Shown here: positions 1-64,000 of the stretch, one piece after another | Layout of the letters: every line of letters starts with the position of its first letter | Numbering within the stretch: position 1 is the first letter of the stretch | NCBI RefSeq assembly: GCF_029223525.1 | Contig: NZ_JARHTQ010000003.1 | Location: 62,001 to 126,000, forward strand | Reading direction: 5' to 3' | Origin: Streptantibioticus ferralitis | Lineage (GTDB): Bacteria > Actinomycetota > Actinomycetes > Streptomycetales > Streptomycetaceae | Length of the DNA: 64,000 nt | The notes under the pieces: generated by a model | Told to the model about the DNA's origin: nothing | The model's input: the letters and a program-made list of their open reading frames with translations, nothing else | Databases searched by the model: none | Program-made: the position numbers and the translations under genes

Positions 1-2
1 GC

Positions 3-2243
3 GGTCTCGGGGTCTGCGTGCTGCCCGCCGACGCCGCCGCGAAGACCCAGGGGATCTTCCCCTACGCAGCCGATCTGTGGGCCGAGGGCCTGCTGTGGGC
101 GGCCGTGCTGCGCTCCCCGCATCCGCACGCCCGCATCGTCTCGATCGACACGACGCACGCCGCCGACATGCCAGGCGTACGGGCCGTCATCACGCACGCG
201 GACGTGCCCGGTGACGCCATGCACGGCCGCCGGGTCGCGGACCGCCCGGTCTTCGCGCACGACGTCGTCCGCCACCACGGCGAGCCGATCGCCGCGGTGG
301 CCGCCGACCACCCCGACACCGCGCGACTGGCCGCAGCCGCGATCATCGTCGAGTACGAGGTCCTGGAGCCGGTCACCGATCCCGAGAAGGCCTTCGCCGC
401 ACCGCCGTTGCACCCGGACGGCAATCTGATCCGGCACATCCCGCTGCGCTTCGGTGACCCCGCGGCCACCGGTGAGGTGGTGGTCGAGGGCGTGTACCGC
501 ATCGGCCGCCAGGATCCGGCCCCGGTCGGCGCCGAGGCCGGGCTCGCCGTGCCGCGGCCGGACGGCGGGGTCGAGCTGTACGTGGCCTCCACCGACCCGC
601 ACACCGACCGCGACCTGGCCGCCGCCTGCTTCGGCCTGGAGACGGACCGGGTCAAGGTCGTCGTCACCGGTGTGCCCGGCGCGATGGCCGACCGCGAGGA
701 CCCCGGCTTCCAACTCCCGCTCGGGCTGCTGGCGTTGAAGACCGGCCACCCGGTCAAGCTGGTCGCCACCCGCGAGGAGTCCTTCCTCGGGCACGCCCAC
801 CGGCATCCGGCCCTGCTGCGCTACCGCCACCACGCCGATGCCGAGGGCAGACTGGTGAAGGTCGAGGCACAGCTGCTGCTGGACGCGGGCGCGTACGCGG
901 ACGCCTCCTCCGACGCGCTGGCCGCGGCGGTGGCGTTCGCCGCCGGTCCCTATGTCGTGCCGCATGTCTTCGTCGAGGGCTGGGCGGTCCGTACCAACAA
1001 CCCGCCGTCCGGGCATGTCCGCGGCGAGGGCGCGATGCAGGTGTGCGCCGCGTACGAAGGACAGATGGACAAGCTCGCCGCCAAGCTCGGCCTCGACCCG
1101 GCCGAGCTGCGGATGCGCAACGTCATGGCCACCGGCGACCTGCTGCCCACCGGCCAGACGGTGACCTGCCCGGCGCCGGTCGGCGAACTGCTCAAGGCGG
1201 TGCGGGACGCCGAGCTGCCGCCGCTGCCGTCCGCCGACGACGAGACGGAGTGGCTGCTGCCCGGCGGCCTGGAGGGCGCGGGCGAGCCGGGCGCGGTGCG
1301 GCGCGGCGTCGGTTACGCGCTCGGCATGGTGCACATGCTGGGCGCCGAGGGCCACGACGAGGTCTCCACGGCGACGGTCCGGGTGCAGAACGGCACGGCG
1401 ACGGTGATCTGCTCGGCCGTCGAGACCGGCCAGGGCTTCGCCACGCTCGCCCGGCAGATCGTGCAGGAGGTGCTCGGCGTCGACGAGGTGGCGGTGCTGC
1501 CCGCCGACACCGACCAGCCGCCCGCTGGGCCGTCCGCCCGCGGCCGCCACACCTGGGTGTCCGGCGGTGCGGTGGAGCGGGCCGCGAAGATGGTGCGCAC
1601 CCAGCTGCTGCAACCGCTGGCCGCGAAGTTCGGGATGTCGGTCGAGCTGCTGACCATCGCCGACGGCAAGATCACCTCGTACGACGGAGTGCTCAGCACC
1701 ACGGTCGCCGAGACGCTGCACGGCAAGGAACTGTGGGCGACCGCACAGTGCCGCCCGCACCCCACCGAGAAGCTGGACGAGAACGGCCAGGGCGACGCCT
1801 TCGTCGGCCTGGCCTTCGCGGCGATCCGGGCCGTGGTCGACGTGGACATCGAACTCGGCACGATCCGGGTGGTGGACATGGCGGTCGCCCAGGACGTCGG
1901 CCGGGTGCTCAATCCGCGGCAGGTCGCGGCCCGTATCGAGGCGGGCGTGACGCAGGGCGTGGGCATGGCGCTCACGGAGGACCTGCGCACCGCGCGGGGT
2001 GTGGTCAAGCGCCCGTCGCTCACCGGCTACGCGCTGCCCACCGCGCTGGACGCCCCGCGGGTGCGGATCGTGAAGCTCGTGGAGGAACGGGACGTGGTGG
2101 CGCCCTTCGGGGCCAAGGCCGTGAGCGCGGCGCCGGTGGTGGTCTCGCCCGCGGCGGTCGCGGCGGCGGTACGGGCGGCGACCGGCCGACCCGTGGGACG
2201 GCTGCCGATCCGCCCGCAGACGGCGGTGGCCCGGCAGGTGTGA
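3..2243 (+). CDS. Xanthine dehydrogenase-type molybdopterin-binding subunit (5' truncated by window edge)
   Basis: Large subunit of the xanthine dehydrogenase/aldehyde oxidase family, which hydroxylates purines such as hypoxanthine and xanthine using a molybdopterin cofactor in the cytoplasm. The frame is open to the window edge, and homologues continue upstream of the leucine-proline-alanine-aspartate stretch seen here, so the true start lies outside. The reading carries the a/b hammerhead domain (about residues 10-115) followed by the Mo-cofactor domain, with GHVRGEGAMQ near residue 335, GQGFATLARQ near 470 and APFGAKAVSAAP near 700. The segment AVDVDIELGTIRVV marks the conserved C-terminal domain. 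FAD and 2Fe-2S subunits are expected just upstream, as in pucC/pucE arrangements. Family assignment is firm; xanthine rather than another heteroaromatic substrate is inferred. Confidence 0.88.
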   Translation, partial: GLGVCVLPADAAAKTQGIFPYAADLWAEGLLWAAVLRSPHPHARIVSIDTTHAADMPGVRAVITHADVPGDAMHGRRVADRPVFAHDVVRHHGEPIAAVAADHPDTARLAAAAIIVEYEVLEPVTDPEKAFAAPPLHPDGNLIRHIPLRFGDPAATGEVVVEGVYRIGRQDPAPVGAEAGLAVPRPDGGVELYVASTDPHTDRDLAAACFGLETDRVKVVVTGVPGAMADREDPGFQLPLGLLALKTGHPVKLVATREESFLGHAHRHPALLRYRHHADAEGRLVKVEAQLLLDAGAYADASSDALAAAVAFAAGPYVVPHVFVEGWAVRTNNPPSGHVRGEGAMQVCAAYEGQMDKLAAKLGLDPAELRMRNVMATGDLLPTGQTVTCPAPVGELLKAVRDAELPPLPSADDETEWLLPGGLEGAGEPGAVRRGVGYALGMVHMLGAEGHDEVSTATVRVQNGTATVICSAVETGQGFATLARQIVQEVLGVDEVAVLPADTDQPPAGPSARGRHTWVSGGAVERAAKMVRTQLLQPLAAKFGMSVELLTIADGKITSYDGVLSTTVAETLHGKELWATAQCRPHPTEKLDENGQGDAFVGLAFAAIRAVVDVDIELGTIRVVDMAVAQDVGRVLNPRQVAARIEAGVTQGVGMALTEDLRTARGVVKRPSLTGYALPTALDAPRVRIVKLVEERDVVAPFGAKAVSAAPVVVSPAAVAAAVRAATGRPVGRLPIRPQTAVARQV

Positions 2244-2396
2244 GGGCCTTCGCCCTCTTCGCCCCCGCACACCCTCCGAAAGCCGTGATGGGGGCGGTAC
2301 GGAGGGTGACGTCGAAGTGCCCCGCGTGTGAGCCTCCGCATAGGGCGTGGGTCACTTACGAAGACGTCTAGTGGACGCATAAGGGTGCTGTTGATG

Positions 2397-2425
2397 GGGC
2401 CGCCATGGGCATGGGCGGCCCTTTT
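2397..2425 (+). terminator. Rho-independent terminator after the xanthine dehydrogenase gene
   Basis: An 8-bp perfect stem (GGGCCGCC at 2397-2404 pairing with GGCGGCCC at 2414-2421) encloses a 9-nt loop and is followed directly by TTTT. It lies about 150 nt after the stop codon and upstream of the next gene's leader. Confidence 0.75.
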
Positions 2426-2509
2426 GGCGTCGGATGAACGACCCTGCGGCCACTAGCCCGGATAGTAGGTCACATCTTTGCCAGCGGATTTTCCGGTCGC
2501 TAAGAATTG

Positions 2510-2577
2510 CCGAGCCGCAGGGCGCCGTGTGACCAGAACGCGGCGCTTCTCGCCGAAAAGGCGAAGGTGCCGCTCGG
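2510..2577 (+). ncRNA. Structured 5' leader: predicted three-way junction upstream of the SLT-domain gene
   Basis: Hand folding gives a closing stem CCGAGC (2510-2515) with GCTCGG (2572-2577). Inside it is a 9-bp hairpin (2522-2530 with 2538-2546, one G-U pair, 7-nt loop) and a 5-bp hairpin TCGCC/GGCGA (2550-2554 with 2560-2564) capped by GAAAA. The fold lies 57 nt before the start codon of a secreted cell-wall lytic protein. Streptomyces genes of that kind often carry c-di-AMP (ydaO) riboswitches, but I do not see the conserved ydaO core here. The fold is seen; a regulatory role is inferred. Confidence 0.45.
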
Positions 2578-2634
2578 ACTCTGTGCCGGACGGGCGACTG
2601 CGACCAAGCGACCTGGAAGAGGACCCACTCAGCC

Positions 2635-3384
2635 ATGCCCATAGCCGCCTTTCCCGCTCTCAACCGCATGACCCGGACGACCCTGGACCGCCTCGACGGC
2701 CTGACCCGGAAGCACAAGCTCTCCGCGGCCGGTGTCGCCGTCGCCGGTGCTTCTGTCCTGGCCTTCACGGTCGCTCCGGGATCGGCGCACGCAGCGAACC
2801 TGAGCAACCCGGTGATGTCCGCCGCCATGGCGTGGAGCACGTCCAGCGACGGCGCCACCACCAAGACCGAGCAGGTCAACGTCTCCCAGCAGGCCGCCGA
2901 GGCTGTCAAGCGGGTCCAGGGCCACGCTTCGGCCCAGCACCAGGCCGCCCGGCACAAGGCCGACGAGGCCCGCAGGAACGCGCCGCAGGCCGCCAGCCGC
3001 TCGGAGTCCCGTCCGGCCGCCCCCGCGCACGCCGCTCCGGCGCAGCCCGCCCCGGTCTCGTACCCGGACAACCTCGACGGCTGGATCCGCCAGTCGCTGG
3101 ACATCATGCACCGGCACGGGATCCCGGGTTCCTACGAGGGCATCAGGCGGAACATCATCCGCGAGTCCAGTGGTGACCCCAACGCCATCAACAACTGGGA
3201 CATCAACGCCCGGAACGGCATCCCGTCCAAGGGCCTGCTCCAGGTGATCGACCCGACGTTCAACGCGTTCCACGTCGCCGGTACGTCGCACAACATCTAC
3301 GACCCGGTCGCCAACATCGTGGCCGCGTGCAATTACGCCGCGAACCGCTACGGTTCGATGGACAACGTGAACTCGGCTTACTGA
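2635..3384 (+). CDS. Secreted lytic transglycosylase (SLT-like domain) cell-wall protein
   Basis: 249 aa. The first 55 residues form a long signal peptide: a basic Arg/Lys region, a hydrophobic stretch AAGVAVAGASVLAFTVA, and an AHA-A cleavage site. Residues about 60-145 are an Ala/Gln/Pro-rich linker. The C-terminal 100 residues form a goose-lysozyme/SLT-type fold with the catalytic glutamate context NIIRESSGDPNAIN, then SKGLLQVIDPTFNAF and the Asn-Ala-Ala-Asn-Arg-Tyr motif. The protein should cleave peptidoglycan glycan strands outside the cell during growth or spore germination. The start is ATG 2635. It is a single-gene unit with its own structured leader and a strong terminator. Confidence 0.88.
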   Translation: MPIAAFPALNRMTRTTLDRLDGLTRKHKLSAAGVAVAGASVLAFTVAPGSAHAANLSNPVMSAAMAWSTSSDGATTKTEQVNVSQQAAEAVKRVQGHASAQHQAARHKADEARRNAPQAASRSESRPAAPAHAAPAQPAPVSYPDNLDGWIRQSLDIMHRHGIPGSYEGIRRNIIRESSGDPNAINNWDINARNGIPSKGLLQVIDPTFNAFHVAGTSHNIYDPVANIVAACNYAANRYGSMDNVNSAY

Positions 3385-3394
3385 CGAGCCTTTT

Positions 3395-3441
3395 GAATGC
3401 GGTGCCGACAGCGAATTCGCTGTCGGCACCGCATTCCTTTT
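3395..3441 (+). terminator. Strong intrinsic terminator after the SLT gene
   Basis: A perfect 19-bp inverted repeat (3395-3413 with 3418-3436) around the tetraloop AATT is followed by CTTTT. It separates the secreted transglycosylase gene from the convergent tRNA-Cys gene. Confidence 0.92.
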
Positions 3442-3468
3442 CGTGGCGGGCGTCACGGAACTTCGTGG

Positions 3469-3540
3469 AGGCCGTGGCGGGAATCGAACCCGCGTAACTC
3501 GCTTTGCAGGCGAGCCCCTCAACCACTCGGGCACACGGCC
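3469..3540 (-). tRNA. tRNA-Cys (anticodon GCA)
   Basis: On the minus strand the acceptor arms GGCCGTG (3534-3540) and CACGGCC (3470-3476) pair. The discriminator base is U, as expected for tRNA-Cys. The anticodon stem CTCGC/GCGAG encloses the loop CTGCAAA with anticodon GCA. The T-arm GCGGGTTCGATTCCCGC is canonical. A CCA end appears to be encoded (plus-strand TGG at 3466-3468). No integrase or duplicated 3' end is seen nearby. Confidence 0.97.
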
Positions 3541-3625
3541 GTGTTGACGTCCTCGACGATAGGCCGCCGTACCGGGGCGGGGTCAACGATTCCGCGCGCG
3601 TTGCAACGCGACCGCCATACCGCGT

Positions 3626-4807
3626 TCACGAAGCCCGCCAGGGGATGTTCCGCCACGGGCTGGCGGGAGCACGGGTGAGGATGTGGTGCGGGTCGAGTAC
3701 GGAGTCGTACGCGGGCCCGAACTGCTCCTCGTCGGAGCGTAGGACGTCGCCGAGCGCGTAGCCCGCGGCGAACTCCGCCCAGGACGCGTACGTCTCGCCG
3801 CACAGTTGTCCCGCCCGCAGCACCGCCTGCTCCGCTTCGGCGGGCTCGCAGAAGCGGGCGCCCAGCCCCCAGCGGACGAAGTTGACCGCCTGGCCGTAGT
3901 CGTAGCCGTTGATGGAGCGGACGAAGCCGTACGGCGGCAGCAGCCCGTCGGCCTGGAAGCGGGCCTCGTAGCGCAGCACTCTGCCGATCAGCGAGAGCAC
4001 CGCCGCGATCTCGGGCTCGTGGGTGCCTGAGTGGCGCAGCGTGGCCTCGGCCGACCGGTGCCATACGTCGACCGGCGGTGGGGCACCGTGGGCCTGTGCC
4101 AGCTCGGCGCGGATCCGCAGCACGAACTTCGGCTCGGGGGCGGCGTGCACGCCCTTGAGCAGCTGGTCCAACTGCCGGTGCCACTCGTCGCGGGTGGTCA
4201 CGTTCCACGGATCGCGCAGGATCTCCACATCGCCGGGGTAGCTGTCGTAGACGTCCCCGAGGTCGTTCCACAGCGCCTGGTGGTGCACGGCGAGGTGGGC
4301 GCCGCAGGCGAGCGCGTGGGCGAGCGGGCCGTGCAGCGGGCCGGTGTACCTCGTCAGCAGTTCGGCGTCGCCGTGCACCGGCCTGGGCGCGTGCTTGGCG
4401 ATCCGCTTCCACCGCTTGCGGTCCGCCGCCCGGGCGGGGAAGTACATCTCGCCGGGCGTCCCGGGATTGACCACCAGCCATGCGTTGTCATCGGGCCAGG
4501 CCTCGGCGAGCAGCCGTAGGTTGGTGGGCGAGACGACGTGATCGGGGCGGCGCGGCGGCAGTTCACCGCGGGTGTGCAGCGCGACGCACAACCGCCCGGC
4601 CGGGTCCCAGTGCGGCACGAAGGTGATGCTGTCCAGATCGGCGTCGGCGTGCACCTTCAGCACGTCGACGAACATGGCGAAGCACGCCAGGATGCCGAGG
4701 AAGCCTTCCGCGTCGCCACGGTACTTCGCCCCGTACAGCAGGCGTTCGACCTCGGTCGGCGGCTGCCGCATCCCTCCGAACGTCCGTGTCGTGTCTGCCG
4801 TGTTCAT
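3626..4807 (-). CDS. DUF1266/SseB-like domain protein
   Basis: 393 aa from ATG 4807; the frame is open further upstream but that part overlaps the neighbouring promoter. The N-terminal third has an SseB-like look (DSITFVPHWDPAGRL near residue 60, AWLVVNPGTPGEMYFPAR near 107). The C-terminal half matches the DUF1266 style, with NGYDYGQAVNFVRWGLGARF near residue 320 and ETYASWAEFAAGYALGDVL shortly after. No signal peptide or membrane segment is seen, so it should be cytoplasmic. DUF1266 proteins are common in Streptomyces, often several per genome, and have no established function. It lies alone between tRNA-Cys and a divergent MFS gene. Confidence 0.7.
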   Translation of the reverse strand: MNTADTTRTFGGMRQPPTEVERLLYGAKYRGDAEGFLGILACFAMFVDVLKVHADADLDSITFVPHWDPAGRLCVALHTRGELPPRRPDHVVSPTNLRLLAEAWPDDNAWLVVNPGTPGEMYFPARAADRKRWKRIAKHAPRPVHGDAELLTRYTGPLHGPLAHALACGAHLAVHHQALWNDLGDVYDSYPGDVEILRDPWNVTTRDEWHRQLDQLLKGVHAAPEPKFVLRIRAELAQAHGAPPPVDVWHRSAEATLRHSGTHEPEIAAVLSLIGRVLRYEARFQADGLLPPYGFVRSINGYDYGQAVNFVRWGLGARFCEPAEAEQAVLRAGQLCGETYASWAEFAAGYALGDVLRSDEEQFGPAYDSVLDPHHILTRAPASPWRNIPWRAS

Positions 4808-4931
4808 GGCAGGCGACTCTACTGATCCACTGCCGGTGGACCACCGGGGCCTACGGCGTACGACCATCGGACGACGAGGAACCGGACTCCGGACAGGGGC
4901 CGTTGCGCTCGGCGCCACTTACGCTGGCGCG

Positions 4932-6437
4932 GTGACCACGCTCAACGAGCACCTCGACGAACGAGGGACGCCGCCCATACCGGGATCTTCCGCCGCCAGC
5001 GCGGAGACGGTGCTCAGCCGCCGCTACCGCGCGCTGACGCTGGGCATCGTCTCGGTCGTGCTGCTGGTCGCCTTCGAGGCGACCGCCGTCGGCACCGCGA
5101 TGCCGGTCGCCGCACGTGACCTGCACGGGCTGTCGCTGTACGGCTTCGGCTTCTCCGGGTACTTCACCACCAGCCTGTTCGCGATGGTGGTCTCCGGCCA
5201 GTGGTGCGACCGGTCAGGGCCGCTCGCGCCGCTCAGCACCGGCATCGGCTGCTTCGCCGCCGGACTCGTGGTGTCCGGTACCGCACAGGCGATGTGGCCG
5301 TTCATCGCGGGCCGGGCCGTCCAGGGCGTCGGCGGCGGGCTGCTGATCGTCGCGCTGTACGTGGTCGTGGGCCGCGCCTATCCCGAGCGCCTGCGGCCCT
5401 CGGTGCTGGCCGCGTTCGCCGCGTCCTGGGTGGTGCCGTCCATCGTCGGGCCGCTGGTCTCCGGAGCGGTGACCGAACAGCTCGGCTGGCGTTGGGTGTT
5501 CCTGGGCATTCCGGTCCTGGTGGCGCTGCCGGTGTCGATCGCACTGCCCGCGCTGCGCCGTGTCGCGGTCGAACGGCCGTCCCTCCCGGAGGAGTCCCCG
5601 GGCGCCGCCGACCCGCCGGTGCGGGGCCGCCGCCGGATCCTGTTGGCGCTGGGCGTCTCCTTGGGCGCGGCGCTGCTGCAGTACGCGGGCCAGGACGTGC
5701 GGACGTGGTGGTCGCTGCTGCCGGGGCTCGCGGGGGTGGCGGTGCTGGCGCCGTCGGCGGTACGGCTGCTGCCGCCCGGTACGTTCCGTGCCGGGCGCGG
5801 GCTGCCGTCGGTGGTGCTGTTGCGCGGCATCGCGGCCGGGTCGTTCCTGGCCGCCGAGAGCTTCGTCCCGCTGATGCTGGTGACCCAACGGCAGTTGTCC
5901 CCGACCCTGGCCGGGCTCTCCCTCGCCGGCGGCGGCCTGACCTGGGCGCTGGGCAGCTATGTGCAGTCCCGGCCGCGCCTGGAGCCGTACCGGGAGCGTC
6001 TGGTGCGTGCGGGGATGGGGCTGGTGGTCGCGGCGATCGTGGGCGCGGCGCTGGTGCTGGTGCCGGGCGTACCGGCGTGGATCGTCGCGGTCGCGTGGTG
6101 CGTGGGCGGGCTCGGCATGGGCATGGTCATCGCCTCGATGAGCGTCCTGCTCCTCCAGTACTCGCCCCCGCGGGAGGCGGGGGCCAACTCGGCGGCGCTC
6201 CAGGTGTGCGACGCGCTGTCCAACGTGGTCCTGGTCGCTGCCGGGGGCGTCCTGTTCGCCGCCCTGGGCGGTGGTGCGGTGGCCGCGACGGGTGGCACCT
6301 CGACGGTCGTCCACGGCCACCCGGCGGCCTTCGCGGCGGTGTTCTGCCTGGCGGCGGCGGTCGCACTGGTGGGTATGGCAGTGGCGGGCAGAGTGCGGCG
6401 CGGGCCGGACCGCGGCGCCGAGAGCCCTTCCCGGTAG
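4932..6437 (+). CDS. MFS transporter (DHA2-like drug exporter family)
   Basis: 501 aa from GTG 4932. This start is preferred over the longer open frame because a TAnnnT -10 hexamer (TACGCT, 4920-4925) sits 6 nt before it, indicating a leaderless mRNA, and because the longer form would overlap the divergent gene. About 12-14 hydrophobic helices run from residue 35 to the end. Helix 2-3 carries the MFS signature context GQWCDRSGPLAPLSTG near residue 95, and helix 4-5 has GRAVQGVGGGLLIVALYVVVG. This suggests a proton-coupled multidrug or metabolite exporter. No dedicated regulator is adjacent and the substrate cannot be deduced. Confidence 0.83.
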   Translation: MTTLNEHLDERGTPPIPGSSAASAETVLSRRYRALTLGIVSVVLLVAFEATAVGTAMPVAARDLHGLSLYGFGFSGYFTTSLFAMVVSGQWCDRSGPLAPLSTGIGCFAAGLVVSGTAQAMWPFIAGRAVQGVGGGLLIVALYVVVGRAYPERLRPSVLAAFAASWVVPSIVGPLVSGAVTEQLGWRWVFLGIPVLVALPVSIALPALRRVAVERPSLPEESPGAADPPVRGRRRILLALGVSLGAALLQYAGQDVRTWWSLLPGLAGVAVLAPSAVRLLPPGTFRAGRGLPSVVLLRGIAAGSFLAAESFVPLMLVTQRQLSPTLAGLSLAGGGLTWALGSYVQSRPRLEPYRERLVRAGMGLVVAAIVGAALVLVPGVPAWIVAVAWCVGGLGMGMVIASMSVLLLQYSPPREAGANSAALQVCDALSNVVLVAAGGVLFAALGGGAVAATGGTSTVVHGHPAAFAAVFCLAAAVALVGMAVAGRVRRGPDRGAESPSR

Positions 6438-6676
6438 GCGACTTGGCATCCTCCTGGCGCCAGGCCCGCGGCAGCGGACGCCGGTTGTCCGCCGGGCCGT
6501 GCCGGACCGCTCGAGATCGCTGGATTCCTTCGGTGGTTCGCGCCGTGTGACCTCTGTCGCACCCCTGCCGGGACTCGCCGCGTTCGCGCGGGGCGGTGAT
6601 GGGGCGCCGGTAAGCTGTCACGGTTTTCGTATCCGACCGACGTGACCGACAGTTCCGACGGACCCGCCCGGAGACC

Positions 6677-8455
6677 GTGACTACCACCGCCCCGCACCAC
6701 CTCTCACCCGCTTTCCCCGGTCGTGCCCCATGGGGTACGGCCGGGAAGTTGCGTGCCTGGCAGCAGGCCGCCCTCGACGCGTACATCCAGTCCCAGCCGC
6801 GCGACTTCCTCGCCGTGGCGACACCGGGCGCGGGCAAGACGACGTTCGCGCTGACCCTTGCCTCGTACCTGTTGCACAACCACGTCGTGCAGCAGGTCAC
6901 CGTGGTCGCGCCGACCGAGCACCTGAAGAAGCAGTGGGCCGAGGCGGCGGCGCGGATAGGCATCAAGCTCGACCCGGACTACAGCGCGGGCCCGGTGTCG
7001 AAGGAGTACCACGGCGTCGCGGTGACCTACGCGGGCGTCGGGGTCCGCCCGATGCTCCACCGCAACCGCTGTGAGCAGCGCAAGACGCTGGTCATCCTGG
7101 ACGAGATCCATCACGCCGGTGACTCCAAGTCGTGGGGCGAGGCCTGCTTCGAGGCGTTCGACCCGGCCGCCCGGCGGCTGGCGCTCACCGGTACGCCGTT
7201 CCGTTCCGACACCAACCCGATCCCGTTCGTGGCGTACGGCGAGGGGCCGGACGGGATCCGGCGCTCCGTCGCCGACTACACGTACGGATACGGCAACGCG
7301 CTGGCCGACGGTGTGGTGCGGCCGGTCATCTTCCTGTCGTACAGCGGGAACATGCGCTGGCGCACCAAGGCGGGCGACGAGATCGCCGCCCGCCTCGGCG
7401 ACCCGATGACCAAGGACGCCATCGGGCAGGCATGGCGCACCGCGCTGTCCCCGACCGGTGAGTGGATCCCGAACGTGCTGCGCGCCGCCGACCAGCGGCT
7501 CACCGAAGTCAGAAAGGGCATTCCGGATGCGGGCGGTCTGGTGATCGCCACCGACCAGGACTCGGCCCGCGCCTACGCCAAGCTGATCCGGGAGATCACC
7601 GGGACCAAGGCGACGGTCGTGCTCTCCGACGACACGGGCGCGTCGAAGCGGATCGACGACTTCAGCAACTCGGAGGACCGCTGGATGGTCGCGGTCCGCA
7701 TGGTGTCCGAGGGCGTGGACGTACCGCGCCTCGCGGTGGGCGTCTACGCCACGACGATCTCCACGCCGCTGTTCTTCGCGCAGGCGGTCGGCCGTTTCGT
7801 TCGGTCCCGGCGGCGCGGTGAGACCGCTTCGGTCTTCCTGCCCACCATCCCGATGCTGCTCGGCTTCGCCAACGAGATGGAGGTCGAGCGCGACCACGTG
7901 CTCGACAAGCCGAAGAAGTCCGGCGAGGACGACATCTACGCGGAGGAGGACAAGCTCCTCGCGGAGGCCGAGAAGACGCAGGACGAGGTCACCGAGGACC
8001 AACTGCCGTTCGAGGCGCTGGAGTCGGACGCGGTCTTCGACCGGGTGCTTTACGACGGCGCCGAGTTCGGCATGCAGGCGCACCCCGGCAGCGAGGAGGA
8101 ACAGGACTACCTCGGCATTCCGGGGCTCCTGGAGCCGGACCAGGTGCAGCTGCTGCTGCAGCGGCGGCAGGCACGGCAGATCGCGCACAGCCGGAAGAAG
8201 CCGGACACCGAAGCCGACCTGGTGGAACTGCCCGCGGAGCGGCGTCCGGTCGTCAGCCACAAGGAACTGCTGGAGCTGCGCAAGCGGCTCAACACGATGG
8301 TGTCCGCCTACAACCATCAGAGCGGCAAGCCGCACGGTGTGATCCACAACGAACTGCGCCGCGCCTGCGGCGGCCCGCCCAGCGCGGAGGCGACCGCGGG
8401 CCAGATCCAGGAGCGGATCAAGAAGGTCCAGGAGTGGGCCACGCGCCTACGGTGA
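6677..8455 (+). CDS. DEAD/DEAH-box superfamily 2 helicase-like ATPase
   Basis: 592 aa from GTG 6677, preceded by CGGAGA. It has Walker A ATPGAGKTT (residues 48-56), motif II DEIHH (142-146), motif III-like LTGTPF (170-175) and a C-terminal helicase motif VI region with QAVGRFVRSRRRGE around residue 370. Motif III followed by the SF2 order points to a translocase or helicase of the type II restriction helicase/UvrB-like class (ResIII). The last about 150 residues are charged and helical and specific to actinobacterial members. It is a stand-alone gene; no methylase or nuclease accompanies it, so a restriction role is not supported. Cytoplasmic nucleic-acid remodelling is the most that can be said. 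Confidence 0.85.
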   Translation: MTTTAPHHLSPAFPGRAPWGTAGKLRAWQQAALDAYIQSQPRDFLAVATPGAGKTTFALTLASYLLHNHVVQQVTVVAPTEHLKKQWAEAAARIGIKLDPDYSAGPVSKEYHGVAVTYAGVGVRPMLHRNRCEQRKTLVILDEIHHAGDSKSWGEACFEAFDPAARRLALTGTPFRSDTNPIPFVAYGEGPDGIRRSVADYTYGYGNALADGVVRPVIFLSYSGNMRWRTKAGDEIAARLGDPMTKDAIGQAWRTALSPTGEWIPNVLRAADQRLTEVRKGIPDAGGLVIATDQDSARAYAKLIREITGTKATVVLSDDTGASKRIDDFSNSEDRWMVAVRMVSEGVDVPRLAVGVYATTISTPLFFAQAVGRFVRSRRRGETASVFLPTIPMLLGFANEMEVERDHVLDKPKKSGEDDIYAEEDKLLAEAEKTQDEVTEDQLPFEALESDAVFDRVLYDGAEFGMQAHPGSEEEQDYLGIPGLLEPDQVQLLLQRRQARQIAHSRKKPDTEADLVELPAERRPVVSHKELLELRKRLNTMVSAYNHQSGKPHGVIHNELRRACGGPPSAEATAGQIQERIKKVQEWATRLR

Positions 8456-8481
8456 CGCTCGCGCTGTGCGGTGGGGTAACT

Positions 8482-8581
8482 CCGGGGGCTGCCGCCCCCG
8501 GGCCCCTGCCTTGGGAAATTCCGGGGGCTGCCGCCCACCGGGCCCCCGCCTTGGGAGATCCGGGGGCTGCCGCCCCGGGGG
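8482..8581. repeat. 39-bp GC-rich tandem repeat in a 450-bp intergenic stretch (8456-8905)
   Basis: The unit CCGGGGGCTGCCGCCC followed by a CGGGCCCC...CTTGGGA tail starts at 8482, 8521 and 8560, exactly 39 bp apart; the third copy is partial. Each unit contains self-complementary GGGGGC/GCCCCC arms and could form hairpins in RNA from either strand. The rest of 8456-8905 contains no gene that I can support. It holds the promoter region of the IclR gene and its GAGGAGG ribosome-binding site. Confidence 0.85.
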
Positions 8582-8905
8582 CGTTGAGCCCGTCCGGTGG
8601 GCGGCGGGGGGAAACTGTCCGCATCGTCCGGGCTGAAGTCAAGATTCCGCATTGGCCAATGCGAGTAAAGCGGTGCGATCTGGCCAGGTTGATCGCGAAA
8701 AGGTAAAGCTCTCTGCCCGGATTGTGGACGAGACCTTTCGCTGAGCGGTACAAGCTCGCTACTGTCCGGCTCACGCACGCGCCGTGGCAACGCCGCCGCG
8801 GAGCGCAGCCGGGTTCCACGCGACCGGCGGCCTCTGCGCGCGCTGCCGCGTTGTCGGCAGTGGTTCCGCCGCGCCGAGCCGCCACTCACTTGAGGAGGGG
8901 GCGTC

Positions 8906-9625
8906 GTGACTGCGGAGACCTCACAGACGCTCGACCGGGGACTGCGAGTCCTGAAGCTGCTGGCCGACACCGACCACGGGCTCACCGTCACCGAGCTCGC
9001 GGCGAAGCTCGGCGTCAACCGCACCGTGGTGTACCGGCTGCTCGCCACACTCGAACAGCACGCCCTCGTCCGCCGCGACCTCGGTGGCCGGGCCCGGGTA
9101 GGGCTGGGCGTCCTGCGGCTGGCCCATCAGGTGCACCCGCTGCTGCGCGAGGCCGCGCTGCCCGCGCTGCGCTCGCTCGCCGAGGACATCGGCGCCACCG
9201 CGCACCTGACGCTGGTGGACGGCAACGAGGCCCTCGCGGTCGCCGTGGTCGAGCCGAGCTGGACCGACTACCACGTTGCCTACCGCACCGGATTCCGCCA
9301 TCCCCTCGACCGCGGCGCCGCGGGGAAGGCGATCCTGGAGGCCCGCCTGTGGCAGGCGGCCCGCCGTACCGTGCCCGCCCCCGCCTGCGCGGGCGGCCCC
9401 GCACCGCAGGCGCAGCAGAACGGGCAGCCACGTCCGGACGCCCCCGGCTACGTGCTCACCCACAGCGAGCTCGAAGCGGGCGCCAGCGGCGCCGCCGCCC
9501 CGCTGCTCGGCGTCACCGGCATCGAGGGCAGCGTCGGGGTCGTGATGCTCGCGGACTCCGTCCCGGAGCGGGTCGGGCAGCGGGTCGTGGAGGCAGCGGT
9601 GGAGGTCTCCGAGGCACTGCGATGA
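8906..9625 (+). CDS. IclR-family transcriptional regulator
   Basis: 239 aa from GTG 8906 with a good ribosome-binding site (GAGGAGG). The N-terminal winged helix-turn-helix spans residues 5-70 (DHGLTVTELAAKLGVNRTVVYRLL), typical of IclR proteins. The C-terminal IclR effector domain (about 85-235) is recognisable by the DGNEALAVAVVEP and FRHPLDRGAAGKAILE stretches. An Ala/Pro/Gln-rich insertion near residues 150-175 replaces part of the effector domain. IclR proteins bind small carboxylates or aromatic acids and act on nearby operons; the target here is unclear. The downstream S16 protease gene has its own promoter. Confidence 0.88.
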   Translation: MTAETSQTLDRGLRVLKLLADTDHGLTVTELAAKLGVNRTVVYRLLATLEQHALVRRDLGGRARVGLGVLRLAHQVHPLLREAALPALRSLAEDIGATAHLTLVDGNEALAVAVVEPSWTDYHVAYRTGFRHPLDRGAAGKAILEARLWQAARRTVPAPACAGGPAPQAQQNGQPRPDAPGYVLTHSELEAGASGAAAPLLGVTGIEGSVGVVMLADSVPERVGQRVVEAAVEVSEALR

Positions 9626-9744
9626 CGGTTCGCCTTCGGGTGAGGCGACAGGGCCCGCGCCCTCAGCCGGGTGCGGGGTCGGCTCCCGGGGAGGCGCTGG
9701 GGGCGCTGGTGCCTGGGGGACCGGAGGCGGTCCCCGGGAAAATG

Positions 9745-9757
9745 CTGTAATGCCTGT
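9745..9757 (+). promoter_or_regulatory. -10 box giving a leaderless mRNA for the S16 protease gene
   Basis: The hexamer TGTAAT (9745-9750) ends 7 nt before the chosen GTG start at 9758, and no Shine-Dalgarno sequence lies in front of that codon. This geometry is the usual one for leaderless actinobacterial transcripts. Confidence 0.5.
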
Positions 9758-10537
9758 GTGTCTTCTCGCGCCAGGATCCTCGCCGTCTGCTCCGCCCTCG
9801 TCGTCGCGCTGATCGCGGTGGCCGTCTTCGCCCCGCTGCCGGTCACGATCGCCTACCCGGGCATGACCGCGAACGTCCTCGGCTCGAACAACGGACAGCC
9901 GGTGATCACGGTCAGCGGCACCAGGACCCGCCCCACCAGCGGACAACTGCGGATGGTCACCATCGCCGCCACCGCGCCCAACGCCGATGTGCACTTCACC
10001 GACGTGTGGAAGGCGTGGTGGTCCAAGAGCGAGGCTGCGATGCCGCGCAGTGCCGTCTACCCGGGCGGCGGCTCCGTGCAGCAGGTGAACCAGCGGAACC
10101 TCAACGAGATGAAGCAGTCCCAGCAGGAGGCCGCCACGGCCGCCCTGAAGCATCTGGGGCTGTCGCCCTCACAGGTGAAGGTGGACCTCAAGCTCGCGGA
10201 CGTCGGCGGCCCCAGCGCCGGACTGATGTTCTCCCTCGGGATCATCGACCGCATCCAGGGTGACGGAAGGGGCTCCGACCTCACCGGCGGCCGCAACATC
10301 GCCGGCACCGGAACGATCGACGCCGACGGCACCGTCGGCGCCGTCGGCGGCGTGCCGCTCAAGGAGCAGGCCGCCGAACGCGACGGCGCCACCGCCTTCC
10401 TCGCCCCCAAGGACGAGTGCTCCGACGCCAAGGCGGAGCTCCCCGCGGGCCTGAAGCTCATCCCGGTCAACAACCTCAACGACGCACTGGCCTCCCTCAC
10501 GGCGCTGCGCACCGGCGGGCCGCTGCCCACCTGCTGA
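9758..10537 (+). CDS. Membrane-anchored S16 (Lon-type) serine protease, YlbL-like but without PDZ domain
   Basis: 259 aa. An N-terminal transmembrane helix (about residues 7-26) is followed by an extracytoplasmic region and a Lon-type protease domain. The catalytic serine is S153 in DVGGPSAGLMF and the general-base lysine is K202 in GGVPLKEQAA, with TGTIDADGTVG between them, so the Ser-Lys dyad is complete. YlbL proteins usually carry a PDZ domain between the anchor and the protease; here the spacing is too short and only about 110 residues of linker are present. The GTG start at 9758 is chosen from the -10 spacing; the open frame extends further upstream. It likely degrades or processes envelope proteins. 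Confidence 0.82.
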   Translation: MSSRARILAVCSALVVALIAVAVFAPLPVTIAYPGMTANVLGSNNGQPVITVSGTRTRPTSGQLRMVTIAATAPNADVHFTDVWKAWWSKSEAAMPRSAVYPGGGSVQQVNQRNLNEMKQSQQEAATAALKHLGLSPSQVKVDLKLADVGGPSAGLMFSLGIIDRIQGDGRGSDLTGGRNIAGTGTIDADGTVGAVGGVPLKEQAAERDGATAFLAPKDECSDAKAELPAGLKLIPVNNLNDALASLTALRTGGPLPTC

Positions 10538-10540
10538 TGC

Positions 10541-11518
10541 TCAGCCCGTCTTGATGAACCCCTCCCGCACCAGCCAGTCCTTGGCGACCTTGCGCGGGTC
10601 CTGGCCGTCCACGTCCACCTTCGCGTTGAGCTGCTGCTGGTTCTCGGTGGTCAGCTTCGCCGTGATGGGGTCGAGGACGGCGGCCATCGCCGGATGCTCG
10701 CGCAGCGACCTGCTGTTGATCTCCGGGGCGGCGTTGTAGTTGGGGAAGAAGTGCCGGTCGTCGGCCAGGACCCGCAGGTGCGTGGCGGGGATCCGGCCGT
10801 CGGTGGTGAAGACCTCGCCGAGGATGCAGGAACCGCCCTGGGCGACCTGCGTGTAGACGATGCCGCCGTCCATGATCCGGACGTTGCCGCCGGGGATGTT
10901 CATGCCGTACGCCTTCCGCATGCCGGGCAGTCCGTCGTCGCGTACGTCGAACTCGTTCTCCACGCAGAGCGTGACCGCACGCGGATCGGACCTCGACAGG
11001 GCGGCCACGTCGGAGAGGGTGGTGAAGCCGTACCGGCGCTGGTTGGCCTGGTTGGCCGCCAGGGCGTAGGTGTTGTTGAGGCTGGCCGGCGGCAGCCAGG
11101 TCAGGCCGTTCCCGGCGTCCTCGTTCCGTACCGCCTGCCACTGCGCGCGGGGGTCGGTGATGGGTCTGGTGTGGCCGAGGTAGGTGATCCAGGCGGTACC
11201 GGTGTACTCGTACATCGCGTCGGCCGTGCGCTTGAGCACCGCCTGGCGGGCGCCGATCGAGCCCTGGATGTTGGTCTTGTCGATGACCGTGGCGCCGGCC
11301 GCCTTCAGCGCGAGGCCCATCATCTCGCCGAGGATGATCTGTTCGCTGAAGTTCTTGGAGGTGACCGTCAGCGTCACCCCCTTGAGCGGTTTCCCCTGCC
11401 CGATCGAACCTGGCCGTACCGGATCGGCGATGGCCTGGCCGCTCTTGAGTCCGCAGCCCGACAGGGCGGCGGTCGCGGACAGCGCGAGGGCCGCGCCCAG
11501 TGCCACCGCCGCCCTCAC
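10541..11518 (-). CDS. Quaternary-amine ABC transporter substrate-binding lipoprotein (second copy in the operon)
   Basis: 325 aa from GTG 11518, which overlaps the upstream stop codon by 4 nt (GTGA), so translation is probably coupled. The signal peptide ends in a lipobox LSGC, giving a lipid-anchored extracytoplasmic protein. The OpuAC/ProX-like fold is shown by VTSKNFSEQIILGEMMGLAL, the MYEYTGTAWITYLGH segment and VENEFDVRDDGLPG. This family binds glycine betaine, choline, carnitine or proline betaine for uptake as osmoprotectant or nutrient. It is the last gene of a five-gene operon and a close paralogue of the gene immediately upstream. The exact ligand is not deducible. Confidence 0.9.
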   Translation of the reverse strand: MRAAVALGAALALSATAALSGCGLKSGQAIADPVRPGSIGQGKPLKGVTLTVTSKNFSEQIILGEMMGLALKAAGATVIDKTNIQGSIGARQAVLKRTADAMYEYTGTAWITYLGHTRPITDPRAQWQAVRNEDAGNGLTWLPPASLNNTYALAANQANQRRYGFTTLSDVAALSRSDPRAVTLCVENEFDVRDDGLPGMRKAYGMNIPGGNVRIMDGGIVYTQVAQGGSCILGEVFTTDGRIPATHLRVLADDRHFFPNYNAAPEINSRSLREHPAMAAVLDPITAKLTTENQQQLNAKVDVDGQDPRKVAKDWLVREGFIKTG

Positions 11519-12477
11519 TTCCTGATGAAGCCTTCCCGGGCCAGCCATGACTTCGCCACCTCCCGCGGGTCCCGGCCGTCCACGTCCACCTGCGCGTTGA
11601 GCTTGCGCGCCTCCTCGGTGGTGAGCTTCGCGGTCACCGGGCCGAGCAGCGCGGCGAGTTGGGGATAGCGACGCAGCGTCCTGCCGTAGAGCACCGGGGC
11701 CGCGTTGTAGTCCGGGAAGAAGTGCCGGTCGTCGGTGAGCACGGTCAGGCGGTCCGCCGTGATGCGGCCGTCGGTGGCGTACACATCGCCGATCAGACAG
11801 GCAGTGCCCGCCGCCACCTGGGTGTAGATCAGCCCGGCGTCCATCGTCATGATCCGCGACTTCGGTACCGAGATGCCGTAGGCCCGCAGTACGCCGGGCA
11901 GTCCGTCGTCGCGCACCGCGAACTCGTTGTCCGCGCAGATGGTCACGGCCGATGGCGCGCGTCTGGCCAGCGCCGCCACGTCGGAGAGCGTACGCAGCCG
12001 GTATCTCGCGGCGTTGGCCTGGTTGACGGCGAACGCGTAGGTGTTGTTCAGCTCCGCCATCGGCAGCCAGGTCAGGCCGTTCCCGGCGTCCTGGTCCCGT
12101 ACCGCCTGCCACTGCGCCTGGGGTTCGGTGATGGGTCTGGTGTGGCCGAGGTAGGTGATCCAGGCGGTGCCGGTGTAGTCGTACATCGCGTCCGCCGTGC
12201 CGGTGAGCACCGACTGCCGGGCGCCGATCGAGCCGCTGATGCCGGTGTGGTCCCGTACTGTCGCACCCGCGGCCTTGAGCACCAGGCCGGTGATCTGGCC
12301 GAGGACGCGCTGCTCGGTGTCCTGCTTGGAGGCCACCGTCAACCGGGCGCCGGACAGCGGCTTTCCGGCGCCGACCGAACCCGGCTTGACCGGGTCCGCG
12401 ATGACCTCACCGCTGTGCAGCCCGCAGCCGGACAGCGCCCACACCAGGGCCATGACGGCACACAGCGGACGGCTCAC
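11515..12477 (-). CDS. Quaternary-amine ABC transporter substrate-binding lipoprotein (first copy)
   Basis: 320 aa from GTG 12477, overlapping the permease stop by 4 nt. The lipobox LSGC follows a short hydrophobic signal (CAVMALVWA). It has the same domain plan as the downstream paralogue: VASKQDTEQRVLGQITGLVL, MYDYTGTAWITYLGH and ADNEFAVRDDGLPG. By eye about two thirds of the residues are identical between the two. At DNA level a 44-nt segment is identical (11154-11197 and 12125-12168), so the pair is a fairly recent or gene-converted duplication. The differences fall in the first ligand-lobe region, so the two proteins may bind different amines. Confidence 0.9.
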   Translation of the reverse strand: MSRPLCAVMALVWALSGCGLHSGEVIADPVKPGSVGAGKPLSGARLTVASKQDTEQRVLGQITGLVLKAAGATVRDHTGISGSIGARQSVLTGTADAMYDYTGTAWITYLGHTRPITEPQAQWQAVRDQDAGNGLTWLPMAELNNTYAFAVNQANAARYRLRTLSDVAALARRAPSAVTICADNEFAVRDDGLPGVLRAYGISVPKSRIMTMDAGLIYTQVAAGTACLIGDVYATDGRITADRLTVLTDDRHFFPDYNAAPVLYGRTLRRYPQLAALLGPVTAKLTTEEARKLNAQVDVDGRDPREVAKSWLAREGFIRK

Positions 12478-13313
12478 CCCGCCTCCAGACCGTGCGGGGT
12501 CATCTGCAGTTCGGCCAGCGACGCCAGCCAGTCCACCAGCAGCGCCAGCGCCACCGCGAGCACCGAGCCGACGATCAGCACCCGGGTGCGCTGGGTGACG
12601 ATGCCGTTGGTGATGATCGTGCCGAGCCCGCCGCCGCTGACGAATCCGGCGAGCGTGCCCGTACCGACGTTGAGCACCAGCGCGTTGCGCACCCCGGCCA
12701 GGATCAGCGGTACGGCCAGCGGGAGTTCGACCTTCCGCAGCACGCCCCACCCGGACATGCCGATGCCGCGCGCGGCGTCCACCAGACTCGGGTCGATGGC
12801 CCGCAGCCCGACCATGGTGTTGCTGAGCACCGGCAGCACGGCGTACGCGACCATGCCGACCAGCGCGGTGCCCGGTCCGATGCCCAGCCAGAAGGTGAGC
12901 AGTGCGAGCAGGCCGATGGACGGGATGGACTGGCCGAGGTTGGCGATCGCGGTGGCCACCGGAGCGGCCTTGCGCAGCGGCCGGCGGGTGAGCGCGATGC
13001 CCAGTGGGATGGCGATGACCAGTACGAAGAAGGTGGAGTAGACGACGAGCTTGATCTGCTGCCACAGCGCCTGGCGGACCGCGCCGCCGCTCAGCGAGTT
13101 CCGCTCGATGGAGTCCAGCGGGATGTTGGTGATCCACAGGTAGGTGCCGACCAGCGCGAGCGCGATCACGATCGGGGTGAAGACCAGCTTCTTGGTCGAG
13201 ACCTTGCGGCCGGGCGTGCTGGGCAGCATCGAGACGATCGGCTGTTCTGCGGGCTCGCCGCCCGGGTCCTGCCGTTCGGCCAGCCGCTCGTGCTTCTCCG
13301 GGCCGCCGGTCAT
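12474..13313 (-). CDS. Quaternary-amine ABC transporter permease (OpuCD/ProW-like)
   Basis: 279 aa with a 40-residue charged N-terminal extension before the first of about six helices. The EAA-type loop that contacts the ATPase reads LRAIDPSLVDAARGIGMSGWG near residue 175, followed by LPLAVPLILAG. The start overlaps the ATPase stop by 4 nt (ATGA). It pairs with the permease encoded at 14550-15197, so the channel should be a heterodimer. The long hydrophilic N-terminus is unusual for this family, whose members normally start near the first helix. Confidence 0.9.
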   Translation of the reverse strand: MTGGPEKHERLAERQDPGGEPAEQPIVSMLPSTPGRKVSTKKLVFTPIVIALALVGTYLWITNIPLDSIERNSLSGGAVRQALWQQIKLVVYSTFFVLVIAIPLGIALTRRPLRKAAPVATAIANLGQSIPSIGLLALLTFWLGIGPGTALVGMVAYAVLPVLSNTMVGLRAIDPSLVDAARGIGMSGWGVLRKVELPLAVPLILAGVRNALVLNVGTGTLAGFVSGGGLGTIITNGIVTQRTRVLIVGSVLAVALALLVDWLASLAELQMTPHGLEAG

Positions 13314-14557
13314 GGCTGATCGCCTCCGGCGAAGCCGCTCTCCAACTGCTCCTGCGTCTGGTGGGCGCGCGACTCCTCCAGATCGTGCCGGTGCTCCAGT
13401 GCGGCCATCCGGTCGGCCTCCAGAAGTTCGTGTACGGAGTTCAGCAGCGTCTCCATGTCCACCACGCCCACGTACTCACCGCGCCGCCCGGTGACCGGCA
13501 CCCGGCCCGCACTGTCGGTGAGCACCGCCTCCAGCGCGTCCCGCAAGGTCGCGTCCCGGGTGACGTGATGGGAGACCAGCGTGCCCGCCCGGGCCAACGA
13601 GCCCTTGGCGCGCATCAGGTCGCCGCGCCGCAGCCACTTGTACGGGCGGCGCTGCCGGTCGAGGAGCAGCAGTTCGTTGCCGCCGCGCTCGCGGAGCTTG
13701 TTGAAGATCTCCTGGAGCGGATCGTCCATGGTGACGGTGGGGACGTCCTCGATCCCCACGTCCCGGACCCGGGTCAGATTGAGCCGTTTCAGCGCGGCGC
13801 CCGCGCCGACGAAGCCGGAGACGAAGTCGTCCGACGGGTTGGTGAGGATGGCCTCCGGGGTGTCGAACTGGGCGATGTGCGACTGCTCCCGCAGTACCGC
13901 GATGCGGTCGCCGAGCTTGATCGCTTCGTCGAAGTCATGGGTGACGAAGACGATCGTCTTGTGCAACTCGTGCTGCAGCCGGATGAGTTCGTCCTGCAGG
14001 TGGTCGCGGGTGATCGGGTCGACCGCGCCGAACGGTTCGTCCATCAGCAGCACGGGCGGGTCGGCGGCGAGCGCCCGGGCGACGCCGACGCGCTGCTGCT
14101 GGCCGCCGGACAGCTGGCGCGGATAGCGGGCGTGGAACTCGCGCGGATCGAGTCCTACCAGGTCCAGCATCTCCTCGACCCGCTCCTTGATCCTCGCCTT
14201 GGGCCAGCCGGTCATCTTCGGTACCTGTGCGATGTTCTCCGCGACGGTCATGTGCGGGAAGAGGCCGGAGGACTGGATGGCGTAGCCGATCCGGCGGCGC
14301 AGCCGCACCGGGTCGATGTCGGTGACGTCCTCGCCGTCGATCCTGATCCGGCCGGAGCTGGGCTCGATCAGCCGGTTGATCATCCGCAGTGTGGTGGACT
14401 TGCCGCAGCCGGACGGCCCCACCAGGATCACCGTCTCACCGGCGGCTATCTCCATGTTGACGCTGTCCACGGCGGGCTGCCGGCTGCCCGGGTAGCGCTT
14501 GGTGAGGTCGTCGAGCTCTATGGTCGCGCCGGTGACGGCCCGCTGGCTGTCAGCCAC
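13310..14557 (-). CDS. Quaternary-amine ABC transporter ATP-binding protein with CBS domains (OpuCA-like)
   Basis: 415 aa. The nucleotide-binding domain has Walker A GPSGCGKST (residues 47-55), signature LSGGQQQ (149-155) and Walker B VLLMDEPFGA (169-178). The C-terminal part (about 265-385) holds two CBS modules, the ionic-strength or nucleotide sensors typical of OpuA/OpuC ATPases. The stretch VTGRRGEYVGVVDMETLL belongs to the second. The final 30 residues are charged. The start is GTG 14557, overlapping the upstream permease by 8 nt. CBS domains are a family-level argument for osmotic regulation of uptake. Confidence 0.93.
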   Translation of the reverse strand: MADSQRAVTGATIELDDLTKRYPGSRQPAVDSVNMEIAAGETVILVGPSGCGKSTTLRMINRLIEPSSGRIRIDGEDVTDIDPVRLRRRIGYAIQSSGLFPHMTVAENIAQVPKMTGWPKARIKERVEEMLDLVGLDPREFHARYPRQLSGGQQQRVGVARALAADPPVLLMDEPFGAVDPITRDHLQDELIRLQHELHKTIVFVTHDFDEAIKLGDRIAVLREQSHIAQFDTPEAILTNPSDDFVSGFVGAGAALKRLNLTRVRDVGIEDVPTVTMDDPLQEIFNKLRERGGNELLLLDRQRRPYKWLRRGDLMRAKGSLARAGTLVSHHVTRDATLRDALEAVLTDSAGRVPVTGRRGEYVGVVDMETLLNSVHELLEADRMAALEHRHDLEESRAHQTQEQLESGFAGGDQP

Positions 14558-15197
14558 GGATCCCCCTCGAAGTGGTCAGCCGTCCGATGAGGATCAGGGC
14601 GAAGTCGAAGAGCAGGGCCAGGATGACGATGCCCAGCGTTCCGGCCAGCACCTGATTGAGCGCGTTGGCGCTGCCGAGGCTGGAGATGCCGTTGAAGATC
14701 TCGTTGCCGAGGCCGGGCCCTGAGGCGTACGCGGCGACGGCGGCGATGCCCATCAGCATCTGGGTGGCCACCCGGATGCCGGTCAGGATCGACGGCCAGG
14801 CGATGGGCAGTTCGACCCGGAGGATCTGGGCCGCCCGGCTCATTCCGATGCCCTTGGCCGCGTCGACCAGCGTGGGGTCGACTCCGCGCAGCCCCACGAT
14901 GGCGTTGCGCACGATCGGCAGCAGCGCGTAGAGCACCAGCGCCGTCACGGTGGGCGGCACGCCCAGGCCGAGCACCGGGATCAGCAGGCCGAGCAGGGCG
15001 TACGACGGAACCGTCATGATCGTCACGGTGGTGGCGATCGCCAGCCGTCCCGCCCGGTCGTTGCGGTACGTGAGCACGCCGATCCCGATGCCGATCACGG
15101 ACGCCACCACCATGCACTGGAACACCGCGCTGGCGTGCTGGTACGTGTCCATCAGCAGCTGCTGACGCCGATTGCTGACGAAGCTCCAGAAGTCCAC
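14550..15197 (-). CDS. Quaternary-amine ABC transporter permease (OpuCB-like), first gene of the operon
   Basis: 215 aa from GTG 15197, with GGGAGG 5 nt before the start; the longer open frame is not needed. Five to six membrane helices and an EAA-type loop LRGVDPTLVDAAKGIGMSRA near residue 115 match OpuCB/ProW-type permeases. The five genes (permease, ATPase, permease, two binding lipoproteins) overlap one another throughout and must be one transcript reading leftwards from about 15.2 kb. An AsnC/Lrp-type gene lies 46 nt upstream in the same direction and could be co-transcribed or could control it. Confidence 0.9.
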   Translation of the reverse strand: MDFWSFVSNRRQQLLMDTYQHASAVFQCMVVASVIGIGIGVLTYRNDRAGRLAIATTVTIMTVPSYALLGLLIPVLGLGVPPTVTALVLYALLPIVRNAIVGLRGVDPTLVDAAKGIGMSRAAQILRVELPIAWPSILTGIRVATQMLMGIAAVAAYASGPGLGNEIFNGISSLGSANALNQVLAGTLGIVILALLFDFALILIGRLTTSRGIRG

Positions 15198-15243
15198 GTC
15201 GGCCTCCCGAAGATCTACCGTACTGACGGCCAAGGAAAGTCGT

Positions 15244-15732
15244 CTACGTACCGTCCTGGACTGTCCCTTCCTGTGCTGCCTGCTCCACCAGCGGGATGAT
15301 CCGGAGCGGAACCGGATTTTCCATGACGATCGCCGTGGAAGCCCGCACGATGCCATCAAAACCCACGACCCGGTCGATCACACGTTGGAGATCGGCGTTC
15401 GACCGGGCCACCAGACGGCACAGCATGTCCCCGTGTCCGGTTGTGGTGTGCAGTTCGAGCACCTCGGGGACGGTCGCCAAATGGGCCCGTACGTCCGGGC
15501 CTTGGCCCTGCTTGATCTCCAGCGTGGCGAACGCGGTGACCGGGTAGCCGAGGGCGGCCGGGTCCACCTGAGGACCGAAGCCCCGGATCACCCCATTGGC
15601 CCGCATGCGGTCGAGCCGTGCCTGGACCGTACCGCGCGCCACTCCCAGACGGCGGGACGCCTCCAGCACCCCGATCCTCGGCTCCCGCTCCAGCAGCTTG
15701 ATCAGCCGCCCGTCGAGCGGATCGATGCCCAT
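15244..15732 (-). CDS. Lrp/AsnC-family transcriptional regulator
   Basis: 162 aa from ATG 15732, with AAGGAGG 6 nt upstream; the extra 16 codons of the longer frame are not needed. The helix-turn-helix is at residues 4-50 (DPLDGRLIKLLEREPRIGVLEASRRLGV), followed by the RAM/ligand-binding domain (about 65-145) with TGHGDMLCRLVARSNADLQRV. Family members bind amino acids and form octamers. It is divergent from hppD, and the same pair occurs in S. coelicolor (SCO2927/SCO2928 from memory), so control of tyrosine catabolism is the likely job. It may also affect the amine-transport operon located 46 nt downstream. Confidence 0.9.
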   Translation of the reverse strand: MGIDPLDGRLIKLLEREPRIGVLEASRRLGVARGTVQARLDRMRANGVIRGFGPQVDPAALGYPVTAFATLEIKQGQGPDVRAHLATVPEVLELHTTTGHGDMLCRLVARSNADLQRVIDRVVGFDGIVRASTAIVMENPVPLRIIPLVEQAAQEGTVQDGT

Positions 15733-15773
15733 AACGCCTCCTTGATGGTCATCGTGCACAGATTGACAGGTGA

Positions 15774-16979
<1,206 letters not shown>

Positions 16980-17158
16980 CCCTTCTGGCGGATCCTGCCC
17001 ACCGAGGCGTCGTGGACCGGCGGTGCCGAACCTGCCGCCACCCCACCAAGATCCGTCGAGCAAGCCCTGAGACGACCTGCCGTCACGCCTGCCCGGGGAG
17101 TCTGGGGGAGTCCGGCCGCGTGCTTCCGCCCGCGGCCGGGCGGTGCGACGCTGAGGGC

Positions 17159-18526
17159 ATGACAGATCTTGTGGAACGGCTGCGTACCGGACTCCCGGCC
17201 GAGGCGGTGGTGACCGACCAGGACGTCACCGCCTCGTACGCCCGGGACATGGCGAGCTTCTGCACGGCGGGGGCACCGGCCGTCGTGGTGCTGCCGCGCA
17301 CGGTGGAGCAGGTGCAGCACGTCATGCGCACCGCGACCGCACTGCGCGTACCCGTCGTACCGCAGGGCGCCCGTACCGGCCTGTCGGGAGCGGCCAACGC
17401 GAGCGACGGCTGCATCGTGCTCTCCCTGGTCAAGATGGACCGCATCCTGGAGATCGACACCGTCAACCGCATCGCGGTCGTCGAACCGGGCGTCGTCAAC
17501 GCGGTGCTCTCCCGCGCCGTCGCCGAAAAAGGCCTCTACTACCCACCGGATCCGTCGAGTTGGGAACAGTGCACCATCGGCGGCAACATCGGCACCGGCT
17601 CCGGCGGGCTGTGCTGTGTGAAGTACGGGGTCACCGCCGAATACGTACTGGGCCTCGACGTCGTCCTCGCCGACGGGCGGCTGCTGCGCACCGGGCGGCG
17701 CACCGCAAAGGGCGTCGCGGGCTACGACCTCACCCGGCTGTTCGTCGGCTCCGAGGGCAGCCTCGGCATCGTCGTCAAGGCCGTCCTCGCGCTCAAGCCA
17801 ACCCCGCCACGGCAGTTGGCGCTCGGCGCCGAGTTCCCGTCGACCGCCGCCGCGTGCGACGCGATCTGCGCGATCATGGAGGCGGGGCATGTGCCGTCGC
17901 TGCTGGAGCTGATGGACCGTACGACCATCCACGCGGTCAACGAGATGGCCAACATGGGCCTGCCGGAGTCCACCGAGGCGCTGCTGCTCGCCGCCTTCGA
18001 CACCGCCGATCCGGCGGCCGACCTGGCCGCGGTCGGCGAACTGTGCGCCGCCGCGGGGGCGACCACGGTGGTGCCCGCCGAGGACGCGGCCGAATCCGAA
18101 CTCCTCCTGCAGGCACGCCGGTTGTCGCTGCCCGCGATGGAGCGCATCACCGGCACCACCATGATCGACGACGTGGCCGTGCCGCGTTCGAAGCTGATCG
18201 CGATGCTGGACGGCGTCGCCGCCATCGCCGCCAGGTACGACCTGGTGATCGGGGTGTGCGCGCACGCCGGAGACGGCAACACCCACCCCGTGGTCTGCTT
18301 CGACGCGGGCGACCCCGATGCGACCCGGCGGGCCCGCGAGTCCTTCGACGAGATCATGGCGCTCGGCCTGGAGCTCGGCGGCACGATCACCGGCGAACAC
18401 GGCGTCGGCGTACTGAAGAAGGACTGGCTGGCCCGCGAACTCGGCCCGGTGGGTGTGGAACTGCAACGTGGCGTCAAGCAGGTCTTCGACCCGCTGGGGC
18501 TGCTCAACCCGGGCAAGCTCTTCTGA
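17159..18526 (+). CDS. FAD-linked 2-hydroxyacid oxidase/dehydrogenase (GlcD family)
   Basis: 455 aa from ATG 17159. The PP-loop FAD-binding region PQGARTGLSGAANA lies at residues 68-81 and the second FAD contact IGGNIGTGSGGLCCVKYG near 145. The C-terminal FAD-oxidase domain contains CAHAGDGNTHP and GTITGEHGVGVLKK, the metal/substrate-binding motifs of the GlcD/D-lactate dehydrogenase group. It should oxidise glycolate, D-lactate or a related 2-hydroxyacid in the cytoplasm. The GlcE/GlcF partners are absent, which favours a single-subunit enzyme. It lies 179 nt after hppD and before the convergent ssgG gene, as I recall from S. coelicolor. Confidence 0.9.
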   Translation: MTDLVERLRTGLPAEAVVTDQDVTASYARDMASFCTAGAPAVVVLPRTVEQVQHVMRTATALRVPVVPQGARTGLSGAANASDGCIVLSLVKMDRILEIDTVNRIAVVEPGVVNAVLSRAVAEKGLYYPPDPSSWEQCTIGGNIGTGSGGLCCVKYGVTAEYVLGLDVVLADGRLLRTGRRTAKGVAGYDLTRLFVGSEGSLGIVVKAVLALKPTPPRQLALGAEFPSTAAACDAICAIMEAGHVPSLLELMDRTTIHAVNEMANMGLPESTEALLLAAFDTADPAADLAAVGELCAAAGATTVVPAEDAAESELLLQARRLSLPAMERITGTTMIDDVAVPRSKLIAMLDGVAAIAARYDLVIGVCAHAGDGNTHPVVCFDAGDPDATRRARESFDEIMALGLELGGTITGEHGVGVLKKDWLARELGPVGVELQRGVKQVFDPLGLLNPGKLF

Positions 18527-18579
18527 ATCACGGCTGAATCACGACCTGGAGCACGCCTGAGCCATCCTGCACCAGCGGC

Positions 18580-19056
18580 CTAGGCCCCGGCTTCTGGAGT
18601 GTCGTCCCCCGGCCGGCAACCCCGCGTCCACAGGTCGTCGCGCGTCGTCGGGGCGAGCAGGCGGCTCAGTTCGTCCTCCATCCCGAGCTGTTCGTGCTCC
18701 GCGCCGGGCGGAACGACCCGCAGCGTGCGCTCCAGCCAGGCGGCCACCGGCGACGAGGGCGCCTCCAGTAGCGCGCTGCCGTCCGGAGAGCTGAGCGCCA
18801 GGCAGATGACGCTGCGGCCCTCCACCTTCGTCGGCCAGATCCGCACATCGCCGTGTCCACACGGCCGGAACACCCCCTCGACCAGCAGCTCACGGGCGAA
18901 CGTCCAGCTCACCGGCGAGTCGGAGCCGATGTGGAAGGTGAAGTGCACGGCAAACGGGTCATCGGCCCGGTACACCAACCGGGCCGGTACGGGGACGCTG
19001 CGCTCAGGCGACAGCACCAGGTTCAGTTCCAGTTCGCGTTCCACGACGGTGTGCAT
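18580..19056 (-). CDS. ssgG: SsgA-like protein, sporulation septum localisation (SsgG)
   Basis: 158 aa. The core ELELNLVLSPERSVPVPARL, the DPFAVHFTFHIG segment and VSWTFARELLVEGVFRPCG are diagnostic of the SsgA/SsgB family found only in morphologically complex actinomycetes. These proteins place and time the Z-ring and peptidoglycan remodelling in aerial hyphae. The assignment to SsgG rests on gene order: next to a GlcD-type oxidase, hppD and an asnC gene, as around SCO2924 in S. coelicolor. The start is ATG 19056 with AAAGGA upstream. The C-terminal 20 residues (after LLAPTTRDDLW) are acidic and not conserved. Confidence 0.88.
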   Translation of the reverse strand: MHTVVERELELNLVLSPERSVPVPARLVYRADDPFAVHFTFHIGSDSPVSWTFARELLVEGVFRPCGHGDVRIWPTKVEGRSVICLALSSPDGSALLEAPSSPVAAWLERTLRVVPPGAEHEQLGMEDELSRLLAPTTRDDLWTRGCRPGDDTPEAGA

Positions 19057-19387
19057 GAAGGCGACGTCCTTTCCTCGGCAGCCCCTGGCGGAGTGACGCA
19101 GCGGGTGCTGCGGCGGGGCCGCACCGGGAGAGAGCGCATACTCCCCACACCATTACGCGACTTCGGACCAAAATGCTGAATTTTCTCGGAACCCCCACCA
19201 GCGTGCGCCCGTAGCGGCTAATGAAGCGGGGAGCGCTCGTACGTCCATACGTCGTACGTGTGCGTGGTGTTCGGGTCTGTGTCCGCGGCCGTCCACTGGG
19301 CCCGGTGTTCTTCGTTAGTGTCTTCGCTAGTGTCCTTCCCGGGGGTGTCTCGCCCGGGCACGTTGGTCAGGATGGGAGTTGGGGGCT
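19057..19387. other. Intergenic region between ssgG and the RDD gene, with 12-bp direct repeat
   Basis: This 331-bp gap is a divergent promoter region. A tandem direct repeat CTTCGYTAGTGT occupies 19310-19321 and 19322-19333, just upstream of the RDD gene start, and could be a regulator-binding array or a promoter element. A stretch of unusually AT-rich sequence for this genome (about 19140-19190) probably holds the ssgG promoter. No gene is supported. Confidence 0.5.
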
Positions 19388-20926
19388 GTGGTGACCTCCG
19401 GTGGCGGTGGTGAGGAAATGCCGCGCGAAGGCTATTACCCAGACCCTTCCATTCCGGGATATGTCCGGTATTGGAATGGTGCGGCATGGGTTCCCGGCAC
19501 CAGCCGCCCGGCGCCCACGCCGGGCGAGGTTCTCGCCCCGCCCCCGGCCGCCGCGAAGTCCACCGCCGGACCGGTGACCCCGCAGGTCCTGCCGCGCACC
19601 CCGGCCGTCGACGAGTCCGGCCCCATGTTCCTCGACGAGGACCCCGCCGCTCCCGTGGCCGAAACCCCGCCCGGGCCCGCCTGGGTGGCGGACCCAGCCC
19701 GGCAGTCCGGGGTCGGTGACGCCGCCCGCCGGGTGAAGTGGGGCGCCGACGGCCCGGCCACCCCGGAGGCCGCCACGCCGGTCGCCCCCGAGGGCCCGGC
19801 TTCGGGGGGTGCGCCCGGTACCGCGGGCAGTGCCGCCTCGGAGGGCGCGCCCGCCGGTCCTGGCGGTCAACCGGCGGCGGGCGGTTACGGCTTTCCGCCG
19901 CAGGGTTCCGGCGACTCGGCCGCACCCGGTGGCGGGGCCGGGCCGCAGGCCGCGGGCGGCTCGGCTGGTATGCCTGCCGCTGGCGTCGGCCCGGCGTCGG
20001 CGGGTGCCGCTCCGGCTTCGGGCGGCGCGCCCGGTGGCTTCGGTCAGCCGCCCGCGATGGGGGGTGCGGTGGCGGGAGGCGGCGCCGCACAGGCCGGTGG
20101 AGCTTCGGGCGGTCCGCCAGCCGCTGGCGGCTACGGCTATCCGCAGGCCGCCGCGGGCGGCGGTGCCCCGGCTCCGGTGAGCCACGGCGGTCCGCCAGCC
20201 GCTGGCGGCCCCGGCGTCGGGCCGCAGGCCGCAGGCGGTCAGCCCGGGGCGGGGGCCGCCTACGCCTATCCGCCACAGGCCCCGGTCGGGGGCGGCTACG
20301 GCTACCCCCAGGCGGGCAGCGACCCCGTGCCGTGGCAGCGACAGGTGCAGGAGCTGGCCGGGGACAGCGGCGCGGCGCCGAGTCAGGCCGTCCCGTGGCG
20401 ACCGCCCGTCAGCAATCCGTTTCTCCAGGCCCAGGAGCAGGCCCGCCCCGCTGCGACCGGACGCCGGCTCGCCGCGCGGGTCATCGACAGCCTGCTGGTC
20501 GGCGCGGTGGTCGCGGGGGGCGCCTTCCCGCTCGTCATGGCCTCCGTACGGCACATCCAGGACAAGATCGACGCCGCCCGGCAAAGCGGTGAGAACGTCC
20601 AGGTATGGCTGATCGACGGCACCACCGGTCTCTATCTCGGCATCATCCTGGGCGCGTTGCTGCTGGCCGGACTGCTCTACGAGGTGCTGCCCACCGTCAA
20701 GTGGGGCCGGACCCTGGGCAAGAAGCTGTTCAAGCTGCGGGTCCTCGACATCGAGTCGCAGCTCACCCCCGGCTTCGGACAGGCGTTGCGCCGCCTGTTG
20801 GTACGTCTGCTGCTGGACCTCGTCGTGGTGGGCCTCGTCAACCTCGCCTGGTGCCTGTTCGACCGGCCGTGGCGGCAGTGCTGGCACGACAAGGCGGCCC
20901 GTACCTTCGTCGCGGGCGGCGGTTGA
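19388..20926 (+). CDS. RDD-family membrane protein with DUF2510 head and Pro/Gly/Ala-rich linker
   Basis: About 512 aa. A DUF2510 module (YYPDPSIPGYVRYWNG, residues about 17-45) opens the protein. Then come about 300 residues of low-complexity Gly/Ala/Pro sequence with recurring GGYGYPQ, GGYGFPPQ and AAGG units. The C-terminal 170 residues form an RDD domain with three hydrophobic helices (RRLAARVIDSLLVGAVVAGG, then two further helices) and the conserved GKKLFKLRVLD loop. DUF2510 plus RDD is common in actinobacteria; function is unproven, with transport or stress roles suggested for RDD proteins. The GTG start at 19388 is chosen for a GGGAG 9 nt upstream; alternatives at 19391 or 19418 are possible. 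Confidence 0.8.
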   Translation: MVTSGGGGEEMPREGYYPDPSIPGYVRYWNGAAWVPGTSRPAPTPGEVLAPPPAAAKSTAGPVTPQVLPRTPAVDESGPMFLDEDPAAPVAETPPGPAWVADPARQSGVGDAARRVKWGADGPATPEAATPVAPEGPASGGAPGTAGSAASEGAPAGPGGQPAAGGYGFPPQGSGDSAAPGGGAGPQAAGGSAGMPAAGVGPASAGAAPASGGAPGGFGQPPAMGGAVAGGGAAQAGGASGGPPAAGGYGYPQAAAGGGAPAPVSHGGPPAAGGPGVGPQAAGGQPGAGAAYAYPPQAPVGGGYGYPQAGSDPVPWQRQVQELAGDSGAAPSQAVPWRPPVSNPFLQAQEQARPAATGRRLAARVIDSLLVGAVVAGGAFPLVMASVRHIQDKIDAARQSGENVQVWLIDGTTGLYLGIILGALLLAGLLYEVLPTVKWGRTLGKKLFKLRVLDIESQLTPGFGQALRRLLVRLLLDLVVVGLVNLAWCLFDRPWRQCWHDKAARTFVAGGG

Positions 20927-20997
20927 GCCGACCCCCGGCGTCCCCCGAACGGGTGCGACCACAGGCGCGGTGCTGACAGGCGGGTTTGACTCGGTCT

Positions 20998-21627
20998 ATG
21001 AGTACCGATCAGCCGAGGCCCGGTTCCGGTGAGGAGCCGCCGGAGGAACCGTTCCAGCAGAAGCCGGACGGCACCCCTCCGCCCAGCAGCGCCGGTGGCG
21101 AGCCCGGCCCTGGCGCCGGTGGCGAGCCGCCGTACGGCCGGATGCCGCCACCACCGACGTACGGCCATACCGAGACCGACCCGCTGGCCGGGATGCCGCC
21201 GCTCGCCAACCGGTTCAAGCGGCTGGTCGCCCGGATCATCGACGCGCTGATCGTCGGGATCCCGCTCGGCATCATCCTCGGCTTCGCCTTCGGCGGGTAC
21301 GACTACAACAGGGCGGGCCGCAGCTTCTGGCAGGAACTCATCTACGCCCTGGTGTACTTCGGCTACGACGGCTACATGCTCACCACCCGCGGCCAGACCT
21401 TCGGCAAGCAGTTCATGAAGATCCGGGTCGCGATGCTGGACAACGGCGCGCTACCCGCCGGTCAGCCCGGTTGGATCCGCGCGGCCGTCTACGCCCTGCC
21501 GCCGATCGTGCCGTGTTGCGGCTCGCTGTTCTGGCTGATCAACGTGTTGTGGCTGCTGTGGGACAAGCCGTACCAGCAAGCACTGCACGACAAGACCGCG
21601 AAGACCGTCGTGGTCTCCGCGGAATGA
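20998..21627 (+). CDS. RDD-family membrane protein (second, shorter paralogue)
   Basis: 209 aa from ATG 20998. A Pro/Gly-rich acidic N-terminus (residues 1-60) precedes an RDD domain: FKRLVARIIDALIVGIPLG, a second helix, and then the GQTFGKQFMKIRVAML loop near residue 140. The last helix contains two cysteines (PIVPCCGSLFWLINVLW) and the domain ends with the conserved KPYQQALHDKTAKT. It lies 71 nt after the larger RDD gene in the same direction and is probably co-transcribed with it. The function is unknown. Confidence 0.85.
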   Translation: MSTDQPRPGSGEEPPEEPFQQKPDGTPPPSSAGGEPGPGAGGEPPYGRMPPPPTYGHTETDPLAGMPPLANRFKRLVARIIDALIVGIPLGIILGFAFGGYDYNRAGRSFWQELIYALVYFGYDGYMLTTRGQTFGKQFMKIRVAMLDNGALPAGQPGWIRAAVYALPPIVPCCGSLFWLINVLWLLWDKPYQQALHDKTAKTVVVSAE

Positions 21628-21687
21628 GCGCGCGGCGGACCATCGGCGGTGCGCCGTGGTACGCACCGCCCCCGGAGCCGTCGCGGG

Positions 21688-21996
21688 TCAGTGCCGCAGC
21701 GAGTGCTCGCTGAGCGCCGGATTGGCCGCACCACCGGTACGGGCGCGGGCGAACCGGTGTGGGTGCGCGGCGTCGGTCTGGGCGGGCAGGTCGGCTGATC
21801 GTGACTGCCGGGTCGTGTGCGCCCCCCAGGGCAGGGTGAAGGTCAGCGCGACGAGCACGCCGAGCGCCAGCCCGGCGAGCGCTATCACGATGACCCCGGC
21901 ACCTGAACTGGCCCGGGAGAGCAGCAGCATGGCGACGGTGGAGAAAACGACGGTGGCCGAACCATAGGCGAACTGTGCGGGGGTCGGGCGCGGCAT
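21688..21996 (-). CDS. Small two-helix membrane protein, conserved in Streptomyces
   Basis: 102 aa from ATG 21996, with GAGG upstream. Two hydrophobic segments (about residues 12-28 and 33-55: VVFSTVAMLLLS and VIVIALAGLALGVLVALTF) form a hairpin in the membrane. The C-terminal half is hydrophilic, rich in Arg, Ala and His. I do not recognise a named family. It is convergent with the second RDD gene and has no obvious partner. Confidence 0.65.
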   Translation of the reverse strand: MPRPTPAQFAYGSATVVFSTVAMLLLSRASSGAGVIVIALAGLALGVLVALTFTLPWGAHTTRQSRSADLPAQTDAAHPHRFARARTGGAANPALSEHSLRH

Positions 21997-22354
21997 GGCG
22001 TGATCCGTCCTCGATGCGGGGTACGTCAGTCGGTCGGGCGGGGTGCGTTGTCCGTTGTTCGTCGTTCTTCGTCGTTCGCGTGCTAGATGTGCCGCCCAAT
22101 GACTCTACGAGTCCGCATGCCCGATGGGAACGCCTGGTAAGCGTGACCTAACCCATCGTACGGAGCACAAGGGGCGCACGGATTCACAGTGCGCCAACTC
22201 GGCCTGGCCGTACAGGTATTGCGCGCCACAGTGTCAGGTGACCAAGGGGTGAGACGAGGGTCAGGGCCCGGCCGGCTTCCGCCCTCTGGCGGACAGGGGC
22301 CATTCGGCGTGATCATCGTTCTTGTCGGTATGTCCCACGCATCGAGGAGACATC
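21997..22354. other. Intergenic region between divergent small genes
   Basis: 358 bp separate the small membrane protein gene (leftward) from the next gene (rightward). It includes a run of short GTTCTTCGTCGTTCG-like repeats near 22050-22080 and the GAGGAG ribosome-binding site of the downstream gene. No convincing ORF or structured RNA was seen. Confidence 0.5.
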
Positions 22355-22684
22355 GTGGCCGCTGGTGGTTACGCCAAGCTTCCGAACGGCAACGTTGTCG
22401 TCGCGCTGACCCTGCCGCGCCCGGACGGCGGCGAAGGCGGCCATGGCGGGGCCACCGTGCGGGTACTCGTTCACGCGGTCAACCGTCAGCGGGCGCTCAC
22501 CCGGGTGCGGAACCTCGGATTCCGTGCGGTACGGCTGAGCGGTAACTCCGAGCCGCCGACCCTGGACGAGATCAGCGCCGTACTGCACCACCCGGACGGC
22601 CTGGTCTGGCGGTCCCGGCACGCCGACGACACCGAGCTCTGGCATCCGCTGCGCGCACTGCGCAGACAGAACGCGGCCGGCTGA
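22355..22684 (+). CDS. Conserved hypothetical protein
   Basis: 109 aa from GTG 22355, with GAGGAG 6 nt upstream. The sequence looks like a compact globular alpha/beta protein: PNGNVVVALTLPRPDG, then VRVLVHAVNRQRALTRVRNLG and a C-terminal IWR-type segment GLVWRSRHADDTELWHPL. No signal peptide or membrane helix is seen. It is widespread in Streptomyces as far as I recall but has no assigned function. It is convergent with pncA (17 nt apart). Confidence 0.7.
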   Translation: MAAGGYAKLPNGNVVVALTLPRPDGGEGGHGGATVRVLVHAVNRQRALTRVRNLGFRAVRLSGNSEPPTLDEISAVLHHPDGLVWRSRHADDTELWHPLRALRRQNAAG

Positions 22685-22701
22685 GCGCCCGCCGTACGGC
22701 G

Positions 22702-23292
22702 TCAGTCCGAGACGACCGGCTTCCCGGACAGCTCGGCCCCGGCCCGGCGCATCTCCTCCAGCGCCCGCTCGGTCGTCTCCGGCAGCACGCCCGCCGTCAG
22801 ATCGAGCAGCACCCGGGTGGTGAAACCCTCGCGTACCGCGTCCAGCGCGGTGGCGCGTACGCAGTGATCGGTGGCGATGCCGACGATGTCCACCTCGCTG
22901 ACGTCACGGTCGCGCAGCCACGCGGCAAGGCTCATCCCGTTCTCGTCCACGCCCTCGAAACCGCTGTACGCGCCGCTGTAAGCGCCCTTGTCGAAGACCG
23001 CGTCAATCGCGCCGGAGGCCACCGCGGGCGCGAAGTTCGGGTGGAAGCCCACGCCTTCGGTGCCCGCCACGCAGTGCACGGGCCAGGTCGTCACGTAGTC
23101 CGGGTGGTCGGAGAAGTGGTCACCGGGCGAGATGTGGCAGTCCCGGGTGGCCGCCACATGGCGGTACACGGTGCCGGCGTCGCCGACCAGATCGGTGATC
23201 GCGGCGGCCACATCGGCCCCGCCCTTCACCTCAAGGCTGCCGCCCTCACAGAAATCGTTCTGCACGTCAACGACGATCAGTGCCCGGTGCAT
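22702..23292 (-). CDS. pncA: Nicotinamidase
   Basis: 196 aa isochorismatase-fold hydrolase that converts nicotinamide to nicotinate for NAD salvage. The catalytic triad is D9 (VVDVQNDF), K102 (VFDKGAYSGAYSGF) and C144 (GIATDHCVRAT); metal ligands D51 and H53 lie in TRDCHISPGDH. The FCEGGSL start region is the nicotinamidase subgroup pattern. The start is ATG 23292 with GAAGGA upstream. It is 82 nt downstream of pncB in the same direction, so nicotinamide deamidation and nicotinate phosphoribosylation are encoded together. Confidence 0.96.
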   Translation of the reverse strand: MHRALIVVDVQNDFCEGGSLEVKGGADVAAAITDLVGDAGTVYRHVAATRDCHISPGDHFSDHPDYVTTWPVHCVAGTEGVGFHPNFAPAVASGAIDAVFDKGAYSGAYSGFEGVDENGMSLAAWLRDRDVSEVDIVGIATDHCVRATALDAVREGFTTRVLLDLTAGVLPETTERALEEMRRAGAELSGKPVVSD

Positions 23293-23374
23293 GGTGCACG
23301 TCCTTCGTAAGGCCCTAAGGGTAGTACCGGAAGCGGGGCGTTGCCCCATCAGTGAGTACCCAGCCGGGTATCCG

Positions 23375-24754
23375 TCACACGAACTCGGTGGGGAGCACCG
23401 GCTCCCCGCGGGACAGTTGGGTGGCCGACAGCGGCAGTCCGGCGCGGGCCTGGACATGCCGGGTACGCGCCGCGTCCAGCGGCTCGCGGGCCACCACCTC
23501 GCCGCCGAGCACCAGTGGCACCAGCAACTGCCGGTCGGCGAGCTCGTCCGGGACCGGTCCGGTGCCGATCACCTCGGCCTCGGCGACACCGCTCTCGTCC
23601 AGCCGTCGGGCCGCCCACTTGCGGCCGCCGATGCTGGCCTTGCCGCCCAGCGACTTCTTGGCCACCGGGACCAGCGGGCTGTCCGGGCCGTTGGCGTCGT
23701 GCCGCGCGCGGGCGACCAGCTTGTAGACCATCGAGCAGGTCGGATGCCCGCTGCCGGTGACCAACGAGGTTCCCACGCCGTACGCGTCGACGGGCGCCGC
23801 GGCCAGCGAGGCGATGGCGTACTCGTCGAGGTCGGAGGTGACCACGATCTTGGTGTTCTTCGCGCCGAGGGCGTCGAGCTGCTGGCGCACCCGGTGGGCG
23901 AGCAGCAGCAGGTCCCCCGAGTCGATCCGGACGGCGCCCAGCTCGGGGCCCGCGATCTCCACGGCGGTGTGCACCGCCTCGGTCAGGTCGTAGGTGTCGA
24001 CCAGCAGCGTCGTTCCGGCCCCCAGCGCGTCCACCTGCGCGGTGAACGCGTCGCGCTCGGTGTCGTGGAGCAGGGTGAAGGCGTGCGCGCTGGTGCCGAC
24101 GGTGGGGATGCCGTAGCGGAAACCGGCCGCCAGATCCGAGGTCGTGCTGAAGCCGCCCACATACGCGGCCCGAGCGGCGGCCACGGCGGCCAGTTCGTGG
24201 GTGCGGCGGGCGCCCATCTCGATCAGCGGTCGGTCGCCTGCCGCGACCGCCATCCGGGACGCGGCGGCGGCGATCGCCGAGTCGTGGTTGAGGATCGACA
24301 GTATGAGCGTCTCCAGCAGCACCGCCTCGCCGAAGGTGCCCTCGACCTGAAGGATCGGCGAGCCGGGGAAGTAGACCTCTCCCTCGGGGTAGCCGTGGAT
24401 GTCGCCGGTGAAGCGGAAGTCGGCCAGCCAGTCGAGGGTGGCGCGGTCGACGACGTTCTCCCGGGAGAGGAAACCCAGCACGTCGGCGTCGAACCGGAAG
24501 TTCTCGACCGCGTCCAGGACTCGGCCGATGCCTCCGACGACTCCGTAGCGGCGGCCCTCCGGCAGTCGGCGGGTGAAGACCTCGAAGACCGAGTGCCGTC
24601 GGGCCGCGCCGCTGCGCAGCGCGGCCTGCAGCATCGTCAGCTCGTATCGGTCCGTGAACAGTGCGGTGGACGGCACCGCCACCGGCAGCCCAAGAGCGGA
24701 GCCGGTCAACCGATCGGGGCCCGCCATGGCCGGGTCCATCGCTGGAGTGTCCAT
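23375..24754 (-). CDS. pncB: Nicotinate phosphoribosyltransferase
   Basis: 459 aa. It makes nicotinate mononucleotide from nicotinate and PRPP, using ATP. Recognition rests on LFTDRYELTMLQAAL at the N-terminus, FEVFTRRLPEGRRYGVVGG, IEMGARRTHELAAVAAARAA, and GIPTVGTSAHAFTLLHD with the phosphorylatable histidine; DTYDLTEA and RIDSGDLLLLA follow. The start at ATG 24754 is supported by a TAGCAT -10 box on the minus strand ending 6 nt upstream, giving a leaderless mRNA. It is divergent from clpS across a repeat-rich 586-bp gap; the pncB-clpS pairing is also known in Mycobacterium tuberculosis (Rv1330c/Rv1331). Confidence 0.96.
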   Translation of the reverse strand: MDTPAMDPAMAGPDRLTGSALGLPVAVPSTALFTDRYELTMLQAALRSGAARRHSVFEVFTRRLPEGRRYGVVGGIGRVLDAVENFRFDADVLGFLSRENVVDRATLDWLADFRFTGDIHGYPEGEVYFPGSPILQVEGTFGEAVLLETLILSILNHDSAIAAAASRMAVAAGDRPLIEMGARRTHELAAVAAARAAYVGGFSTTSDLAAGFRYGIPTVGTSAHAFTLLHDTERDAFTAQVDALGAGTTLLVDTYDLTEAVHTAVEIAGPELGAVRIDSGDLLLLAHRVRQQLDALGAKNTKIVVTSDLDEYAIASLAAAPVDAYGVGTSLVTGSGHPTCSMVYKLVARARHDANGPDSPLVPVAKKSLGGKASIGGRKWAARRLDESGVAEAEVIGTGPVPDELADRQLLVPLVLGGEVVAREPLDAARTRHVQARAGLPLSATQLSRGEPVLPTEFV

Positions 24755-24972
24755 GTCGGGATGCTACCCCGATCTCTCGTCAGATTGACGATTAGGGCCC
24801 ACGTGATCTCCGTCGCTCCCGCGCCCGGGGTTCGACCGGGGTACCGCACCCTTCCGCGGCCCGGCCGCGGCACGACTGGTCCGGGTGCGGCGCGTTTCGG
24901 ACGGCGAGCAAGCCCCTCGACGCGGACCGGCGGTGCCGAAACCATCGCTACGCCCGAGATTCCGCCACACCC

Positions 24973-25032
24973 GCAGCGCACCGCCCCCGCAGCGCACCGC
25001 CCCCGCAGCGCACCGCCCCCGCAGCGCACCGA
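24973..25032. repeat. 16-bp tandem repeat in the pncB-clpS intergenic region
   Basis: The unit GCAGCGCACCGCCCCC begins at 24973, 24989, 25005 and 25021 (period exactly 16 bp; the fourth copy diverges after 12 bases). It is part of a 586-bp gap (24755-25340) with no gene. Such arrays are prone to copy-number change. Confidence 0.88.
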
Positions 25033-25091
25033 ACCACGTCGTCGCGCCGCACCCGCGCAGCGGACCACGCCACCCCCATGCGGAGCGAGTC

Positions 25092-25200
25092 ACCCCGTCA
25101 CCCCTGTGCGGAGGACGCGCCCCCGTCACCCCCGTGCGGAGGACGCGCCCCCGTCACCCCCGTGCGGAGGACGTCACCCCGTCACCTCCGCGCGGAGCAC
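25092..25200. repeat. 28-bp tandem repeat upstream of clpS
   Basis: The unit GTGCGGAGGACG followed by CGCCCCCGTCACCCCC starts at 25106, 25134 and 25162 (period 28 bp), with partial copies on both sides. It lies between the 16-bp array and the clpS leader hairpin. Spurious open frames run through it because the composition is skewed, but none has coding character. Confidence 0.88.
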
Positions 25201-25301
25201 GGAGCCCACCGCACCCCCACGGGAAGCGCGTCATCCCGCACCGGGCGCGGAGCGCGGAACCCGCTGTGCCCCCCGCGCGAAGCGCGACGCCCCCGTGGTG
25301 A

Positions 25302-25333
25302 CCGGCCCCCGGCGCGAGCCGGGGGCCGGAAAG
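25302..25333 (+). promoter_or_regulatory. Leader hairpin overlapping the clpS ribosome-binding site
   Basis: A perfect 12-bp stem (25302-25313 with 25318-25329) is capped by the GNRA tetraloop GCGA. The putative Shine-Dalgarno GGAAAG (25328-25333) begins inside the 3' arm, 7 nt before the ATG. In the folded state the ribosome-binding site would be partly masked. It could also act as a terminator of upstream antisense or read-through transcription, but no T-tract follows. Confidence 0.55.
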
Positions 25334-25340
25334 TGGCAGC

Positions 25341-25652
25341 ATGGGAAAGGTGAGTGTCGCACCCGTGGAGATCGAGCGGACCGAGTCGAGCGAGGCAGCT
25401 TTCGAGGAACCTAAACCCGATGTCCCTTGGGTGACGATCGTCCACAATGACCCGGTCAACTTGATGAGCTACGTGACCTATGTCTTCCAGGCCTACTTCG
25501 GTTACCCGAAGGACAAGGCCAAGAGGCTCATGCTGGACGTCCACCACAAGGGCCGTGCCATTGTCTCCAGCGGTACCCGCGAAGAGATGGAGCGCGACGT
25601 ACAGGCCATGCACGGCTACGGCCTGTGGGCCACGCTCAGCCAGGACCGCTGA
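25341..25652 (+). CDS. clpS: ATP-dependent Clp protease adaptor ClpS
   Basis: 103 aa. ClpS delivers N-end-rule substrates (proteins with Leu, Phe, Tyr or Trp at the N-terminus) to ClpAP/ClpCP. An unstructured N-terminal tail (1-28) is followed by the folded core: the substrate pocket includes N36-D37 ([13 protein letters not shown]) and H68-H69 ([11 protein letters not shown]), and a C-terminal GLWATLSQD strand completes the fold. The start ATG 25341 has GGAAAG 7 nt upstream. It is followed 31 nt later by the DUF2017 gene, the same pairing as Rv1331/Rv1332. Confidence 0.95.
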
Positions 25653-25683
25653 CCCTTCAACTACCCGGAGACGTACGGGCCTC

Positions 25684-26274
25684 ATGGCCGGATACTTCGA
25701 ACCCGCCCCCGACGGCGGAGCCGCGATCGCCCTCGACGAGGTGGAGATCTCCATCCTCCGCAGCCTCGCCGTCCAGTTCCTCGAACTGATCGGCCCCGGA
25801 CCCGGCGGGTCCGCGGACGACGGCGATCCGCTGGCCGCGCTGTTCGCCGAGGGGCCCACCCAGCCGCCGTCAGACCCCGCGCTGGCCCGGCTGTTCCCCA
25901 ACGCCTACTGCGACCCGGACAAGGCGCCGGACGACAAGGCCGAGGCGGCCTCCGCCGAGTTCCGCCGCTACACCGAGAACGACCTGCGGGCTCGTAAGCG
26001 CGAGGACGCGCTCGCCGTCGTGCACGCTCTGGACGCGCTCACTCCGGCCGGTGACCGGGGAGTCGTGCTCAAGGTGACCCGCGACGAGGCCCAGCGGTGG
26101 CTCGGTGCCTTCAACGACCTGCGACTGACCATAGGGTCCCGGCTCGACGTGGACGAGGACCCGGACAGCGAGTTGTACCGACTGCCGGACGACGACCCGC
26201 GCAAGCCGCTGATGATGGCGTACATGTGGCTGGGCGGGTTGCAGGAGTCGCTGATCGAAACGCTGCTGCCGTAG
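25684..26274 (+). CDS. DUF2017 family protein
   Basis: 196 aa from ATG 25684, predicted cytoplasmic and mainly helical. The N-terminus (MAGYFEPAPDGGAAIALDEVEISILRSL in three pieces) and the C-terminal LMMAYMWLGGLQESLIETLLP are the DUF2017 landmarks. The family is found almost only next to clpS in actinobacteria, so an accessory role in Clp-dependent proteolysis is a reasonable inference, not a demonstrated one. It lies 31 nt after clpS and is probably in the same operon. Confidence 0.85.
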   Translation: MAGYFEPAPDGGAAIALDEVEISILRSLAVQFLELIGPGPGGSADDGDPLAALFAEGPTQPPSDPALARLFPNAYCDPDKAPDDKAEAASAEFRRYTENDLRARKREDALAVVHALDALTPAGDRGVVLKVTRDEAQRWLGAFNDLRLTIGSRLDVDEDPDSELYRLPDDDPRKPLMMAYMWLGGLQESLIETLLP

Positions 26275-26612
26275 TCCCCGCCGTTTGGCACGCACACCTG
26301 GCCCGTTCGAAGGGCGTTCGCTCAGCGGACGCTCAACTCCGCATAACGATCGGGTTACCCGCGATACGGCTTTCACTGCCATATGTACCTTTTGTCGACC
26401 TGTTCCCGTGGTGTTGGTCACATATGGGGGCGTGGATCACCCCGTGACCCGTGATAGGAATCCACGACCAGCCGTGGGACGCCACCCATGTCCAGACGGC
26501 GGCGCTGGGCCGACCGATCGTCGGCGTGCAACTCCATCCGGGGGAATCGGGACCCGGTCCGGTCATGTAGCACCGGCCGGGCGTGCAGACGTGGAGAAAG
26601 GCGCACACCACC
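26275..26612. other. Intergenic region upstream of the amino acid permease, with 8-bp inverted repeat
   Basis: 338 bp. CCATATGT (26379-26386) and ACATATGG (26420-26427) form an inverted repeat separated by 33 nt in a comparatively AT-rich stretch, a plausible operator. The GAGAAAGG ribosome-binding site of the permease lies near 26594. No gene is supported in this gap. Confidence 0.45.
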
Positions 26613-28082
26613 ATGACCTCAGAGCAGGTCGAACCAGGGATCGACGGCGACGAGGCCGCAGCAGAATCCGCGCAGAACGCCTCTGAAGAGGGTTATCAGC
26701 GAGGTCTCGGCAATCGTCAGATCCAGATGATCGCCATTGGCGGCGCGATTGGCACAGGTCTCTTCCTGGGCGCCGGAAAGGCGATCTCCAAGGCCGGGCC
26801 GAGCCTCATTCTGGCGTACGCCGTGGTCGGCATCATCATCTTCTTCATCATGCGGGCGCTGGGCGAACTGCTGATGTACCGCCCGGTGTCGGGAAGCTTC
26901 TCGGAGTACGCCCGGGAACTCCTCGGCCCGTTCTTCGGTTACGTCACGGGCTGGACCTACTGGCTGTTCTGGGTGGTCACCGGCATCACCGAGGTCACGG
27001 CGGCCGCGAGCTACGTCCAATACTGGTGGCCGAGCGTCCCGCAGTGGTCGTCCGCACTGGTCTTCACCGTCGCCCTGTACTTCGTGAACCTCATCTCCGT
27101 AAAGCTCTTCGGCGAGTTGGAGTTCTGGTTCTCGATGGTCAAGGTCACCGCGATCATCGGCATGATCCTGATCGGTATCGGCGTTCTCACCCTCGGCTTC
27201 TCCAAAGCCGGTGACACCGCGTCGATCACCCATCTCTGGCACGACGGCGGATTCTTCCCCAAGGGCATCGGCGGCACGCTGATGACCCTTCAGATCGTGA
27301 TGTTCGCCTTCCTCGCCGTCGAACTGGTCGGTGTCACCGCGGGCGAGTCCAAGGACCCCAAGACCGTGCTGCCCAAGGCCATCAACACGGTGCCGTGGCG
27401 AATCGGCCTGTTCTACGTCGGCGCGCTCATCATCATCATGTCGCTGGTCCCGTGGACCGAATTCAAGCCCGGCGTCAGCCCGTTCGTCGCCGCCTTCGCC
27501 AAGGTCGGTCTGCCGCTCGGTGCCGGAATCGTCAACTTCGTCGTGCTCAGTGCGGCGTTGTCGTCCTGCAACTCCGGTATGTACTCCACCGGCCGCATGC
27601 TGCGCGACCTCGCGCTCAACGGCCAGGGCCCGAAGATCTTCACCCGGCTCACTCGTAGCGGCACACCGCTGCTGGGCACCACCGTCTCCGGCGCCTTCAT
27701 GCTCGTCGGTGTGTGGATCAACTACCAGTGGCCGTCCAACGCGTTCAACTACGTGGTCTCGTTCGCGACGATCTCCGGTATGTGGGCCTGGATCATGATC
27801 CTCTGCTCCCATCTGCGGTACCGCCGGGCGGTGAACCTCGGCCGACTGCCCGCCTCCGACTTCCGGATGCCGGGTGCGCCGTGGACCAGCTGGATCGCGC
27901 TGGCCTTCATCGGCCTGGTGATCGTGGAGATGGGCATCGACAAGGACGCCCGGGTCTCGCTGTACTGCGCTCCGATCTGGGGCGTGATCATGGTCGTCTC
28001 GTACTTCGTGATCCGGGCCCGCCGCCCGGAGGTCTTCGCGAAGCGGGACACTCTCGCCGAGCGGGAGGCGGAGCGGGTCTGA
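26613..28082 (+). CDS. APC-family amino acid permease (CycA/AnsP-like)
   Basis: 489 aa from ATG 26613 with 12 predicted membrane helices. The APC entry signature GNRQIQMIAIGGAIGTGLFLG is at residues 34-54 (shown here as two overlapping conserved parts: NRQIQMIAIGG and AIGTGLFLGAG), followed by MRALGELLMYRPVSGSFSEY. The GYVTGWTYWLFWVVTG segment resembles the D-serine/D-alanine/glycine transporter CycA of E. coli more than the lysine or aromatic permeases. It should import small neutral amino acids by proton symport. It has its own promoter region and terminator, and is inserted in the otherwise conserved clpS-mec gene order. Confidence 0.9.
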   Translation: MTSEQVEPGIDGDEAAAESAQNASEEGYQRGLGNRQIQMIAIGGAIGTGLFLGAGKAISKAGPSLILAYAVVGIIIFFIMRALGELLMYRPVSGSFSEYARELLGPFFGYVTGWTYWLFWVVTGITEVTAAASYVQYWWPSVPQWSSALVFTVALYFVNLISVKLFGELEFWFSMVKVTAIIGMILIGIGVLTLGFSKAGDTASITHLWHDGGFFPKGIGGTLMTLQIVMFAFLAVELVGVTAGESKDPKTVLPKAINTVPWRIGLFYVGALIIIMSLVPWTEFKPGVSPFVAAFAKVGLPLGAGIVNFVVLSAALSSCNSGMYSTGRMLRDLALNGQGPKIFTRLTRSGTPLLGTTVSGAFMLVGVWINYQWPSNAFNYVVSFATISGMWAWIMILCSHLRYRRAVNLGRLPASDFRMPGAPWTSWIALAFIGLVIVEMGIDKDARVSLYCAPIWGVIMVVSYFVIRARRPEVFAKRDTLAEREAERV

Positions 28083-28101
28083 CCGCTGCGCCCAGCCGCC
28101 A

Positions 28102-28138
28102 AAGGGCCTGCCCCGATCCCATCGGGGCAGGCCCTTTC
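28102..28138 (+). terminator. Intrinsic terminator after the amino acid permease
   Basis: A perfect 17-bp stem (28102-28118 with 28122-28138) around a CCC loop ends in CCCTTT. It isolates the permease transcript from mec. Confidence 0.93.
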
Positions 28139-28204
28139 GTGTCCTCCCGTCGCCCGCCACCACCCGCAGCGGGCATGCTTCGCGTCCCTCTTATGCTCTA
28201 GGCC

Positions 28205-28636
28205 ATGCTCACCATCACCCAGGCCCTGTACGACGCGATCGTCGCCCATGCGCGGGCCGACCACCCGGATGAGGCGTGCGGAGTCGTCGCGGGCCCGGCC
28301 GGGAGCGGCCGGGCCGAGCGATTCATCCCGATGTTGAACGCCGCCCGCTCGCCCACGTTCTACGAGTTCGACTCGGCGGACCTGCTGAAGCTGTACCGCG
28401 AGATGGACGACCGCGACGAGGAACCGGTGGTCATCTACCACTCGCACACCGCGACCGAGGCGTACCCGTCCCGTACCGACATCTCGTACGCCAACGAGCC
28501 GGGTGCCCACTATGTCCTGGTCTCCACCGCCGAGTGCGGCAATGACGAGGGGCCGGTCTCGTTCCGCTCGTTCCGCATCGTGGACGGTGCGGTCACCGAG
28601 GAACCGGTGGAAATCGTGGCAACCTACCCGGCGTAA
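28205..28636 (+). CDS. mec: JAMM/MPN+ metalloprotease, CysO-cysteine peptidase (Mec)
   Basis: 143 aa. In mycobacteria Mec (Rv1334) releases cysteine from the C-terminus of the sulfur-carrier protein CysO after CysM has loaded it. The JAMM zinc motif is complete: E23 (DEACG), H79 and H81 (YHSHT) and D92 at the end of SRTD. A TATGCT -10 box (28192-28197) ends 7 nt before ATG 28205, so the mRNA looks leaderless. cysO and cysM follow in the same direction, with a leader ORF in between. Given the C-terminal tail on CysO here, Mec may also trim the carrier itself. Confidence 0.92.
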   Translation: MLTITQALYDAIVAHARADHPDEACGVVAGPAGSGRAERFIPMLNAARSPTFYEFDSADLLKLYREMDDRDEEPVVIYHSHTATEAYPSRTDISYANEPGAHYVLVSTAECGNDEGPVSFRSFRIVDGAVTEEPVEIVATYPA

Positions 28637-28711
28637 TTTCCGTACGCCTCCTGAGACCGCCCTGCTGTCCGCATGGTGGGACAGCGCACTGGGGCCGACG
28701 AGGGGAATCGA

Positions 28712-28723
28712 TACCATGTCCGC
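28712..28723 (+). promoter_or_regulatory. -10 box for the leader ORF/cysO-cysM transcript
   Basis: TACCAT (28712-28717) fits the TAnnnT -10 consensus and ends 6 nt before ATG 28724, so transcription would begin at the first codon of the small leader ORF. No Shine-Dalgarno sequence precedes that ATG. Confidence 0.5.
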
Positions 28724-28852
28724 ATGGTTGTCCACGACGTGAGCGACAGCGAGAAGGCGCCGGGCATGATGCTCGTCGCGCGGCTGCACGTCGACCTGTG
28801 CCGTCTCGCCAGCGCCATGTGTACGCGCCACGTTCTGTCCGGCCTGAGCTGA
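28724..28852 (+). CDS. Short leader peptide upstream of cysO-cysM (candidate cysteine attenuator)
   Basis: 42 aa (28 aa if translation starts at ATG 28766, which has GAGAAGG 7-8 nt upstream). The core VARLHVDLCRLASAMC matches the pattern of short actinobacterial 'putative leader peptides' that I recall upstream of sulfur and cysteine genes: Arg-x-His-Val/Ile-Asp-Leu, then Ser-Ala and Cys. Two cysteine codons are at positions 26 and 33. The stop lies 101 nt before cysO. Known mycobacterial leaderless cysteine-rich ORFs act as cysteine-responsive attenuators; the same role is inferred here. No strong terminator hairpin was found between the ORF and cysO. Confidence 0.7.
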   Translation: MVVHDVSDSEKAPGMMLVARLHVDLCRLASAMCTRHVLSGLS

Positions 28853-28953
28853 GCCGCGGCCGTACCGCTCCGCACGCACCATCCCGTCGCCCGCTGCCCG
28901 GCGCAGCCCTGTCGCCGTGCAACCCCTGTCGATTCCCTCACTGGAGTGCATCC

Positions 28954-30215
<1,262 letters not shown>

Positions 30216-30244
30216 AGCCACCAGCGGACAGCGCGGACTCATGG

Positions 30245-30263
30245 CAGGCCGACAACCGGCCTG
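30245..30263 (+). terminator. Weak hairpin after cysM
   Basis: CAGGCC (30245-30250) and GGCCTG (30258-30263) form a 6-bp stem with a 7-nt loop, 30 nt after the cysM stop. There is no T-tract, so this is only a possible pause or termination site. Confidence 0.3.
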
Positions 30264-30471
30264 GCGGAACACGGACTGGTGATTCCGCCCACAACAGCGC
30301 CTGGCAAAGGCGCGCCAACGGCCACCCCGCCTTACCCTCGACTGCACAATGGCGGGCCATAGAGAACCGCACCACGCATCCGGCGGCACACTCACGACGT
30401 TGTGACGCCACCGGGTGTGTGACCGAACGCGACCGCGCAAGACTCCCGGACGCAACCCTGGAGGCTCCTGC

Positions 30472-31224
30472 ATGAAGCTCACCGTCGTCGGCTGCTCGGG
30501 GTCGTTCCCGTCCGCGGACTCGGCCTGTTCGAGCTACCTCGTCGAAGCCGACGGCTTCCGGCTGCTTCTCGACATGGGCAACGGCGCCCTTGGCGAACTG
30601 CAGCGCCACTGCGGACTTTACGACCTGGACGCCGTGCTGCTGAGTCATCTGCACGCCGATCACTGCGTCGACATGTGCGGCTATTTCGTCGCCCGGTACT
30701 ACCGGTACGACGGCGGTATGCCGGACCCGATCCCGGTCTACGGGCCTGAGGGCACCGAGGCCCGGCTGGCCACGGCCTACGGCGAGGAGCCCGACGACAA
30801 GTCCATGAGCGAGGTCTTCGACTTCCGCACGCTCACCCCGGGGACCTTCGGCATCGGACCGTTCACCGTGCGTACCGACCGGGTCAGTCATCCGGTGGAG
30901 GCCTTCGCGTTCCGGGTGGAGCACGGCGACCGGTCGCTGACGTACTCCGGCGACACCGGCCCGTGCGACTCGCTGCTCGGGCTCGCGGACGGCACCGACC
31001 TCTTCTTGTGCGAGTCGTCGTTCACCTACGGCAAGGAGGACGTGCCGGGGTTGCATCTGAACGGCCGGGAAGCGGGTGAGCACGCCGCTCGCGCGGGCGT
31101 CCAGCGGCTGGTGCTGACCCACATCCCGCCGTGGACCGACCCGCAGGTCAGTCTCGCCGACGCCCGGACCACGTACGCCGGGCCAGTGGAACTGGCCCGG
31201 GCGGGGGCGATCTACGAGCTGTAG
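30472..31224 (+). CDS. Metallo-beta-lactamase-fold hydrolase, Rv1339-like (candidate cAMP phosphodiesterase)
   Basis: 250 aa from ATG 30472 with CTGGAGG upstream. The metal motif HLHADH is at residues 59-64 (LLSHLHADHCVDMCG), a further His in VSHPVEAF and an Asp in YSGDTGPCD, and the last His in LTHIPPWT; the binuclear site is complete. Sequence and gene order match M. tuberculosis Rv1339, which follows the cysM region and precedes rphA; Rv1339 has been described as an atypical class II cAMP phosphodiesterase. The function is therefore inferred by homology and synteny, with tRNase Z-like or other hydrolase activity still possible. Confidence 0.85.
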   Translation: MKLTVVGCSGSFPSADSACSSYLVEADGFRLLLDMGNGALGELQRHCGLYDLDAVLLSHLHADHCVDMCGYFVARYYRYDGGMPDPIPVYGPEGTEARLATAYGEEPDDKSMSEVFDFRTLTPGTFGIGPFTVRTDRVSHPVEAFAFRVEHGDRSLTYSGDTGPCDSLLGLADGTDLFLCESSFTYGKEDVPGLHLNGREAGEHAARAGVQRLVLTHIPPWTDPQVSLADARTTYAGPVELARAGAIYEL

Positions 31225-31240
31225 CGTCCGCCGACACCGC

Positions 31241-31278
31241 GAAGGCCCCCGGAACCGCCATGGGTTCCAGGGGCCTTC
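31241..31278. terminator. Convergent terminator between the MBL gene and nagE2
   Basis: A stem of 16 positions (31241-31256 with 31263-31278, one bulge) encloses a short loop in the 73-bp gap between two convergent genes and can serve both strands. The plus-strand 3' side continues GTCGTC rather than a T-run. Confidence 0.75.
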
Positions 31279-31297
31279 GTCGTCTATGCGGCCGGGC

Positions 31298-32539
31298 TTA
31301 CGCCTTGGTGAGGTCCTCGACCTCTTCCTCGGGCTCGCGGCCGGGGGTCGGGAGGTTGAACCTGGTGATCGCGAAGCGGAACACCACGTAGTAGACGGCC
31401 GCGAAGCACAGGCCGATCGGGATGATCAGCCATGGCTTGGTGGCCAGGTTCCAGTTGAGCAGATAGTCGATCAGACCGGCCGAGAACCCGAAGCCGTCGT
31501 GCACGCCCAGGCCCCAGGTGACCGCCATCGAGATACCGGTGAGCACCGCGTGGATGGCGTAGAGCGCCGGGGCGATGAACAGGAAGGTGAACTCGATCGG
31601 CTCGGTGACGCCGGTGACGAAGGCGGTCAGCGCGACCGAGATCATCATGCCCATGACCGCCTTGCGGCGCTCGGGGCGGGCGCAGTGCGCGATCGCGATG
31701 GCGGCGGCGGGCAGGCCGAACATCATGATCGGGAAGAAGCCGGACATGAACTGGCCGGCGGTCGGGTCGCCCGCGAAGAAGCGCGGGATGTCACCGTGGA
31801 AGACCTTGCCGGCGTGCGTGAACGTACCGACCTGCTGCTGGAAGAAGGTGTTCAGGAACTGGTGCATGCCCACCGGGATCAGGGCGCGGTTGAAGACGCC
31901 GTAGATTCCGGAGCCCGCGGCGCCCAGGCCGGTCAGCCAGTCGCTGAAGTGGCCGAGACCGGTGCCGATCGGGCCCCACAGCAGGCCGAACAGCACGCCG
32001 AAACCGGTGCCGATGAAGGCCATCAGGATCGGCACCAGACGGCGGCCGTTGAAGAAGCCGAGCCAGTCGACCAGCTTGGTGCGGTGGAAGCGCTGCCAGA
32101 CGATGGCGCTCACCAGGCCTATGACGATGCCGCCGAGTACGCCCGGGTTCTGCGGGGTACCGGCCGGGAGCGCCGCGGTGACCGAACCGGCGACCGGGAA
32201 CGCGGTCAGAACGTTGTGATAGACCAGATAACCGACAAGAGCGGCGAGCGCGGTGGAACCGTCGGCCTTCTTCGCGTAGCCGATGGCGACACCGATGCAG
32301 AACAGCAGCGGCAGGTTGTCGAAGAGGGCGCCGCCCGCGGTGGCGAAGACCGTGGCGACCTTGCCCCACTGCAGACCCGTCTTGCCGAAGACGTCGTCCT
32401 GACCGAGACGCAGCAGAATGGCGGCGGCGGGCAGAACGGCGACCGGCAGCTGCAGGCTGCGGCCGACCTTCTGCATACCCTGCATGAAGCCGGCGCCCCG
32501 CTTCTTCGCGGGCGCCGGCGTAGCGGTGGCCGTACTCAT
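31298..32539 (-). CDS. nagE2: PTS N-acetylglucosamine transporter EIIC permease
   Basis: 413 aa from ATG 32539, with CCAGGAGG 6 nt upstream. About ten membrane helices. Landmarks of GlcNAc/glucose EIIC are PVAVLPAAAILLRLGQDD, FFNGRRLVPILMAF, FNRALIPVGMHQFLNTFF and the substrate-binding GVTEPIEFTFLF. It imports GlcNAc and hands it to the separate EIIB (nagF). Position next to the MBL gene matches nagE2 (SCO2907) of S. coelicolor, the physiologically dominant GlcNAc permease there. A double dre operator sits 50-82 nt upstream of the start, so DasR should repress it until glucosamine-6-phosphate accumulates. Confidence 0.92.
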   Translation of the reverse strand: MSTATATPAPAKKRGAGFMQGMQKVGRSLQLPVAVLPAAAILLRLGQDDVFGKTGLQWGKVATVFATAGGALFDNLPLLFCIGVAIGYAKKADGSTALAALVGYLVYHNVLTAFPVAGSVTAALPAGTPQNPGVLGGIVIGLVSAIVWQRFHRTKLVDWLGFFNGRRLVPILMAFIGTGFGVLFGLLWGPIGTGLGHFSDWLTGLGAAGSGIYGVFNRALIPVGMHQFLNTFFQQQVGTFTHAGKVFHGDIPRFFAGDPTAGQFMSGFFPIMMFGLPAAAIAIAHCARPERRKAVMGMMISVALTAFVTGVTEPIEFTFLFIAPALYAIHAVLTGISMAVTWGLGVHDGFGFSAGLIDYLLNWNLATKPWLIIPIGLCFAAVYYVVFRFAITRFNLPTPGREPEEEVEDLTKA

Positions 32540-32588
32540 CAGATTCCTCCTGGTGAGAGGCGGGCTCTGAAGGGGGACGGCCCGCGGC

Positions 32589-32621
32589 TCTGGTCTACAC
32601 CACTCAGTGGTGTAGACCAGT
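32589..32621 (-). promoter_or_regulatory. Double DasR-responsive element (dre) upstream of nagE2
   Basis: Two 16-bp dre copies face each other: 32589-32604 (TCTGGTCTACACCACT) and 32606-32621 (AGTGGTGTAGACCAGT). Together they make a perfect 15-bp inverted repeat (32590-32604 with 32606-32620) around one base. Each differs from the palindromic dre consensus (ACTGGTCTAGACCACT-like) mainly at one central base. The site covers the region expected for the nagE2 promoter. Confidence 0.9.
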
Positions 32622-32734
32622 TTTAACACGTCGGGGGCGCATAAAGGAATCCATGATTTCAGGCAACCGCGACACGCGGCGAATCGGTATGACGCCGGCT
32701 GTGCCGCGGCCCGCCGAACCCTCCGGTCAAAGGC

Positions 32735-34033
32735 TTATGCCTTGGTGGTGTCCTCCACGTCTTCTTCCGGTTCGCGGCCCGGTGTCGGGAGGTTGAACTT
32801 GGTGATCGCGAACCGGAAGATCACGTAGTAGACGGCCGCGAAGCACAGCCCGATCGGAATGATCAGCCATGGTTTCGTCGCCAGGCCCCAGTTGATCACG
32901 TAGTCGATGAGTCCCGCCGAGAAGCTGAAGCCGTCGTGCACGCCCAGTGCCCAGGTGACCGCCATCGAGACGCCGGTCAGTACCGCGTGCACCGCGTACA
33001 GCAGCGGCGCGATGAACAGGAACGAGTACTCGATCGGTTCGGTGATGCCGGTGACGAAGGAGGTCAGGCCGACCGAGAGCATCATGCCCCCGATCGCCTT
33101 GCGCCGGTGCGGCTTGGCGCAGTGCGTGATCGCCAGCGCGGCGGCGGGCAGCGCGAACATCATGACCGGGAAGAACCCCGAGGTGAACTGCCCGGCCGTT
33201 GGATCGCCCGCCAGGAAGCGGTTGATGTCGCCGTGTACGACGGTTCCGTCCGGCTTGGTGTAGCTGCCGAACTGGAACCACATGAAGGTGTTCAGGAACT
33301 GGTGCAGGCCGATCACCAGCAGTGCGCGGTTCGCCACCCCGAACACCCCGGATCCGGCCGCCCCGAGGTCGCTGATCCACCTGCTGAAGGTGGTCAGCCC
33401 GGCGCCGACCGGCGGCCACACCCACAGGCAGAGCACCGCGAAGACCAGGGCGACGAACGCCATCACGATCGGCACCAGCCGGCGGCCGTTGAAGAAACCC
33501 AGCCAGTCGACGAGCCGCACCCGGTGGAAGCGCTGCCAGAAGTAGGCGGTCAGCAGCCCCAGCACGATGCCGCCGAAGACCCCCGGATTCTGGTACGTGG
33601 GCAGGGTGGCAGTGGCCCCGGCCAGACAGGTCGCGGCGGTGAACCTCGCACCCGGGGGGCACTGGGGGAACTGGTGGAGGATGCCGAAGTAGACCAGGAA
33701 CCCGGCCACCGCGGCGAGCGCCGTGGAGCCGTCCGCCTTCTTCGCCATCCCGATCGCCACACCCACGCAGAACAGCAGCGGCAGACCGAGCGAGGAGTCC
33801 AGCAGCGCGCCCCCGGCGCCGGCGAACACCTTGGCCACATCGGTCCAGCCGAGTCCGGTGCTGCCGAACACGTCGTCCTGGCCGAGCCGGTTGAGAATGC
33901 CCGCGGCGGGCAGGACGGCGATGGGCAACTGGAGGCTGCGCCCCATCTTCTGTGCGCCCTGGAACAGCGACGCCGTCCACTTCTTTCCCGGCGCCCGACC
34001 GGCTTTGCCTGCGGCGGCGCTGTCCGAACTCAT
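32735..34033 (-). CDS. nagE1: PTS N-acetylglucosamine-type EIIC permease, second copy
   Basis: 432 aa from ATG 34033 with CAGGAGG upstream. It has the same helix plan and motifs as nagE2 (PIAVLPAAGILNRLGQDD, ITEPIEYSFLF, GREPEEDVEDTTKA at the C-terminus) but a longer periplasmic loop near residue 130 with two cysteines (PQCPPGARFTAATC). Gene order fits nagE1 (SCO2906). It is transcribed towards nagE2, 195 nt upstream, with its own dre site 47 nt before the start. Duplicate EIIC genes without a fused EIIB are typical of Streptomyces. Confidence 0.88.
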   Translation of the reverse strand: MSSDSAAAGKAGRAPGKKWTASLFQGAQKMGRSLQLPIAVLPAAGILNRLGQDDVFGSTGLGWTDVAKVFAGAGGALLDSSLGLPLLFCVGVAIGMAKKADGSTALAAVAGFLVYFGILHQFPQCPPGARFTAATCLAGATATLPTYQNPGVFGGIVLGLLTAYFWQRFHRVRLVDWLGFFNGRRLVPIVMAFVALVFAVLCLWVWPPVGAGLTTFSRWISDLGAAGSGVFGVANRALLVIGLHQFLNTFMWFQFGSYTKPDGTVVHGDINRFLAGDPTAGQFTSGFFPVMMFALPAAALAITHCAKPHRRKAIGGMMLSVGLTSFVTGITEPIEYSFLFIAPLLYAVHAVLTGVSMAVTWALGVHDGFSFSAGLIDYVINWGLATKPWLIIPIGLCFAAVYYVIFRFAITKFNLPTPGREPEEDVEDTTKA

Positions 34034-34079
34034 CGGCGACCTCCTGGCGGGCTGCTACCGGGTTTGGCGGGCACCGCAA

Positions 34080-34095
34080 AATGGTGTAGACCAGT
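34080..34095 (-). promoter_or_regulatory. DasR-responsive element upstream of nagE1
   Basis: AATGGTGTAGACCAGT (34080-34095) is a 16-bp dre match lying 47 nt before the nagE1 start codon. Its core TGGTGTAGACCAGT is identical to the right-hand dre of nagE2. Confidence 0.88.
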
Positions 34096-34266
34096 CACAG
34101 TGCGGGTGGGGACTGCCCCAGGGGGTGCGGCACCAGTGATCGCCATCATTGGGCAGATGGCTGGCACCCGCTCGCGAAGGTGGGCCAAACGTGCATTAAC
34201 GTGTGGATTCTTCACTGGCGCGCGCGGTACGCGGGCTGCCGAGGGCCTGAGACAACAGGAGTGGAC

Positions 34267-34500
34267 ATGGCCAGCAAGGCTGAGAAGATCGTCGCCGGTC
34301 TCGGCGGGCTCGACAACATCGAAGAGATCGAGGGCTGCATCACGCGCCTGCGTACCGAGGTCGCCGACCCCTCTCTCGTCGACGAAGCCGCGCTCAAGGC
34401 CGCCGGCGCGCACGGCGTGGTGAAGATGGGCACCGCGATCCAGGTCGTCATCGGCACCGACGCCGACCCGATCGCCGCCGAGATCGAAGACATGATGTAG
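34267..34500 (+). CDS. nagF: PTS EIIB component (GlcNAc branch)
   Basis: 77 aa. A free-standing EIIB domain that takes phosphate from EIIA (Crr) and transfers it to the incoming sugar. The phosphorylated cysteine is C24 in [15 protein letters not shown], and the rest ([17 protein letters not shown]) is the standard EIIB alpha/beta sandwich. The start ATG 34267 has ACAGGAG upstream. It is divergent from nagE1, and together the three genes give the EIIB-EIIC part of the GlcNAc phosphotransferase. I found no dre match in its own 230-bp upstream region apart from the nagE1 site. Confidence 0.93.
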
Positions 34501-34518
34501 GCCGCCGCAAGCGCCTCC

Positions 34519-34552
34519 GCGGGGCCCGCTCCAGACCCGGAGCGGGCCCCGC
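34519..34552 (+). terminator. Intrinsic terminator after nagF
   Basis: A perfect 14-bp stem (34519-34532 with 34539-34552) and a 6-nt loop lie between the EIIB gene and rph, just upstream of the rph -10 box (TAGGGT, 34565-34570). Confidence 0.88.
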
Positions 34553-34577
34553 GTCGTTTGTCGATAGGGTCGTACGC

Positions 34578-35312
34578 ATGTCTCGCATCGACGGCCGCAC
34601 CCCTGAACAGCTCCGCCCGGTCACCATCGAACGCGGTTGGAGCAAGCACGCCGAAGGCTCAGTCCTGGTCTCCTTCGGCGACACCCGCGTGCTGTGCACC
34701 GCCAGCGTCACCGAAGGCGTACCGCGCTGGCGCAAGGGCAGCGGAGAGGGCTGGGTCACCGCCGAGTACGCGATGCTGCCGCGCTCCACCAACACCCGCG
34801 GCGACCGCGAGTCCGTCAAGGGCCGCATCGGCGGACGTACCCACGAGATCTCCCGCCTCATCGGCCGTTCACTGCGCGCCGTCATCGACTACAAGGCGCT
34901 GGGCGAGAACACCATCGTCCTCGACTGCGACGTGCTCCAGGCCGACGGCGGCACCCGTACCGCGGCCATCACCGGCGCCTACGTCGCCCTCGCCGACGCC
35001 GTCGAATGGGCGCAGCAGAAGAAGCTCATCAAGGCCAAGGCACAGCCGCTCACCGGCGCGGTCAGCGCGGTCAGCGTCGGCATCGTCGACGGCGTCCCGC
35101 TGCTCGACCTGTGCTACGAGGAGGACGTGCGCGCCGAGACCGACATGAACGTGGTCTGCACCGGCGACGGCCGCTTCGTCGAGGTCCAGGGGACCGCCGA
35201 GGGCGTGCCGTTCGACCGCACCGAACTGAACGCGCTGCTCGACCTCGCGGTCACCGGCGCCGCCCAACTCGACGGCATCCAGCGGGCCGCGCTCGCCGTA
35301 GAGCGGGGCTGA
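34578..35312 (+). CDS. rph: Ribonuclease PH
   Basis: 244 aa phosphate-dependent 3'-5' exoribonuclease that trims tRNA precursors. Typical features are the N-terminal [15 protein letters not shown], the phosphate-site [20 protein letters not shown] (residues 75-94) and [18 protein letters not shown] near 115. A TAGGGT -10 box ends 7 nt before ATG 34578, giving a leaderless mRNA. A lipoprotein gene and rdgB follow at short distance, the rph-rdgB order being conserved in actinobacteria. Confidence 0.97.
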
Positions 35313-35317
35313 CGGGC

Positions 35318-35689
35318 ATGCGGACCGCGCTGACCGCGGCCGCCGCGGCGTTGGCCCTCGGACTGCTCACCGGGTGCGGCGGCGGGGCCGGCAAGCACGA
35401 CTGCGCGTCGGTGGCCAGCGCGGTGAACGGTGACGTCAAGGATCTGCGCACGGCCGTCAGCAGGGGGACCGGTAACCCGCGGGACGCCGCCACCGCGCTG
35501 CGCAGGCTCCAGCTCAACCTCGACCAGCTGACCAGCGGCGGCAACAACGCCAAGACCAGCAAGGCGGTGGCCGACCTGTCCCTCGCCGCCTCCAACGCGA
35601 AGAACGCACTGGACAAGGGGGAGCCCGTCGACCTGGGGCCGATCACCAACGCGGCCGGCGGGCTCACGTCCTCGTGCGGAAAGGGATGA
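35318..35689 (+). CDS. Small secreted lipoprotein between rph and rdgB
   Basis: 123 aa from ATG 35318. A signal peptide with lipobox LLTGC (cysteine near residue 22) predicts lipid anchoring to the outer face of the membrane. The mature part is a short helical domain (DLRTAVSRGTGN, then LRRLQLNLDQLTSGGNNAKT) with a cysteine near each end, C31 and C120, that could form a disulfide. No family name is recognised. It sits 5 nt after rph and overlaps or abuts rdgB, so it is in the same operon, yet has no evident link to RNA or nucleotide metabolism. Confidence 0.85.
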   Translation: MRTALTAAAAALALGLLTGCGGGAGKHDCASVASAVNGDVKDLRTAVSRGTGNPRDAATALRRLQLNLDQLTSGGNNAKTSKAVADLSLAASNAKNALDKGEPVDLGPITNAAGGLTSSCGKG

Positions 35690-35697
35690 TCACGCCG

Positions 35698-36300
35698 ATG
35701 CAGCGGCTCGTTCTCGCCACTCGCAACGCCAACAAGGTCTCCGAACTGCGGGCGATCCTCGCCGACGCGGGCCTGGACTTCGAACTCGTCGGCGCCGACG
35801 CCTACCCCGAGATCCCGGACACCGAGGAAACCGGTGTCACCTTCGCGGACAACGCGCTGCTGAAGGCGCACGCCCTCGCCCAGGGCACCGGCCTGCCCGC
35901 CATCGCCGACGACTCCGGCCTGTGCGTGGACGTCCTGGGCGGCGCCCCCGGTATCTTCTCAGCCCGCTGGGCCGGCCGGCACGGCGACGACCGGGCCAAT
36001 CTGCAGCTCCTGCTGGCCCAACTCGCCGACATCGACAGCGAACACCGCGGCGCCCACTTCGCCTGCGCCGCCGCCCTGGCCCTCCCCGACGGCACCGAAC
36101 ACGTCGTGGAAGGCCGGCTGGACGGCACCCTGCGCCACGCCCCCGAGGGCGCCGGCGGCTTCGGCTACGACCCCGTCCTCCAGCCCGACGGCGAGACCCG
36201 TACCTGCGCCGAGCTGACCCCCGAGGAGAAGAACGCGATCAGCCACCGCGGCAAGGCGTTCCGCGCCCTGATCCCCATCATCCGGGAAGAGCTGGGCTGA
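35698..36300 (+). CDS. rdgB: XTP/dITP diphosphatase (RdgB/HAM1)
   Basis: 200 aa. It hydrolyses non-canonical purine nucleotides (dITP, XTP) to keep them out of DNA and RNA. The fold starts at RLVLATRNANKVSEL, with the catalytic DDSGLCVDVLGGAPGIFSAR stretch near residue 70 and the substrate loop GFGYDPVLQP near 150; AISHRGKAFRAL closes the domain. ATG 35698 gives the standard length. The in-frame ATG 35686 overlaps the upstream stop (ATGA) and would add four residues; either is possible. Confidence 0.95.
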   Translation: MQRLVLATRNANKVSELRAILADAGLDFELVGADAYPEIPDTEETGVTFADNALLKAHALAQGTGLPAIADDSGLCVDVLGGAPGIFSARWAGRHGDDRANLQLLLAQLADIDSEHRGAHFACAAALALPDGTEHVVEGRLDGTLRHAPEGAGGFGYDPVLQPDGETRTCAELTPEEKNAISHRGKAFRALIPIIREELG

Positions 36301-36317
36301 ACGGCACGGACAGCGCG

Positions 36318-36355
36318 AAGGCCCGTCCCCAACCGAGCGGTGTGGGACGGGCCTT
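36318..36355. terminator. Bidirectional terminator between rdgB and tRNA-Leu
   Basis: A perfect 12-bp inverted repeat (36318-36329 with 36344-36355) with AAGGCC...GGCCTT ends lies between the rdgB stop and the 3' end of the minus-strand tRNA gene. Confidence 0.85.
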
Positions 36356-36363
36356 GACGTGTG

Positions 36364-36447
36364 TGCGGCCGGAGGGACTCGAACCCTCACGGGTGTTACC
36401 CCACTGGGACCTAAACCCAGCGTGACTGCCAGTTCCACCACGGCCGC
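36364..36447 (-). tRNA. tRNA-Leu (anticodon UAG)
   Basis: 84 nt. Acceptor arms GCGGCCG/CGGCCGC pair, with discriminator A. The anticodon stem CTGGG/CCCAG encloses TTTAGGT, anticodon TAG (UAG), which reads CUA and other CUN codons. The variable arm is long (GTGGGGTAACACCC), as in class II tRNAs. CCA is not encoded. Confidence 0.97.
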
Positions 36448-36520
36448 TTGTCGAACGCCATCGTACTGGTGGAAGCCGCGGTTCGGGTGACGGGGCCTGG
36501 CAAAGGTTGGTTTGCCGCGT

Positions 36521-36988
36521 TCAGACGCCGAGATCCTTGATGATCTTGGCTACGTGCCCGGTCGCCTTGACGTTGTACAGCGCGCGTTCGACCTTGCCCT
36601 GCTCGTCCACGATGACGGTCGAGCGGATGACGCCGGTCACGGTCTTCCCGTAGAGCTTCTTCTCGCCGAAGGCGCCGTATGCCTCCAGTACCTTCTTCTC
36701 CGGGTCGCCGACCAGGGTGACCCTGAGGTTCTCCTTTTCCCGGAACTTCGCCAGCTTTTCCGGCTTGTCGGGGGAGACGCCGATGACGTCGTAACCGGCG
36801 TCGGCGAGCAGGTCGAGGTTGTCGGTGAAGTCGCAGGCCTGCTTGGTGCATCCGGGGGTGAGGGCGGCCGGGTAGAAGTAGACGATGACCTTGCGGCCCT
36901 TGTGGTCGGCGAGGGAGATCCGGTTGCCGTCCGCGTCCGGCAGGGTGAAGGCGGGGGCGGTGTCACCGGGCGTCAGGCGCTCGCTCAT
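36521..36988 (-). CDS. bcp: Thioredoxin-dependent peroxiredoxin (BCP/PrxQ)
   Basis: 155 aa from ATG 36988, with GAGGAG upstream. Atypical 2-Cys peroxiredoxin reducing hydrogen and organic peroxides. The peroxidatic cysteine is C47 and the resolving one C52 in ALTPGCTKQACDF; the thioredoxin-fold motif KVIVYFYPAA precedes them and TFIVDEQG-type strand (STVIVDEQGKV) follows. Annotated extended forms beginning upstream would lack a ribosome-binding site. It is transcribed alone, with a divergent DUF3618 gene 171 nt away. Confidence 0.95.
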   Translation of the reverse strand: MSERLTPGDTAPAFTLPDADGNRISLADHKGRKVIVYFYPAALTPGCTKQACDFTDNLDLLADAGYDVIGVSPDKPEKLAKFREKENLRVTLVGDPEKKVLEAYGAFGEKKLYGKTVTGVIRSTVIVDEQGKVERALYNVKATGHVAKIIKDLGV

Positions 36989-37159
36989 GGCTGGGGCTCC
37001 TCGTCGTGTGCGGGCTCGGGGTTCGCTACCCGTTGAGCCTAATCGGGGTGCCAAGCAGCGCGCCGTAAGGGGAGCTGACACACTGATCGACAAAGGTATA
37101 TCGGTTGTTCGGTATCGGTTCGACTTTGCGATATCGGTCTAGGTGACGGAGGCGGCGCG

Positions 37160-37489
37160 GTGTCGGATGGCAGGACTCCCGCTCAGATCGAGGCGGACAT
37201 CGTCCGCAGGCGGCAGGAGCTCGCCGTGACGCTGGACGAGATCGGGGTGCGAGTGCACCCCAAGACCATCGTTGGCAACGCGTCGGCTTCGGTGCGCGAG
37301 AAGGTGGACCAGACCGCCGGACGTGCGTACGTGGCGGTGAACCGGGCGGTGACGGGGATCCGCGGCGAGCTGTTCTCCTCGGACGGCGCGCCGCGGCTGG
37401 AGCGCATCGTGCCGGTGGCGGTCGCGGCGGTGGCGCTGATCGTGGTGGTGTCCGGGCGGTCCTCCCGGCGCAAGCGCAAGCGCAAATAG
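37160..37489 (+). CDS. DUF3618 domain membrane-anchored protein
   Basis: 109 aa from GTG 37160. The DUF3618 signature AQIEADIVRRRQELAVTLDEI (residues 8-28, given here up to the length limit as IEADIVRRRQELAVTLDEI) predicts a helical hairpin domain. A single C-terminal membrane helix (VPVAVAAVALIVVVSG) and a positively charged tail (RRKRKRK) indicate a tail-anchored protein facing the cytoplasm. The family is abundant in actinobacteria, with proposed envelope or phage-shock-like roles but none proven. No operon partner is evident. Confidence 0.8.
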   Translation: MSDGRTPAQIEADIVRRRQELAVTLDEIGVRVHPKTIVGNASASVREKVDQTAGRAYVAVNRAVTGIRGELFSSDGAPRLERIVPVAVAAVALIVVVSGRSSRRKRKRK

Positions 37490-37578
37490 CGTGCGTTGGC
37501 CCGTCCTGTGCGGTACGTAGCGGCGCATCACGGGCGCCGGGGAGCCACACCCGCCGGACGCCAGGTAACGTCGTGCCC

Positions 37579-37953
37579 GTGAGCTCGAATACGTCCCTCG
37601 ACGGCGGTGCCGCGCGCGACGCGCGTACGCACGACAAGCTGCCCATCCGCATGCTGCACGACCGGGTGCTGGTACGCACCGACATCCCGGAGGGCGAGCG
37701 CCGCTCGTCCGGCGGCATCCTGATCCCGGCGACCGCAGCGGTCGGCCGTCGGCTGGCCTGGGCCGAGGTGGTCGCGGTGGGGCAGAACGTACGGACCGTG
37801 GAGGTCGGCGACCGGGTGCTTTTCGACCCGGAGGACCGCGCGGAGGTCGAGGTGCGCGGCGTGGGGTACGTGCTGATGCGCGAGCGTGATCTGCACGCGG
37901 TGGCCGCCGAGCGGCTGCAGGGCTCGGAGGACTCCACGGGCCTGTACCTGTAA
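37579..37953 (+). CDS. Solitary GroES-like (Cpn10) protein
   Basis: 124 aa from GTG 37579; a TAACGT -10 box (37566-37571) ends 7 nt upstream, which decides against GTG 37573. A 22-residue tail precedes a Cpn10 beta-barrel: PIRMLHDRVLVRTDIPEGE, then SSGGILIPATAAVGRRLAWA and VEVGDRVLFDPEDRAEVEV. The mobile-loop region (residues about 36-55) differs from standard GroES and ends in a 15-residue C-terminal tail. The canonical groES-groEL operon is not here, so this is a second co-chaperonin-like protein whose partner is unknown. It is syntenic in S. coelicolor. Confidence 0.8.
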   Translation: MSSNTSLDGGAARDARTHDKLPIRMLHDRVLVRTDIPEGERRSSGGILIPATAAVGRRLAWAEVVAVGQNVRTVEVGDRVLFDPEDRAEVEVRGVGYVLMRERDLHAVAAERLQGSEDSTGLYL

Positions 37954-38028
37954 GGCGTTGTCCGCGGGGAAGCGGGCGGTGACCGAGGTCACCGCCCGCT
38001 TTCTCATGTTTTGCTACGGTCGGTGGCA

Positions 38029-38069
38029 CCCGACGAGACGCGCCGTACCGGGCCCCGCAAAGACGACGC
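38029..38069 (+). ncRNA. Guanidine-III (ykkC-III) riboswitch
   Basis: The stretch CCCGACGAGACGCGCCGTACC then GGG...AAAGACGACGC follows the ykkC-III consensus (CCGGACGAGGTGCGCCGTACC then CGGTC...AAGACGGCGC). The P1 stem CCCG (38029-38032) pairs with CGGG (38049-38052). P2 GCGCCGT (38040-38046) pairs with ACGACGC (38063-38069) with one C-A mismatch, giving the expected pseudoknot. It lies 34 nt before the start of a SugE-type guanidinium exporter, the standard target. Confidence 0.88.
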
Positions 38070-38103
38070 ACCCCGTAGAGACATCCACCACGGAGGTGCC
38101 GTC

Positions 38104-38424
38104 ATGGCATGGGCGCTGTTGCTGCTTGCCGGTCTGTTCGAGGTCGCCTGGTCGATCGGCATGAAGTTCAGCGAGGGGTTCACCCGGCTGTGGCCGAGCC
38201 TGTTCACGGTGGCCGGGATCGCGGTGAGCATGGGCCTGCTGTCGCTCGCGGTACGACAGTTGCCGATCGGCACGGCCTACGGGATCTGGGTGGGCATCGG
38301 GGCGGTGGGCACGGCGGTGCTGGGCATGGTGCTGTTCCACGAGCCGGTCACCGCCGCCCGGGTCTTCTTCGTCTGCCTGCTGGTCGCGGCCGTGGTGGGC
38401 CTGGAAGCCACGTCCAGCCACTGA
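38104..38424 (+). CDS. sugE: SugE/Gdx-type small multidrug resistance transporter (guanidinium exporter)
   Basis: 106 aa with four membrane helices. The first contains the essential glutamate E13 (LLAGLFEVAWSIGMKFSEG); the G/A-W-x-I pattern and the later GTAYGIWVGIGAVGTAVLG belong to the Gdx subgroup rather than EmrE. It should export guanidinium by proton antiport as a dual-topology or paired-topology dimer. The riboswitch in front strongly supports that substrate. ATG 38104 is preceded by GGAGG. The gene stops 4 bp before the convergent PBP stop. Confidence 0.94.
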   Translation: MAWALLLLAGLFEVAWSIGMKFSEGFTRLWPSLFTVAGIAVSMGLLSLAVRQLPIGTAYGIWVGIGAVGTAVLGMVLFHEPVTAARVFFVCLLVAAVVGLEATSSH

Positions 38425-38428
38425 CCGG

Positions 38429-40831
38429 CTACGGCCCGAACGTGCCCGTGGTGCCGCTGGGCGTCCGGGTGGCGCCGGTGGTGCCGCCCGGTGTCCCGCT
38501 CGCGCCGCCGCCGGGGCTCGAGCCGCCCGAGCCCACGCCGTTCGTGGCGCCCGCCGTCGTACCGCCTGCCGCGCCCGTTGACGTGCCGCCGGAGGTGGGG
38601 CTGCCCGTGCCGCCGCCGCTGGGACCGCCGCCGCCGGTACCGCCGTCGGTACCGCTGGTCGTGCCCTGGTCGAGACCGCCGTTGAGCCCTCCGGTGACCG
38701 GGCTCATCTGCGGCGGTGACGGGGGCGGGGACTCGGGCGGGCCGCTGCCCGGTGGCTCGCTGCCCGGCGGACCGCTCTCCGTCGGCGGTCCGCCGCTCTC
38801 CGAGGGCGCGCCGCTCGGCGACGGGCTCGCGCCGCTTTGCAACTGCAGGTCGAAGTCCGGGACCGAGCCGCCCCGCTCGGCGGCCGCGGTGTAGTCCGCC
38901 CAGATCTGCGTCGGGAAGCCGCCGCCGTTGACCCGGTCGAGGCCGGTGGCGCCGTAGAGCTTCTCCTGCTGTCCGTTGTCGGAGTTCTGCCCCATCACGG
39001 CGACGACGGTCACCAGGTTCGGGGTGTAGCCCGCGAACCAGGCGGCCTTGTCCTCGTCCGCCGTACCGGTCTTGCCCGCCGCGGGGACCCCGGCGGCCTG
39101 CGCGGCGGTGCCGGTGCCGTCCGGGGCGTTGACCACGTTCTGCAGCATGGAGGTGGTGGTGTCGGCGGCCTCCCTGGGCACCGCCTGCCGGTGGTCGCGG
39201 CCCGGCAGGGGGACTGGGGAGCCGCCCTTCGTGACGCTGTTGACGAGCGTGTACGGGATGTACGTGCCGTGGTTGTCGAGCGTCGCGTACGCCTGCGCCA
39301 TGTCCAGCGGGCTGGCGGTCGCCACTCCGAGCGCGATCGACGGGTAGGCGCTCAAATCCGGTGTGCTGGAGGGGAGTCCGAGGCTTATGGCGGTGGACTT
39401 CACCTTGTCGGGGCCGACGTCCTCGGCCATCTGCGCGTAGACGGCGTTGACCGACTTGTTGGTCGCGGTGGAGACGGTGATGTTGCCGTAGTCGACGTCG
39501 TCCTCGTTGCTTGGTGCGTAGTTCACCGGGCCGTCGGAGCCCAGGACCTGGCGGTGGTTGGTGCCGTCGTAGACGGTGTTCGGGGTGATCGGCTGCTCGT
39601 CCTGCGTGGTGGAGTTGTTCTGCACCGCCGAGGCGAAGACGAACGGCTTGAAGGTCGAGCCCACCTGGTAGTCGCGGCGGGTGGCGTTGTTCACGTACTG
39701 CTTGGTGAAGTCGAGTCCGCCGTACATCGCGACCACGCCTCCGGTGCCCGGGTCGATGGAAACGCCGCCCGCCCGGACGAATTTGTCGGTCGGGTTGGCC
39801 GACGGGTCGAGTTTGCCCAGGAGTTGGTCCCGGGCGGCCTTGACGAACGCGTCCTCCCTGCGCTTGTCGATCGTGGTCGTGATGCGGTAGCCGCCCGCGG
39901 CGAGGGTCTGCTCGTCGATGATCTTGTTCTCGGTCAGGTAGTTCCTGACCGCTTCCACGAGATAGCCGCGCTGTCCGGAAAGGCCGGTGGTGGCCTTGGC
40001 CTTGCCCGGCATCGGGAAGGTCATCTTCGTCCGGTCCGACTCGTTCAGCCAGTGCTCCTTGACCATGCCGTCGAGTACGTAGTTCCAGCGGGCGACCGCC
40101 CGGTCCTTGTTCTGCGGGTCGGCGACCACGTCGAACGCGCTGGGCGCGTTGAGCAGCGAGGCGAGGTACGCGCCCTCGGCGGTGCTGAGTCTGCTGGCGT
40201 CCTTGCCGTAGTAGGCCTGGGCGGCGGCCTGGATCCCGTAGGCGTTGCGGCCGAAGTAGCTGGTGTTCAGATAGCCCTGGAGGATCTCCTCCTTGGACTC
40301 CTCGCGGTCGAGTTTGATCGCGATGAAGAACTCCTTGACCTTCCGGCTGACGGTCTGCTGCTGGTTGAGGTAGTAGTTCTTCACGTACTGCTGGGTGATG
40401 GTCGAGCCGGACTGGGTGCCCTTGCCGCTCACGGTGTTCCAGGCGGCCCGCAGTATCGCCCGCGGGGCGATCGCCGATTCGTGGTAGAAGCCGCGGTCCT
40501 CGGCGGCCAGCACCGCGTACTGGGTGCTTCTGGGAACCTGGCTCAACGGGATTTCCTCGCGGTTGACCGCTCCGCTGCGGGCGAGTTCGGTCTTTCCGTC
40601 CGAGTAGAGGTAGACATTGCTCTGCGCGGTCGCCATGGTGTTGGCGGCCGGGATCCTGACCAGCAGATAACCGGCGATGAACGCACCGCTCACCGCGATC
40701 AGGAACAGCAGCACGGCACCGAGCGTGAATCGCCAGGTGGGGACGAGGCGGCGCAGACCGGTCCGCTTGGTGCGCGGGGACCCGTCCCCCGCGCTGGTGC
40801 GCACTGGTCGCTCCGGCTGCTCGTCGCTCAT
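38429..40831 (-). CDS. Bifunctional class A penicillin-binding protein (transglycosylase/transpeptidase)
   Basis: 800 aa from ATG 40831 (AGGAG upstream); the much longer open frame on this strand runs through the divergent transporter genes and is not coding. One N-terminal membrane anchor (residues about 34-60). The glycosyltransferase domain has catalytic E111-D112 in AAEDRGFYHE and QQYVKNYYL near 148. The transpeptidase domain has S392-x-x-K395 (GSTFKPF), S460-V-N462 and K587-T-G (GKTGTADE). The last about 150 residues are Pro/Gly/Ser/Thr-rich and disordered, unusual in length. It synthesises and crosslinks peptidoglycan outside the membrane. Confidence 0.95.
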   Translation of the reverse strand: MSDEQPERPVRTSAGDGSPRTKRTGLRRLVPTWRFTLGAVLLFLIAVSGAFIAGYLLVRIPAANTMATAQSNVYLYSDGKTELARSGAVNREEIPLSQVPRSTQYAVLAAEDRGFYHESAIAPRAILRAAWNTVSGKGTQSGSTITQQYVKNYYLNQQQTVSRKVKEFFIAIKLDREESKEEILQGYLNTSYFGRNAYGIQAAAQAYYGKDASRLSTAEGAYLASLLNAPSAFDVVADPQNKDRAVARWNYVLDGMVKEHWLNESDRTKMTFPMPGKAKATTGLSGQRGYLVEAVRNYLTENKIIDEQTLAAGGYRITTTIDKRREDAFVKAARDQLLGKLDPSANPTDKFVRAGGVSIDPGTGGVVAMYGGLDFTKQYVNNATRRDYQVGSTFKPFVFASAVQNNSTTQDEQPITPNTVYDGTNHRQVLGSDGPVNYAPSNEDDVDYGNITVSTATNKSVNAVYAQMAEDVGPDKVKSTAISLGLPSSTPDLSAYPSIALGVATASPLDMAQAYATLDNHGTYIPYTLVNSVTKGGSPVPLPGRDHRQAVPREAADTTTSMLQNVVNAPDGTGTAAQAAGVPAAGKTGTADEDKAAWFAGYTPNLVTVVAVMGQNSDNGQQEKLYGATGLDRVNGGGFPTQIWADYTAAAERGGSVPDFDLQLQSGASPSPSGAPSESGGPPTESGPPGSEPPGSGPPESPPPSPPQMSPVTGGLNGGLDQGTTSGTDGGTGGGGPSGGGTGSPTSGGTSTGAAGGTTAGATNGVGSGGSSPGGGASGTPGGTTGATRTPSGTTGTFGP

Positions 40832-41164
40832 GTCTGTACGGACTCCTAGGCCGCCTTGGGGGTTGTGCCGTGGCGGAACGCTATGAAAAGGCGATGTACC
40901 GCGGGACACTTTCGCACCATCAGGCGCGACGCCAACGGCGGGCGCACCCAGATGACCATCCCACGGCCCGAACGGCTGTGTCGTTCCACTGGAACGGATG
41001 ACAAAACCTGTGGCTGCGGTCCAGCCCGCGCCCGTACACTGCGGGATTTCGGCCGGACGACGGGCTGACCGATGGTCAGGCGCGGGATCGGCCCGGGCCG
41101 GACATGGTTCGGCGGACGGTAAGGCGCGGTTCGGCGCACGGTCGGGTGATGGGAGTGCGGGGGC
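40832..41164. other. Divergent promoter region between the PBP and an ABC exporter operon
   Basis: 333 bp with no supported gene. The PBP ribosome-binding site (minus strand) is at the left end. Overlapping pieces such as CGGGC/GCCCG arms around 41060-41110 are not long enough to call a terminator. No recognisable regulator site was found. Confidence 0.4.
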
Positions 41165-41965
41165 ATGCGGTTGTACGCGGCCGTCGCCGTGCGCGGCTTC
41201 CGCCGGTACGCGACGTACCGGGTGGCCACCTTGGCCGGGGTGTTCACCAACACCGTCTTCGGCTTCATCGTCGCCTACACCTTCACCGCCCTGTGGAGCG
41301 TACGGCCGCGGCTGGGCGGCTACGACCTGCCGCACGCCGTGACGTTCGTCTGGCTCGGCCAGGCGCTGCTGATGACCACCGCGCTGCTCGGTGGCGGATT
41401 CGAGACCGAACTCGTGGAACGCATCCGGTCGGGCGACGTGGCGATCGACCTCTACCGGCCCGCCGATCTGCAGCTGTGGTGGCTGGCCAGCGACTTCGGG
41501 CGGGCCGCGTTCCATCTGATCGGGCGGGGCGTGCTGCCGATGGCCGCCGCCTCGGTGGTGTTCCGGCTCGCCTGGCCCGCCGAGGTGTCCACGTGGGTCT
41601 GCTTCCTGGTCTCCGTCGGGCTCGGTGTGCTGGTCAGTTTCGCCATTCGCTATCTGGTGGCGCTCACCAGCTTCTGGCTGCTCGACGGCGCGGGCGCGCT
41701 GCTGCTGGCCACCTTGCTGGCGACCTTCTTCTCCGGGATGGTGCTGCCGCTCACCGTCTTCCCCGGCTGGCTCGGCACCCTGGCCCGGGCGCTGCCGTGG
41801 TCGGCCCAGCTCCAGGTCCCCGCGGACGTCTTCCTCGGACGGCACCGCGGTACGGGGGAGCTGTGGGCGCTGGCCTTCCAGGCCGGGTGGGCGGCGGTGT
41901 TGCTGGGCGCCGGGCGACTGCTGCAGTCGGTGGCCACCCGCAAGGTGGTGGTGCAGGGTGGCTGA
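41165..41965 (+). CDS. ABC-2 family exporter permease (COG4587-like)
   Basis: 266 aa with about six membrane helices and no signal peptide. The N-terminal MRLYAAVAVRGFRRYATYR and the helix pair FIVAYTFTALW and VSVGLGVLVSFAIRYLVALTSF place it in the ABC-2 permease group exemplified by COG4587. ATG 41165 is used. It overlaps the next permease by 8 nt. Together with the second permease and the ATPase it forms a three-component exporter whose substrate is unknown; related systems are annotated as daunorubicin- or Nat-like exporters without biochemical support. Confidence 0.85.
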   Translation: MRLYAAVAVRGFRRYATYRVATLAGVFTNTVFGFIVAYTFTALWSVRPRLGGYDLPHAVTFVWLGQALLMTTALLGGGFETELVERIRSGDVAIDLYRPADLQLWWLASDFGRAAFHLIGRGVLPMAAASVVFRLAWPAEVSTWVCFLVSVGLGVLVSFAIRYLVALTSFWLLDGAGALLLATLLATFFSGMVLPLTVFPGWLGTLARALPWSAQLQVPADVFLGRHRGTGELWALAFQAGWAAVLLGAGRLLQSVATRKVVVQGG

Positions 41966-42830
41966 CGCCGAGTACCCGGTCGGCCGGCGGACCGCGCTGT
42001 TCGAACCCCGTGGGCGGACTGCCGCCGTACGTGACGGACTGCGCGGGTATCTGCTGATCGCGGGGATGTGGGTCCGCTCCACGGTGGTGTACCGCACCTC
42101 GTTCGTGCTGATGACGCTCGGCAACTTCGCCATGACCGCACTGGACTTCGCCGCGGTGGCGATCATCTTCGGGCACACCAGGGTCCTCGGCGGCTTCACG
42201 CTCACCGAGACGGCCTTCCTGTACGGGAGTTCGGGCGTCGCACTCGGTCTGGCGGACCTGGCGGTCGGCAGCATGGACGGGCTCGGGCGGCGGGTGCGGG
42301 ACGGCACGATGGACACCCTGCTGGTGCGTCCGGTACCGGTCTTCGCGCAGGCAGCGGCGGACCGCTTCGCGCTGCGGCGGCTGGGGCGGATCACCCAGGC
42401 GGCGGTGGTGCTCGGCTGGTCGATGACACGGCTGCACGTGGCGTGGACGGCGGTGAACGTACTGCTCGTTCCCGTGATGCTGCTCAGCGGTGCCGGGATA
42501 TTCGCCGCGGTCTTCACCACCGGAGCCGCCTTCCAGTTCTGGGCCACCGACGCGGCGGAGGTGCAGAACTCCTTCACCTACGGCGGCAACGCGCTCACCC
42601 AGTATCCGCCGACCGTGTTCGCGAAGGATCTGGTGCGCGGCGCCACCTTCGTCGTGCCGCTCGCCTTCGTCAACTGGATGCCCGCGCTGCACATCCTGGG
42701 CCGGGACAATCCGCTGCGCCTGCCCGGGTGGGTGGACTTCTGCTCGCCGCTGGTGGCGCTGGCGGTGTGCGCGCTGGCCGGGCTGGCCTGGCGGGCGGGC
42801 CTGCGGTCGTACCGAAGCACAGGGAGCTGA
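41958..42830 (+). CDS. ABC-2 family exporter permease (COG3694-like)
   Basis: 290 aa from GTG 41958, which overlaps the first permease by 8 nt. Six helices; the internal stretch GSMDGLGRRVRDGTMDTLLVRPV between helices 2 and 3 (written here as GRRVRDGTMDTLLVRPVPVF) is the conserved cytoplasmic coupling segment of COG3694 proteins. The late motif NALTQYPPTVFAKDLVRG is also characteristic. The longer frame upstream is a shadow. The heterodimer with the first permease should carry the export path. Confidence 0.87.
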   Translation: MADAEYPVGRRTALFEPRGRTAAVRDGLRGYLLIAGMWVRSTVVYRTSFVLMTLGNFAMTALDFAAVAIIFGHTRVLGGFTLTETAFLYGSSGVALGLADLAVGSMDGLGRRVRDGTMDTLLVRPVPVFAQAAADRFALRRLGRITQAAVVLGWSMTRLHVAWTAVNVLLVPVMLLSGAGIFAAVFTTGAAFQFWATDAAEVQNSFTYGGNALTQYPPTVFAKDLVRGATFVVPLAFVNWMPALHILGRDNPLRLPGWVDFCSPLVALAVCALAGLAWRAGLRSYRSTGS

Positions 42831-42834
42831 GCCC

Positions 42835-43812
42835 ATGGATACGTTGATCCAACTCGACGACGTGCGCAAGGTGTTCGAGGTGCGCCGCAGGGCCGGGCTG
42901 CTCCGGCGCGAACGCCGTACGGTGCGCGCCGTGGACGGACTGGACTTCGAGGTGGCGCATGGCGAGATGGTCGGCTACATCGGGCCGAACGGCGCGGGCA
43001 AGTCCACCACCATCAAGATGCTCACCGGGATCCTCGTGCCCAGCGGCGGACGGCTGCGCGTCGCGGGAGTCGACCCGTCCCGCGAACGCACCCGGCTGGC
43101 CCGCCGTATCGGCGTGGTCTTCGGCCAACGGACGACGCTGTGGTGGGATCTGCCGCTGCGCGACTCGTACGAGCTGGTGCGCCGCATCTACCGGATCCCG
43201 GACGCCCGTTACCGGGCGAACCTGGACGTGTGCGTCGAACTCCTCGATCTGACCGAGCTGTTGGACGTCCCCGTACGCCAGCTCTCGCTCGGCCAGCGGA
43301 TGCGCGCCGACATCGCGGCGGCCCTGCTGCACGATCCCGAGGTGCTCTACCTGGACGAGCCGACCATCGGCCTGGACGTCGTCAGCAAGGTGAAGGTCAG
43401 GGAGTTCCTGCGGCAGGTCAACAGCGAGCGGGGCACGACCGTACTGCTGACCACTCATGACCTCACGGACATCGAGCAGTTGTGCAAGCGCGTCATGGTC
43501 ATCGACCATGGACAGCTGGTCTACGACGGCGGCCTCGACGGCCTGCACGCGGCCGGCGAGAGCGAGCGCACCCTGGTGGTCGACTTCGACCGCGAACTGC
43601 CCCCGGTACGGATCACCGGCGCCCGATCGGTACGCACCGAGGGTCCGCGCCAGTGGCTGGCCTTCCCGGCATCCACCAGCGCGGCGCCCCTGGTGGCCGA
43701 ACTGGCCGCCCGTTACCCGCTGGTGGACCTATCGGTGCGGGAGCCCGCGATCGAGGACGTCATCGCCAGGATGTACGGGGGGCGGGGTGCGGCCGCGCTT
43801 TCCCGGGAGTGA
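42835..43812 (+). CDS. ABC exporter ATP-binding protein (COG4586-like)
   Basis: 325 aa from ATG 42835 (AGGGAG upstream). Walker A GPNGAGKSTT near residue 51, Q-loop GQRTTLWWDLPLRDS near 94, signature LSLGQRMRADIAAAL near 155 and Walker B VLYLDEPTIGLD near 178. The signature LSLGQ instead of LSGGQ is normal for this subgroup. A C-terminal regulatory domain of about 75 residues follows the H-loop (TTHDLTDIEQLCKRV). It powers the two preceding permeases. The gene is followed 4 bp later by a convergent lipase-like gene. Confidence 0.92.
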   Translation: MDTLIQLDDVRKVFEVRRRAGLLRRERRTVRAVDGLDFEVAHGEMVGYIGPNGAGKSTTIKMLTGILVPSGGRLRVAGVDPSRERTRLARRIGVVFGQRTTLWWDLPLRDSYELVRRIYRIPDARYRANLDVCVELLDLTELLDVPVRQLSLGQRMRADIAAALLHDPEVLYLDEPTIGLDVVSKVKVREFLRQVNSERGTTVLLTTHDLTDIEQLCKRVMVIDHGQLVYDGGLDGLHAAGESERTLVVDFDRELPPVRITGARSVRTEGPRQWLAFPASTSAAPLVAELAARYPLVDLSVREPAIEDVIARMYGGRGAAALSRE

Positions 43813-43816
43813 CCGT

Positions 43817-45130
43817 TCAGAGGCTGGCCGGGGCGTCGCCCAGCAGGGAGCTGAGGTCGATGGCGTCGGCCATGGCCTGATAGCCGACGTCGCTGGGGTG
43901 CAGATGGTCGCCCGAGTCGTACATCGGGCGGAGCCGAGCGGGGTGTGCGGGGTCACGCAGGGCCTGGTCGAAGTCGACCACCGAGTCGAAGACCCGGCCG
44001 CTGCGGATCGCCGCGTTGACCTGTTCGCGAACGGTGTTGAGGCGGGGGTCGTAGCCGCGTTCGCCTTCGAAGGGGGTCAAGGTGGCACCCACCACACGGA
44101 TGCCGTGGGCGTGTGCCTCGCGGGTGATCTCCTGTAGGCCCGCGACGATGGCGTCCGGGTCGGCCTGACGCGGCGTCTGGATGATGTCGTTGATGCCGAG
44201 CTCGACGATCACGGTCTTGGCGCCGGTCCTGTACAGCGCATCGCGGTTGGCACGGTGCAGCGCGCTCGGACCGTTGCCCGCGAGGTTCGGGGCGGCGTCG
44301 AGCAGCACACGGTTGCCGCTGACCCCCTCGTTGAGCACGCCGAGGTGTGGCCCGGCGGCGCTGCCGTCCAGCCGCTCGGCGAGGTAGTCGGGCCAGCGGT
44401 GGTTGGCGCCGACCGTGGAGGTGAAGCCGTCGGTGATGGAGTCACCGAGGGCGACCACCGCGCCCTTGGCCTGATCGGTCCAGACGTCGACGGCGGTCAC
44501 ATAGCGCCAGTACGGGCTCTGTTCGGTGAAGGCGGTTCCGCCCGCGTCCGCCGCGTGGTCACCGCGCGCCACGTAGGACGTCTGGCGGGCGTGCGGGTGG
44601 TACGTGACGGAACCGGAGGCGTACGGGCTGAAGGTGGTGATCAGCAGGTCGGCGGCGCTCGGCACCGGCAGCCGTACCGGATCGCTGAGCACGCTCTCGC
44701 CCGCCGGTATGGTCACCACGGTGCGCCCGCCGAAGGCCAGCCCGGCGAGCGTGCTGGGGAGCGCGTCCGCCCCGCCGGTGCCGTCCGCGACCGCCAGTGT
44801 GGTGTGGGTCAGGGTGAGCGGTGCGGTGCCGAAGAGGTTGGAGAACTGGACCCGGGCGGCGGTGCCGCCCACGCTGATGTGCACCACGTTCCGGATCGAC
44901 ATGCCGGGGTAGCCGTGCGGAGTGTTCGGTTCCGCGGCTGCGGGTGCGGTGGCCCAGGTGCCGACCCAGGCTCCGGCGGCGGCCGGGGCGGCGGCGGTGG
45001 AGTGCGGCCGGGGTGCCGTCGGCGTGTCGTCGGTGTGCGCACCGCCGATGCCGACGAATATCGCGGTGCACACCACGCCGATTACCGACGCCAGCGCAGC
45101 GAGCAGGGCATAACCGGACTTCCTGGTCAC
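43817..45130 (-). CDS. Secreted SGNH/GDSL-family hydrolase
   Basis: 437 aa from GTG 45130, with GAGGAGAAG upstream. A signal or anchor helix (residues about 6-27) is followed by a low-complexity Thr/Ala/Pro segment. A jelly-roll-like N-terminal domain (about 60-225) precedes the SGNH domain: block I GDSITDG, the Gly block SGNRVL, block III ELGINDII and block V SGDHLHPSD, with catalytic Ser and His intact. It should be an extracellular esterase, lipase or carbohydrate deacetylase. Two-domain secreted SGNH hydrolases are frequent in Streptomyces. A divergent DUF445 gene starts 156 nt away. Confidence 0.92.
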   Translation of the reverse strand: MTRKSGYALLAALASVIGVVCTAIFVGIGGAHTDDTPTAPRPHSTAAAPAAAGAWVGTWATAPAAAEPNTPHGYPGMSIRNVVHISVGGTAARVQFSNLFGTAPLTLTHTTLAVADGTGGADALPSTLAGLAFGGRTVVTIPAGESVLSDPVRLPVPSAADLLITTFSPYASGSVTYHPHARQTSYVARGDHAADAGGTAFTEQSPYWRYVTAVDVWTDQAKGAVVALGDSITDGFTSTVGANHRWPDYLAERLDGSAAGPHLGVLNEGVSGNRVLLDAAPNLAGNGPSALHRANRDALYRTGAKTVIVELGINDIIQTPRQADPDAIVAGLQEITREAHAHGIRVVGATLTPFEGERGYDPRLNTVREQVNAAIRSGRVFDSVVDFDQALRDPAHPARLRPMYDSGDHLHPSDVGYQAMADAIDLSSLLGDAPASL

Positions 45131-45286
45131 GCGGTGCTTCTCCTCGGTCCTCTGGCGGCGGTACCGCGCGCCGCGCCCCATGATCATATGGGGCGCTCCG
45201 GAACTCCCCGCTGACCAGGCTGACCCGCGGGTTTCCGCCCCTAGAGACGACGGGAACCTGCCGATCGTTCCAGAGGTGGATGTGAC

Positions 45287-46639
45287 GTGGACGATCACGG
45301 AGACAATCACGGGGTGGAACGGATGGATGTGGTGGCGAAGACCGCCGTCGACAGCGGTCCTGCGGGGCGGCACGGCGGATTCTCGTACAGCCCGGCGGAC
45401 GAGGAGCGGCGGCGCGGCGTACGGAAGATGAAGCTGGTCGCGACCGGGTTCCTGGCGGTGGCGACGGTGGTGTACGGGCTCGCCAAGTGGGCGGGCGCCG
45501 CGGGTGCCGGGGCCTGGGCGGGGTACGTGGCGGCGGCCGCCGAGGCCGGCATGGTCGGTGCGCTGGCCGACTGGTTCGCGGTGACGGCGCTGTTCAAACG
45601 GCCGCTGGGGTTGCCCATCCCGCACACCGCGATCATCCCGACGAAGAAGGACGTACTGGGCAGGTCGCTCGGCGACTTCGTGGGCGAGAACTTCCTGTCC
45701 GAGCAGGTGGTGAGAGCCCGGCTGCGGGCGGTCGGCATCGGCTCGCGGCTGGGCGGCTGGCTTGCCGATCCGGACCATGCCGACCGGGTCACCGAGCAGG
45801 CGGCTGCCGCGCTGCGCGGCACGTTGAAGGTGCTGCGGGACTCCGACGTCCAGGCGGTCGTCGGCGAGGCGATCACCCGGCGGGCGGACACCATGGATGT
45901 GGCGCCGGGCCTGGGTCGGATGCTGGCGCGGGTGGTCGGGGAGGGCGGCCACCGCCGGGTGGTGGACCTGGTGTGCGTACGGGCCCACGACTGGCTGGTG
46001 CTGCACGGCGACTCGGTGATGGACGCGGTGCAGAACGGGGCACCCGGCTGGACGCCGCGGTTCGTCGACCGGCGGGTCGGGGAGCGGGTCTACAAGGAAC
46101 TGCTGCGGTTCGTCGGCGAGATGCGGGACATGCCGGACCATCCGGCACGCGGTGCGCTGGACCGCTTCCTGGCGGACTTCGCGCAGGAGTTGCAGTCCGA
46201 TCCGGACACCCGTGAGCGGGTGGAACGGTTGAAGCGGGACCTGCTGGCCCGTGGCGAGGTGCAGGACCTCATCGAGTCGACGTGGAACGCGGTGCGTTCG
46301 ATGGTGGTCTCGGCGGCCGGCGACGAGCGCAGCGAACTGCGGTTGCGGACCAGGGCGTCGTTGCTGTCGCTGGGCGCCCGGATGGCGTCCGACCGGCGAT
46401 TGCAGGCGAAGGTGGACGGCTGGCTGGAGGACGCCGCGACGTATGTGGTGACCACGTACCGGGACGAGATCACCGCGCTGATCACGGAGACCGTGGCCGG
46501 TTGGGACGCCGAGCAGACCTCCCGGAAGATCGAGGCACACGTCGGCCGTGACCTGCAGTTCATCCGCATCAACGGCACGGTGGTCGGCGCCCTGGCGGGT
46601 CTGCTGATCTTCACGGTGTCACGGGTGGTCGGCGGCTAG
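45287..46639 (+). CDS. DUF445-family membrane protein
   Basis: 450 aa from GTG 45287 (GAGG 10 nt upstream; GTG 45314 or ATG 45323 are alternatives). A basic N-terminal stretch, a helix hairpin at about residues 50-95 (VATGFLAVATVVYGLAKWA), and the family hallmark GALADWFAVTALFKRPLGLPIPHTAIIPTKKD. A long alpha-helical middle part then returns to a final membrane helix (VVGALAGLLIFTVSRVVGG). DUF445 (YheB-type) proteins are uncharacterised inner-membrane proteins. It has no operon partner; the sortase gene follows 99 nt later under its own promoter. Confidence 0.9.
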   Translation: MDDHGDNHGVERMDVVAKTAVDSGPAGRHGGFSYSPADEERRRGVRKMKLVATGFLAVATVVYGLAKWAGAAGAGAWAGYVAAAAEAGMVGALADWFAVTALFKRPLGLPIPHTAIIPTKKDVLGRSLGDFVGENFLSEQVVRARLRAVGIGSRLGGWLADPDHADRVTEQAAAALRGTLKVLRDSDVQAVVGEAITRRADTMDVAPGLGRMLARVVGEGGHRRVVDLVCVRAHDWLVLHGDSVMDAVQNGAPGWTPRFVDRRVGERVYKELLRFVGEMRDMPDHPARGALDRFLADFAQELQSDPDTRERVERLKRDLLARGEVQDLIESTWNAVRSMVVSAAGDERSELRLRTRASLLSLGARMASDRRLQAKVDGWLEDAATYVVTTYRDEITALITETVAGWDAEQTSRKIEAHVGRDLQFIRINGTVVGALAGLLIFTVSRVVGG

Positions 46640-46726
46640 GGACCGCCGGGGGAGCCGTCCGGGATCCGGGAGCGAAGCAAGCGGAAAACCTCCACCGCCA
46701 GCCTGGATACCTGACGATGCGTCACC

Positions 46727-46738
46727 TAGCCTGCCCGC
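46727..46738 (+). promoter_or_regulatory. -10 box for leaderless sortase mRNA
   Basis: TAGCCT (46727-46732) ends 6 nt before ATG 46739, with no ribosome-binding site between, so transcription likely starts at the A of the start codon. Confidence 0.5.
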
Positions 46739-47461
46739 ATGGGCAAGCTGGTACGGGCATGGTGGTGGCTGGCCGAGGCCTCGGTGACCCTCGGCGCCGT
46801 CGTGCTGCTGCTGGTGGTCCACCAGTTGTGGTGGACGAACCTCCAGGCGCGCGGCGCCGCGCACCGCGAGGTCGCAGCCCTGGAGCAGCAGTGGGACTCC
46901 CCGCCGCAGGCGCCGGTCGCCTCCGTCCACACCTCCGATGAATCCGCGGCCCGCACCGCCGCTCCCACCGCCGCGCCCCCCGCCAACGACCCGCCGCCCG
47001 CCCCGCAATGGGACATGGCGTACGCCGTCATCCGCATCCCCGCGATCGGGGTCAGCGCCCCCGTCGCCGAGGGCACCAGCAAGACCGCCGTGCTCAACCT
47101 CGGCTATGTGGGCCACTATCCGCACACCGCACAGCCCGGCCAGCCCGGCAACTTCGCGCTGGCCGGACACCGCAACACCCACGGCGAACCGTTCCGCTAC
47201 ATCAACCGGCTGCGCCCCGGCGACCAGGTGCTGGTGGAGACCGCGCGGGCGCGCTTCACCTACGTGGTCGACCAGACGGTTGCGCAGACCTCGGCGCTCG
47301 ACGGATCGGTCATCGACCCGGTGCCGTACAGCAGTGTGCACCCGGAGGACCGCATGACCGGTGCGGGCTACTACATCACGCTGACCACCTGCACACCCGA
47401 ATTCACCTCGCGGTACCGGCTGGTGGTGTGGGGGCGGTTGACGGCCGAGCGGCCACGCTAG
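46739..47461 (+). CDS. Class E sortase
   Basis: 240 aa. N-terminal membrane anchor (about residues 10-30), a disordered linker and a sortase beta-barrel. The catalytic triad is H144 (LAGHRNTHG), C218 (TLTTCTPEF) and R225 (TSRYRLVVWG), with the TLTTC pattern normal for class E. Class E enzymes of Streptomyces recognise LAxTG sorting signals and attach proteins to peptidoglycan, including chaplins. A candidate substrate with LAETG is encoded 7 kb away (54745-55491), but none lies in this operon. Surface cysteine transpeptidation happens outside the membrane. Confidence 0.95.
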   Translation: MGKLVRAWWWLAEASVTLGAVVLLLVVHQLWWTNLQARGAAHREVAALEQQWDSPPQAPVASVHTSDESAARTAAPTAAPPANDPPPAPQWDMAYAVIRIPAIGVSAPVAEGTSKTAVLNLGYVGHYPHTAQPGQPGNFALAGHRNTHGEPFRYINRLRPGDQVLVETARARFTYVVDQTVAQTSALDGSVIDPVPYSSVHPEDRMTGAGYYITLTTCTPEFTSRYRLVVWGRLTAERPR

Positions 47462-47470
47462 GGTCAGTGA
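47438..47470 (+). promoter_or_regulatory. Promoter for the DUF3311/symporter pair, overlapping the sortase stop
   Basis: A -35-like TTGACG (47438-47443) and a -10 TAGGGT (47459-47464), 15 nt apart, are followed by 6 nt and then GTG 47471. The -10 overlaps the sortase stop codon. Confidence 0.45.
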
Positions 47471-47677
47471 GTGTCAACGCCACTCAAACGCCGCCGTTCG
47501 CTGCTTTGGCTGCTCGTTCCGTATGTGTTCTTCCTGGCGGCACTACCGCTGGTGAACCGGGTTCATCCGGTGGTGCTGGGGATTCCGTTCCTGTTCTTCT
47601 GGATGCTGGTGGCGACCGCTGTGACACCGCTCGCGGTCTGGCTCGCGCACCGCGGCGACAGGGGCGTGCGGTCATGA
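47471..47677 (+). CDS. DUF3311 small membrane protein
   Basis: 68 aa with two helices (LLWLLVPYVFFLAALPLV and the segment VVLGIPFLFFWMLVATAVTPLAVWL split by a loop). DUF3311 proteins almost always precede a sodium-solute symporter gene, as here, and overlap it by 4 nt (ATGA). They are thought to be accessory subunits, comparable in position to DUF485 proteins with ActP, though no mechanism is proven. GTG 47471 follows a TAGGGT -10 box by 6 nt. Confidence 0.9.
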   Translation: MSTPLKRRRSLLWLLVPYVFFLAALPLVNRVHPVVLGIPFLFFWMLVATAVTPLAVWLAHRGDRGVRS

Positions 47678-49182
47678 ACGCCACCGTGGCGACCTCGGTG
47701 TTCGGGGTCTTCATGGTGCTCACGGTGGCGCTGGGGCTGCTCGCGGTGCGCGGCCGCGGCTCCGGGGGCGGCCTCGCCGACTGGTCGGTGGGCGGCCGAA
47801 GTCTGGGCACGTTCTTCATCTGGCTGCTGATGGCCGGGGAGAGCTACACCAGCTTCAGCTACCTGGGCGCGGCGGGCTGGGGGTACAACTACGGCGCACC
47901 GGTGCTCTACGTCATCGCGTATCTGTCGTGCGGCTACGCGGTGGGCTACGTCGTCGGGCCGATGCTGTGGAGTTACGCCCGCAGGCACGGCCTGGTCTCG
48001 ATCACCGACCTGGTCGCGCACCGGTTCGCCAGCCCCTGGCTCGGTGCGGCGGTCGCGGTGCTGGCCACGGTCTGCCTGCTGCCGTACATCCAGTTGCAGA
48101 TCACCGGCATGGGGGTGGTGGTCACCACCGTCTCCCATGGCGTGATCAGCCTCAACTGGGCCTATTTCATCGCCTTCTTGGTGACCACCGGCTTCGTGGT
48201 GGTGAGCGGGCTGCGCGGCAGCGCCTGGGTGTCGGTCCTCAAGGACGTACTGGTCATCGGCACACTGGGATTCCTCGCGGTGTACGTGCCGGTCCACTAC
48301 TTCGGCGGGTACGGGGAGTTGTTCGGCCGGCTGGTGCAGCACAAGTCGCAGTGGCTGACGTTTCCCGGGCATGCCTCGGGCGGCCTGGGGCAGACCTGGT
48401 TCATCACCACCACGGTCCTCAACTCGCTGACGGTCGTGATCTTCCCGACCACCGTCGCGGGCTATCTGGGCGCTCGGGACGCCGAGGTGCTCCGGCGCAA
48501 CGCGATCTGGCTGCCCTGCTACCAGGTGCTGCTGTTCGTCCCCGTGCTGTTGGGGATGGCCGCGCTGTTCGTGGTGCCCGGGCTGACCGGTGCCGGGTCG
48601 AACCTGGCGCTGTTCAAGCTGGTGGTCGATTCGCTGCCCGGATGGCTGGTGGGTCTTGTCGGGGTGGCGGCGGCACTCTCCTCGATCGTGCCGATGGCGG
48701 TGTTCATGCTGGTCATCGGCACGATGTGGGGGCGTAGCGTGCTCGGCGCGGTACCGCGGCTGGCGAATCGGCAGAAGCTGTGGTCGCAACTGGTCGTGGT
48801 GCTGGCGGGGGTCTCGGCGCTGCTCATGACGTACGAGGCGCCCAACACGCTGGTGCGGCTGTCGTTGATCTCCTACGAGGGCATGGCCCAGCTCGTGCCG
48901 ATGGTGTTGCTGGGGCTGCTGTGGCGCCGACTGACGTTGGTCGGCGCGGTGAGCGGGCTGGTGGCCGGGTTCACGGTGGCCTGCCTGCTGGTCTTCTCCG
49001 ACCAAGATCCGCTGTGCGGGGTGAATGCCGGGCTGCTCGCGCTCGGGGTGAACGTGCTGGTCACGCTGACCGTGACATACCTCGGCCCGCGCTCGGCGGA
49101 TCCGCGGCCCGATGAAGAGGTGCTGGCCGAGGAGGCGTTGGGGGAGGGCCGACCCGAACGCGTTGTCGGTGAGGCGGTCTAG
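47674..49182 (+). CDS. Sodium:solute symporter (SSS family, monocarboxylate-type)
   Basis: 502 aa from ATG 47674, with about 13 membrane helices and a short charged C-terminal tail. SSS landmarks: GRSLGTFFIWLLMAGESYTSFSYLGAAGWGY near the first gap (split here as GRSLGTFFIWLLMAGESYTSF and SYLGAAGWGYNYGAP) and ITDLVAHRFASPWLG near residue 110. The late PTTVAGYLGARDAEVLRRN lines the core. It resembles MctP/ActP-type importers of small monocarboxylates. Co-translated with the DUF3311 protein. Substrate is not determined; a nearby regulator is absent. Confidence 0.87.
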   Translation: MNATVATSVFGVFMVLTVALGLLAVRGRGSGGGLADWSVGGRSLGTFFIWLLMAGESYTSFSYLGAAGWGYNYGAPVLYVIAYLSCGYAVGYVVGPMLWSYARRHGLVSITDLVAHRFASPWLGAAVAVLATVCLLPYIQLQITGMGVVVTTVSHGVISLNWAYFIAFLVTTGFVVVSGLRGSAWVSVLKDVLVIGTLGFLAVYVPVHYFGGYGELFGRLVQHKSQWLTFPGHASGGLGQTWFITTTVLNSLTVVIFPTTVAGYLGARDAEVLRRNAIWLPCYQVLLFVPVLLGMAALFVVPGLTGAGSNLALFKLVVDSLPGWLVGLVGVAAALSSIVPMAVFMLVIGTMWGRSVLGAVPRLANRQKLWSQLVVVLAGVSALLMTYEAPNTLVRLSLISYEGMAQLVPMVLLGLLWRRLTLVGAVSGLVAGFTVACLLVFSDQDPLCGVNAGLLALGVNVLVTLTVTYLGPRSADPRPDEEVLAEEALGEGRPERVVGEAV

Positions 49183-49228
49183 TATCGAATCCGAGGTCGA
49201 AGCCTGAGACCTGGAGGGGGGTGCCGAG

Positions 49229-49549
49229 ATGTTCCGCGACAGCGGGTCCCGCGGTGTCCACGCGCTGCGCGCCTGCCTCGGCACGCTGATCCTTCTGCTG
49301 GGCGGGCTGCTGCTGACCCAGGCCCAGGTGACGACCGTGGTCGCGGCAGCCGCGACCACCGCCGCCGCGGTGCTGCTGTGCCGCGCCTTCGTCACCGCGG
49401 CCGCCGCCCGCCCCGTGCCGCCGGGGCGAATACGCACCGCGATCCGCGATCGGGAGCGCCGAACGGCGTTTCTGGCACAGCGGGATCCCGATGCCTCCGG
49501 CCGTCCGCGGCCCCGAGCGCCAGGCCGTCCGCTCTGGACGGCCGCGTAG
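49229..49549 (+). CDS. Small membrane protein upstream of the YidC-like gene
   Basis: 106 aa. Two hydrophobic segments (LRACLGTLILLLGGLLLTQ and VTTVVAAAATTAAAVLLCRAFV) form a membrane hairpin; the C-terminal 40 residues are Arg/Pro-rich and cytoplasmic. ATG 49229 is preceded by GGAGGG. Related small proteins appear next to YidC-like genes in other Streptomyces as I recall, so a helper role in membrane insertion is possible. Not otherwise recognised. Confidence 0.75.
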   Translation: MFRDSGSRGVHALRACLGTLILLLGGLLLTQAQVTTVVAAAATTAAAVLLCRAFVTAAAARPVPPGRIRTAIRDRERRTAFLAQRDPDASGRPRPRAPGRPLWTAA

Positions 49550-49657
49550 GCGCAAGCGCCTGTCCGGTTCGCCGGACACGCCAACGCGGCTCGTCATGCC
49601 GAATTCCGATTCCGATTACTCGGCTCCGGCTCGACGAGACCCGTGGAGGGCTCAACC

Positions 49658-50407
49658 ATGTCCGTTTTCACGCCACTTGTCACCCTGCTGTCCCAACTCG
49701 CCCATCTCCTGCAACCGCTGTTCGGCGCCTCGGCGATGGCCGCCGCGATCGTCCTGTTCACCTTGTGCGTACGCCTCGTACTGCACCCGCTGGCCCGGGC
49801 CGCCGCACGAGGCGAGCGGGTGCGCAACCGGTTGGCGCCGCGCATCGCCGAACTGAACGCCAGGCACAAGGGCGATCCGCAGCGGATGCAACGGGCGTTG
49901 ACCGAGCTGTACGCGAAGGAGGGGGTGTCGCCGATCGCCGGTTGTCTGCCGACGCTGCTGCAACTGCCGGTCTTCGCCGTGACGTACCACCTGTTCTCGG
50001 GTGGCGGCGGGGCGCTACGGGACCACACCCTGGCGGGCGCGCCGCTCGGTGGGCACTGGCTGGACGCGGTGCGCGCGGGCGGGGTGTTCGGGCCGCATGG
50101 GGTGGTGTTCCTTGCTCTGTTCGCGGTGATCACGGCGGTCGCGGCCTGGACCTTCCGGCGAGCGCGCAAGGCGGCGGCGCATGCGGGCTCGGCCGCGGCA
50201 CCCGGTGCACTGCCGGGGGCGGGCGGCCTGGCGAAGTTCCTTCCGCTGCTGTCCTTCGGGACGCTCGTCACCGCGGCCGTCGTCCCCCTCGCCACCGGGC
50301 TGTACCTGGCGACGACCATGACCTGGACCGCCGTTGAGCGGGCGCTGCTGCAACGGACTCCGGACACACCCGAGGTGGCACCCGGTGCCGTTGAGTCCAT
50401 TCCGTGA
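49658..50407 (+). CDS. YidC/Oxa1-family membrane protein insertase (second copy)
   Basis: 249 aa from ATG 49658 (GGAGGG 7 nt upstream). Five helices; the conserved insertase core includes RLVLHPLARAAARGERVRNRLAPRI, the ELYAKEGVSPIAGCLPTLLQLPVF loop (shown as AKEGVSPIAGCLPTLLQLPV) and the positively charged groove. It lacks the long C-terminal tail of the rnpA-linked YidC, and it is far from rnpA, so it is a paralogue. It should integrate small proteins into the membrane independently or with Sec. The preceding small membrane gene is 108 nt upstream. Confidence 0.88.
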   Translation: MSVFTPLVTLLSQLAHLLQPLFGASAMAAAIVLFTLCVRLVLHPLARAAARGERVRNRLAPRIAELNARHKGDPQRMQRALTELYAKEGVSPIAGCLPTLLQLPVFAVTYHLFSGGGGALRDHTLAGAPLGGHWLDAVRAGGVFGPHGVVFLALFAVITAVAAWTFRRARKAAAHAGSAAAPGALPGAGGLAKFLPLLSFGTLVTAAVVPLATGLYLATTMTWTAVERALLQRTPDTPEVAPGAVESIP

Positions 50408-50545
50408 ACCGGTCTTGCGGAGTGGCCATCCGGGATTGGAGGATCAGACAAGTCATCCGATGACCGTCCTCGTCGGCTGCGTGGAACCGCATGGCTGCCA
50501 GCCCTGCGTCACAACGTGTCCACCCCTCGACCACGGGAGTCCTCA

Positions 50546-51403
50546 ATGAAGCTGCTGCGTGTCGGACCGGCGGGAGCGGAGCGCCCGGCGCTGCTGGACC
50601 ACGACGGGATCCTGCGCGACCTGTCGGGACTGGTGCCGGACATCGACGGGGCACTGCTCGCCGACGAGTCCGCGCTGGCCACTGTGCGCGACGCCGCGCA
50701 GGGTGGCGCGCTGCCGGTGCTCGATCAGTCGGGGCCGCGCATCGGTCCACCGCTCGGCCGGATCGGAAAGATCGTCTGCATCGGGCTCAACTACCATGAC
50801 CACGCCGTCGAGACCGGGGCGCCGATCCCGGCCGAGCCGGTCGTGTTCATGAAGGCCGCGGACACCGTGGTCGGCCCGGACGACACCGTGCTCATCCCCA
50901 GGTCCAGCGTGAAGACCGACTGGGAAGTCGAGTTGGCGGTCGTCATCGGCCGCACCGCGCGCTATCTGGAGACTGACGCGGAGGCCCTGGCGGCCGTCGC
51001 CGGATACACGATCGCGCACGATGTGTCCGAGCGCGAGTTCCAGATCGAGCGGGGCGGCCAGTGGGACAAGGGCAAGAACTGCGAGACGTTCAACCCGCTC
51101 GGCCCCTGGCTGGTCACCGCCGACGAGATCGCGGACCCGCAGGGGCTGACACTGCGGTTGTGGGTCAACGGCGAGCTGAAGCAGGACAGTTCGACGGCGA
51201 ACCAGATCTTCCCGGTCGCTCAGGTCGTGCGGTACCTCAGCCGGTTCATGACCCTGCACCCCGGTGACGTCATCAACACCGGCACCCCGGCGGGCGTGGC
51301 CCTCGGGCAGCCGGAGCCCAAGCCGTACCTGCGCGCCGGTGACGTGGTGGAGCTTGAGGTGACAGGACTCGGCCGCCAGCGGCAGGTGTTCAAGAACGCG
51401 TAG
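50546..51403 (+). CDS. Fumarylacetoacetate hydrolase-family protein
   Basis: 285 aa from ATG 50546 (GGGAG upstream). Metal-site motifs KIVCIGLNYHDHAVETG (residues about 78-94), EVELAVVIG near 127, and GYTIAHDVSEREFQ near 150; the late motif GDVINTGTPAGVALG is typical. The family includes fumarylacetoacetase, ureidoglycolate lyase, 2-oxo-hept-3-ene-dioate hydratase/isomerase and acylpyruvase; sequence alone cannot choose. Because hppD is 35 kb away there is no operon-level reason to assign fumarylacetoacetase. It is a single-gene unit with its promoter in the preceding 138 bp. Confidence 0.92.
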   Translation: MKLLRVGPAGAERPALLDHDGILRDLSGLVPDIDGALLADESALATVRDAAQGGALPVLDQSGPRIGPPLGRIGKIVCIGLNYHDHAVETGAPIPAEPVVFMKAADTVVGPDDTVLIPRSSVKTDWEVELAVVIGRTARYLETDAEALAAVAGYTIAHDVSEREFQIERGGQWDKGKNCETFNPLGPWLVTADEIADPQGLTLRLWVNGELKQDSSTANQIFPVAQVVRYLSRFMTLHPGDVINTGTPAGVALGQPEPKPYLRAGDVVELEVTGLGRQRQVFKNA

Positions 51404-51430
51404 TGCCCCTCCGGCGGATTCCATCGCGGG

Positions 51431-51763
51431 GTTGCGGTTCGTTCGGCATCCGCCGGGCTCCGCCGTGGTGGTTGCCCGCCGTTGTGGTGGGCTATGGGGC
51501 CGGGGTAAGCGCTGATGCCGCGGGGGTTGTGGTTGGTTCGGTTCCGCCAGGTCACGGCGTGGTGGTTGCCCGCCGTCGTGGCGGGTCATCAAGTCGGGGC
51601 GAGCCCCGACATCCCGTCTCGATGGCGACTTGCCGCAACCCCGGCGGGTTCGGGGCCTGGCCCCAACCTTGCCGGGGGTCTGGGGGCTTGCCCCCAAGAA
51701 GGACCCGCCGCGACGGCGAGCAACCACCACGGTGGAGCCCGGCGGTGCCGCACGAACCGCGAC
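51431..51763. repeat. Large imperfect inverted-repeat element in the intergenic region 51404-51784
   Basis: A 52-nt left arm (51431-51482: GTTGCGGTTCGTTCGGCATC...) is matched on the opposite strand by 51712-51763 with only a few mismatches. A third copy of the core GGTGGTTGCCCGCCGTCGTGGCGGGTC (51560-51587) pairs better still with 51702-51727. Internal hairpins occur at 51593-51610 (GTCGGGG-loop-CCCCGAC) and 51675-51697. The whole 333-bp unit looks like a mobile-type palindromic repeat or a remnant, since no coding frame fits it. Confidence 0.75.
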
Positions 51764-51784
51764 CACCGCCTAAATTTCCGCCGG

Positions 51785-52261
51785 TCAGGCGATGAGGCGT
51801 TCGAGGGCGGTGACCACCAGCGCGTGGTCCTCCGCCTGCCGCAGGCCCGAGACGGCGGCCGCGCCGATGACGCCGACCCCGTCAACGCGCAGCGGGAAGG
51901 CGCCGCCGTGTGCCGCGTACCGGTCAGGGGCCAGCCGAGAGGACTCCTCGAAGGTGGTGCCCTTGGCGCGGAAGCGGGTGCCCACCAGGTAGGAGCTTTC
52001 CGCGTACCGCTCCACCACTCGGCACTTGCGCGCCAGCCACTCGTCGTTGTCGGTGGACGAACCGGGGAGCGCGCAGTGGAACAGGCGCTGCGGGCCGCGA
52101 AGGATGGTGATGGCGACCGGCGCCTGACGCTCCAGAGACAGCTCCCGTAGCAGGCCGCCCAGTCGCCAGGCGTCCTCATGCGTGAACCGCCCCAGCGTGA
52201 GCCGGTGTTCCTGCTCCTCAAGTACCGGTACGAGCGCCAACGCCTCCTGACGGCCGGTCAT
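51785..52261 (-). CDS. UPF0303/HbpS-like heme-degrading domain protein
   Basis: 158 aa, GlcG/HbpS-like alpha/beta fold of the UPF0303 group (yeast YBR137W family). Recognisable parts are APVAITILRGPQRLFHCALPG, the FRAKGTTFEESSRL segment and the closing FPLRVDGVGVIGAAAVSGLRQAEDHALVV. HbpS-type proteins bind heme or other small ligands; the activity of this subgroup is not established. Its start overlaps the stop of the Gfo/Idh/MocA gene by 4 nt (ATGA), so the two are co-translated and the protein may act on the same metabolite. Confidence 0.87.
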   Translation of the reverse strand: MTGRQEALALVPVLEEQEHRLTLGRFTHEDAWRLGGLLRELSLERQAPVAITILRGPQRLFHCALPGSSTDNDEWLARKCRVVERYAESSYLVGTRFRAKGTTFEESSRLAPDRYAAHGGAFPLRVDGVGVIGAAAVSGLRQAEDHALVVTALERLIA

Positions 52262-53346
52262 GACCGCCCCGGCAGAGCGACGGTGCGGCGCTCCGCCGCC
52301 GAGGTGCGGGCCGCCTCCAGGACCTCCAGGGCGGCAACCGCCTCACGGGCGCTCACCGGTGGCACCGTGCCGTCGCGCAGGGCGGCCGCGATGCCCGCGT
52401 AGTACGCGGGGTAGTCCCCCGGCAGTGTCGGTACCGGGTCACCCCCTCCCGTCAGCGGCGACTCACCGGCACCGAGCCGACCCCATGCCGCCTCCGGTTC
52501 CGTACCCCAGCCGGGCCCCGGCCGCTGGCCGTCGCGCAGCGCCGTCTCCTGCGGGTCGAGCCCGTACTTCACGTAGCCCGCCTCCGACCCCAACACCCGG
52601 AAGCGCGGCCCGAGTTGCGGGGCCACGGCGCTCATCCACAGATGCGAGCGGACGCCGTTCGCATGCTCCAGGGCGATGAACGTGTCGTCGTCCGCCTCGG
52701 CGTCCGGGCGGCGCACATCGGCCTCGGCGAACACGGTGCGCACCGGCCCGAAGAGGGTGAGCGCCTGGTCGACGAGGTGGCTGCCCAGGTCGTAGAGCAG
52801 CCCGCCGAACTCCGCCGGGTCGCCGGACTCGCGCCAGCCGCCCTTGGGCTTGGGGCGCCAGCGCTCGAAGCGCGACTCGAAGCGGCGTACCTCGCCCAGC
52901 GCACCGTTGTCGATGAGCTGGCGCACGGTGCGGAAGTCGTTGTCCCAGCGACGGTTCTGGAACACCGAGAGCAGCAGCCCGCGTTCCTCGGCGAGGTCGG
53001 CGAGCGCGGCGCCCTCGGCGGCGGTACCGGCCAGCGGCTTGTCGACGACGACCGGCAGCCCGGCCCGCAGGGCGGCCGTCGCCAGTGGGACATGGGTGCG
53101 GTTGGGAGAGGCGACGACGATCAGGTCGAGCTCGTCCGCGCGGCTCCACAGTTCGTCGGCGGAGGCCACCGTGCGCACCTGCGGATGCTCTGCTTCGGCC
53201 TGCGCCTGCCGCTCGGGGTTCGAGGTGACGACGGTGTCCAGCACCAGGTCGTCGGTGGCGGCGATCAGCGGCGCGTGGAAGACGGATCCGGCCAGGCCGT
53301 AGCCGATGAGGCCGACGCGGAGCGGGGAATTCACGGGCAGTGGCAT
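52258..53346 (-). CDS. Gfo/Idh/MocA-family NAD(P)-dependent oxidoreductase
   Basis: 362 aa from ATG 53346. The N-terminal Rossmann fold starts at RVGLIGYGLAGSVFHAPLI (GxGxAGS, residues about 8-26). The catalytic Lys-Pro motif VVVDKPLAGT (near residue 100) and the C-terminal GFO/IDH domain with GGLLYDLGSHLVDQAL are intact. It oxidises or reduces a sugar or cyclitol; the substrate is unknown. A ROK regulator is divergent, 56 bp away, with a palindromic operator between, so a sugar-responsive circuit is likely. The UPF0303 gene overlaps its 3' end. Confidence 0.92.
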   Translation of the reverse strand: MPLPVNSPLRVGLIGYGLAGSVFHAPLIAATDDLVLDTVVTSNPERQAQAEAEHPQVRTVASADELWSRADELDLIVVASPNRTHVPLATAALRAGLPVVVDKPLAGTAAEGAALADLAEERGLLLSVFQNRRWDNDFRTVRQLIDNGALGEVRRFESRFERWRPKPKGGWRESGDPAEFGGLLYDLGSHLVDQALTLFGPVRTVFAEADVRRPDAEADDDTFIALEHANGVRSHLWMSAVAPQLGPRFRVLGSEAGYVKYGLDPQETALRDGQRPGPGWGTEPEAAWGRLGAGESPLTGGGDPVPTLPGDYPAYYAGIAAALRDGTVPPVSAREAVAALEVLEAARTSAAERRTVALPGRS

Positions 53347-53359
53347 GCCGTTTACTAAA

Positions 53360-53372
53360 GCAACGCTGTTGC
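53360..53372. promoter_or_regulatory. Candidate ROK operator in the 56-bp divergent promoter
   Basis: GCAAC-GCT-GTTGC (53360-53372) is a perfect 5-bp palindrome with flanking A/T (CTAAAGCAAC...GTTGCGAAAG continues the symmetry). It lies between the Gfo/Idh start (53346) and the ROK -10 box (GACAAT, 53391-53396), so one site would cover both promoters. Confidence 0.6.
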
Positions 53373-53402
53373 GAAAGTGCAAGCGTCGGCGACAATGGGG
53401 GA

Positions 53403-54575
53403 GTGAACAGGGGTAACTCCGGGGCCAACCTGCCCGTACTGCGCGGCCACAACGCCGCACTCGTGCTGGACCTGCTGCGTTCCGCCACCGTGGGCGGTGG
53501 CGAGGGCATCAGCCGACTGGAGCTGGCCGAACGCACCGGCCTCACCCCGCAGGCGGTCAGCAAGATCGTGGCCCGGCTCCGTGCCGAGGGGATGGCGGCG
53601 GAAGCGGGCCGCCGTGCCTCGACCGGCGGCAAGCCGCGCACCCTGCTGCGCCTGGTGCGCACCGCGCGCTACGCGGTCGGGCTGCACCTCGACCGGGACG
53701 AGATGGCGGCGGTGCTCGCCGACCTCGCGGGCGAGCGGGTCGAGGTCCGCACCGCACCGTTCGATCTCGGCGCGGGCCCGGAGGCGGTGCTCGACGCGGT
53801 CGCCGCACAGGTGCGGGAACTGCTGGCCGGTGTCGACGCCCAGACCGTGCTCGGCGCCGGGGCCGCCGTCCCCGGCCCCCTCGACCACCAGGCGGGCGTG
53901 CTGCGGCGGGTCACCCGCTTCCCGCGGTGGGACGGATTCCCGCTGCGCGCCGCGCTCGCCGACCGGCTCGGCATGCCGGTATCGCTGGACAAGGACACCA
54001 ACGCGGCGGCGCTGGCCGTTCTGGGCCTGGCCCGCGGGGAGGGCGCGCCCGGCCCGTCGGACGCCGGGGGCTCGGCCCACCGGACCGGCGACGACGCACC
54101 GCCCCAACTCGCCGACACCGGCGGCTCGTTCGCGTACCTGCACCTCGGCACCGGCCTTGGCGCCGGTCTGGTGCTGGACGGCGCGCTCTACCGCGGCCCG
54201 CGTACCGGAGCCGGTGAATTCGGCCACCAGATCGTGCAGCTGGACGGCCCACCCTGCGTCTGCGGCAAGCGCGGCTGCCTGGAAGCACTCTGTCTGTCGG
54301 CCCTCTCCCGCGCCGACACCGCGGAGGCCGCGCGCCTGCTGGGCGTCGGCGCCGCCAACCTCGCCGCACTGCTCGACATCGACCGGGTCGTGCTGGGCGG
54401 CCGCGCGGTGCTCGCCGACCGCCGGACCTTCGCCGAAGGCGTCACCGCGGTACTCGCCGAGCAGTCCGCCCACCGGGTTCCGGTGACCGTCGCCCCCGCC
54501 GACCGGCAGACCGTCGCCGACGGCGCCGCCCGCCTGATCCTGGCCCCGCTCTTCGGACGCACGGCGCTCGGCTGA
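53403..54575 (+). CDS. ROK-family transcriptional regulator (NagC/XylR type)
   Basis: 390 aa from GTG 53403; GACAAT ends 6 nt upstream, so the mRNA is probably leaderless. The N-terminal winged helix (residues about 15-75, SRLELAERTGLTPQAVSKIV) is followed by a sugar-kinase-like ROK domain: the Gly-rich LHLGTGLGAGLVLDG and the zinc motif GPPCVCGKRGCLEAL, a complete CxCGxxGCxE. ROK proteins bind sugars and repress transport or catabolic genes. The inserted Gly/Asp/Pro segment near residue 220 is atypical. Probable target: the divergent Gfo/Idh-UPF0303 pair and itself. Confidence 0.93.
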   Translation: MNRGNSGANLPVLRGHNAALVLDLLRSATVGGGEGISRLELAERTGLTPQAVSKIVARLRAEGMAAEAGRRASTGGKPRTLLRLVRTARYAVGLHLDRDEMAAVLADLAGERVEVRTAPFDLGAGPEAVLDAVAAQVRELLAGVDAQTVLGAGAAVPGPLDHQAGVLRRVTRFPRWDGFPLRAALADRLGMPVSLDKDTNAAALAVLGLARGEGAPGPSDAGGSAHRTGDDAPPQLADTGGSFAYLHLGTGLGAGLVLDGALYRGPRTGAGEFGHQIVQLDGPPCVCGKRGCLEALCLSALSRADTAEAARLLGVGAANLAALLDIDRVVLGGRAVLADRRTFAEGVTAVLAEQSAHRVPVTVAPADRQTVADGAARLILAPLFGRTALG

Positions 54576-54744
54576 CCCGCGGGCCCGCTGCGCCGTTCGG
54601 ATGGGATCGCCCCGGCATCCGGGCGCATGCGTGCCGTAGCCCGGCGGGCCGACGAAGGACGGGCGGGCCGTGCCAGGTCTCATGGGGGAGTCCAGTGCCC
54701 CGCGAGAGCCCGTACGGGCGAGACAGACAGCGAAGGTCACCGCC

Positions 54745-55491
54745 ATGCACTTGCGTAGTGCGCCCAGCCGCCGCGCCCTTGCCGTCGTCGCCGCCGCGAT
54801 CGTTCCGCTGCTCGGGGCCGCCGGCGCCCCGGCCTCGGCGGCGGGCTGGCGGGACCCGCATCCGGCGCCGCCCACCGATCGGGCGCCCGCGTGCGGAAGC
54901 CCGGCCGACACCGGGTTCCCGATCCGCACCAGGCTGTACGGCGGTCCGGACACGTACACCCCGGGGGGCACCGCGCGGACCTTCTTCCTGGCCCTGCGGA
55001 ACACCACCGCCGGGGACTGCCGCCAGGTCCACCCGCTGGTGCTGCTCGTCGACCGCGACCGGCAGTTGACGCCCCATCGGATCCGACTGCGCTACGCGCC
55101 ACCCGGGACGGGTTCCTGGCGTGCGGTGCCCTTCGAGACCACCGACCACGCCGAGAACATCGGCCTGCCGGGCGGTCAGAGCGGGCCCGGCCTGACCGTC
55201 CCCGCTCGCCGCACCGTCACCATGCGGCTGCGGTTGCGCTTCGCCCCCGGCACGCCGCCCGACCGGGTGGTCGTGTCCGCCACGACCATGCAGCGCCGCG
55301 GTGGCAACGGTGCGTGGGTGGGCGAGTCCAACCGCTACGCCTTCGACATCGGGCGTCCGCGTCCGATGCTCGCCGAAACCGGCCTGCGCAACCCGTCCCG
55401 GGTGCGCGACACCGGTTCCGCGGCCTTCGCCATGCTGCTCGTCGGCGCTGCCCTGATGGCCGGAGCGCGACGCGGTGCCCCCTGGCGTTAG
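54745..55491 (+). CDS. Secreted LAETG sortase-substrate protein
   Basis: 248 aa from ATG 54745 (GAAGG upstream). A signal peptide covers residues 1-33 (ALAVVAAAIVPLLGAAGAPA and then SAAG). The exported domain is immunoglobulin-like in pattern (GGTARTFFLALRNTTAG, MRLRLRFAPGTPPDRVVV). The C-terminus is a sorting signal: LAETG at residues 209-213, a hydrophobic stretch AAFAMLLVGAALMAGA and a short Arg-rich tail. LAxTG is the class E motif, and a class E sortase is encoded in this window. It should end up covalently bound to the cell wall; its ligand is unknown. Confidence 0.85.
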   Translation: MHLRSAPSRRALAVVAAAIVPLLGAAGAPASAAGWRDPHPAPPTDRAPACGSPADTGFPIRTRLYGGPDTYTPGGTARTFFLALRNTTAGDCRQVHPLVLLVDRDRQLTPHRIRLRYAPPGTGSWRAVPFETTDHAENIGLPGGQSGPGLTVPARRTVTMRLRLRFAPGTPPDRVVVSATTMQRRGGNGAWVGESNRYAFDIGRPRPMLAETGLRNPSRVRDTGSAAFAMLLVGAALMAGARRGAPWR

Positions 55492-55546
55492 CCGGGTGTG
55501 AACCCCGCCACCGGCGGGGCGTCCATCGCTCTGCGAGGATCGCGGG

Positions 55547-56320
55547 GTGAACGACCCGCGCGACACCCAAGACAGCGGCACCCCCGGCGCACCCGTCCGG
55601 TCCGGGATCCCCGAGCATGGCCGCATCCCCAAGTACTACGCCGTCAAGACCCGGTTGGAGACGCTGCTCGACGAGCTGGGCGAGGGCGGCAGCCTGCCCA
55701 CCGAGCGTGATCTCGCCGCGCGCTTCGGAGTGGCCAGGGAGACCGTCCGGCAGGCGGTGCGGGAGCTGCTGATCCAGGGCCGGGTGCGGCGCAAGGGGCG
55801 CGGCACGGTGGTGGCGGGTCCCAAGCTGGAGCAGCCGCTCTCCCTGGTCTCGTACACCGAGGGAGTGCGCCGCCAGGGCAAGGTGCCGGGCCGAAGCCTG
55901 ATCGGTCTCGACCGGATGCCCGCGGGGGCGGAGCTCGCACAGCAGCTGGGGATCGGGCAGACCGATCCGGTATGGCATCTGGAACGTGTGCTGCTCGCCG
56001 ACGACGAGCGGGTGGGCCTGGAGAGCACCTATGTCTCGGTGGACCGATTCCCGCATCTGGAACGGGACTTCAACCCCGACTCGTCGTTCTACGCGTTCCT
56101 CCGCGACCAGCTGGGGGTACGGTTCGCCGCCGCGGAGGAGCGGATCGAGACGGTGCTCGCCACCCCGCGTGAGGCGCTGCTGATCGGCACCCCGCCCGCG
56201 CTGCCGATGCTGCTGCTCAACCGGGTCTCGCGGGACACCGACGGCCGTCCCGTCGAACGCGTCCGGTCCCTCTACCGCGGTGATCGATTCAGTTTCACCA
56301 CGCATCTGTCCGGGGCCTGA
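55547..56320 (+). CDS. GntR-family regulator with UTRA (HutC-type) domain
   Basis: 257 aa from GTG 55547. The N-terminal winged helix runs over residues about 28-100, with SLPTERDLAARFGVARETVR as the recognition region. The UTRA ligand domain follows (about 110-250), including WHLERVLLADDERVGLESTY and the final VSRDTDGRPVERVRSLYRGDRF. UTRA regulators answer to small catabolites; the genes downstream suggest aminoethylphosphonate or a related aminophosphonate. It stands at the head of the putative catabolic operon, with 138 nt before the FAD enzyme. Confidence 0.9.
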   Translation: MNDPRDTQDSGTPGAPVRSGIPEHGRIPKYYAVKTRLETLLDELGEGGSLPTERDLAARFGVARETVRQAVRELLIQGRVRRKGRGTVVAGPKLEQPLSLVSYTEGVRRQGKVPGRSLIGLDRMPAGAELAQQLGIGQTDPVWHLERVLLADDERVGLESTYVSVDRFPHLERDFNPDSSFYAFLRDQLGVRFAAAEERIETVLATPREALLIGTPPALPMLLLNRVSRDTDGRPVERVRSLYRGDRFSFTTHLSGA

Positions 56321-56458
56321 CGACCGTCGCCGTCCGCTTGGTAGCGTTCGGTCATGTCACGAAAAGATAACGGGTCTAGCCCAAACGTGATGGCCTGTTC
56401 ACCCTCGATTCATCGCTCCGACGCAACCGCTCAAGCCCCGGCGCACAGGCTCCGGGGC

Positions 56459-57577
56459 ATGAGAGTTGTCATCGTCGGGGCCGGAGCACTCGGCACCATG
56501 CACGCCTGGCAGGCGATAGCCCGCGGGCACGAAGTCGTCCACATCGAGCGGGAGCGCGACGCGCGCGGCGCCTCGGTACGGAACTTCGGGCTCGTCTGGG
56601 TCGGCGGCCGGGCTTCCGGAGCGGAGCTTGAGACCGCGCTGCGGGCGCGCGAACTGTGGCAGGAGATCGGCGCGCGGGTGCCCGGCGTCGGCTTCCGGGC
56701 CAATGGCTCGCTGACCGCGGTGCGCACCGAAGCCGAACGCGCCGTCGCCGACGAGGTGCTCACCCGCCCGGACGCGGGCGCCCGCGGCCTGAAGTGGCTG
56801 GACGCCGCCGAGACGCGCGCCCTCAACCCGGCGCTGCGCGGCGAACTGCTCGGCGCCCTGTGGTGCGAGCGCGACGCCGCGGTGGAACCGCGCCTGACCC
56901 AGCGCGCACTGCGCGAACACCTCACCGCCTCCGGCCGCTACACCTTCCTCGGCGGCCGCGAGGTCCGCGAGGCCGGGACAGGGAAGGTCACCGACGACCA
57001 CGGTCAGACCCATCGCGCCGACGCCGTCGTGCTGTGCACCGGCGCCTGGCTCTCGGGTCTGGTACGGGAGCTCGCTCCCGAACTCCCCGTCCGCAAGGTG
57101 CGGTTGCAGATGATGCAGACCGACCCGCTGGGCGAGCCGCTGACCACCTCGGTCGCCGACGCGGACAGCTTCCGCTACTACCCGGCGTACTCGGGCGGCG
57201 CACTGGACGCGCTGAACGACGGGCAGCCCCAGGCGCAGACCGCCGCCGAACACCGGATGCAACTGCTGATGGTCCAGCGCCTCGGCGGCGGACTGACCAT
57301 CGGGGACACCCACGAGTACGACGAGCCGTTCGGCTTCGACGTGGTCGAGGAGCCGTACGAGCACCTGCGGGGCGTCGCCGAGGCGCTGCTCGGCCGCCCG
57401 CTGCCGCGCATCCGGCACCGCTGGGCCGGGGTGTACGCGCAGTGCGTGGACACCGGCCGGGTCGTGCACCGCGAACAGGTCGCCGACGGGGTGTGGCTGG
57501 TCACCGGGCCCGGCGGGCGCGGCATGACCTGCTCCCCGGCCATCGGTGAAGACACCGCGAACCAGCTTGGATGGTAA
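56459..57577 (+). CDS. FAD-dependent amine oxidoreductase of the TIGR03364 type (aminophosphonate catabolism)
   Basis: 372 aa from ATG 56459. The dinucleotide-binding GxGxxG is at residues 7-12 (VGAGALGTMHA) and the DAO-fold continues to the C-terminal FAD motif VWLVTGPGGRGMTCSPAIGE. The clustering with a phosphonatase-like hydrolase and a phosphonate-type ABC importer matches known TIGR03364/TIGR03351 operons. No aminoethylphosphonate transaminase (PhnW) is present, so the inferred role is oxidative conversion of aminoethylphosphonate or its N-methyl form to phosphonoacetaldehyde. Enzymes of this group have been shown to act in that way in other bacteria; the exact substrate here is not known. 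Confidence 0.82.
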   Translation: MRVVIVGAGALGTMHAWQAIARGHEVVHIERERDARGASVRNFGLVWVGGRASGAELETALRARELWQEIGARVPGVGFRANGSLTAVRTEAERAVADEVLTRPDAGARGLKWLDAAETRALNPALRGELLGALWCERDAAVEPRLTQRALREHLTASGRYTFLGGREVREAGTGKVTDDHGQTHRADAVVLCTGAWLSGLVRELAPELPVRKVRLQMMQTDPLGEPLTTSVADADSFRYYPAYSGGALDALNDGQPQAQTAAEHRMQLLMVQRLGGGLTIGDTHEYDEPFGFDVVEEPYEHLRGVAEALLGRPLPRIRHRWAGVYAQCVDTGRVVHREQVADGVWLVTGPGGRGMTCSPAIGEDTANQLGW

Positions 57578-57582
57578 GGAAA

Positions 57583-58245
57583 ATGACGGATCGCGACATC
57601 AATCTGATCGTTCTCGACATGGCGGGCACCACCGTCGCCGACGGCGGCCTGGTCGAGCAGGCCTTCACCCGGGCCGCGGAGCGGCTGGGCGTCGAGCCTG
57701 ACCTGGAGTACGTCCGGGCCACCATGGGCGAGTCGAAGATCTCCGTCTTCCGCGCCCTCTTCGGGGACGAGGACTTCGCCCAGCGGGCCAACACCGAGTT
57801 CGAGCGGGCCTACGGGGAGCTGGTGGACGGCGGCCGGATCGCCGCGCTGCCCGGCGCCGCCGAGGCCATCGGCGAACTGCGCGCCGAGGGCCGCAAGGTC
57901 GTACTGACCACCGGCTTCGCCCGGGTCACCCAGGACGCCATCCTGGACGCCCTCGGCTGGCAGGACATCGCCGACCTCACCCTCTGCCCGGCCGACGCGG
58001 GCCGCGGCCGTCCGTACCCGGACATGGTGCTCACCGCGCTGCTGCGCACCGGCACCGACGACGTACGCAGGATCGCGGTCGCCGGGGACACCTCGTACGA
58101 CATGCTCACCGGCGTCCGCTCCGGCGCCGCCATCGTGGCGGGCGTACTGACCGGAGCGCACGACGAGCGGCAGCTGACGGCGGCCGGTGCCACCCGGGTC
58201 ATCGGATCGGTCGCCGAACTTCCGGCGCTGGTACGGGAGTTCTGA
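57583..58245 (+). CDS. Phosphonatase-like hydrolase (PhnX-related HAD, TIGR03351)
   Basis: 220 aa from ATG 57583; ATG 57571 would overlap the upstream stop and add four residues. The HAD nucleophile is D12 in LDMAGTTVADGG, matching D12 of phosphonoacetaldehyde hydrolase (PhnX). The Schiff-base lysine is conserved as K52 in MGESKISVFRAL, comparable to MGLLKIDHVRAL of Bacillus PhnX. The phosphate-site Lys/Asp motifs follow (GRGRPYPDM and VAGDTSYDML). It should cleave phosphonoacetaldehyde to acetaldehyde and phosphate. It sits between the FAD enzyme and the importer ATPase, 1 nt before the latter. Confidence 0.87.
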   Translation: MTDRDINLIVLDMAGTTVADGGLVEQAFTRAAERLGVEPDLEYVRATMGESKISVFRALFGDEDFAQRANTEFERAYGELVDGGRIAALPGAAEAIGELRAEGRKVVLTTGFARVTQDAILDALGWQDIADLTLCPADAGRGRPYPDMVLTALLRTGTDDVRRIAVAGDTSYDMLTGVRSGAAIVAGVLTGAHDERQLTAAGATRVIGSVAELPALVREF

Positions 58246-58246
58246 G

Positions 58247-59293
58247 ATGGGCATCCGGTTCGACTCGGTCACCGTCCGGTACGGGGACAACACCGTCCTG
58301 GACTCCCTTGACCTGACCGTGGAACCCGGCGAAGTCATGGCGCTGCTCGGCCCCTCGGGGTCGGGCAAGACCACCGCGCTGCGGGCCGTCGCCGGGTTCG
58401 TCACCCCGGCCGCCGGGCGGGTGCTGATCGGTGGCCGCGATGTCACCGCGCTGCCTCCGCACCGGCGCGGCATCGGCATGGTGGTGCAGCAGTACGCGCT
58501 CTTTCCGCATCTGCGGGTGGAGCAGAACGTCGCCTTCGGCCTGAAGGCGCGCAAGGTACCGCGCGCACGGATCGCCGAACGGGTCAGCGAGGCACTGCGG
58601 ATGACCGGCATGGAGCGGTACGCCCGCCGGTACCCGCGGGAGCTGTCCGGCGGCCAGCAGCAGCGCGTGGCGATCGCCCGTGCGCTGGCCATCCGGCCCG
58701 GGGTGCTGCTGCTGGACGAACCGCTGTCCGCCCTCGACGCGCAGCTGCGCTCCGGGATGCTCGCCGAACTCGCCAGGTTGCACCGTGAGTTGCCGGATGT
58801 CTCGATCCTCTATGTCACCCATGACCAGATCGAGGCGCTGACCCTCGCCGACCGGATCGCGGTCATGGACAAGGCGCGGCTGCAGGACTGCGGCACCCCG
58901 CAGGACCTGTACCGCAGGCCGCGCACCGAGTTCACCGCCTCCTTCGTCGGCAACGCCAACCTGCTGCCGGTGACGGTCATCGGCGACGCGGTGCGTTTCG
59001 GCGGTACGGAGCTGAAGGTTCCGGTGGACGGCATCGCGCCGGGCGCGGCGGCCACCTTGTGCGTACGGCCGCATCTGGTCGGCCTCGGCGAGGGGCCCAA
59101 CGCACTGCGCGGCACCGTCGCCGAGGTGCAGTGGCGGGGCGCCACCCACCGGGTGTTCGTGGACATCGACGGCCACCAGATCAAGGCGGACGTACGGGAG
59201 TTGCGCACCCCGCCCGCGCTGGGCCAGCAGGTGGCCGTGCACTTCGCGACGCAGGACGCGGTGCTGCTGGGGGCGGGGGTGGCCGATGGCTAG
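58247..59293 (+). CDS. ABC importer ATP-binding protein, phosphonate cluster
   Basis: 348 aa from ATG 58247. Walker A GPSGSGKTTA near residue 35, signature LSGGQQQRVAIARAL near 133, Walker B VLLLDEPLSALD near 156 and a C-terminal TOBE domain (about 280-345) that may sense ligand. The gene begins 1 nt after the hydrolase stop and overlaps the first permease by 8 nt, so the importer is translated with the catabolic enzymes. Spermidine/iron-type (CUT1/POPT-like) ATPases share this layout; the aminophosphonate assignment is from context. Confidence 0.92.
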   Translation: MGIRFDSVTVRYGDNTVLDSLDLTVEPGEVMALLGPSGSGKTTALRAVAGFVTPAAGRVLIGGRDVTALPPHRRGIGMVVQQYALFPHLRVEQNVAFGLKARKVPRARIAERVSEALRMTGMERYARRYPRELSGGQQQRVAIARALAIRPGVLLLDEPLSALDAQLRSGMLAELARLHRELPDVSILYVTHDQIEALTLADRIAVMDKARLQDCGTPQDLYRRPRTEFTASFVGNANLLPVTVIGDAVRFGGTELKVPVDGIAPGAAATLCVRPHLVGLGEGPNALRGTVAEVQWRGATHRVFVDIDGHQIKADVRELRTPPALGQQVAVHFATQDAVLLGAGVADG

Positions 59294-60158
59294 CGTCACC
59301 CTCGCCGCCCCCCGGCGCGGTGTACCGCGCTGGCTGTGGGCGCTGCCGCCGGTGGCCGGACTCGGCCTGGTCTTCCTCTATCCGATGGCCCTCGTCGTCT
59401 GGCAGTCCGTCTCGCCGGACAGCGGCGGCCACGACCTGTCGGGGTACGGCACGGTCCTCGCCTCCACCGGGTTCCAAACGGCGCTGCTCAACACCGTGTG
59501 GATCGCGGCCGGTTCGACCGTGGGCTGCCTGGTGCTGGGCTTCGCCCTCGCCCTGGTGATCGCCTTCGTCCCGTTCCCCGGCGGCAAGGCGCTCAGCCGG
59601 TTCATCGACATCTTCCTGGCCTTCCCGTCCTTCCTGATCACGCTGGCGCTGCTGTTCGTCTACGGGACGGTCGGGATCGTCAACGGGATCTGGACCGACA
59701 CCACCGGCGCCGCGCACGGGCCGGTCGACTTCCTGCACACCCCGTGGGGCGTGCTGCTCGCCGAGGTCACCTACTTCACGCCGTTCGTGATGCGGCCACT
59801 GCTCGCCGCCTTCTCGCAGATCGACACCGCGCAGATCGAGGCGGCGGCCTCGCTGGGCGCCAGGGCGCCGCGCATCGTACGGCAGGTCATCCTGCCCGAG
59901 GCGCTGCCCTCGCTGGCGGCGGGCGGCTCGCTGGTGCTGGTGATGTGCCTCAACGAGTTCGGGATCATCCTGTTCACCGGCGCCAAGGGCGTCACCACAC
60001 TGCCGATGCTCGTCTACAGCAAGGCGATCCTGGACGGCGACTATCCGGGTGCGTGTGTGGTCGCGGTGGTCAACATCGCGCTGTCGGTGGCGCTTTACAC
60101 CCTCTACCGGGTGGTCCTCGCCCGCGGCGCTGGAGGTGCCCGTCGTGCTGGTGCATAG
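59286..60158 (+). CDS. ABC importer permease 1, phosphonate cluster
   Basis: 290 aa with six predicted helices. The EAA loop reads IDTAQIEAAASLGARAPRIV near residue 180. It overlaps the ATPase gene by 8 nt and the next permease gene by 14 nt. It is a POTB/PhnU-like subunit that pairs with the second permease. A long loop after helix 3 (TVGIVNGIWTDTTGAAHGPVDF, about residues 125-145, given here in part) is typical for phosphonate permeases of this group. Confidence 0.88.
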   Translation: MASVTLAAPRRGVPRWLWALPPVAGLGLVFLYPMALVVWQSVSPDSGGHDLSGYGTVLASTGFQTALLNTVWIAAGSTVGCLVLGFALALVIAFVPFPGGKALSRFIDIFLAFPSFLITLALLFVYGTVGIVNGIWTDTTGAAHGPVDFLHTPWGVLLAEVTYFTPFVMRPLLAAFSQIDTAQIEAAASLGARAPRIVRQVILPEALPSLAAGGSLVLVMCLNEFGIILFTGAKGVTTLPMLVYSKAILDGDYPGACVVAVVNIALSVALYTLYRVVLARGAGGARRAGA

Positions 60159-60942
60159 CCGAGGCGGCCGGTGGGCCGTCTGGATCGTCTTCTTCGCGCT
60201 CTTCCTTCCGGTGTTCGCGCTGCCGTTCCTGGTCATCATGGTGGCGTCCTTCGCCACCAGTTGGAGCGGTGCCTTCCCCTCGGGGATGACGCTCGGCCAC
60301 TACCAGGAGCTCACCAAGGGCGACTCCCCGCATGCGCTGCTCACCAGCCTGGTCACCGCGCTGGTCGCAAGCCTTGCCGCACTGGCCATCGGCACCTGGG
60401 CGGCGCTCGGCGCCGAGGCGCTGCGGCGGCGCGGACGCCGGGTGGTGGACGCCCTGTTCATGCTCCCGGTCGCGGTGCCGTCGGTGGTGGTCGGCCTGTC
60501 CCTGCTGGTGGCCTTCTCCAAGCCGCCGCTGCTGCTCAACGGGACCTCCACCATCGTGATCACCGCGCACACGGTGCTGGTGACGGCCTTCGCCTACCAG
60601 TCGGTCGCCGCCGCCCTCACCCGGCTCGACCCCGCCTACGAGCAGAGCGCGGCCAGCCTCGGCGCCCGTCCGTCGTACGTGCTGTGGCGGGTGAAGCTGC
60701 CGCTGCTGCTGCCCTCGCTCACCGCGGCCGCCGGGCTGTGCTTCGCCCTGTCCATGGGCGAGTTGAGCGCCACGATGATGCTCTACCCGCCGAACTGGGT
60801 GCCGCTTCCGGTGACCATCTTCGGCGCCACCGACCGTGGTGCGCTGTTCACCGGGGCGGCGCTGGCAGTGGTGTTGATGGCCTCGACGCTGCTGGTGCTC
60901 TTCGCGGTCTCCCGCATCCGGAACCGGGCCTCCTACAGATGA
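60145..60942 (+). CDS. ABC importer permease 2, phosphonate cluster
   Basis: 265 aa from GTG 60145, chosen because GGAGG lies 8 nt upstream; GTG 60136 and 60151 are alternatives. Six helices, with EAA loop RLDPAYEQSAASLGARPSYV near residue 165. It overlaps the first permease gene by 14 nt. It is a POTC/PhnV-like subunit. The stop is 38 nt before the binding-protein gene, which has its own ribosome-binding site (AAGGAG). Confidence 0.88.
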   Translation: MLVHSRGGRWAVWIVFFALFLPVFALPFLVIMVASFATSWSGAFPSGMTLGHYQELTKGDSPHALLTSLVTALVASLAALAIGTWAALGAEALRRRGRRVVDALFMLPVAVPSVVVGLSLLVAFSKPPLLLNGTSTIVITAHTVLVTAFAYQSVAAALTRLDPAYEQSAASLGARPSYVLWRVKLPLLLPSLTAAAGLCFALSMGELSATMMLYPPNWVPLPVTIFGATDRGALFTGAALAVVLMASTLLVLFAVSRIRNRASYR

Positions 60943-60980
60943 GGCCCAGCCTCCCCTCCCCCTAAGGAGATTGACCTGTT

Positions 60981-62045
60981 ATGTCCACTCGCTACCGCAC
61001 CTCGCTCACCGCCGCCCTTTCCGTGCTGGCCCTAGGCGCCTCCCTGACCGCCTGCGCCGGCTCCTCCTCCGCGAGCGGCGCGCAGGAGATCACCGTCTAC
61101 AGCGCCGACGGCCTCAAGTCCGAGACCGGAGACGGCTTCTACGACAAGGTCTTCAAGGACTTCCAGGCCAAGACCGGCATCAAGGTCAACTACGTCGAGG
61201 GCGGCTCCGGCGAGATGGTGCAGCGCCTGATCCGCGAGCGGTCCAACACCCAGGCGGACGTGGTGGTCACGCTGCCGCCGTTCATCCAGCAGGCCGAGGG
61301 CAAGGGGCTGCTGGCCAAGTACGCCCCGGCGGGGTCCGACCAGGTGTCCAACATCGACAAGGACCCGAACGGCGAGTGGACCTCGATCGTCAACAACTAC
61401 CTGTGCTTCATCTACAACAAGAAGCAGCTCCCGCAGCCGCCGAAGACCTGGAACGACCTGCTGGACGCCAAGTTCAAGGGCAAGCTGCAGTACTCGACGC
61501 CGGGCGTCGCCGGTGACGGCACGGCCGTGCTGGTCAAGGCGATCCACGACTTCCGCGGCCAGGGCCCGGCCATGGACTTCCTGAAGAAGCTCCAGGCCAA
61601 CAACGTCGGCCCGTCCAAGTCCACCGGCGCGCTCGCCTCCAAGGTCGACAAGGGCGAGCTGCTGGTCGCCAACGGTGACGTGCAGATGAACTTCGCGGAC
61701 ATGAAGTCCATGCCCGACCAGGGCATCTTCTTCCCGGCGCCCAACGACGGCGGCCAGCCGACGACCTTCGCCCTGCCGTACGCAGCGGGCCTGCTGAAGA
61801 GCGCCCCGCACAGCGAGAACGCCAGGAAGTTCCTGGACTTCCTGCTGTCGAAGGAGGTCCAGCAGGAGGTCTCCTCGGTCGGCGGCGGCTTCTCCTCCCG
61901 TACCGACGTCTCCGCCACGGACAAGAACGCCGACGCACTGAAGCAGATCATGTCCGGCGTCCAGGTCTTCCAGCCGGACTGGAACCAGGTGAACGGCCAG
62001 CTGAACAGCTACGTCAGTGCCTGGCAGGCCGCGACCGGCAGCTAG
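60981..62045 (+). CDS. ABC importer substrate-binding lipoprotein, aminoethylphosphonate/iron-type family
   Basis: 354 aa. A signal peptide ends in lipobox LTAC. The mature protein is a cluster-D-type periplasmic-binding fold like those annotated for 2-aminoethylphosphonate (PhnS) and Fe3+ (FbpA): EITVYSADGLKSETGDGFYD near residue 35, then FQAKTGIKVNYVEGGSGEMV, QPPKTWNDLLDAKFKGKLQYS and FLDFLLSKEVQQEVSSVGGG. Iron-binding Tyr-Tyr signatures of FbpA are not evident. In this operon the aminophosphonate reading is favoured. It is last of the core operon and lies 38 nt after the permease. Confidence 0.87.
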   Translation: MSTRYRTSLTAALSVLALGASLTACAGSSSASGAQEITVYSADGLKSETGDGFYDKVFKDFQAKTGIKVNYVEGGSGEMVQRLIRERSNTQADVVVTLPPFIQQAEGKGLLAKYAPAGSDQVSNIDKDPNGEWTSIVNNYLCFIYNKKQLPQPPKTWNDLLDAKFKGKLQYSTPGVAGDGTAVLVKAIHDFRGQGPAMDFLKKLQANNVGPSKSTGALASKVDKGELLVANGDVQMNFADMKSMPDQGIFFPAPNDGGQPTTFALPYAAGLLKSAPHSENARKFLDFLLSKEVQQEVSSVGGGFSSRTDVSATDKNADALKQIMSGVQVFQPDWNQVNGQLNSYVSAWQAATGS

Positions 62046-62053
62046 GCTCGGAG

Positions 62054-62090
62054 GGGTCCGGGGCGCCCCGAGCGGGGCCGCCCCGGACCC
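62054..62090 (+). terminator. GC-rich hairpin between the binding protein and the HAD-IIA gene
   Basis: A perfect 12-bp stem (62054-62065 with 62079-62090) with a 13-nt loop. No T-tract follows, so it may act as an attenuator or 3'-end stabiliser that sets the downstream gene lower than the binding protein. Confidence 0.55.
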
Positions 62091-62120
62091 GAACACCCCA
62101 GCCGAGAAGGAGTCGTCCCC

Positions 62121-62900
62121 GTGGCAGAGCGCAAGCCGATCGAATCCTGGCTCACCGACATGGACGGGGTGCTGATCCACGAGGGCACCCCGATCCCCGG
62201 GGCGGACGAGTTCCTCAAGCGGTTGCGCGAGTCCGGCAAGCCCTTCCTGGTGCTCACCAACAACTCCATCTACACCCCGCGCGACCTGCACGCCAGACTG
62301 TCCCGGATGGGTCTTGTGGTGCCGGAGGAGAACATCTGGACCTCCGCACTGGCCACCGCGAAGTTCCTCGACGACCAGCGCCCCGGCGGCACCGCCTACG
62401 TCATCGGCGAGGCGGGCCTGACCACGGCGCTGCACGACATCGGCTACATCCTGTCCGACGTCGAACCGGACTACGTCGTCCTCGGAGAGACCCGCACCTA
62501 CAGCTTCGAGGCGCTGACCAAGGCCATCCGCCTGATCGACGCGGGCGCCCGCTTCATCGCCACCAACCCCGACGAGGTCGGCCCCTCCGCCGAGGGCGCC
62601 CTGCCCGCCACCGGCTCGGTCGCCGCGCTGATCACCAAGGCGACGGGCAAGGACCCGTACTTCGTCGGCAAGCCGAACCCCCTGATGATGCGGGCCGGAC
62701 TGAACGCCATCGGCGCCCACTCCGAGACCTCCGCCATGATCGGCGACCGCATGGACACCGACGTCCTGGCCGGTCTGGAAGCCGGTATGGAAACGTTCCT
62801 GGTCCTCACCGGCCTCACCCAGCCAGACGACGTGGAACGCCACCCGTTCCTGCCGTCCCGGGTGGTGAACTCGATCGCGGATCTGGTGGACCTGATCTGA
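62121..62900 (+). CDS. HAD-IIA (NagD-like) phosphatase
   Basis: 259 aa from GTG 62121 (GAGAAGGAG upstream). Class IIA HAD: nucleophile motif WLTDMDGVLIHEGTPIPGA (residues about 10-28), VLTNNS near 44 and the C-terminal metal motif MIGDRMDTDVLAG near 207; the cap lies between motifs II and III. It dephosphorylates small sugar or nucleotide monophosphates. It follows the aminophosphonate operon across a hairpin. Whether it belongs to that pathway is unclear; it may be a housekeeping phosphatase. Confidence 0.92.
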   Translation: MAERKPIESWLTDMDGVLIHEGTPIPGADEFLKRLRESGKPFLVLTNNSIYTPRDLHARLSRMGLVVPEENIWTSALATAKFLDDQRPGGTAYVIGEAGLTTALHDIGYILSDVEPDYVVLGETRTYSFEALTKAIRLIDAGARFIATNPDEVGPSAEGALPATGSVAALITKATGKDPYFVGKPNPLMMRAGLNAIGAHSETSAMIGDRMDTDVLAGLEAGMETFLVLTGLTQPDDVERHPFLPSRVVNSIADLVDLI

Positions 62901-62955
62901 CCCGCGCGACGATGACGGCCCCGTAGGCTGGGGCCGATCATTTCGGGAGGACAGC

Positions 62956-63315
62956 ATGAGCGCAGCAGCGCAGCACGGAGCGTCTGACGGGCCGATCATT
63001 CCCATGCCGCCGTTGACGAGGGAGGGTCTGAGAGAAGCCGTCGCAACGCTGGTTCCCTCGCGACTGCCGGAAATGTTCGGGGATATGCAGCAGGCGTTCG
63101 ACTGGGCGGCCGATCAGGGCAGTACGGAGCCCATCCGGCGGTTTTTGATCCACTGGGGTTCGATTGTCGCCATTGAGCGCGATCCGCAAAGGGCGCGGAG
63201 ACTTCATGATGCGGAGCAGCGCATCGCTGATGCGGATCCGGCCGTAAGACGGGCAGCCGTCAAAGAGGTCGGAGAGATCGTCCGCAGCGCGCGCCAAGAG
63301 GTAGCGGGTGGCTGA
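62956..63315 (+). CDS. DUF6247-like small protein, first gene of a three-gene overlapping module
   Basis: 119 aa from ATG 62956, with a strong ribosome-binding site (GGGAGGAC). A flexible 18-residue head precedes a helical domain: REGLREAVATLVPSRLPEM, then QAFDWAADQGSTEPIRRFLIHW and IERDPQRARRLHDAEQ. Proteins of this look are annotated DUF6247 in actinobacteria and are often next to small RelE/ParE-size genes, as far as I recall. The stop overlaps the next start by 8 nt. An antitoxin-like role is inferred. Residues after 85 are Arg/Glu-rich, with coiled-coil character. Confidence 0.72.
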   Translation: MSAAAQHGASDGPIIPMPPLTREGLREAVATLVPSRLPEMFGDMQQAFDWAADQGSTEPIRRFLIHWGSIVAIERDPQRARRLHDAEQRIADADPAVRRAAVKEVGEIVRSARQEVAGG

Positions 63316-63559
63316 TTGGCGGTGGGACTGGGATCCAAGCAAGGAATGGGTCACGAAGGGGATCCCAGACGCGGTGATCGCTGAGGTCGAGAAGATCGCC
63401 GCCGAACTTGCGGTAGTCAATTCCATGATCTACCTCGATGGGGCCGAATACACCGGACCGTCCCCAGGCGTGCGCATCGAGTGGCGGCCGAACGTCGCGG
63501 TTCGATATCTGACCGTCGTACGCGACGAATGCGTCTACGTGGTCGACATCATTGCGTGA
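63308..63559 (+). CDS. Small RelE/ParE-size protein (candidate toxin)
   Basis: 83 aa from GTG 63308, 8 nt inside the first gene. The sequence starts with a Trp-rich segment (MADWRWDWDPSKEWVTKG), then a helix (DAVIAEVEKIAAELAVV), and a C-terminal four-strand part (VRIEWRPNVAVRYLTVV and then CVYVVDIIA), which is the alpha-then-beta order of RelE/ParE toxins. The final YVVDIIA resembles the end strand of that fold. I see no diagnostic catalytic residues, so this stays a candidate. It overlaps the third gene by 8 nt. Confidence 0.65.
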   Translation: MADWRWDWDPSKEWVTKGIPDAVIAEVEKIAAELAVVNSMIYLDGAEYTGPSPGVRIEWRPNVAVRYLTVVRDECVYVVDIIA

Positions 63560-63941
63560 CCCCTATGCGCCGCGGCCGCGCGTCTCAACGCCGCCCGGAA
63601 CCGAAGCCGCCCTCAGGGAGGCAGTGGCGCGGCTCAGCCCTGTCAGCGTCGCCCAGTTCGATACTGAACTTCGGCAGGTGTTGAAGGCGGGGGCTCGGGC
63701 GGGAAACAGCGCAGCTCTGCACACCTTCCTGCATCGTTGGTCCGTCTTCGTCGTGATCAAGCGACAGCCGGAGCGCGCCACACGACTGCGGGAGTTCGAG
63801 CGGATCGTGAGTGAGTCCGAGGACCGGAAGGAACGACGAGCGGCAGCCGCCGGGATCGGGGCCTTGCTGGCTGAGGCCGAGGAGGCCGTCCGGCTGGCCG
63901 CCAGACCCGACTCGCCCCCCACGGGGGCGCCCGGCACATGA
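63552..63941 (+). CDS. DUF6247-like small protein, second copy
   Basis: 129 aa from TTG 63552, 8 nt inside the preceding gene. The TTG is needed: the next in-frame start would remove the first half of the domain that aligns with the first copy. Shared features are PPGTEAALREAVARLSP (like PPLTREGLREAVATLVP of the first protein), FLHRWSVFVVIKRQPERATRLREFE (like FLIHWGSIVAIERDPQRARRLHDAE, given here in part) and an acidic/Ala-rich C-terminal helix. The stop lies inside the window, so the gene is complete, but any fourth partner would be beyond the edge. Confidence 0.7.
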   Translation: MRDPYAPRPRVSTPPGTEAALREAVARLSPVSVAQFDTELRQVLKAGARAGNSAALHTFLHRWSVFVVIKRQPERATRLREFERIVSESEDRKERRAAAAGIGALLAEAEEAVRLAARPDSPPTGAPGT

Positions 63942-64000
63942 CGGTGGCATGCGGCGCGCGGTCGGCGGCCCGCTCCCCTCAGGTCCGCCGACCGGCGGCC

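Follow-up and report, generated by a model that had tools for sequence, protein, structure and literature searches.

A probable type II-like toxin-antitoxin operon pairing a DUF6247 protein with a predicted RelE/ParE-fold protein, followed by a second DUF6247 gene

Three small overlapping genes (A1, B and A2) in the analysed DNA probably form a type II-like toxin-antitoxin (TA) operon, in which B would be a small toxin of RelE/ParE fold, A1 the antitoxin that neutralises it and A2 an orphan antitoxin. The DNA (the window, 64,000 nucleotides, i.e. G000:C44:62001-126000) belongs to a genome of 8.8 Mb. In the proposed mechanism, the genes would be co-transcribed and A1 would be translated just before B, coupled via overlapping stop and start codons, such that A1 could bind and neutralise B, whose target may be ribosome-associated mRNA or gyrase. 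A2 would be translated at the end of the operon under weaker purifying selection, a remnant of an adjacent or acquired module of another subtype that has lost its own toxin gene; it might have no role, or serve as a back-up antitoxin or an anti-addiction protein.

Gene organisation and coding status

The features of the module are as follows.

62924..62929, + strand: TAGGCT, probable -10 element of the module's own promoter (direct reading; kept in the sister genome)
62945..62951, + strand: GGGAGGA, Shine-Dalgarno sequence of A1 (direct reading; kept in the sister genome)
62956..63315, + strand: A1, DUF6247-type all-helical protein of 119 aa, ATG start; probable antitoxin of B (DUF6247 match, five-helix model, dN/dS, one-sided decay, tree)
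63308..63559, + strand: B, protein of 83 aa, GTG start within the 8-nt overlap with A1; predicted RelE/ParE fold, probable toxin (fold, family, linkage to A, dN/dS)
63552..63941, + strand: A2, second DUF6247 protein, 129 aa, TTG start; probable orphan antitoxin, associated with another B subtype (33.6-bit match, tree, dN/dS, no B behind it)

The initial annotation had described three small genes at 62956, 63308 and 63552 with 8-nt overlaps, and the open reading frames and both overlaps (A1/B, GTGGCTGA; B/A2, TTGCGTGA) were reproduced. The TTG start that it had assigned to the third gene is needed in this genome because TTG is the first start codon of the frame and the next one (GTG) lies already inside the domain. 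The sister genome has TCG at this position and an ATG four codons later, with no overlap, indicating that the TTG is not conserved. The genus sample comprised three genomes, the window's own included. Comparison with the sister gave dN/dS values of 0.10, 0.14 and 0.37 for A1, B and A2, respectively (Fisher P = 3e-17, 3e-8 and 2e-4 for synonymous versus non-synonymous counts), ruling out chance open reading frames for all three genes and indicating that selection has maintained A2 as a protein, though less strictly than A1 and B. In the sister, A2 is an open frame with an ATG start, A1 has ATC in place of ATG with a GTG four codons in, and B is interrupted by an in-frame TAG at codon 14.

A and B recur as a pair

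Homologues of B were detected in 101 of 297 genomes of the same family (E <= 1e-3) and A was present in 91 of 197 genomes of the order. A census of loci took in all 67 listed A matches together with 109 of the 150 listed B matches and yielded 129 locus groups: 104 with a plain A-B pair, eight with A alone, two with A-B-A (the window and the sister, G001:C82), one with A-B and then a 27-aa A fragment (L171, G213:C66), and 14 holding broken variants and one B without an A on its own strand, with one place counted twice. A DUF6247 A gene precedes B in 119 of the 120 groups holding B. Only one listed match from the 61 genomes searched with both proteins was left out, a locus in G011 (L069), where the B frame is open and adjoins an A. 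At 46 loci with a resolved B start, B overlaps A by 4 nt in 36 and by 8 nt in seven (four further loci have no start), indicating translational coupling. Distances between A proteins and between B proteins across the same loci were correlated (r = 0.674, 103 pairs, 0/2000 permutations). A and B are two small, overlapping, co-inherited genes, as in a type II operon, and the natural unit is the A1-B pair.

The initial annotation had proposed A-B-A as a module type; this did not hold up, with 104 plain pairs against two A-B-A groups and with A2 falling phylogenetically among the antitoxins of another B subtype. Separate genes in homologous loci had been named as evidence against that proposal, and homologous loci do have the pair without a second A. 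No other intact A genes lay within 1 kb of each other among the A matches listed in the genomes of the order. Of the six A matches in the window's own genome, all but A2 are immediately followed by a B-like frame; two of these five frames are damaged. At one site (L002, G000:C14:88924-89530) a sound A stands before a B without a start codon or either invariant Trp, and at another (G000:C49:6386-6970) the B behind a sound A is broken by a stop codon.

Outside these loci, no match to B was found in phages at E <= 1, a DNA-level search of plasmids gave no match and a scan of genome contigs with B alone gave no confirmed relative. The B profile hit three of 396 genomes of the phylum, all of the same family, in a search that scored 13 candidates per genome and may miss distant relatives. 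One B-profile match (G000:C11:229411) was dropped as its frames are antisense to a 251-aa open reading frame.

One-sided decay points to B as the toxin

Both genes were intact at 102 of 128 loci. A further 20 had an intact A with B either broken (14) or not found (six, where the partner may be too divergent to see), five had a broken A with B broken or absent, and one (L113, G178:C1:6213300-6216300) was scored as B only. This last locus has an inverted A fragment before B without the N-terminus, as after a small inversion; it was B-only by rule and was reclassified on reading, its A fragment being one of the five broken A genes. After reading, a sound B without A was present at 0 of the 128 loci. 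The subset of 61 genomes searched with both proteins (65 loci) gave 45, 17, 3 and 0 in the same four classes. The binomial comparison used 20 versus 1 and 17 versus 0, with related loci treated as independent. The integrity rule was lenient, scoring L002 (C14:88.9k of the window's own genome) as intact although its B lacks the start codon and both invariant Trp residues. Both genes are damaged at L136.

Loss of B is tolerated and no locus of this set showed loss of A ahead of B, which is what a toxic B would predict; the decay pattern fits A as the antitoxin and B as the toxin. The suggestion of a TA-type module is sustained for the A-B pair, to which this decay points, but not for the three-gene arrangement as a type (2 of 129 groups).

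B is predicted to have a RelE/ParE-like fold

The initial annotation had attributed RelE/ParE character to the middle protein, in agreement with the structure prediction, which gave a RelE/ParE-like (BECR) fold at a pLDDT of 94; on this model B belongs to the BECR/RelE fold. Sequence searches gave a different outcome. Searches of Pfam, NCBIfam and PADLOC gave no match to B at E <= 10, and membership of RelE/ParE Pfam families, judged on the 13 families listed in PMC11980606, was found for none at this threshold. When 42 B members were compared with Pfam, ParE_toxin was matched once (E = 0.037) and no match reached a cut-off. Profile alignment of B to 17 ParE rows with hhalign gave 1.1%, against 0.4% for reversed B columns and 0.2% for A as controls, and so no ParE homology at the profile level; 20 rows drawn from 31 matches listed had been tried and three were dropped at contig ends. 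The B profile gave six weak matches to PDB sequences, including Thermus thermophilus RelE (2khe, E = 1.4), which were not taken as evidence. A likeness of the B N-terminus (WDWDPSK) to BrnT was discarded as Pfam gave no BrnT match.

Conserved positions of B include W4 and W6, invariant wherever the sequences extend over them (97 and 99 sequences; damaged copies like L002 deviate), and R72, the only nearly invariant basic residue (97% of 102 sequences). No catalytic residue set was evident in B at the level of the sequence alignment. The catalytic C-terminal residues of RelE include R81 and Y87. As the structural alignment with RelE (2kc8) stops at RelE residue 80, the C-terminal catalytic stretch of RelE has no counterpart in B. 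B has neither an evident catalytic set nor a C-terminal tail, which speaks against a canonical RelE RNase. B thus shares its predicted fold, its size and the toxin-after-antitoxin order with RelE/ParE toxins (Mycobacterium tuberculosis RelE1/RelE2, Escherichia coli RelE), but differs from them in the absence of a Pfam match at E <= 10 for the window B and of the RelE C-terminal catalytic stretch.

The A proteins belong to the DUF6247 family

The flanking proteins had been called DUF6247-like and paralogous, and this assignment was confirmed. A2 scores 33.6 bits against DUF6247 (PF19760), above the Pfam gathering cut-off of 26.9 bits; A1 is a weaker member of the same family, under the cut-off at 22.0 bits (E = 1.9e-4). 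The two are 34% identical over 104 columns and therefore paralogous, and 67 of the 71 A proteins in the alignment match DUF6247 at E <= 0.1. The A1 structure model consists of five helices (pLDDT 93.7), in which no recognised DNA-binding domain or fold was found. Type II antitoxins usually, though not universally, carry such a domain. No single Pfam DNA-binding family was matched by more than a few of the 71 members, TetR_C_20, a C-terminal domain, being matched by five (best E = 0.005). Structure comparison with the PDB found no solved structure resembling the whole A1 model, and the PDB rows held no known antitoxin fold for A, which does not exclude one.

Outside the family, DUF6247 was matched in 16 of 296 phylum genomes at E <= 1e-3, seven of these above the cut-off. 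A RelE-size open frame, in each case a candidate frame only, lies close behind in seven of the 13 phylum loci read (L174, L176, L179, L180, L184, L186 and L192). At L177, L184, L186 and L192 DUF6247 forms the C-terminal half of a longer protein; the N-terminal part at L186 has a weak Phd/YefM match (E = 0.061, under cut-off). At L171 (G213:C66:31000-38000, from about 3145-3225 onward), the 27-aa DUF6247 fragment after the intact A-B continues in frame as a Phd/YefM antitoxin (E = 1.9e-13).

Pfam states no function for DUF6247, and no mention of 'DUF6247' or 'PF19760' was found in the open-licence PMC literature; pairing it with a RelE-fold partner is a proposal of the present analysis. A broader reading is offered tentatively, and with more doubt than belief: B may found a further family of RelE/ParE-fold toxins without the usual RNase residues; DUF6247 may be a new class of all-helical antitoxin that has no DNA-binding domain of its own but that, in other actinobacteria, follows an additional N-terminal region; and the operon of this genus may have recruited a second, non-cognate antitoxin as an insulating or anti-addiction part.

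Origin of A2 and of the insertion

In a tree of 48 rows, hand-chosen from 123 after the larger tree was seen, A2 and its sister copy share a group of eight rows, supported at 99/98, with L005, L050, two A proteins of L154, L170 and L060; the same group appears in the 123-row tree (SH-aLRT 93). The B partners are of the YLGDPP type for L005, L050 and one L154 protein, that of L060 is different, and for the remaining two B is broken or missing. A1 is placed elsewhere. A recent duplication of A1 is hardly credible as the source of A2: both are DUF6247 proteins in tandem, but their identity is only 34% and a clade of A1 and A2 was rejected under the model used (lnL 30.0 lower, p-AU 0.0018). Grouping of A2 with L020/L021-type A proteins was not rejected (p-AU 0.247), and the origin of A2 is for this reason not firmly stated.

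No B was found behind A2: from 15 nt past its stop codon onward, the sequence matches that at the empty site of G002. A2 is best read as an orphan antitoxin beside a complete A-B pair. Neighbouring modules exist, as at G023:C260 with two near-identical A genes ~3 kb apart, so a tandem that lost its second B would easily lead to such an arrangement. Orphan antitoxins are described as common in Klebsiella pneumoniae in the part of PMC7192599 consulted.

Eight relatives lack the module here. Three of them (G002, G007 and G009) have the post-A2 sequence of the window directly behind the HAD gene and the other five, with no match at the site, are uninformative. The three empty sites indicate that ~1 kb with three genes, which fill it, was gained here or lost elsewhere. 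Synonymous divergence was higher for the module (0.48-0.90) than for the HAD gene (0.29). A run of CGTTTTGA repeats lies downstream of the HAD gene in G009 (L080, G009:C18), at the site of the module in the window.

A1 and A2 could instead both neutralise B, perhaps under different conditions, as SpoIISB and SpoIISC reportedly do with SpoIISA. The SpoIIS system of Bacillus, with one toxin and two antitoxins, provides a precedent for two genes that could neutralise one toxin and, in the consulted part of PMC4803016, has separate promoters. Its toxin is of a different type, SpoIISA being a membrane protein, and no relationship to A-B is indicated. Retention of the A-B-A order in the sister (though its B has an internal stop and the ATG of its A1 reads ATC), the purifying selection on A2 (dN/dS 0.37, P = 2e-4) and the roughly equal similarity of the A proteins of the closest B relatives to A2 and A1 agree with this arrangement. 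It is nevertheless unlikely, as A2 clusters, at 99/98 support, with antitoxins that mostly belong to another B subtype, its start is not conserved in the sister and only two of 129 groups have the order.

Comparison with other paired genes

An account in which A and B make up a two-protein regulatory or structural complex, with B keeping only the fold, is likewise improbable. It would explain the lack of an evident catalytic residue set in B and of a recognised DNA-binding domain or known fold in A, and XRE-DUF397 pairs of Streptomyces, once proposed as TA systems, act as regulators according to the portion of PMC6262351 consulted. However, A-B is patchily distributed, occurs in several copies per genome, is carried on plasmids and shows one-sided loss of B, all of which is typical of TA modules, in keeping with the preferred reading of A1-B as toxin and antitoxin.

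Another TA pair without Pfam domains, Orf2769/Orf2770 of Streptomyces sp. SCSIO 02999 (90 and 83 aa, only from Streptomyces), is reported in the consulted part of PMC6521030. Compared by description only, it resembles A-B in being a TA-type pair without such domains and differs in sizes and order, the toxin being named first.

As a TA operon, A-B would give a testable function to DUF6247 and to its partner B, add a common, mobile TA-like module to the Streptomycetaceae and allow cross-talk between a toxin and a foreign antitoxin of the same operon to be studied in a natural setting.

Upstream region and plasmid carriage

The TAGGCT element of the window sits within a perfect 6-bp inverted repeat (arms 62917-62922 and 62930-62935). 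A TANNNT motif (third base not T) was present in the 80-nt upstream stretch of 74.5% of 106 A-B or A-B-A loci, as compared to 17.5% of mononucleotide shuffles; farther out, the flanks of closely related modules differ. TAGTCT stands at the empty site of G002, and the -10 element may therefore predate the insertion. No conserved operator palindrome was found, as upstream inverted repeats hardly exceeded those of mononucleotide shuffles (mean arm 5.51 versus 5.34; arms of at least 7 in 17.0% of loci versus 11.5% of shuffles, compared as percentages only).

Protein matches on named plasmids came from Streptomyces, Kitasatospora, Embleya and one unclassified member of the Streptomycetaceae, which makes it probable that the host of the window belongs to this family too. 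In four plasmid records, where A and B were confirmed with the A and B profiles, A is annotated as 'DUF6247 family protein' (three) or 'hypothetical protein' (one) and B as 'hypothetical protein' in all four. On a plasmid of Kitasatospora purpeofusca (L196, NZ_CP108563.1, 1051-2096), A-B lies directly behind a gene annotated as a PemK/MazF-type toxin, near the end of the linear plasmid.
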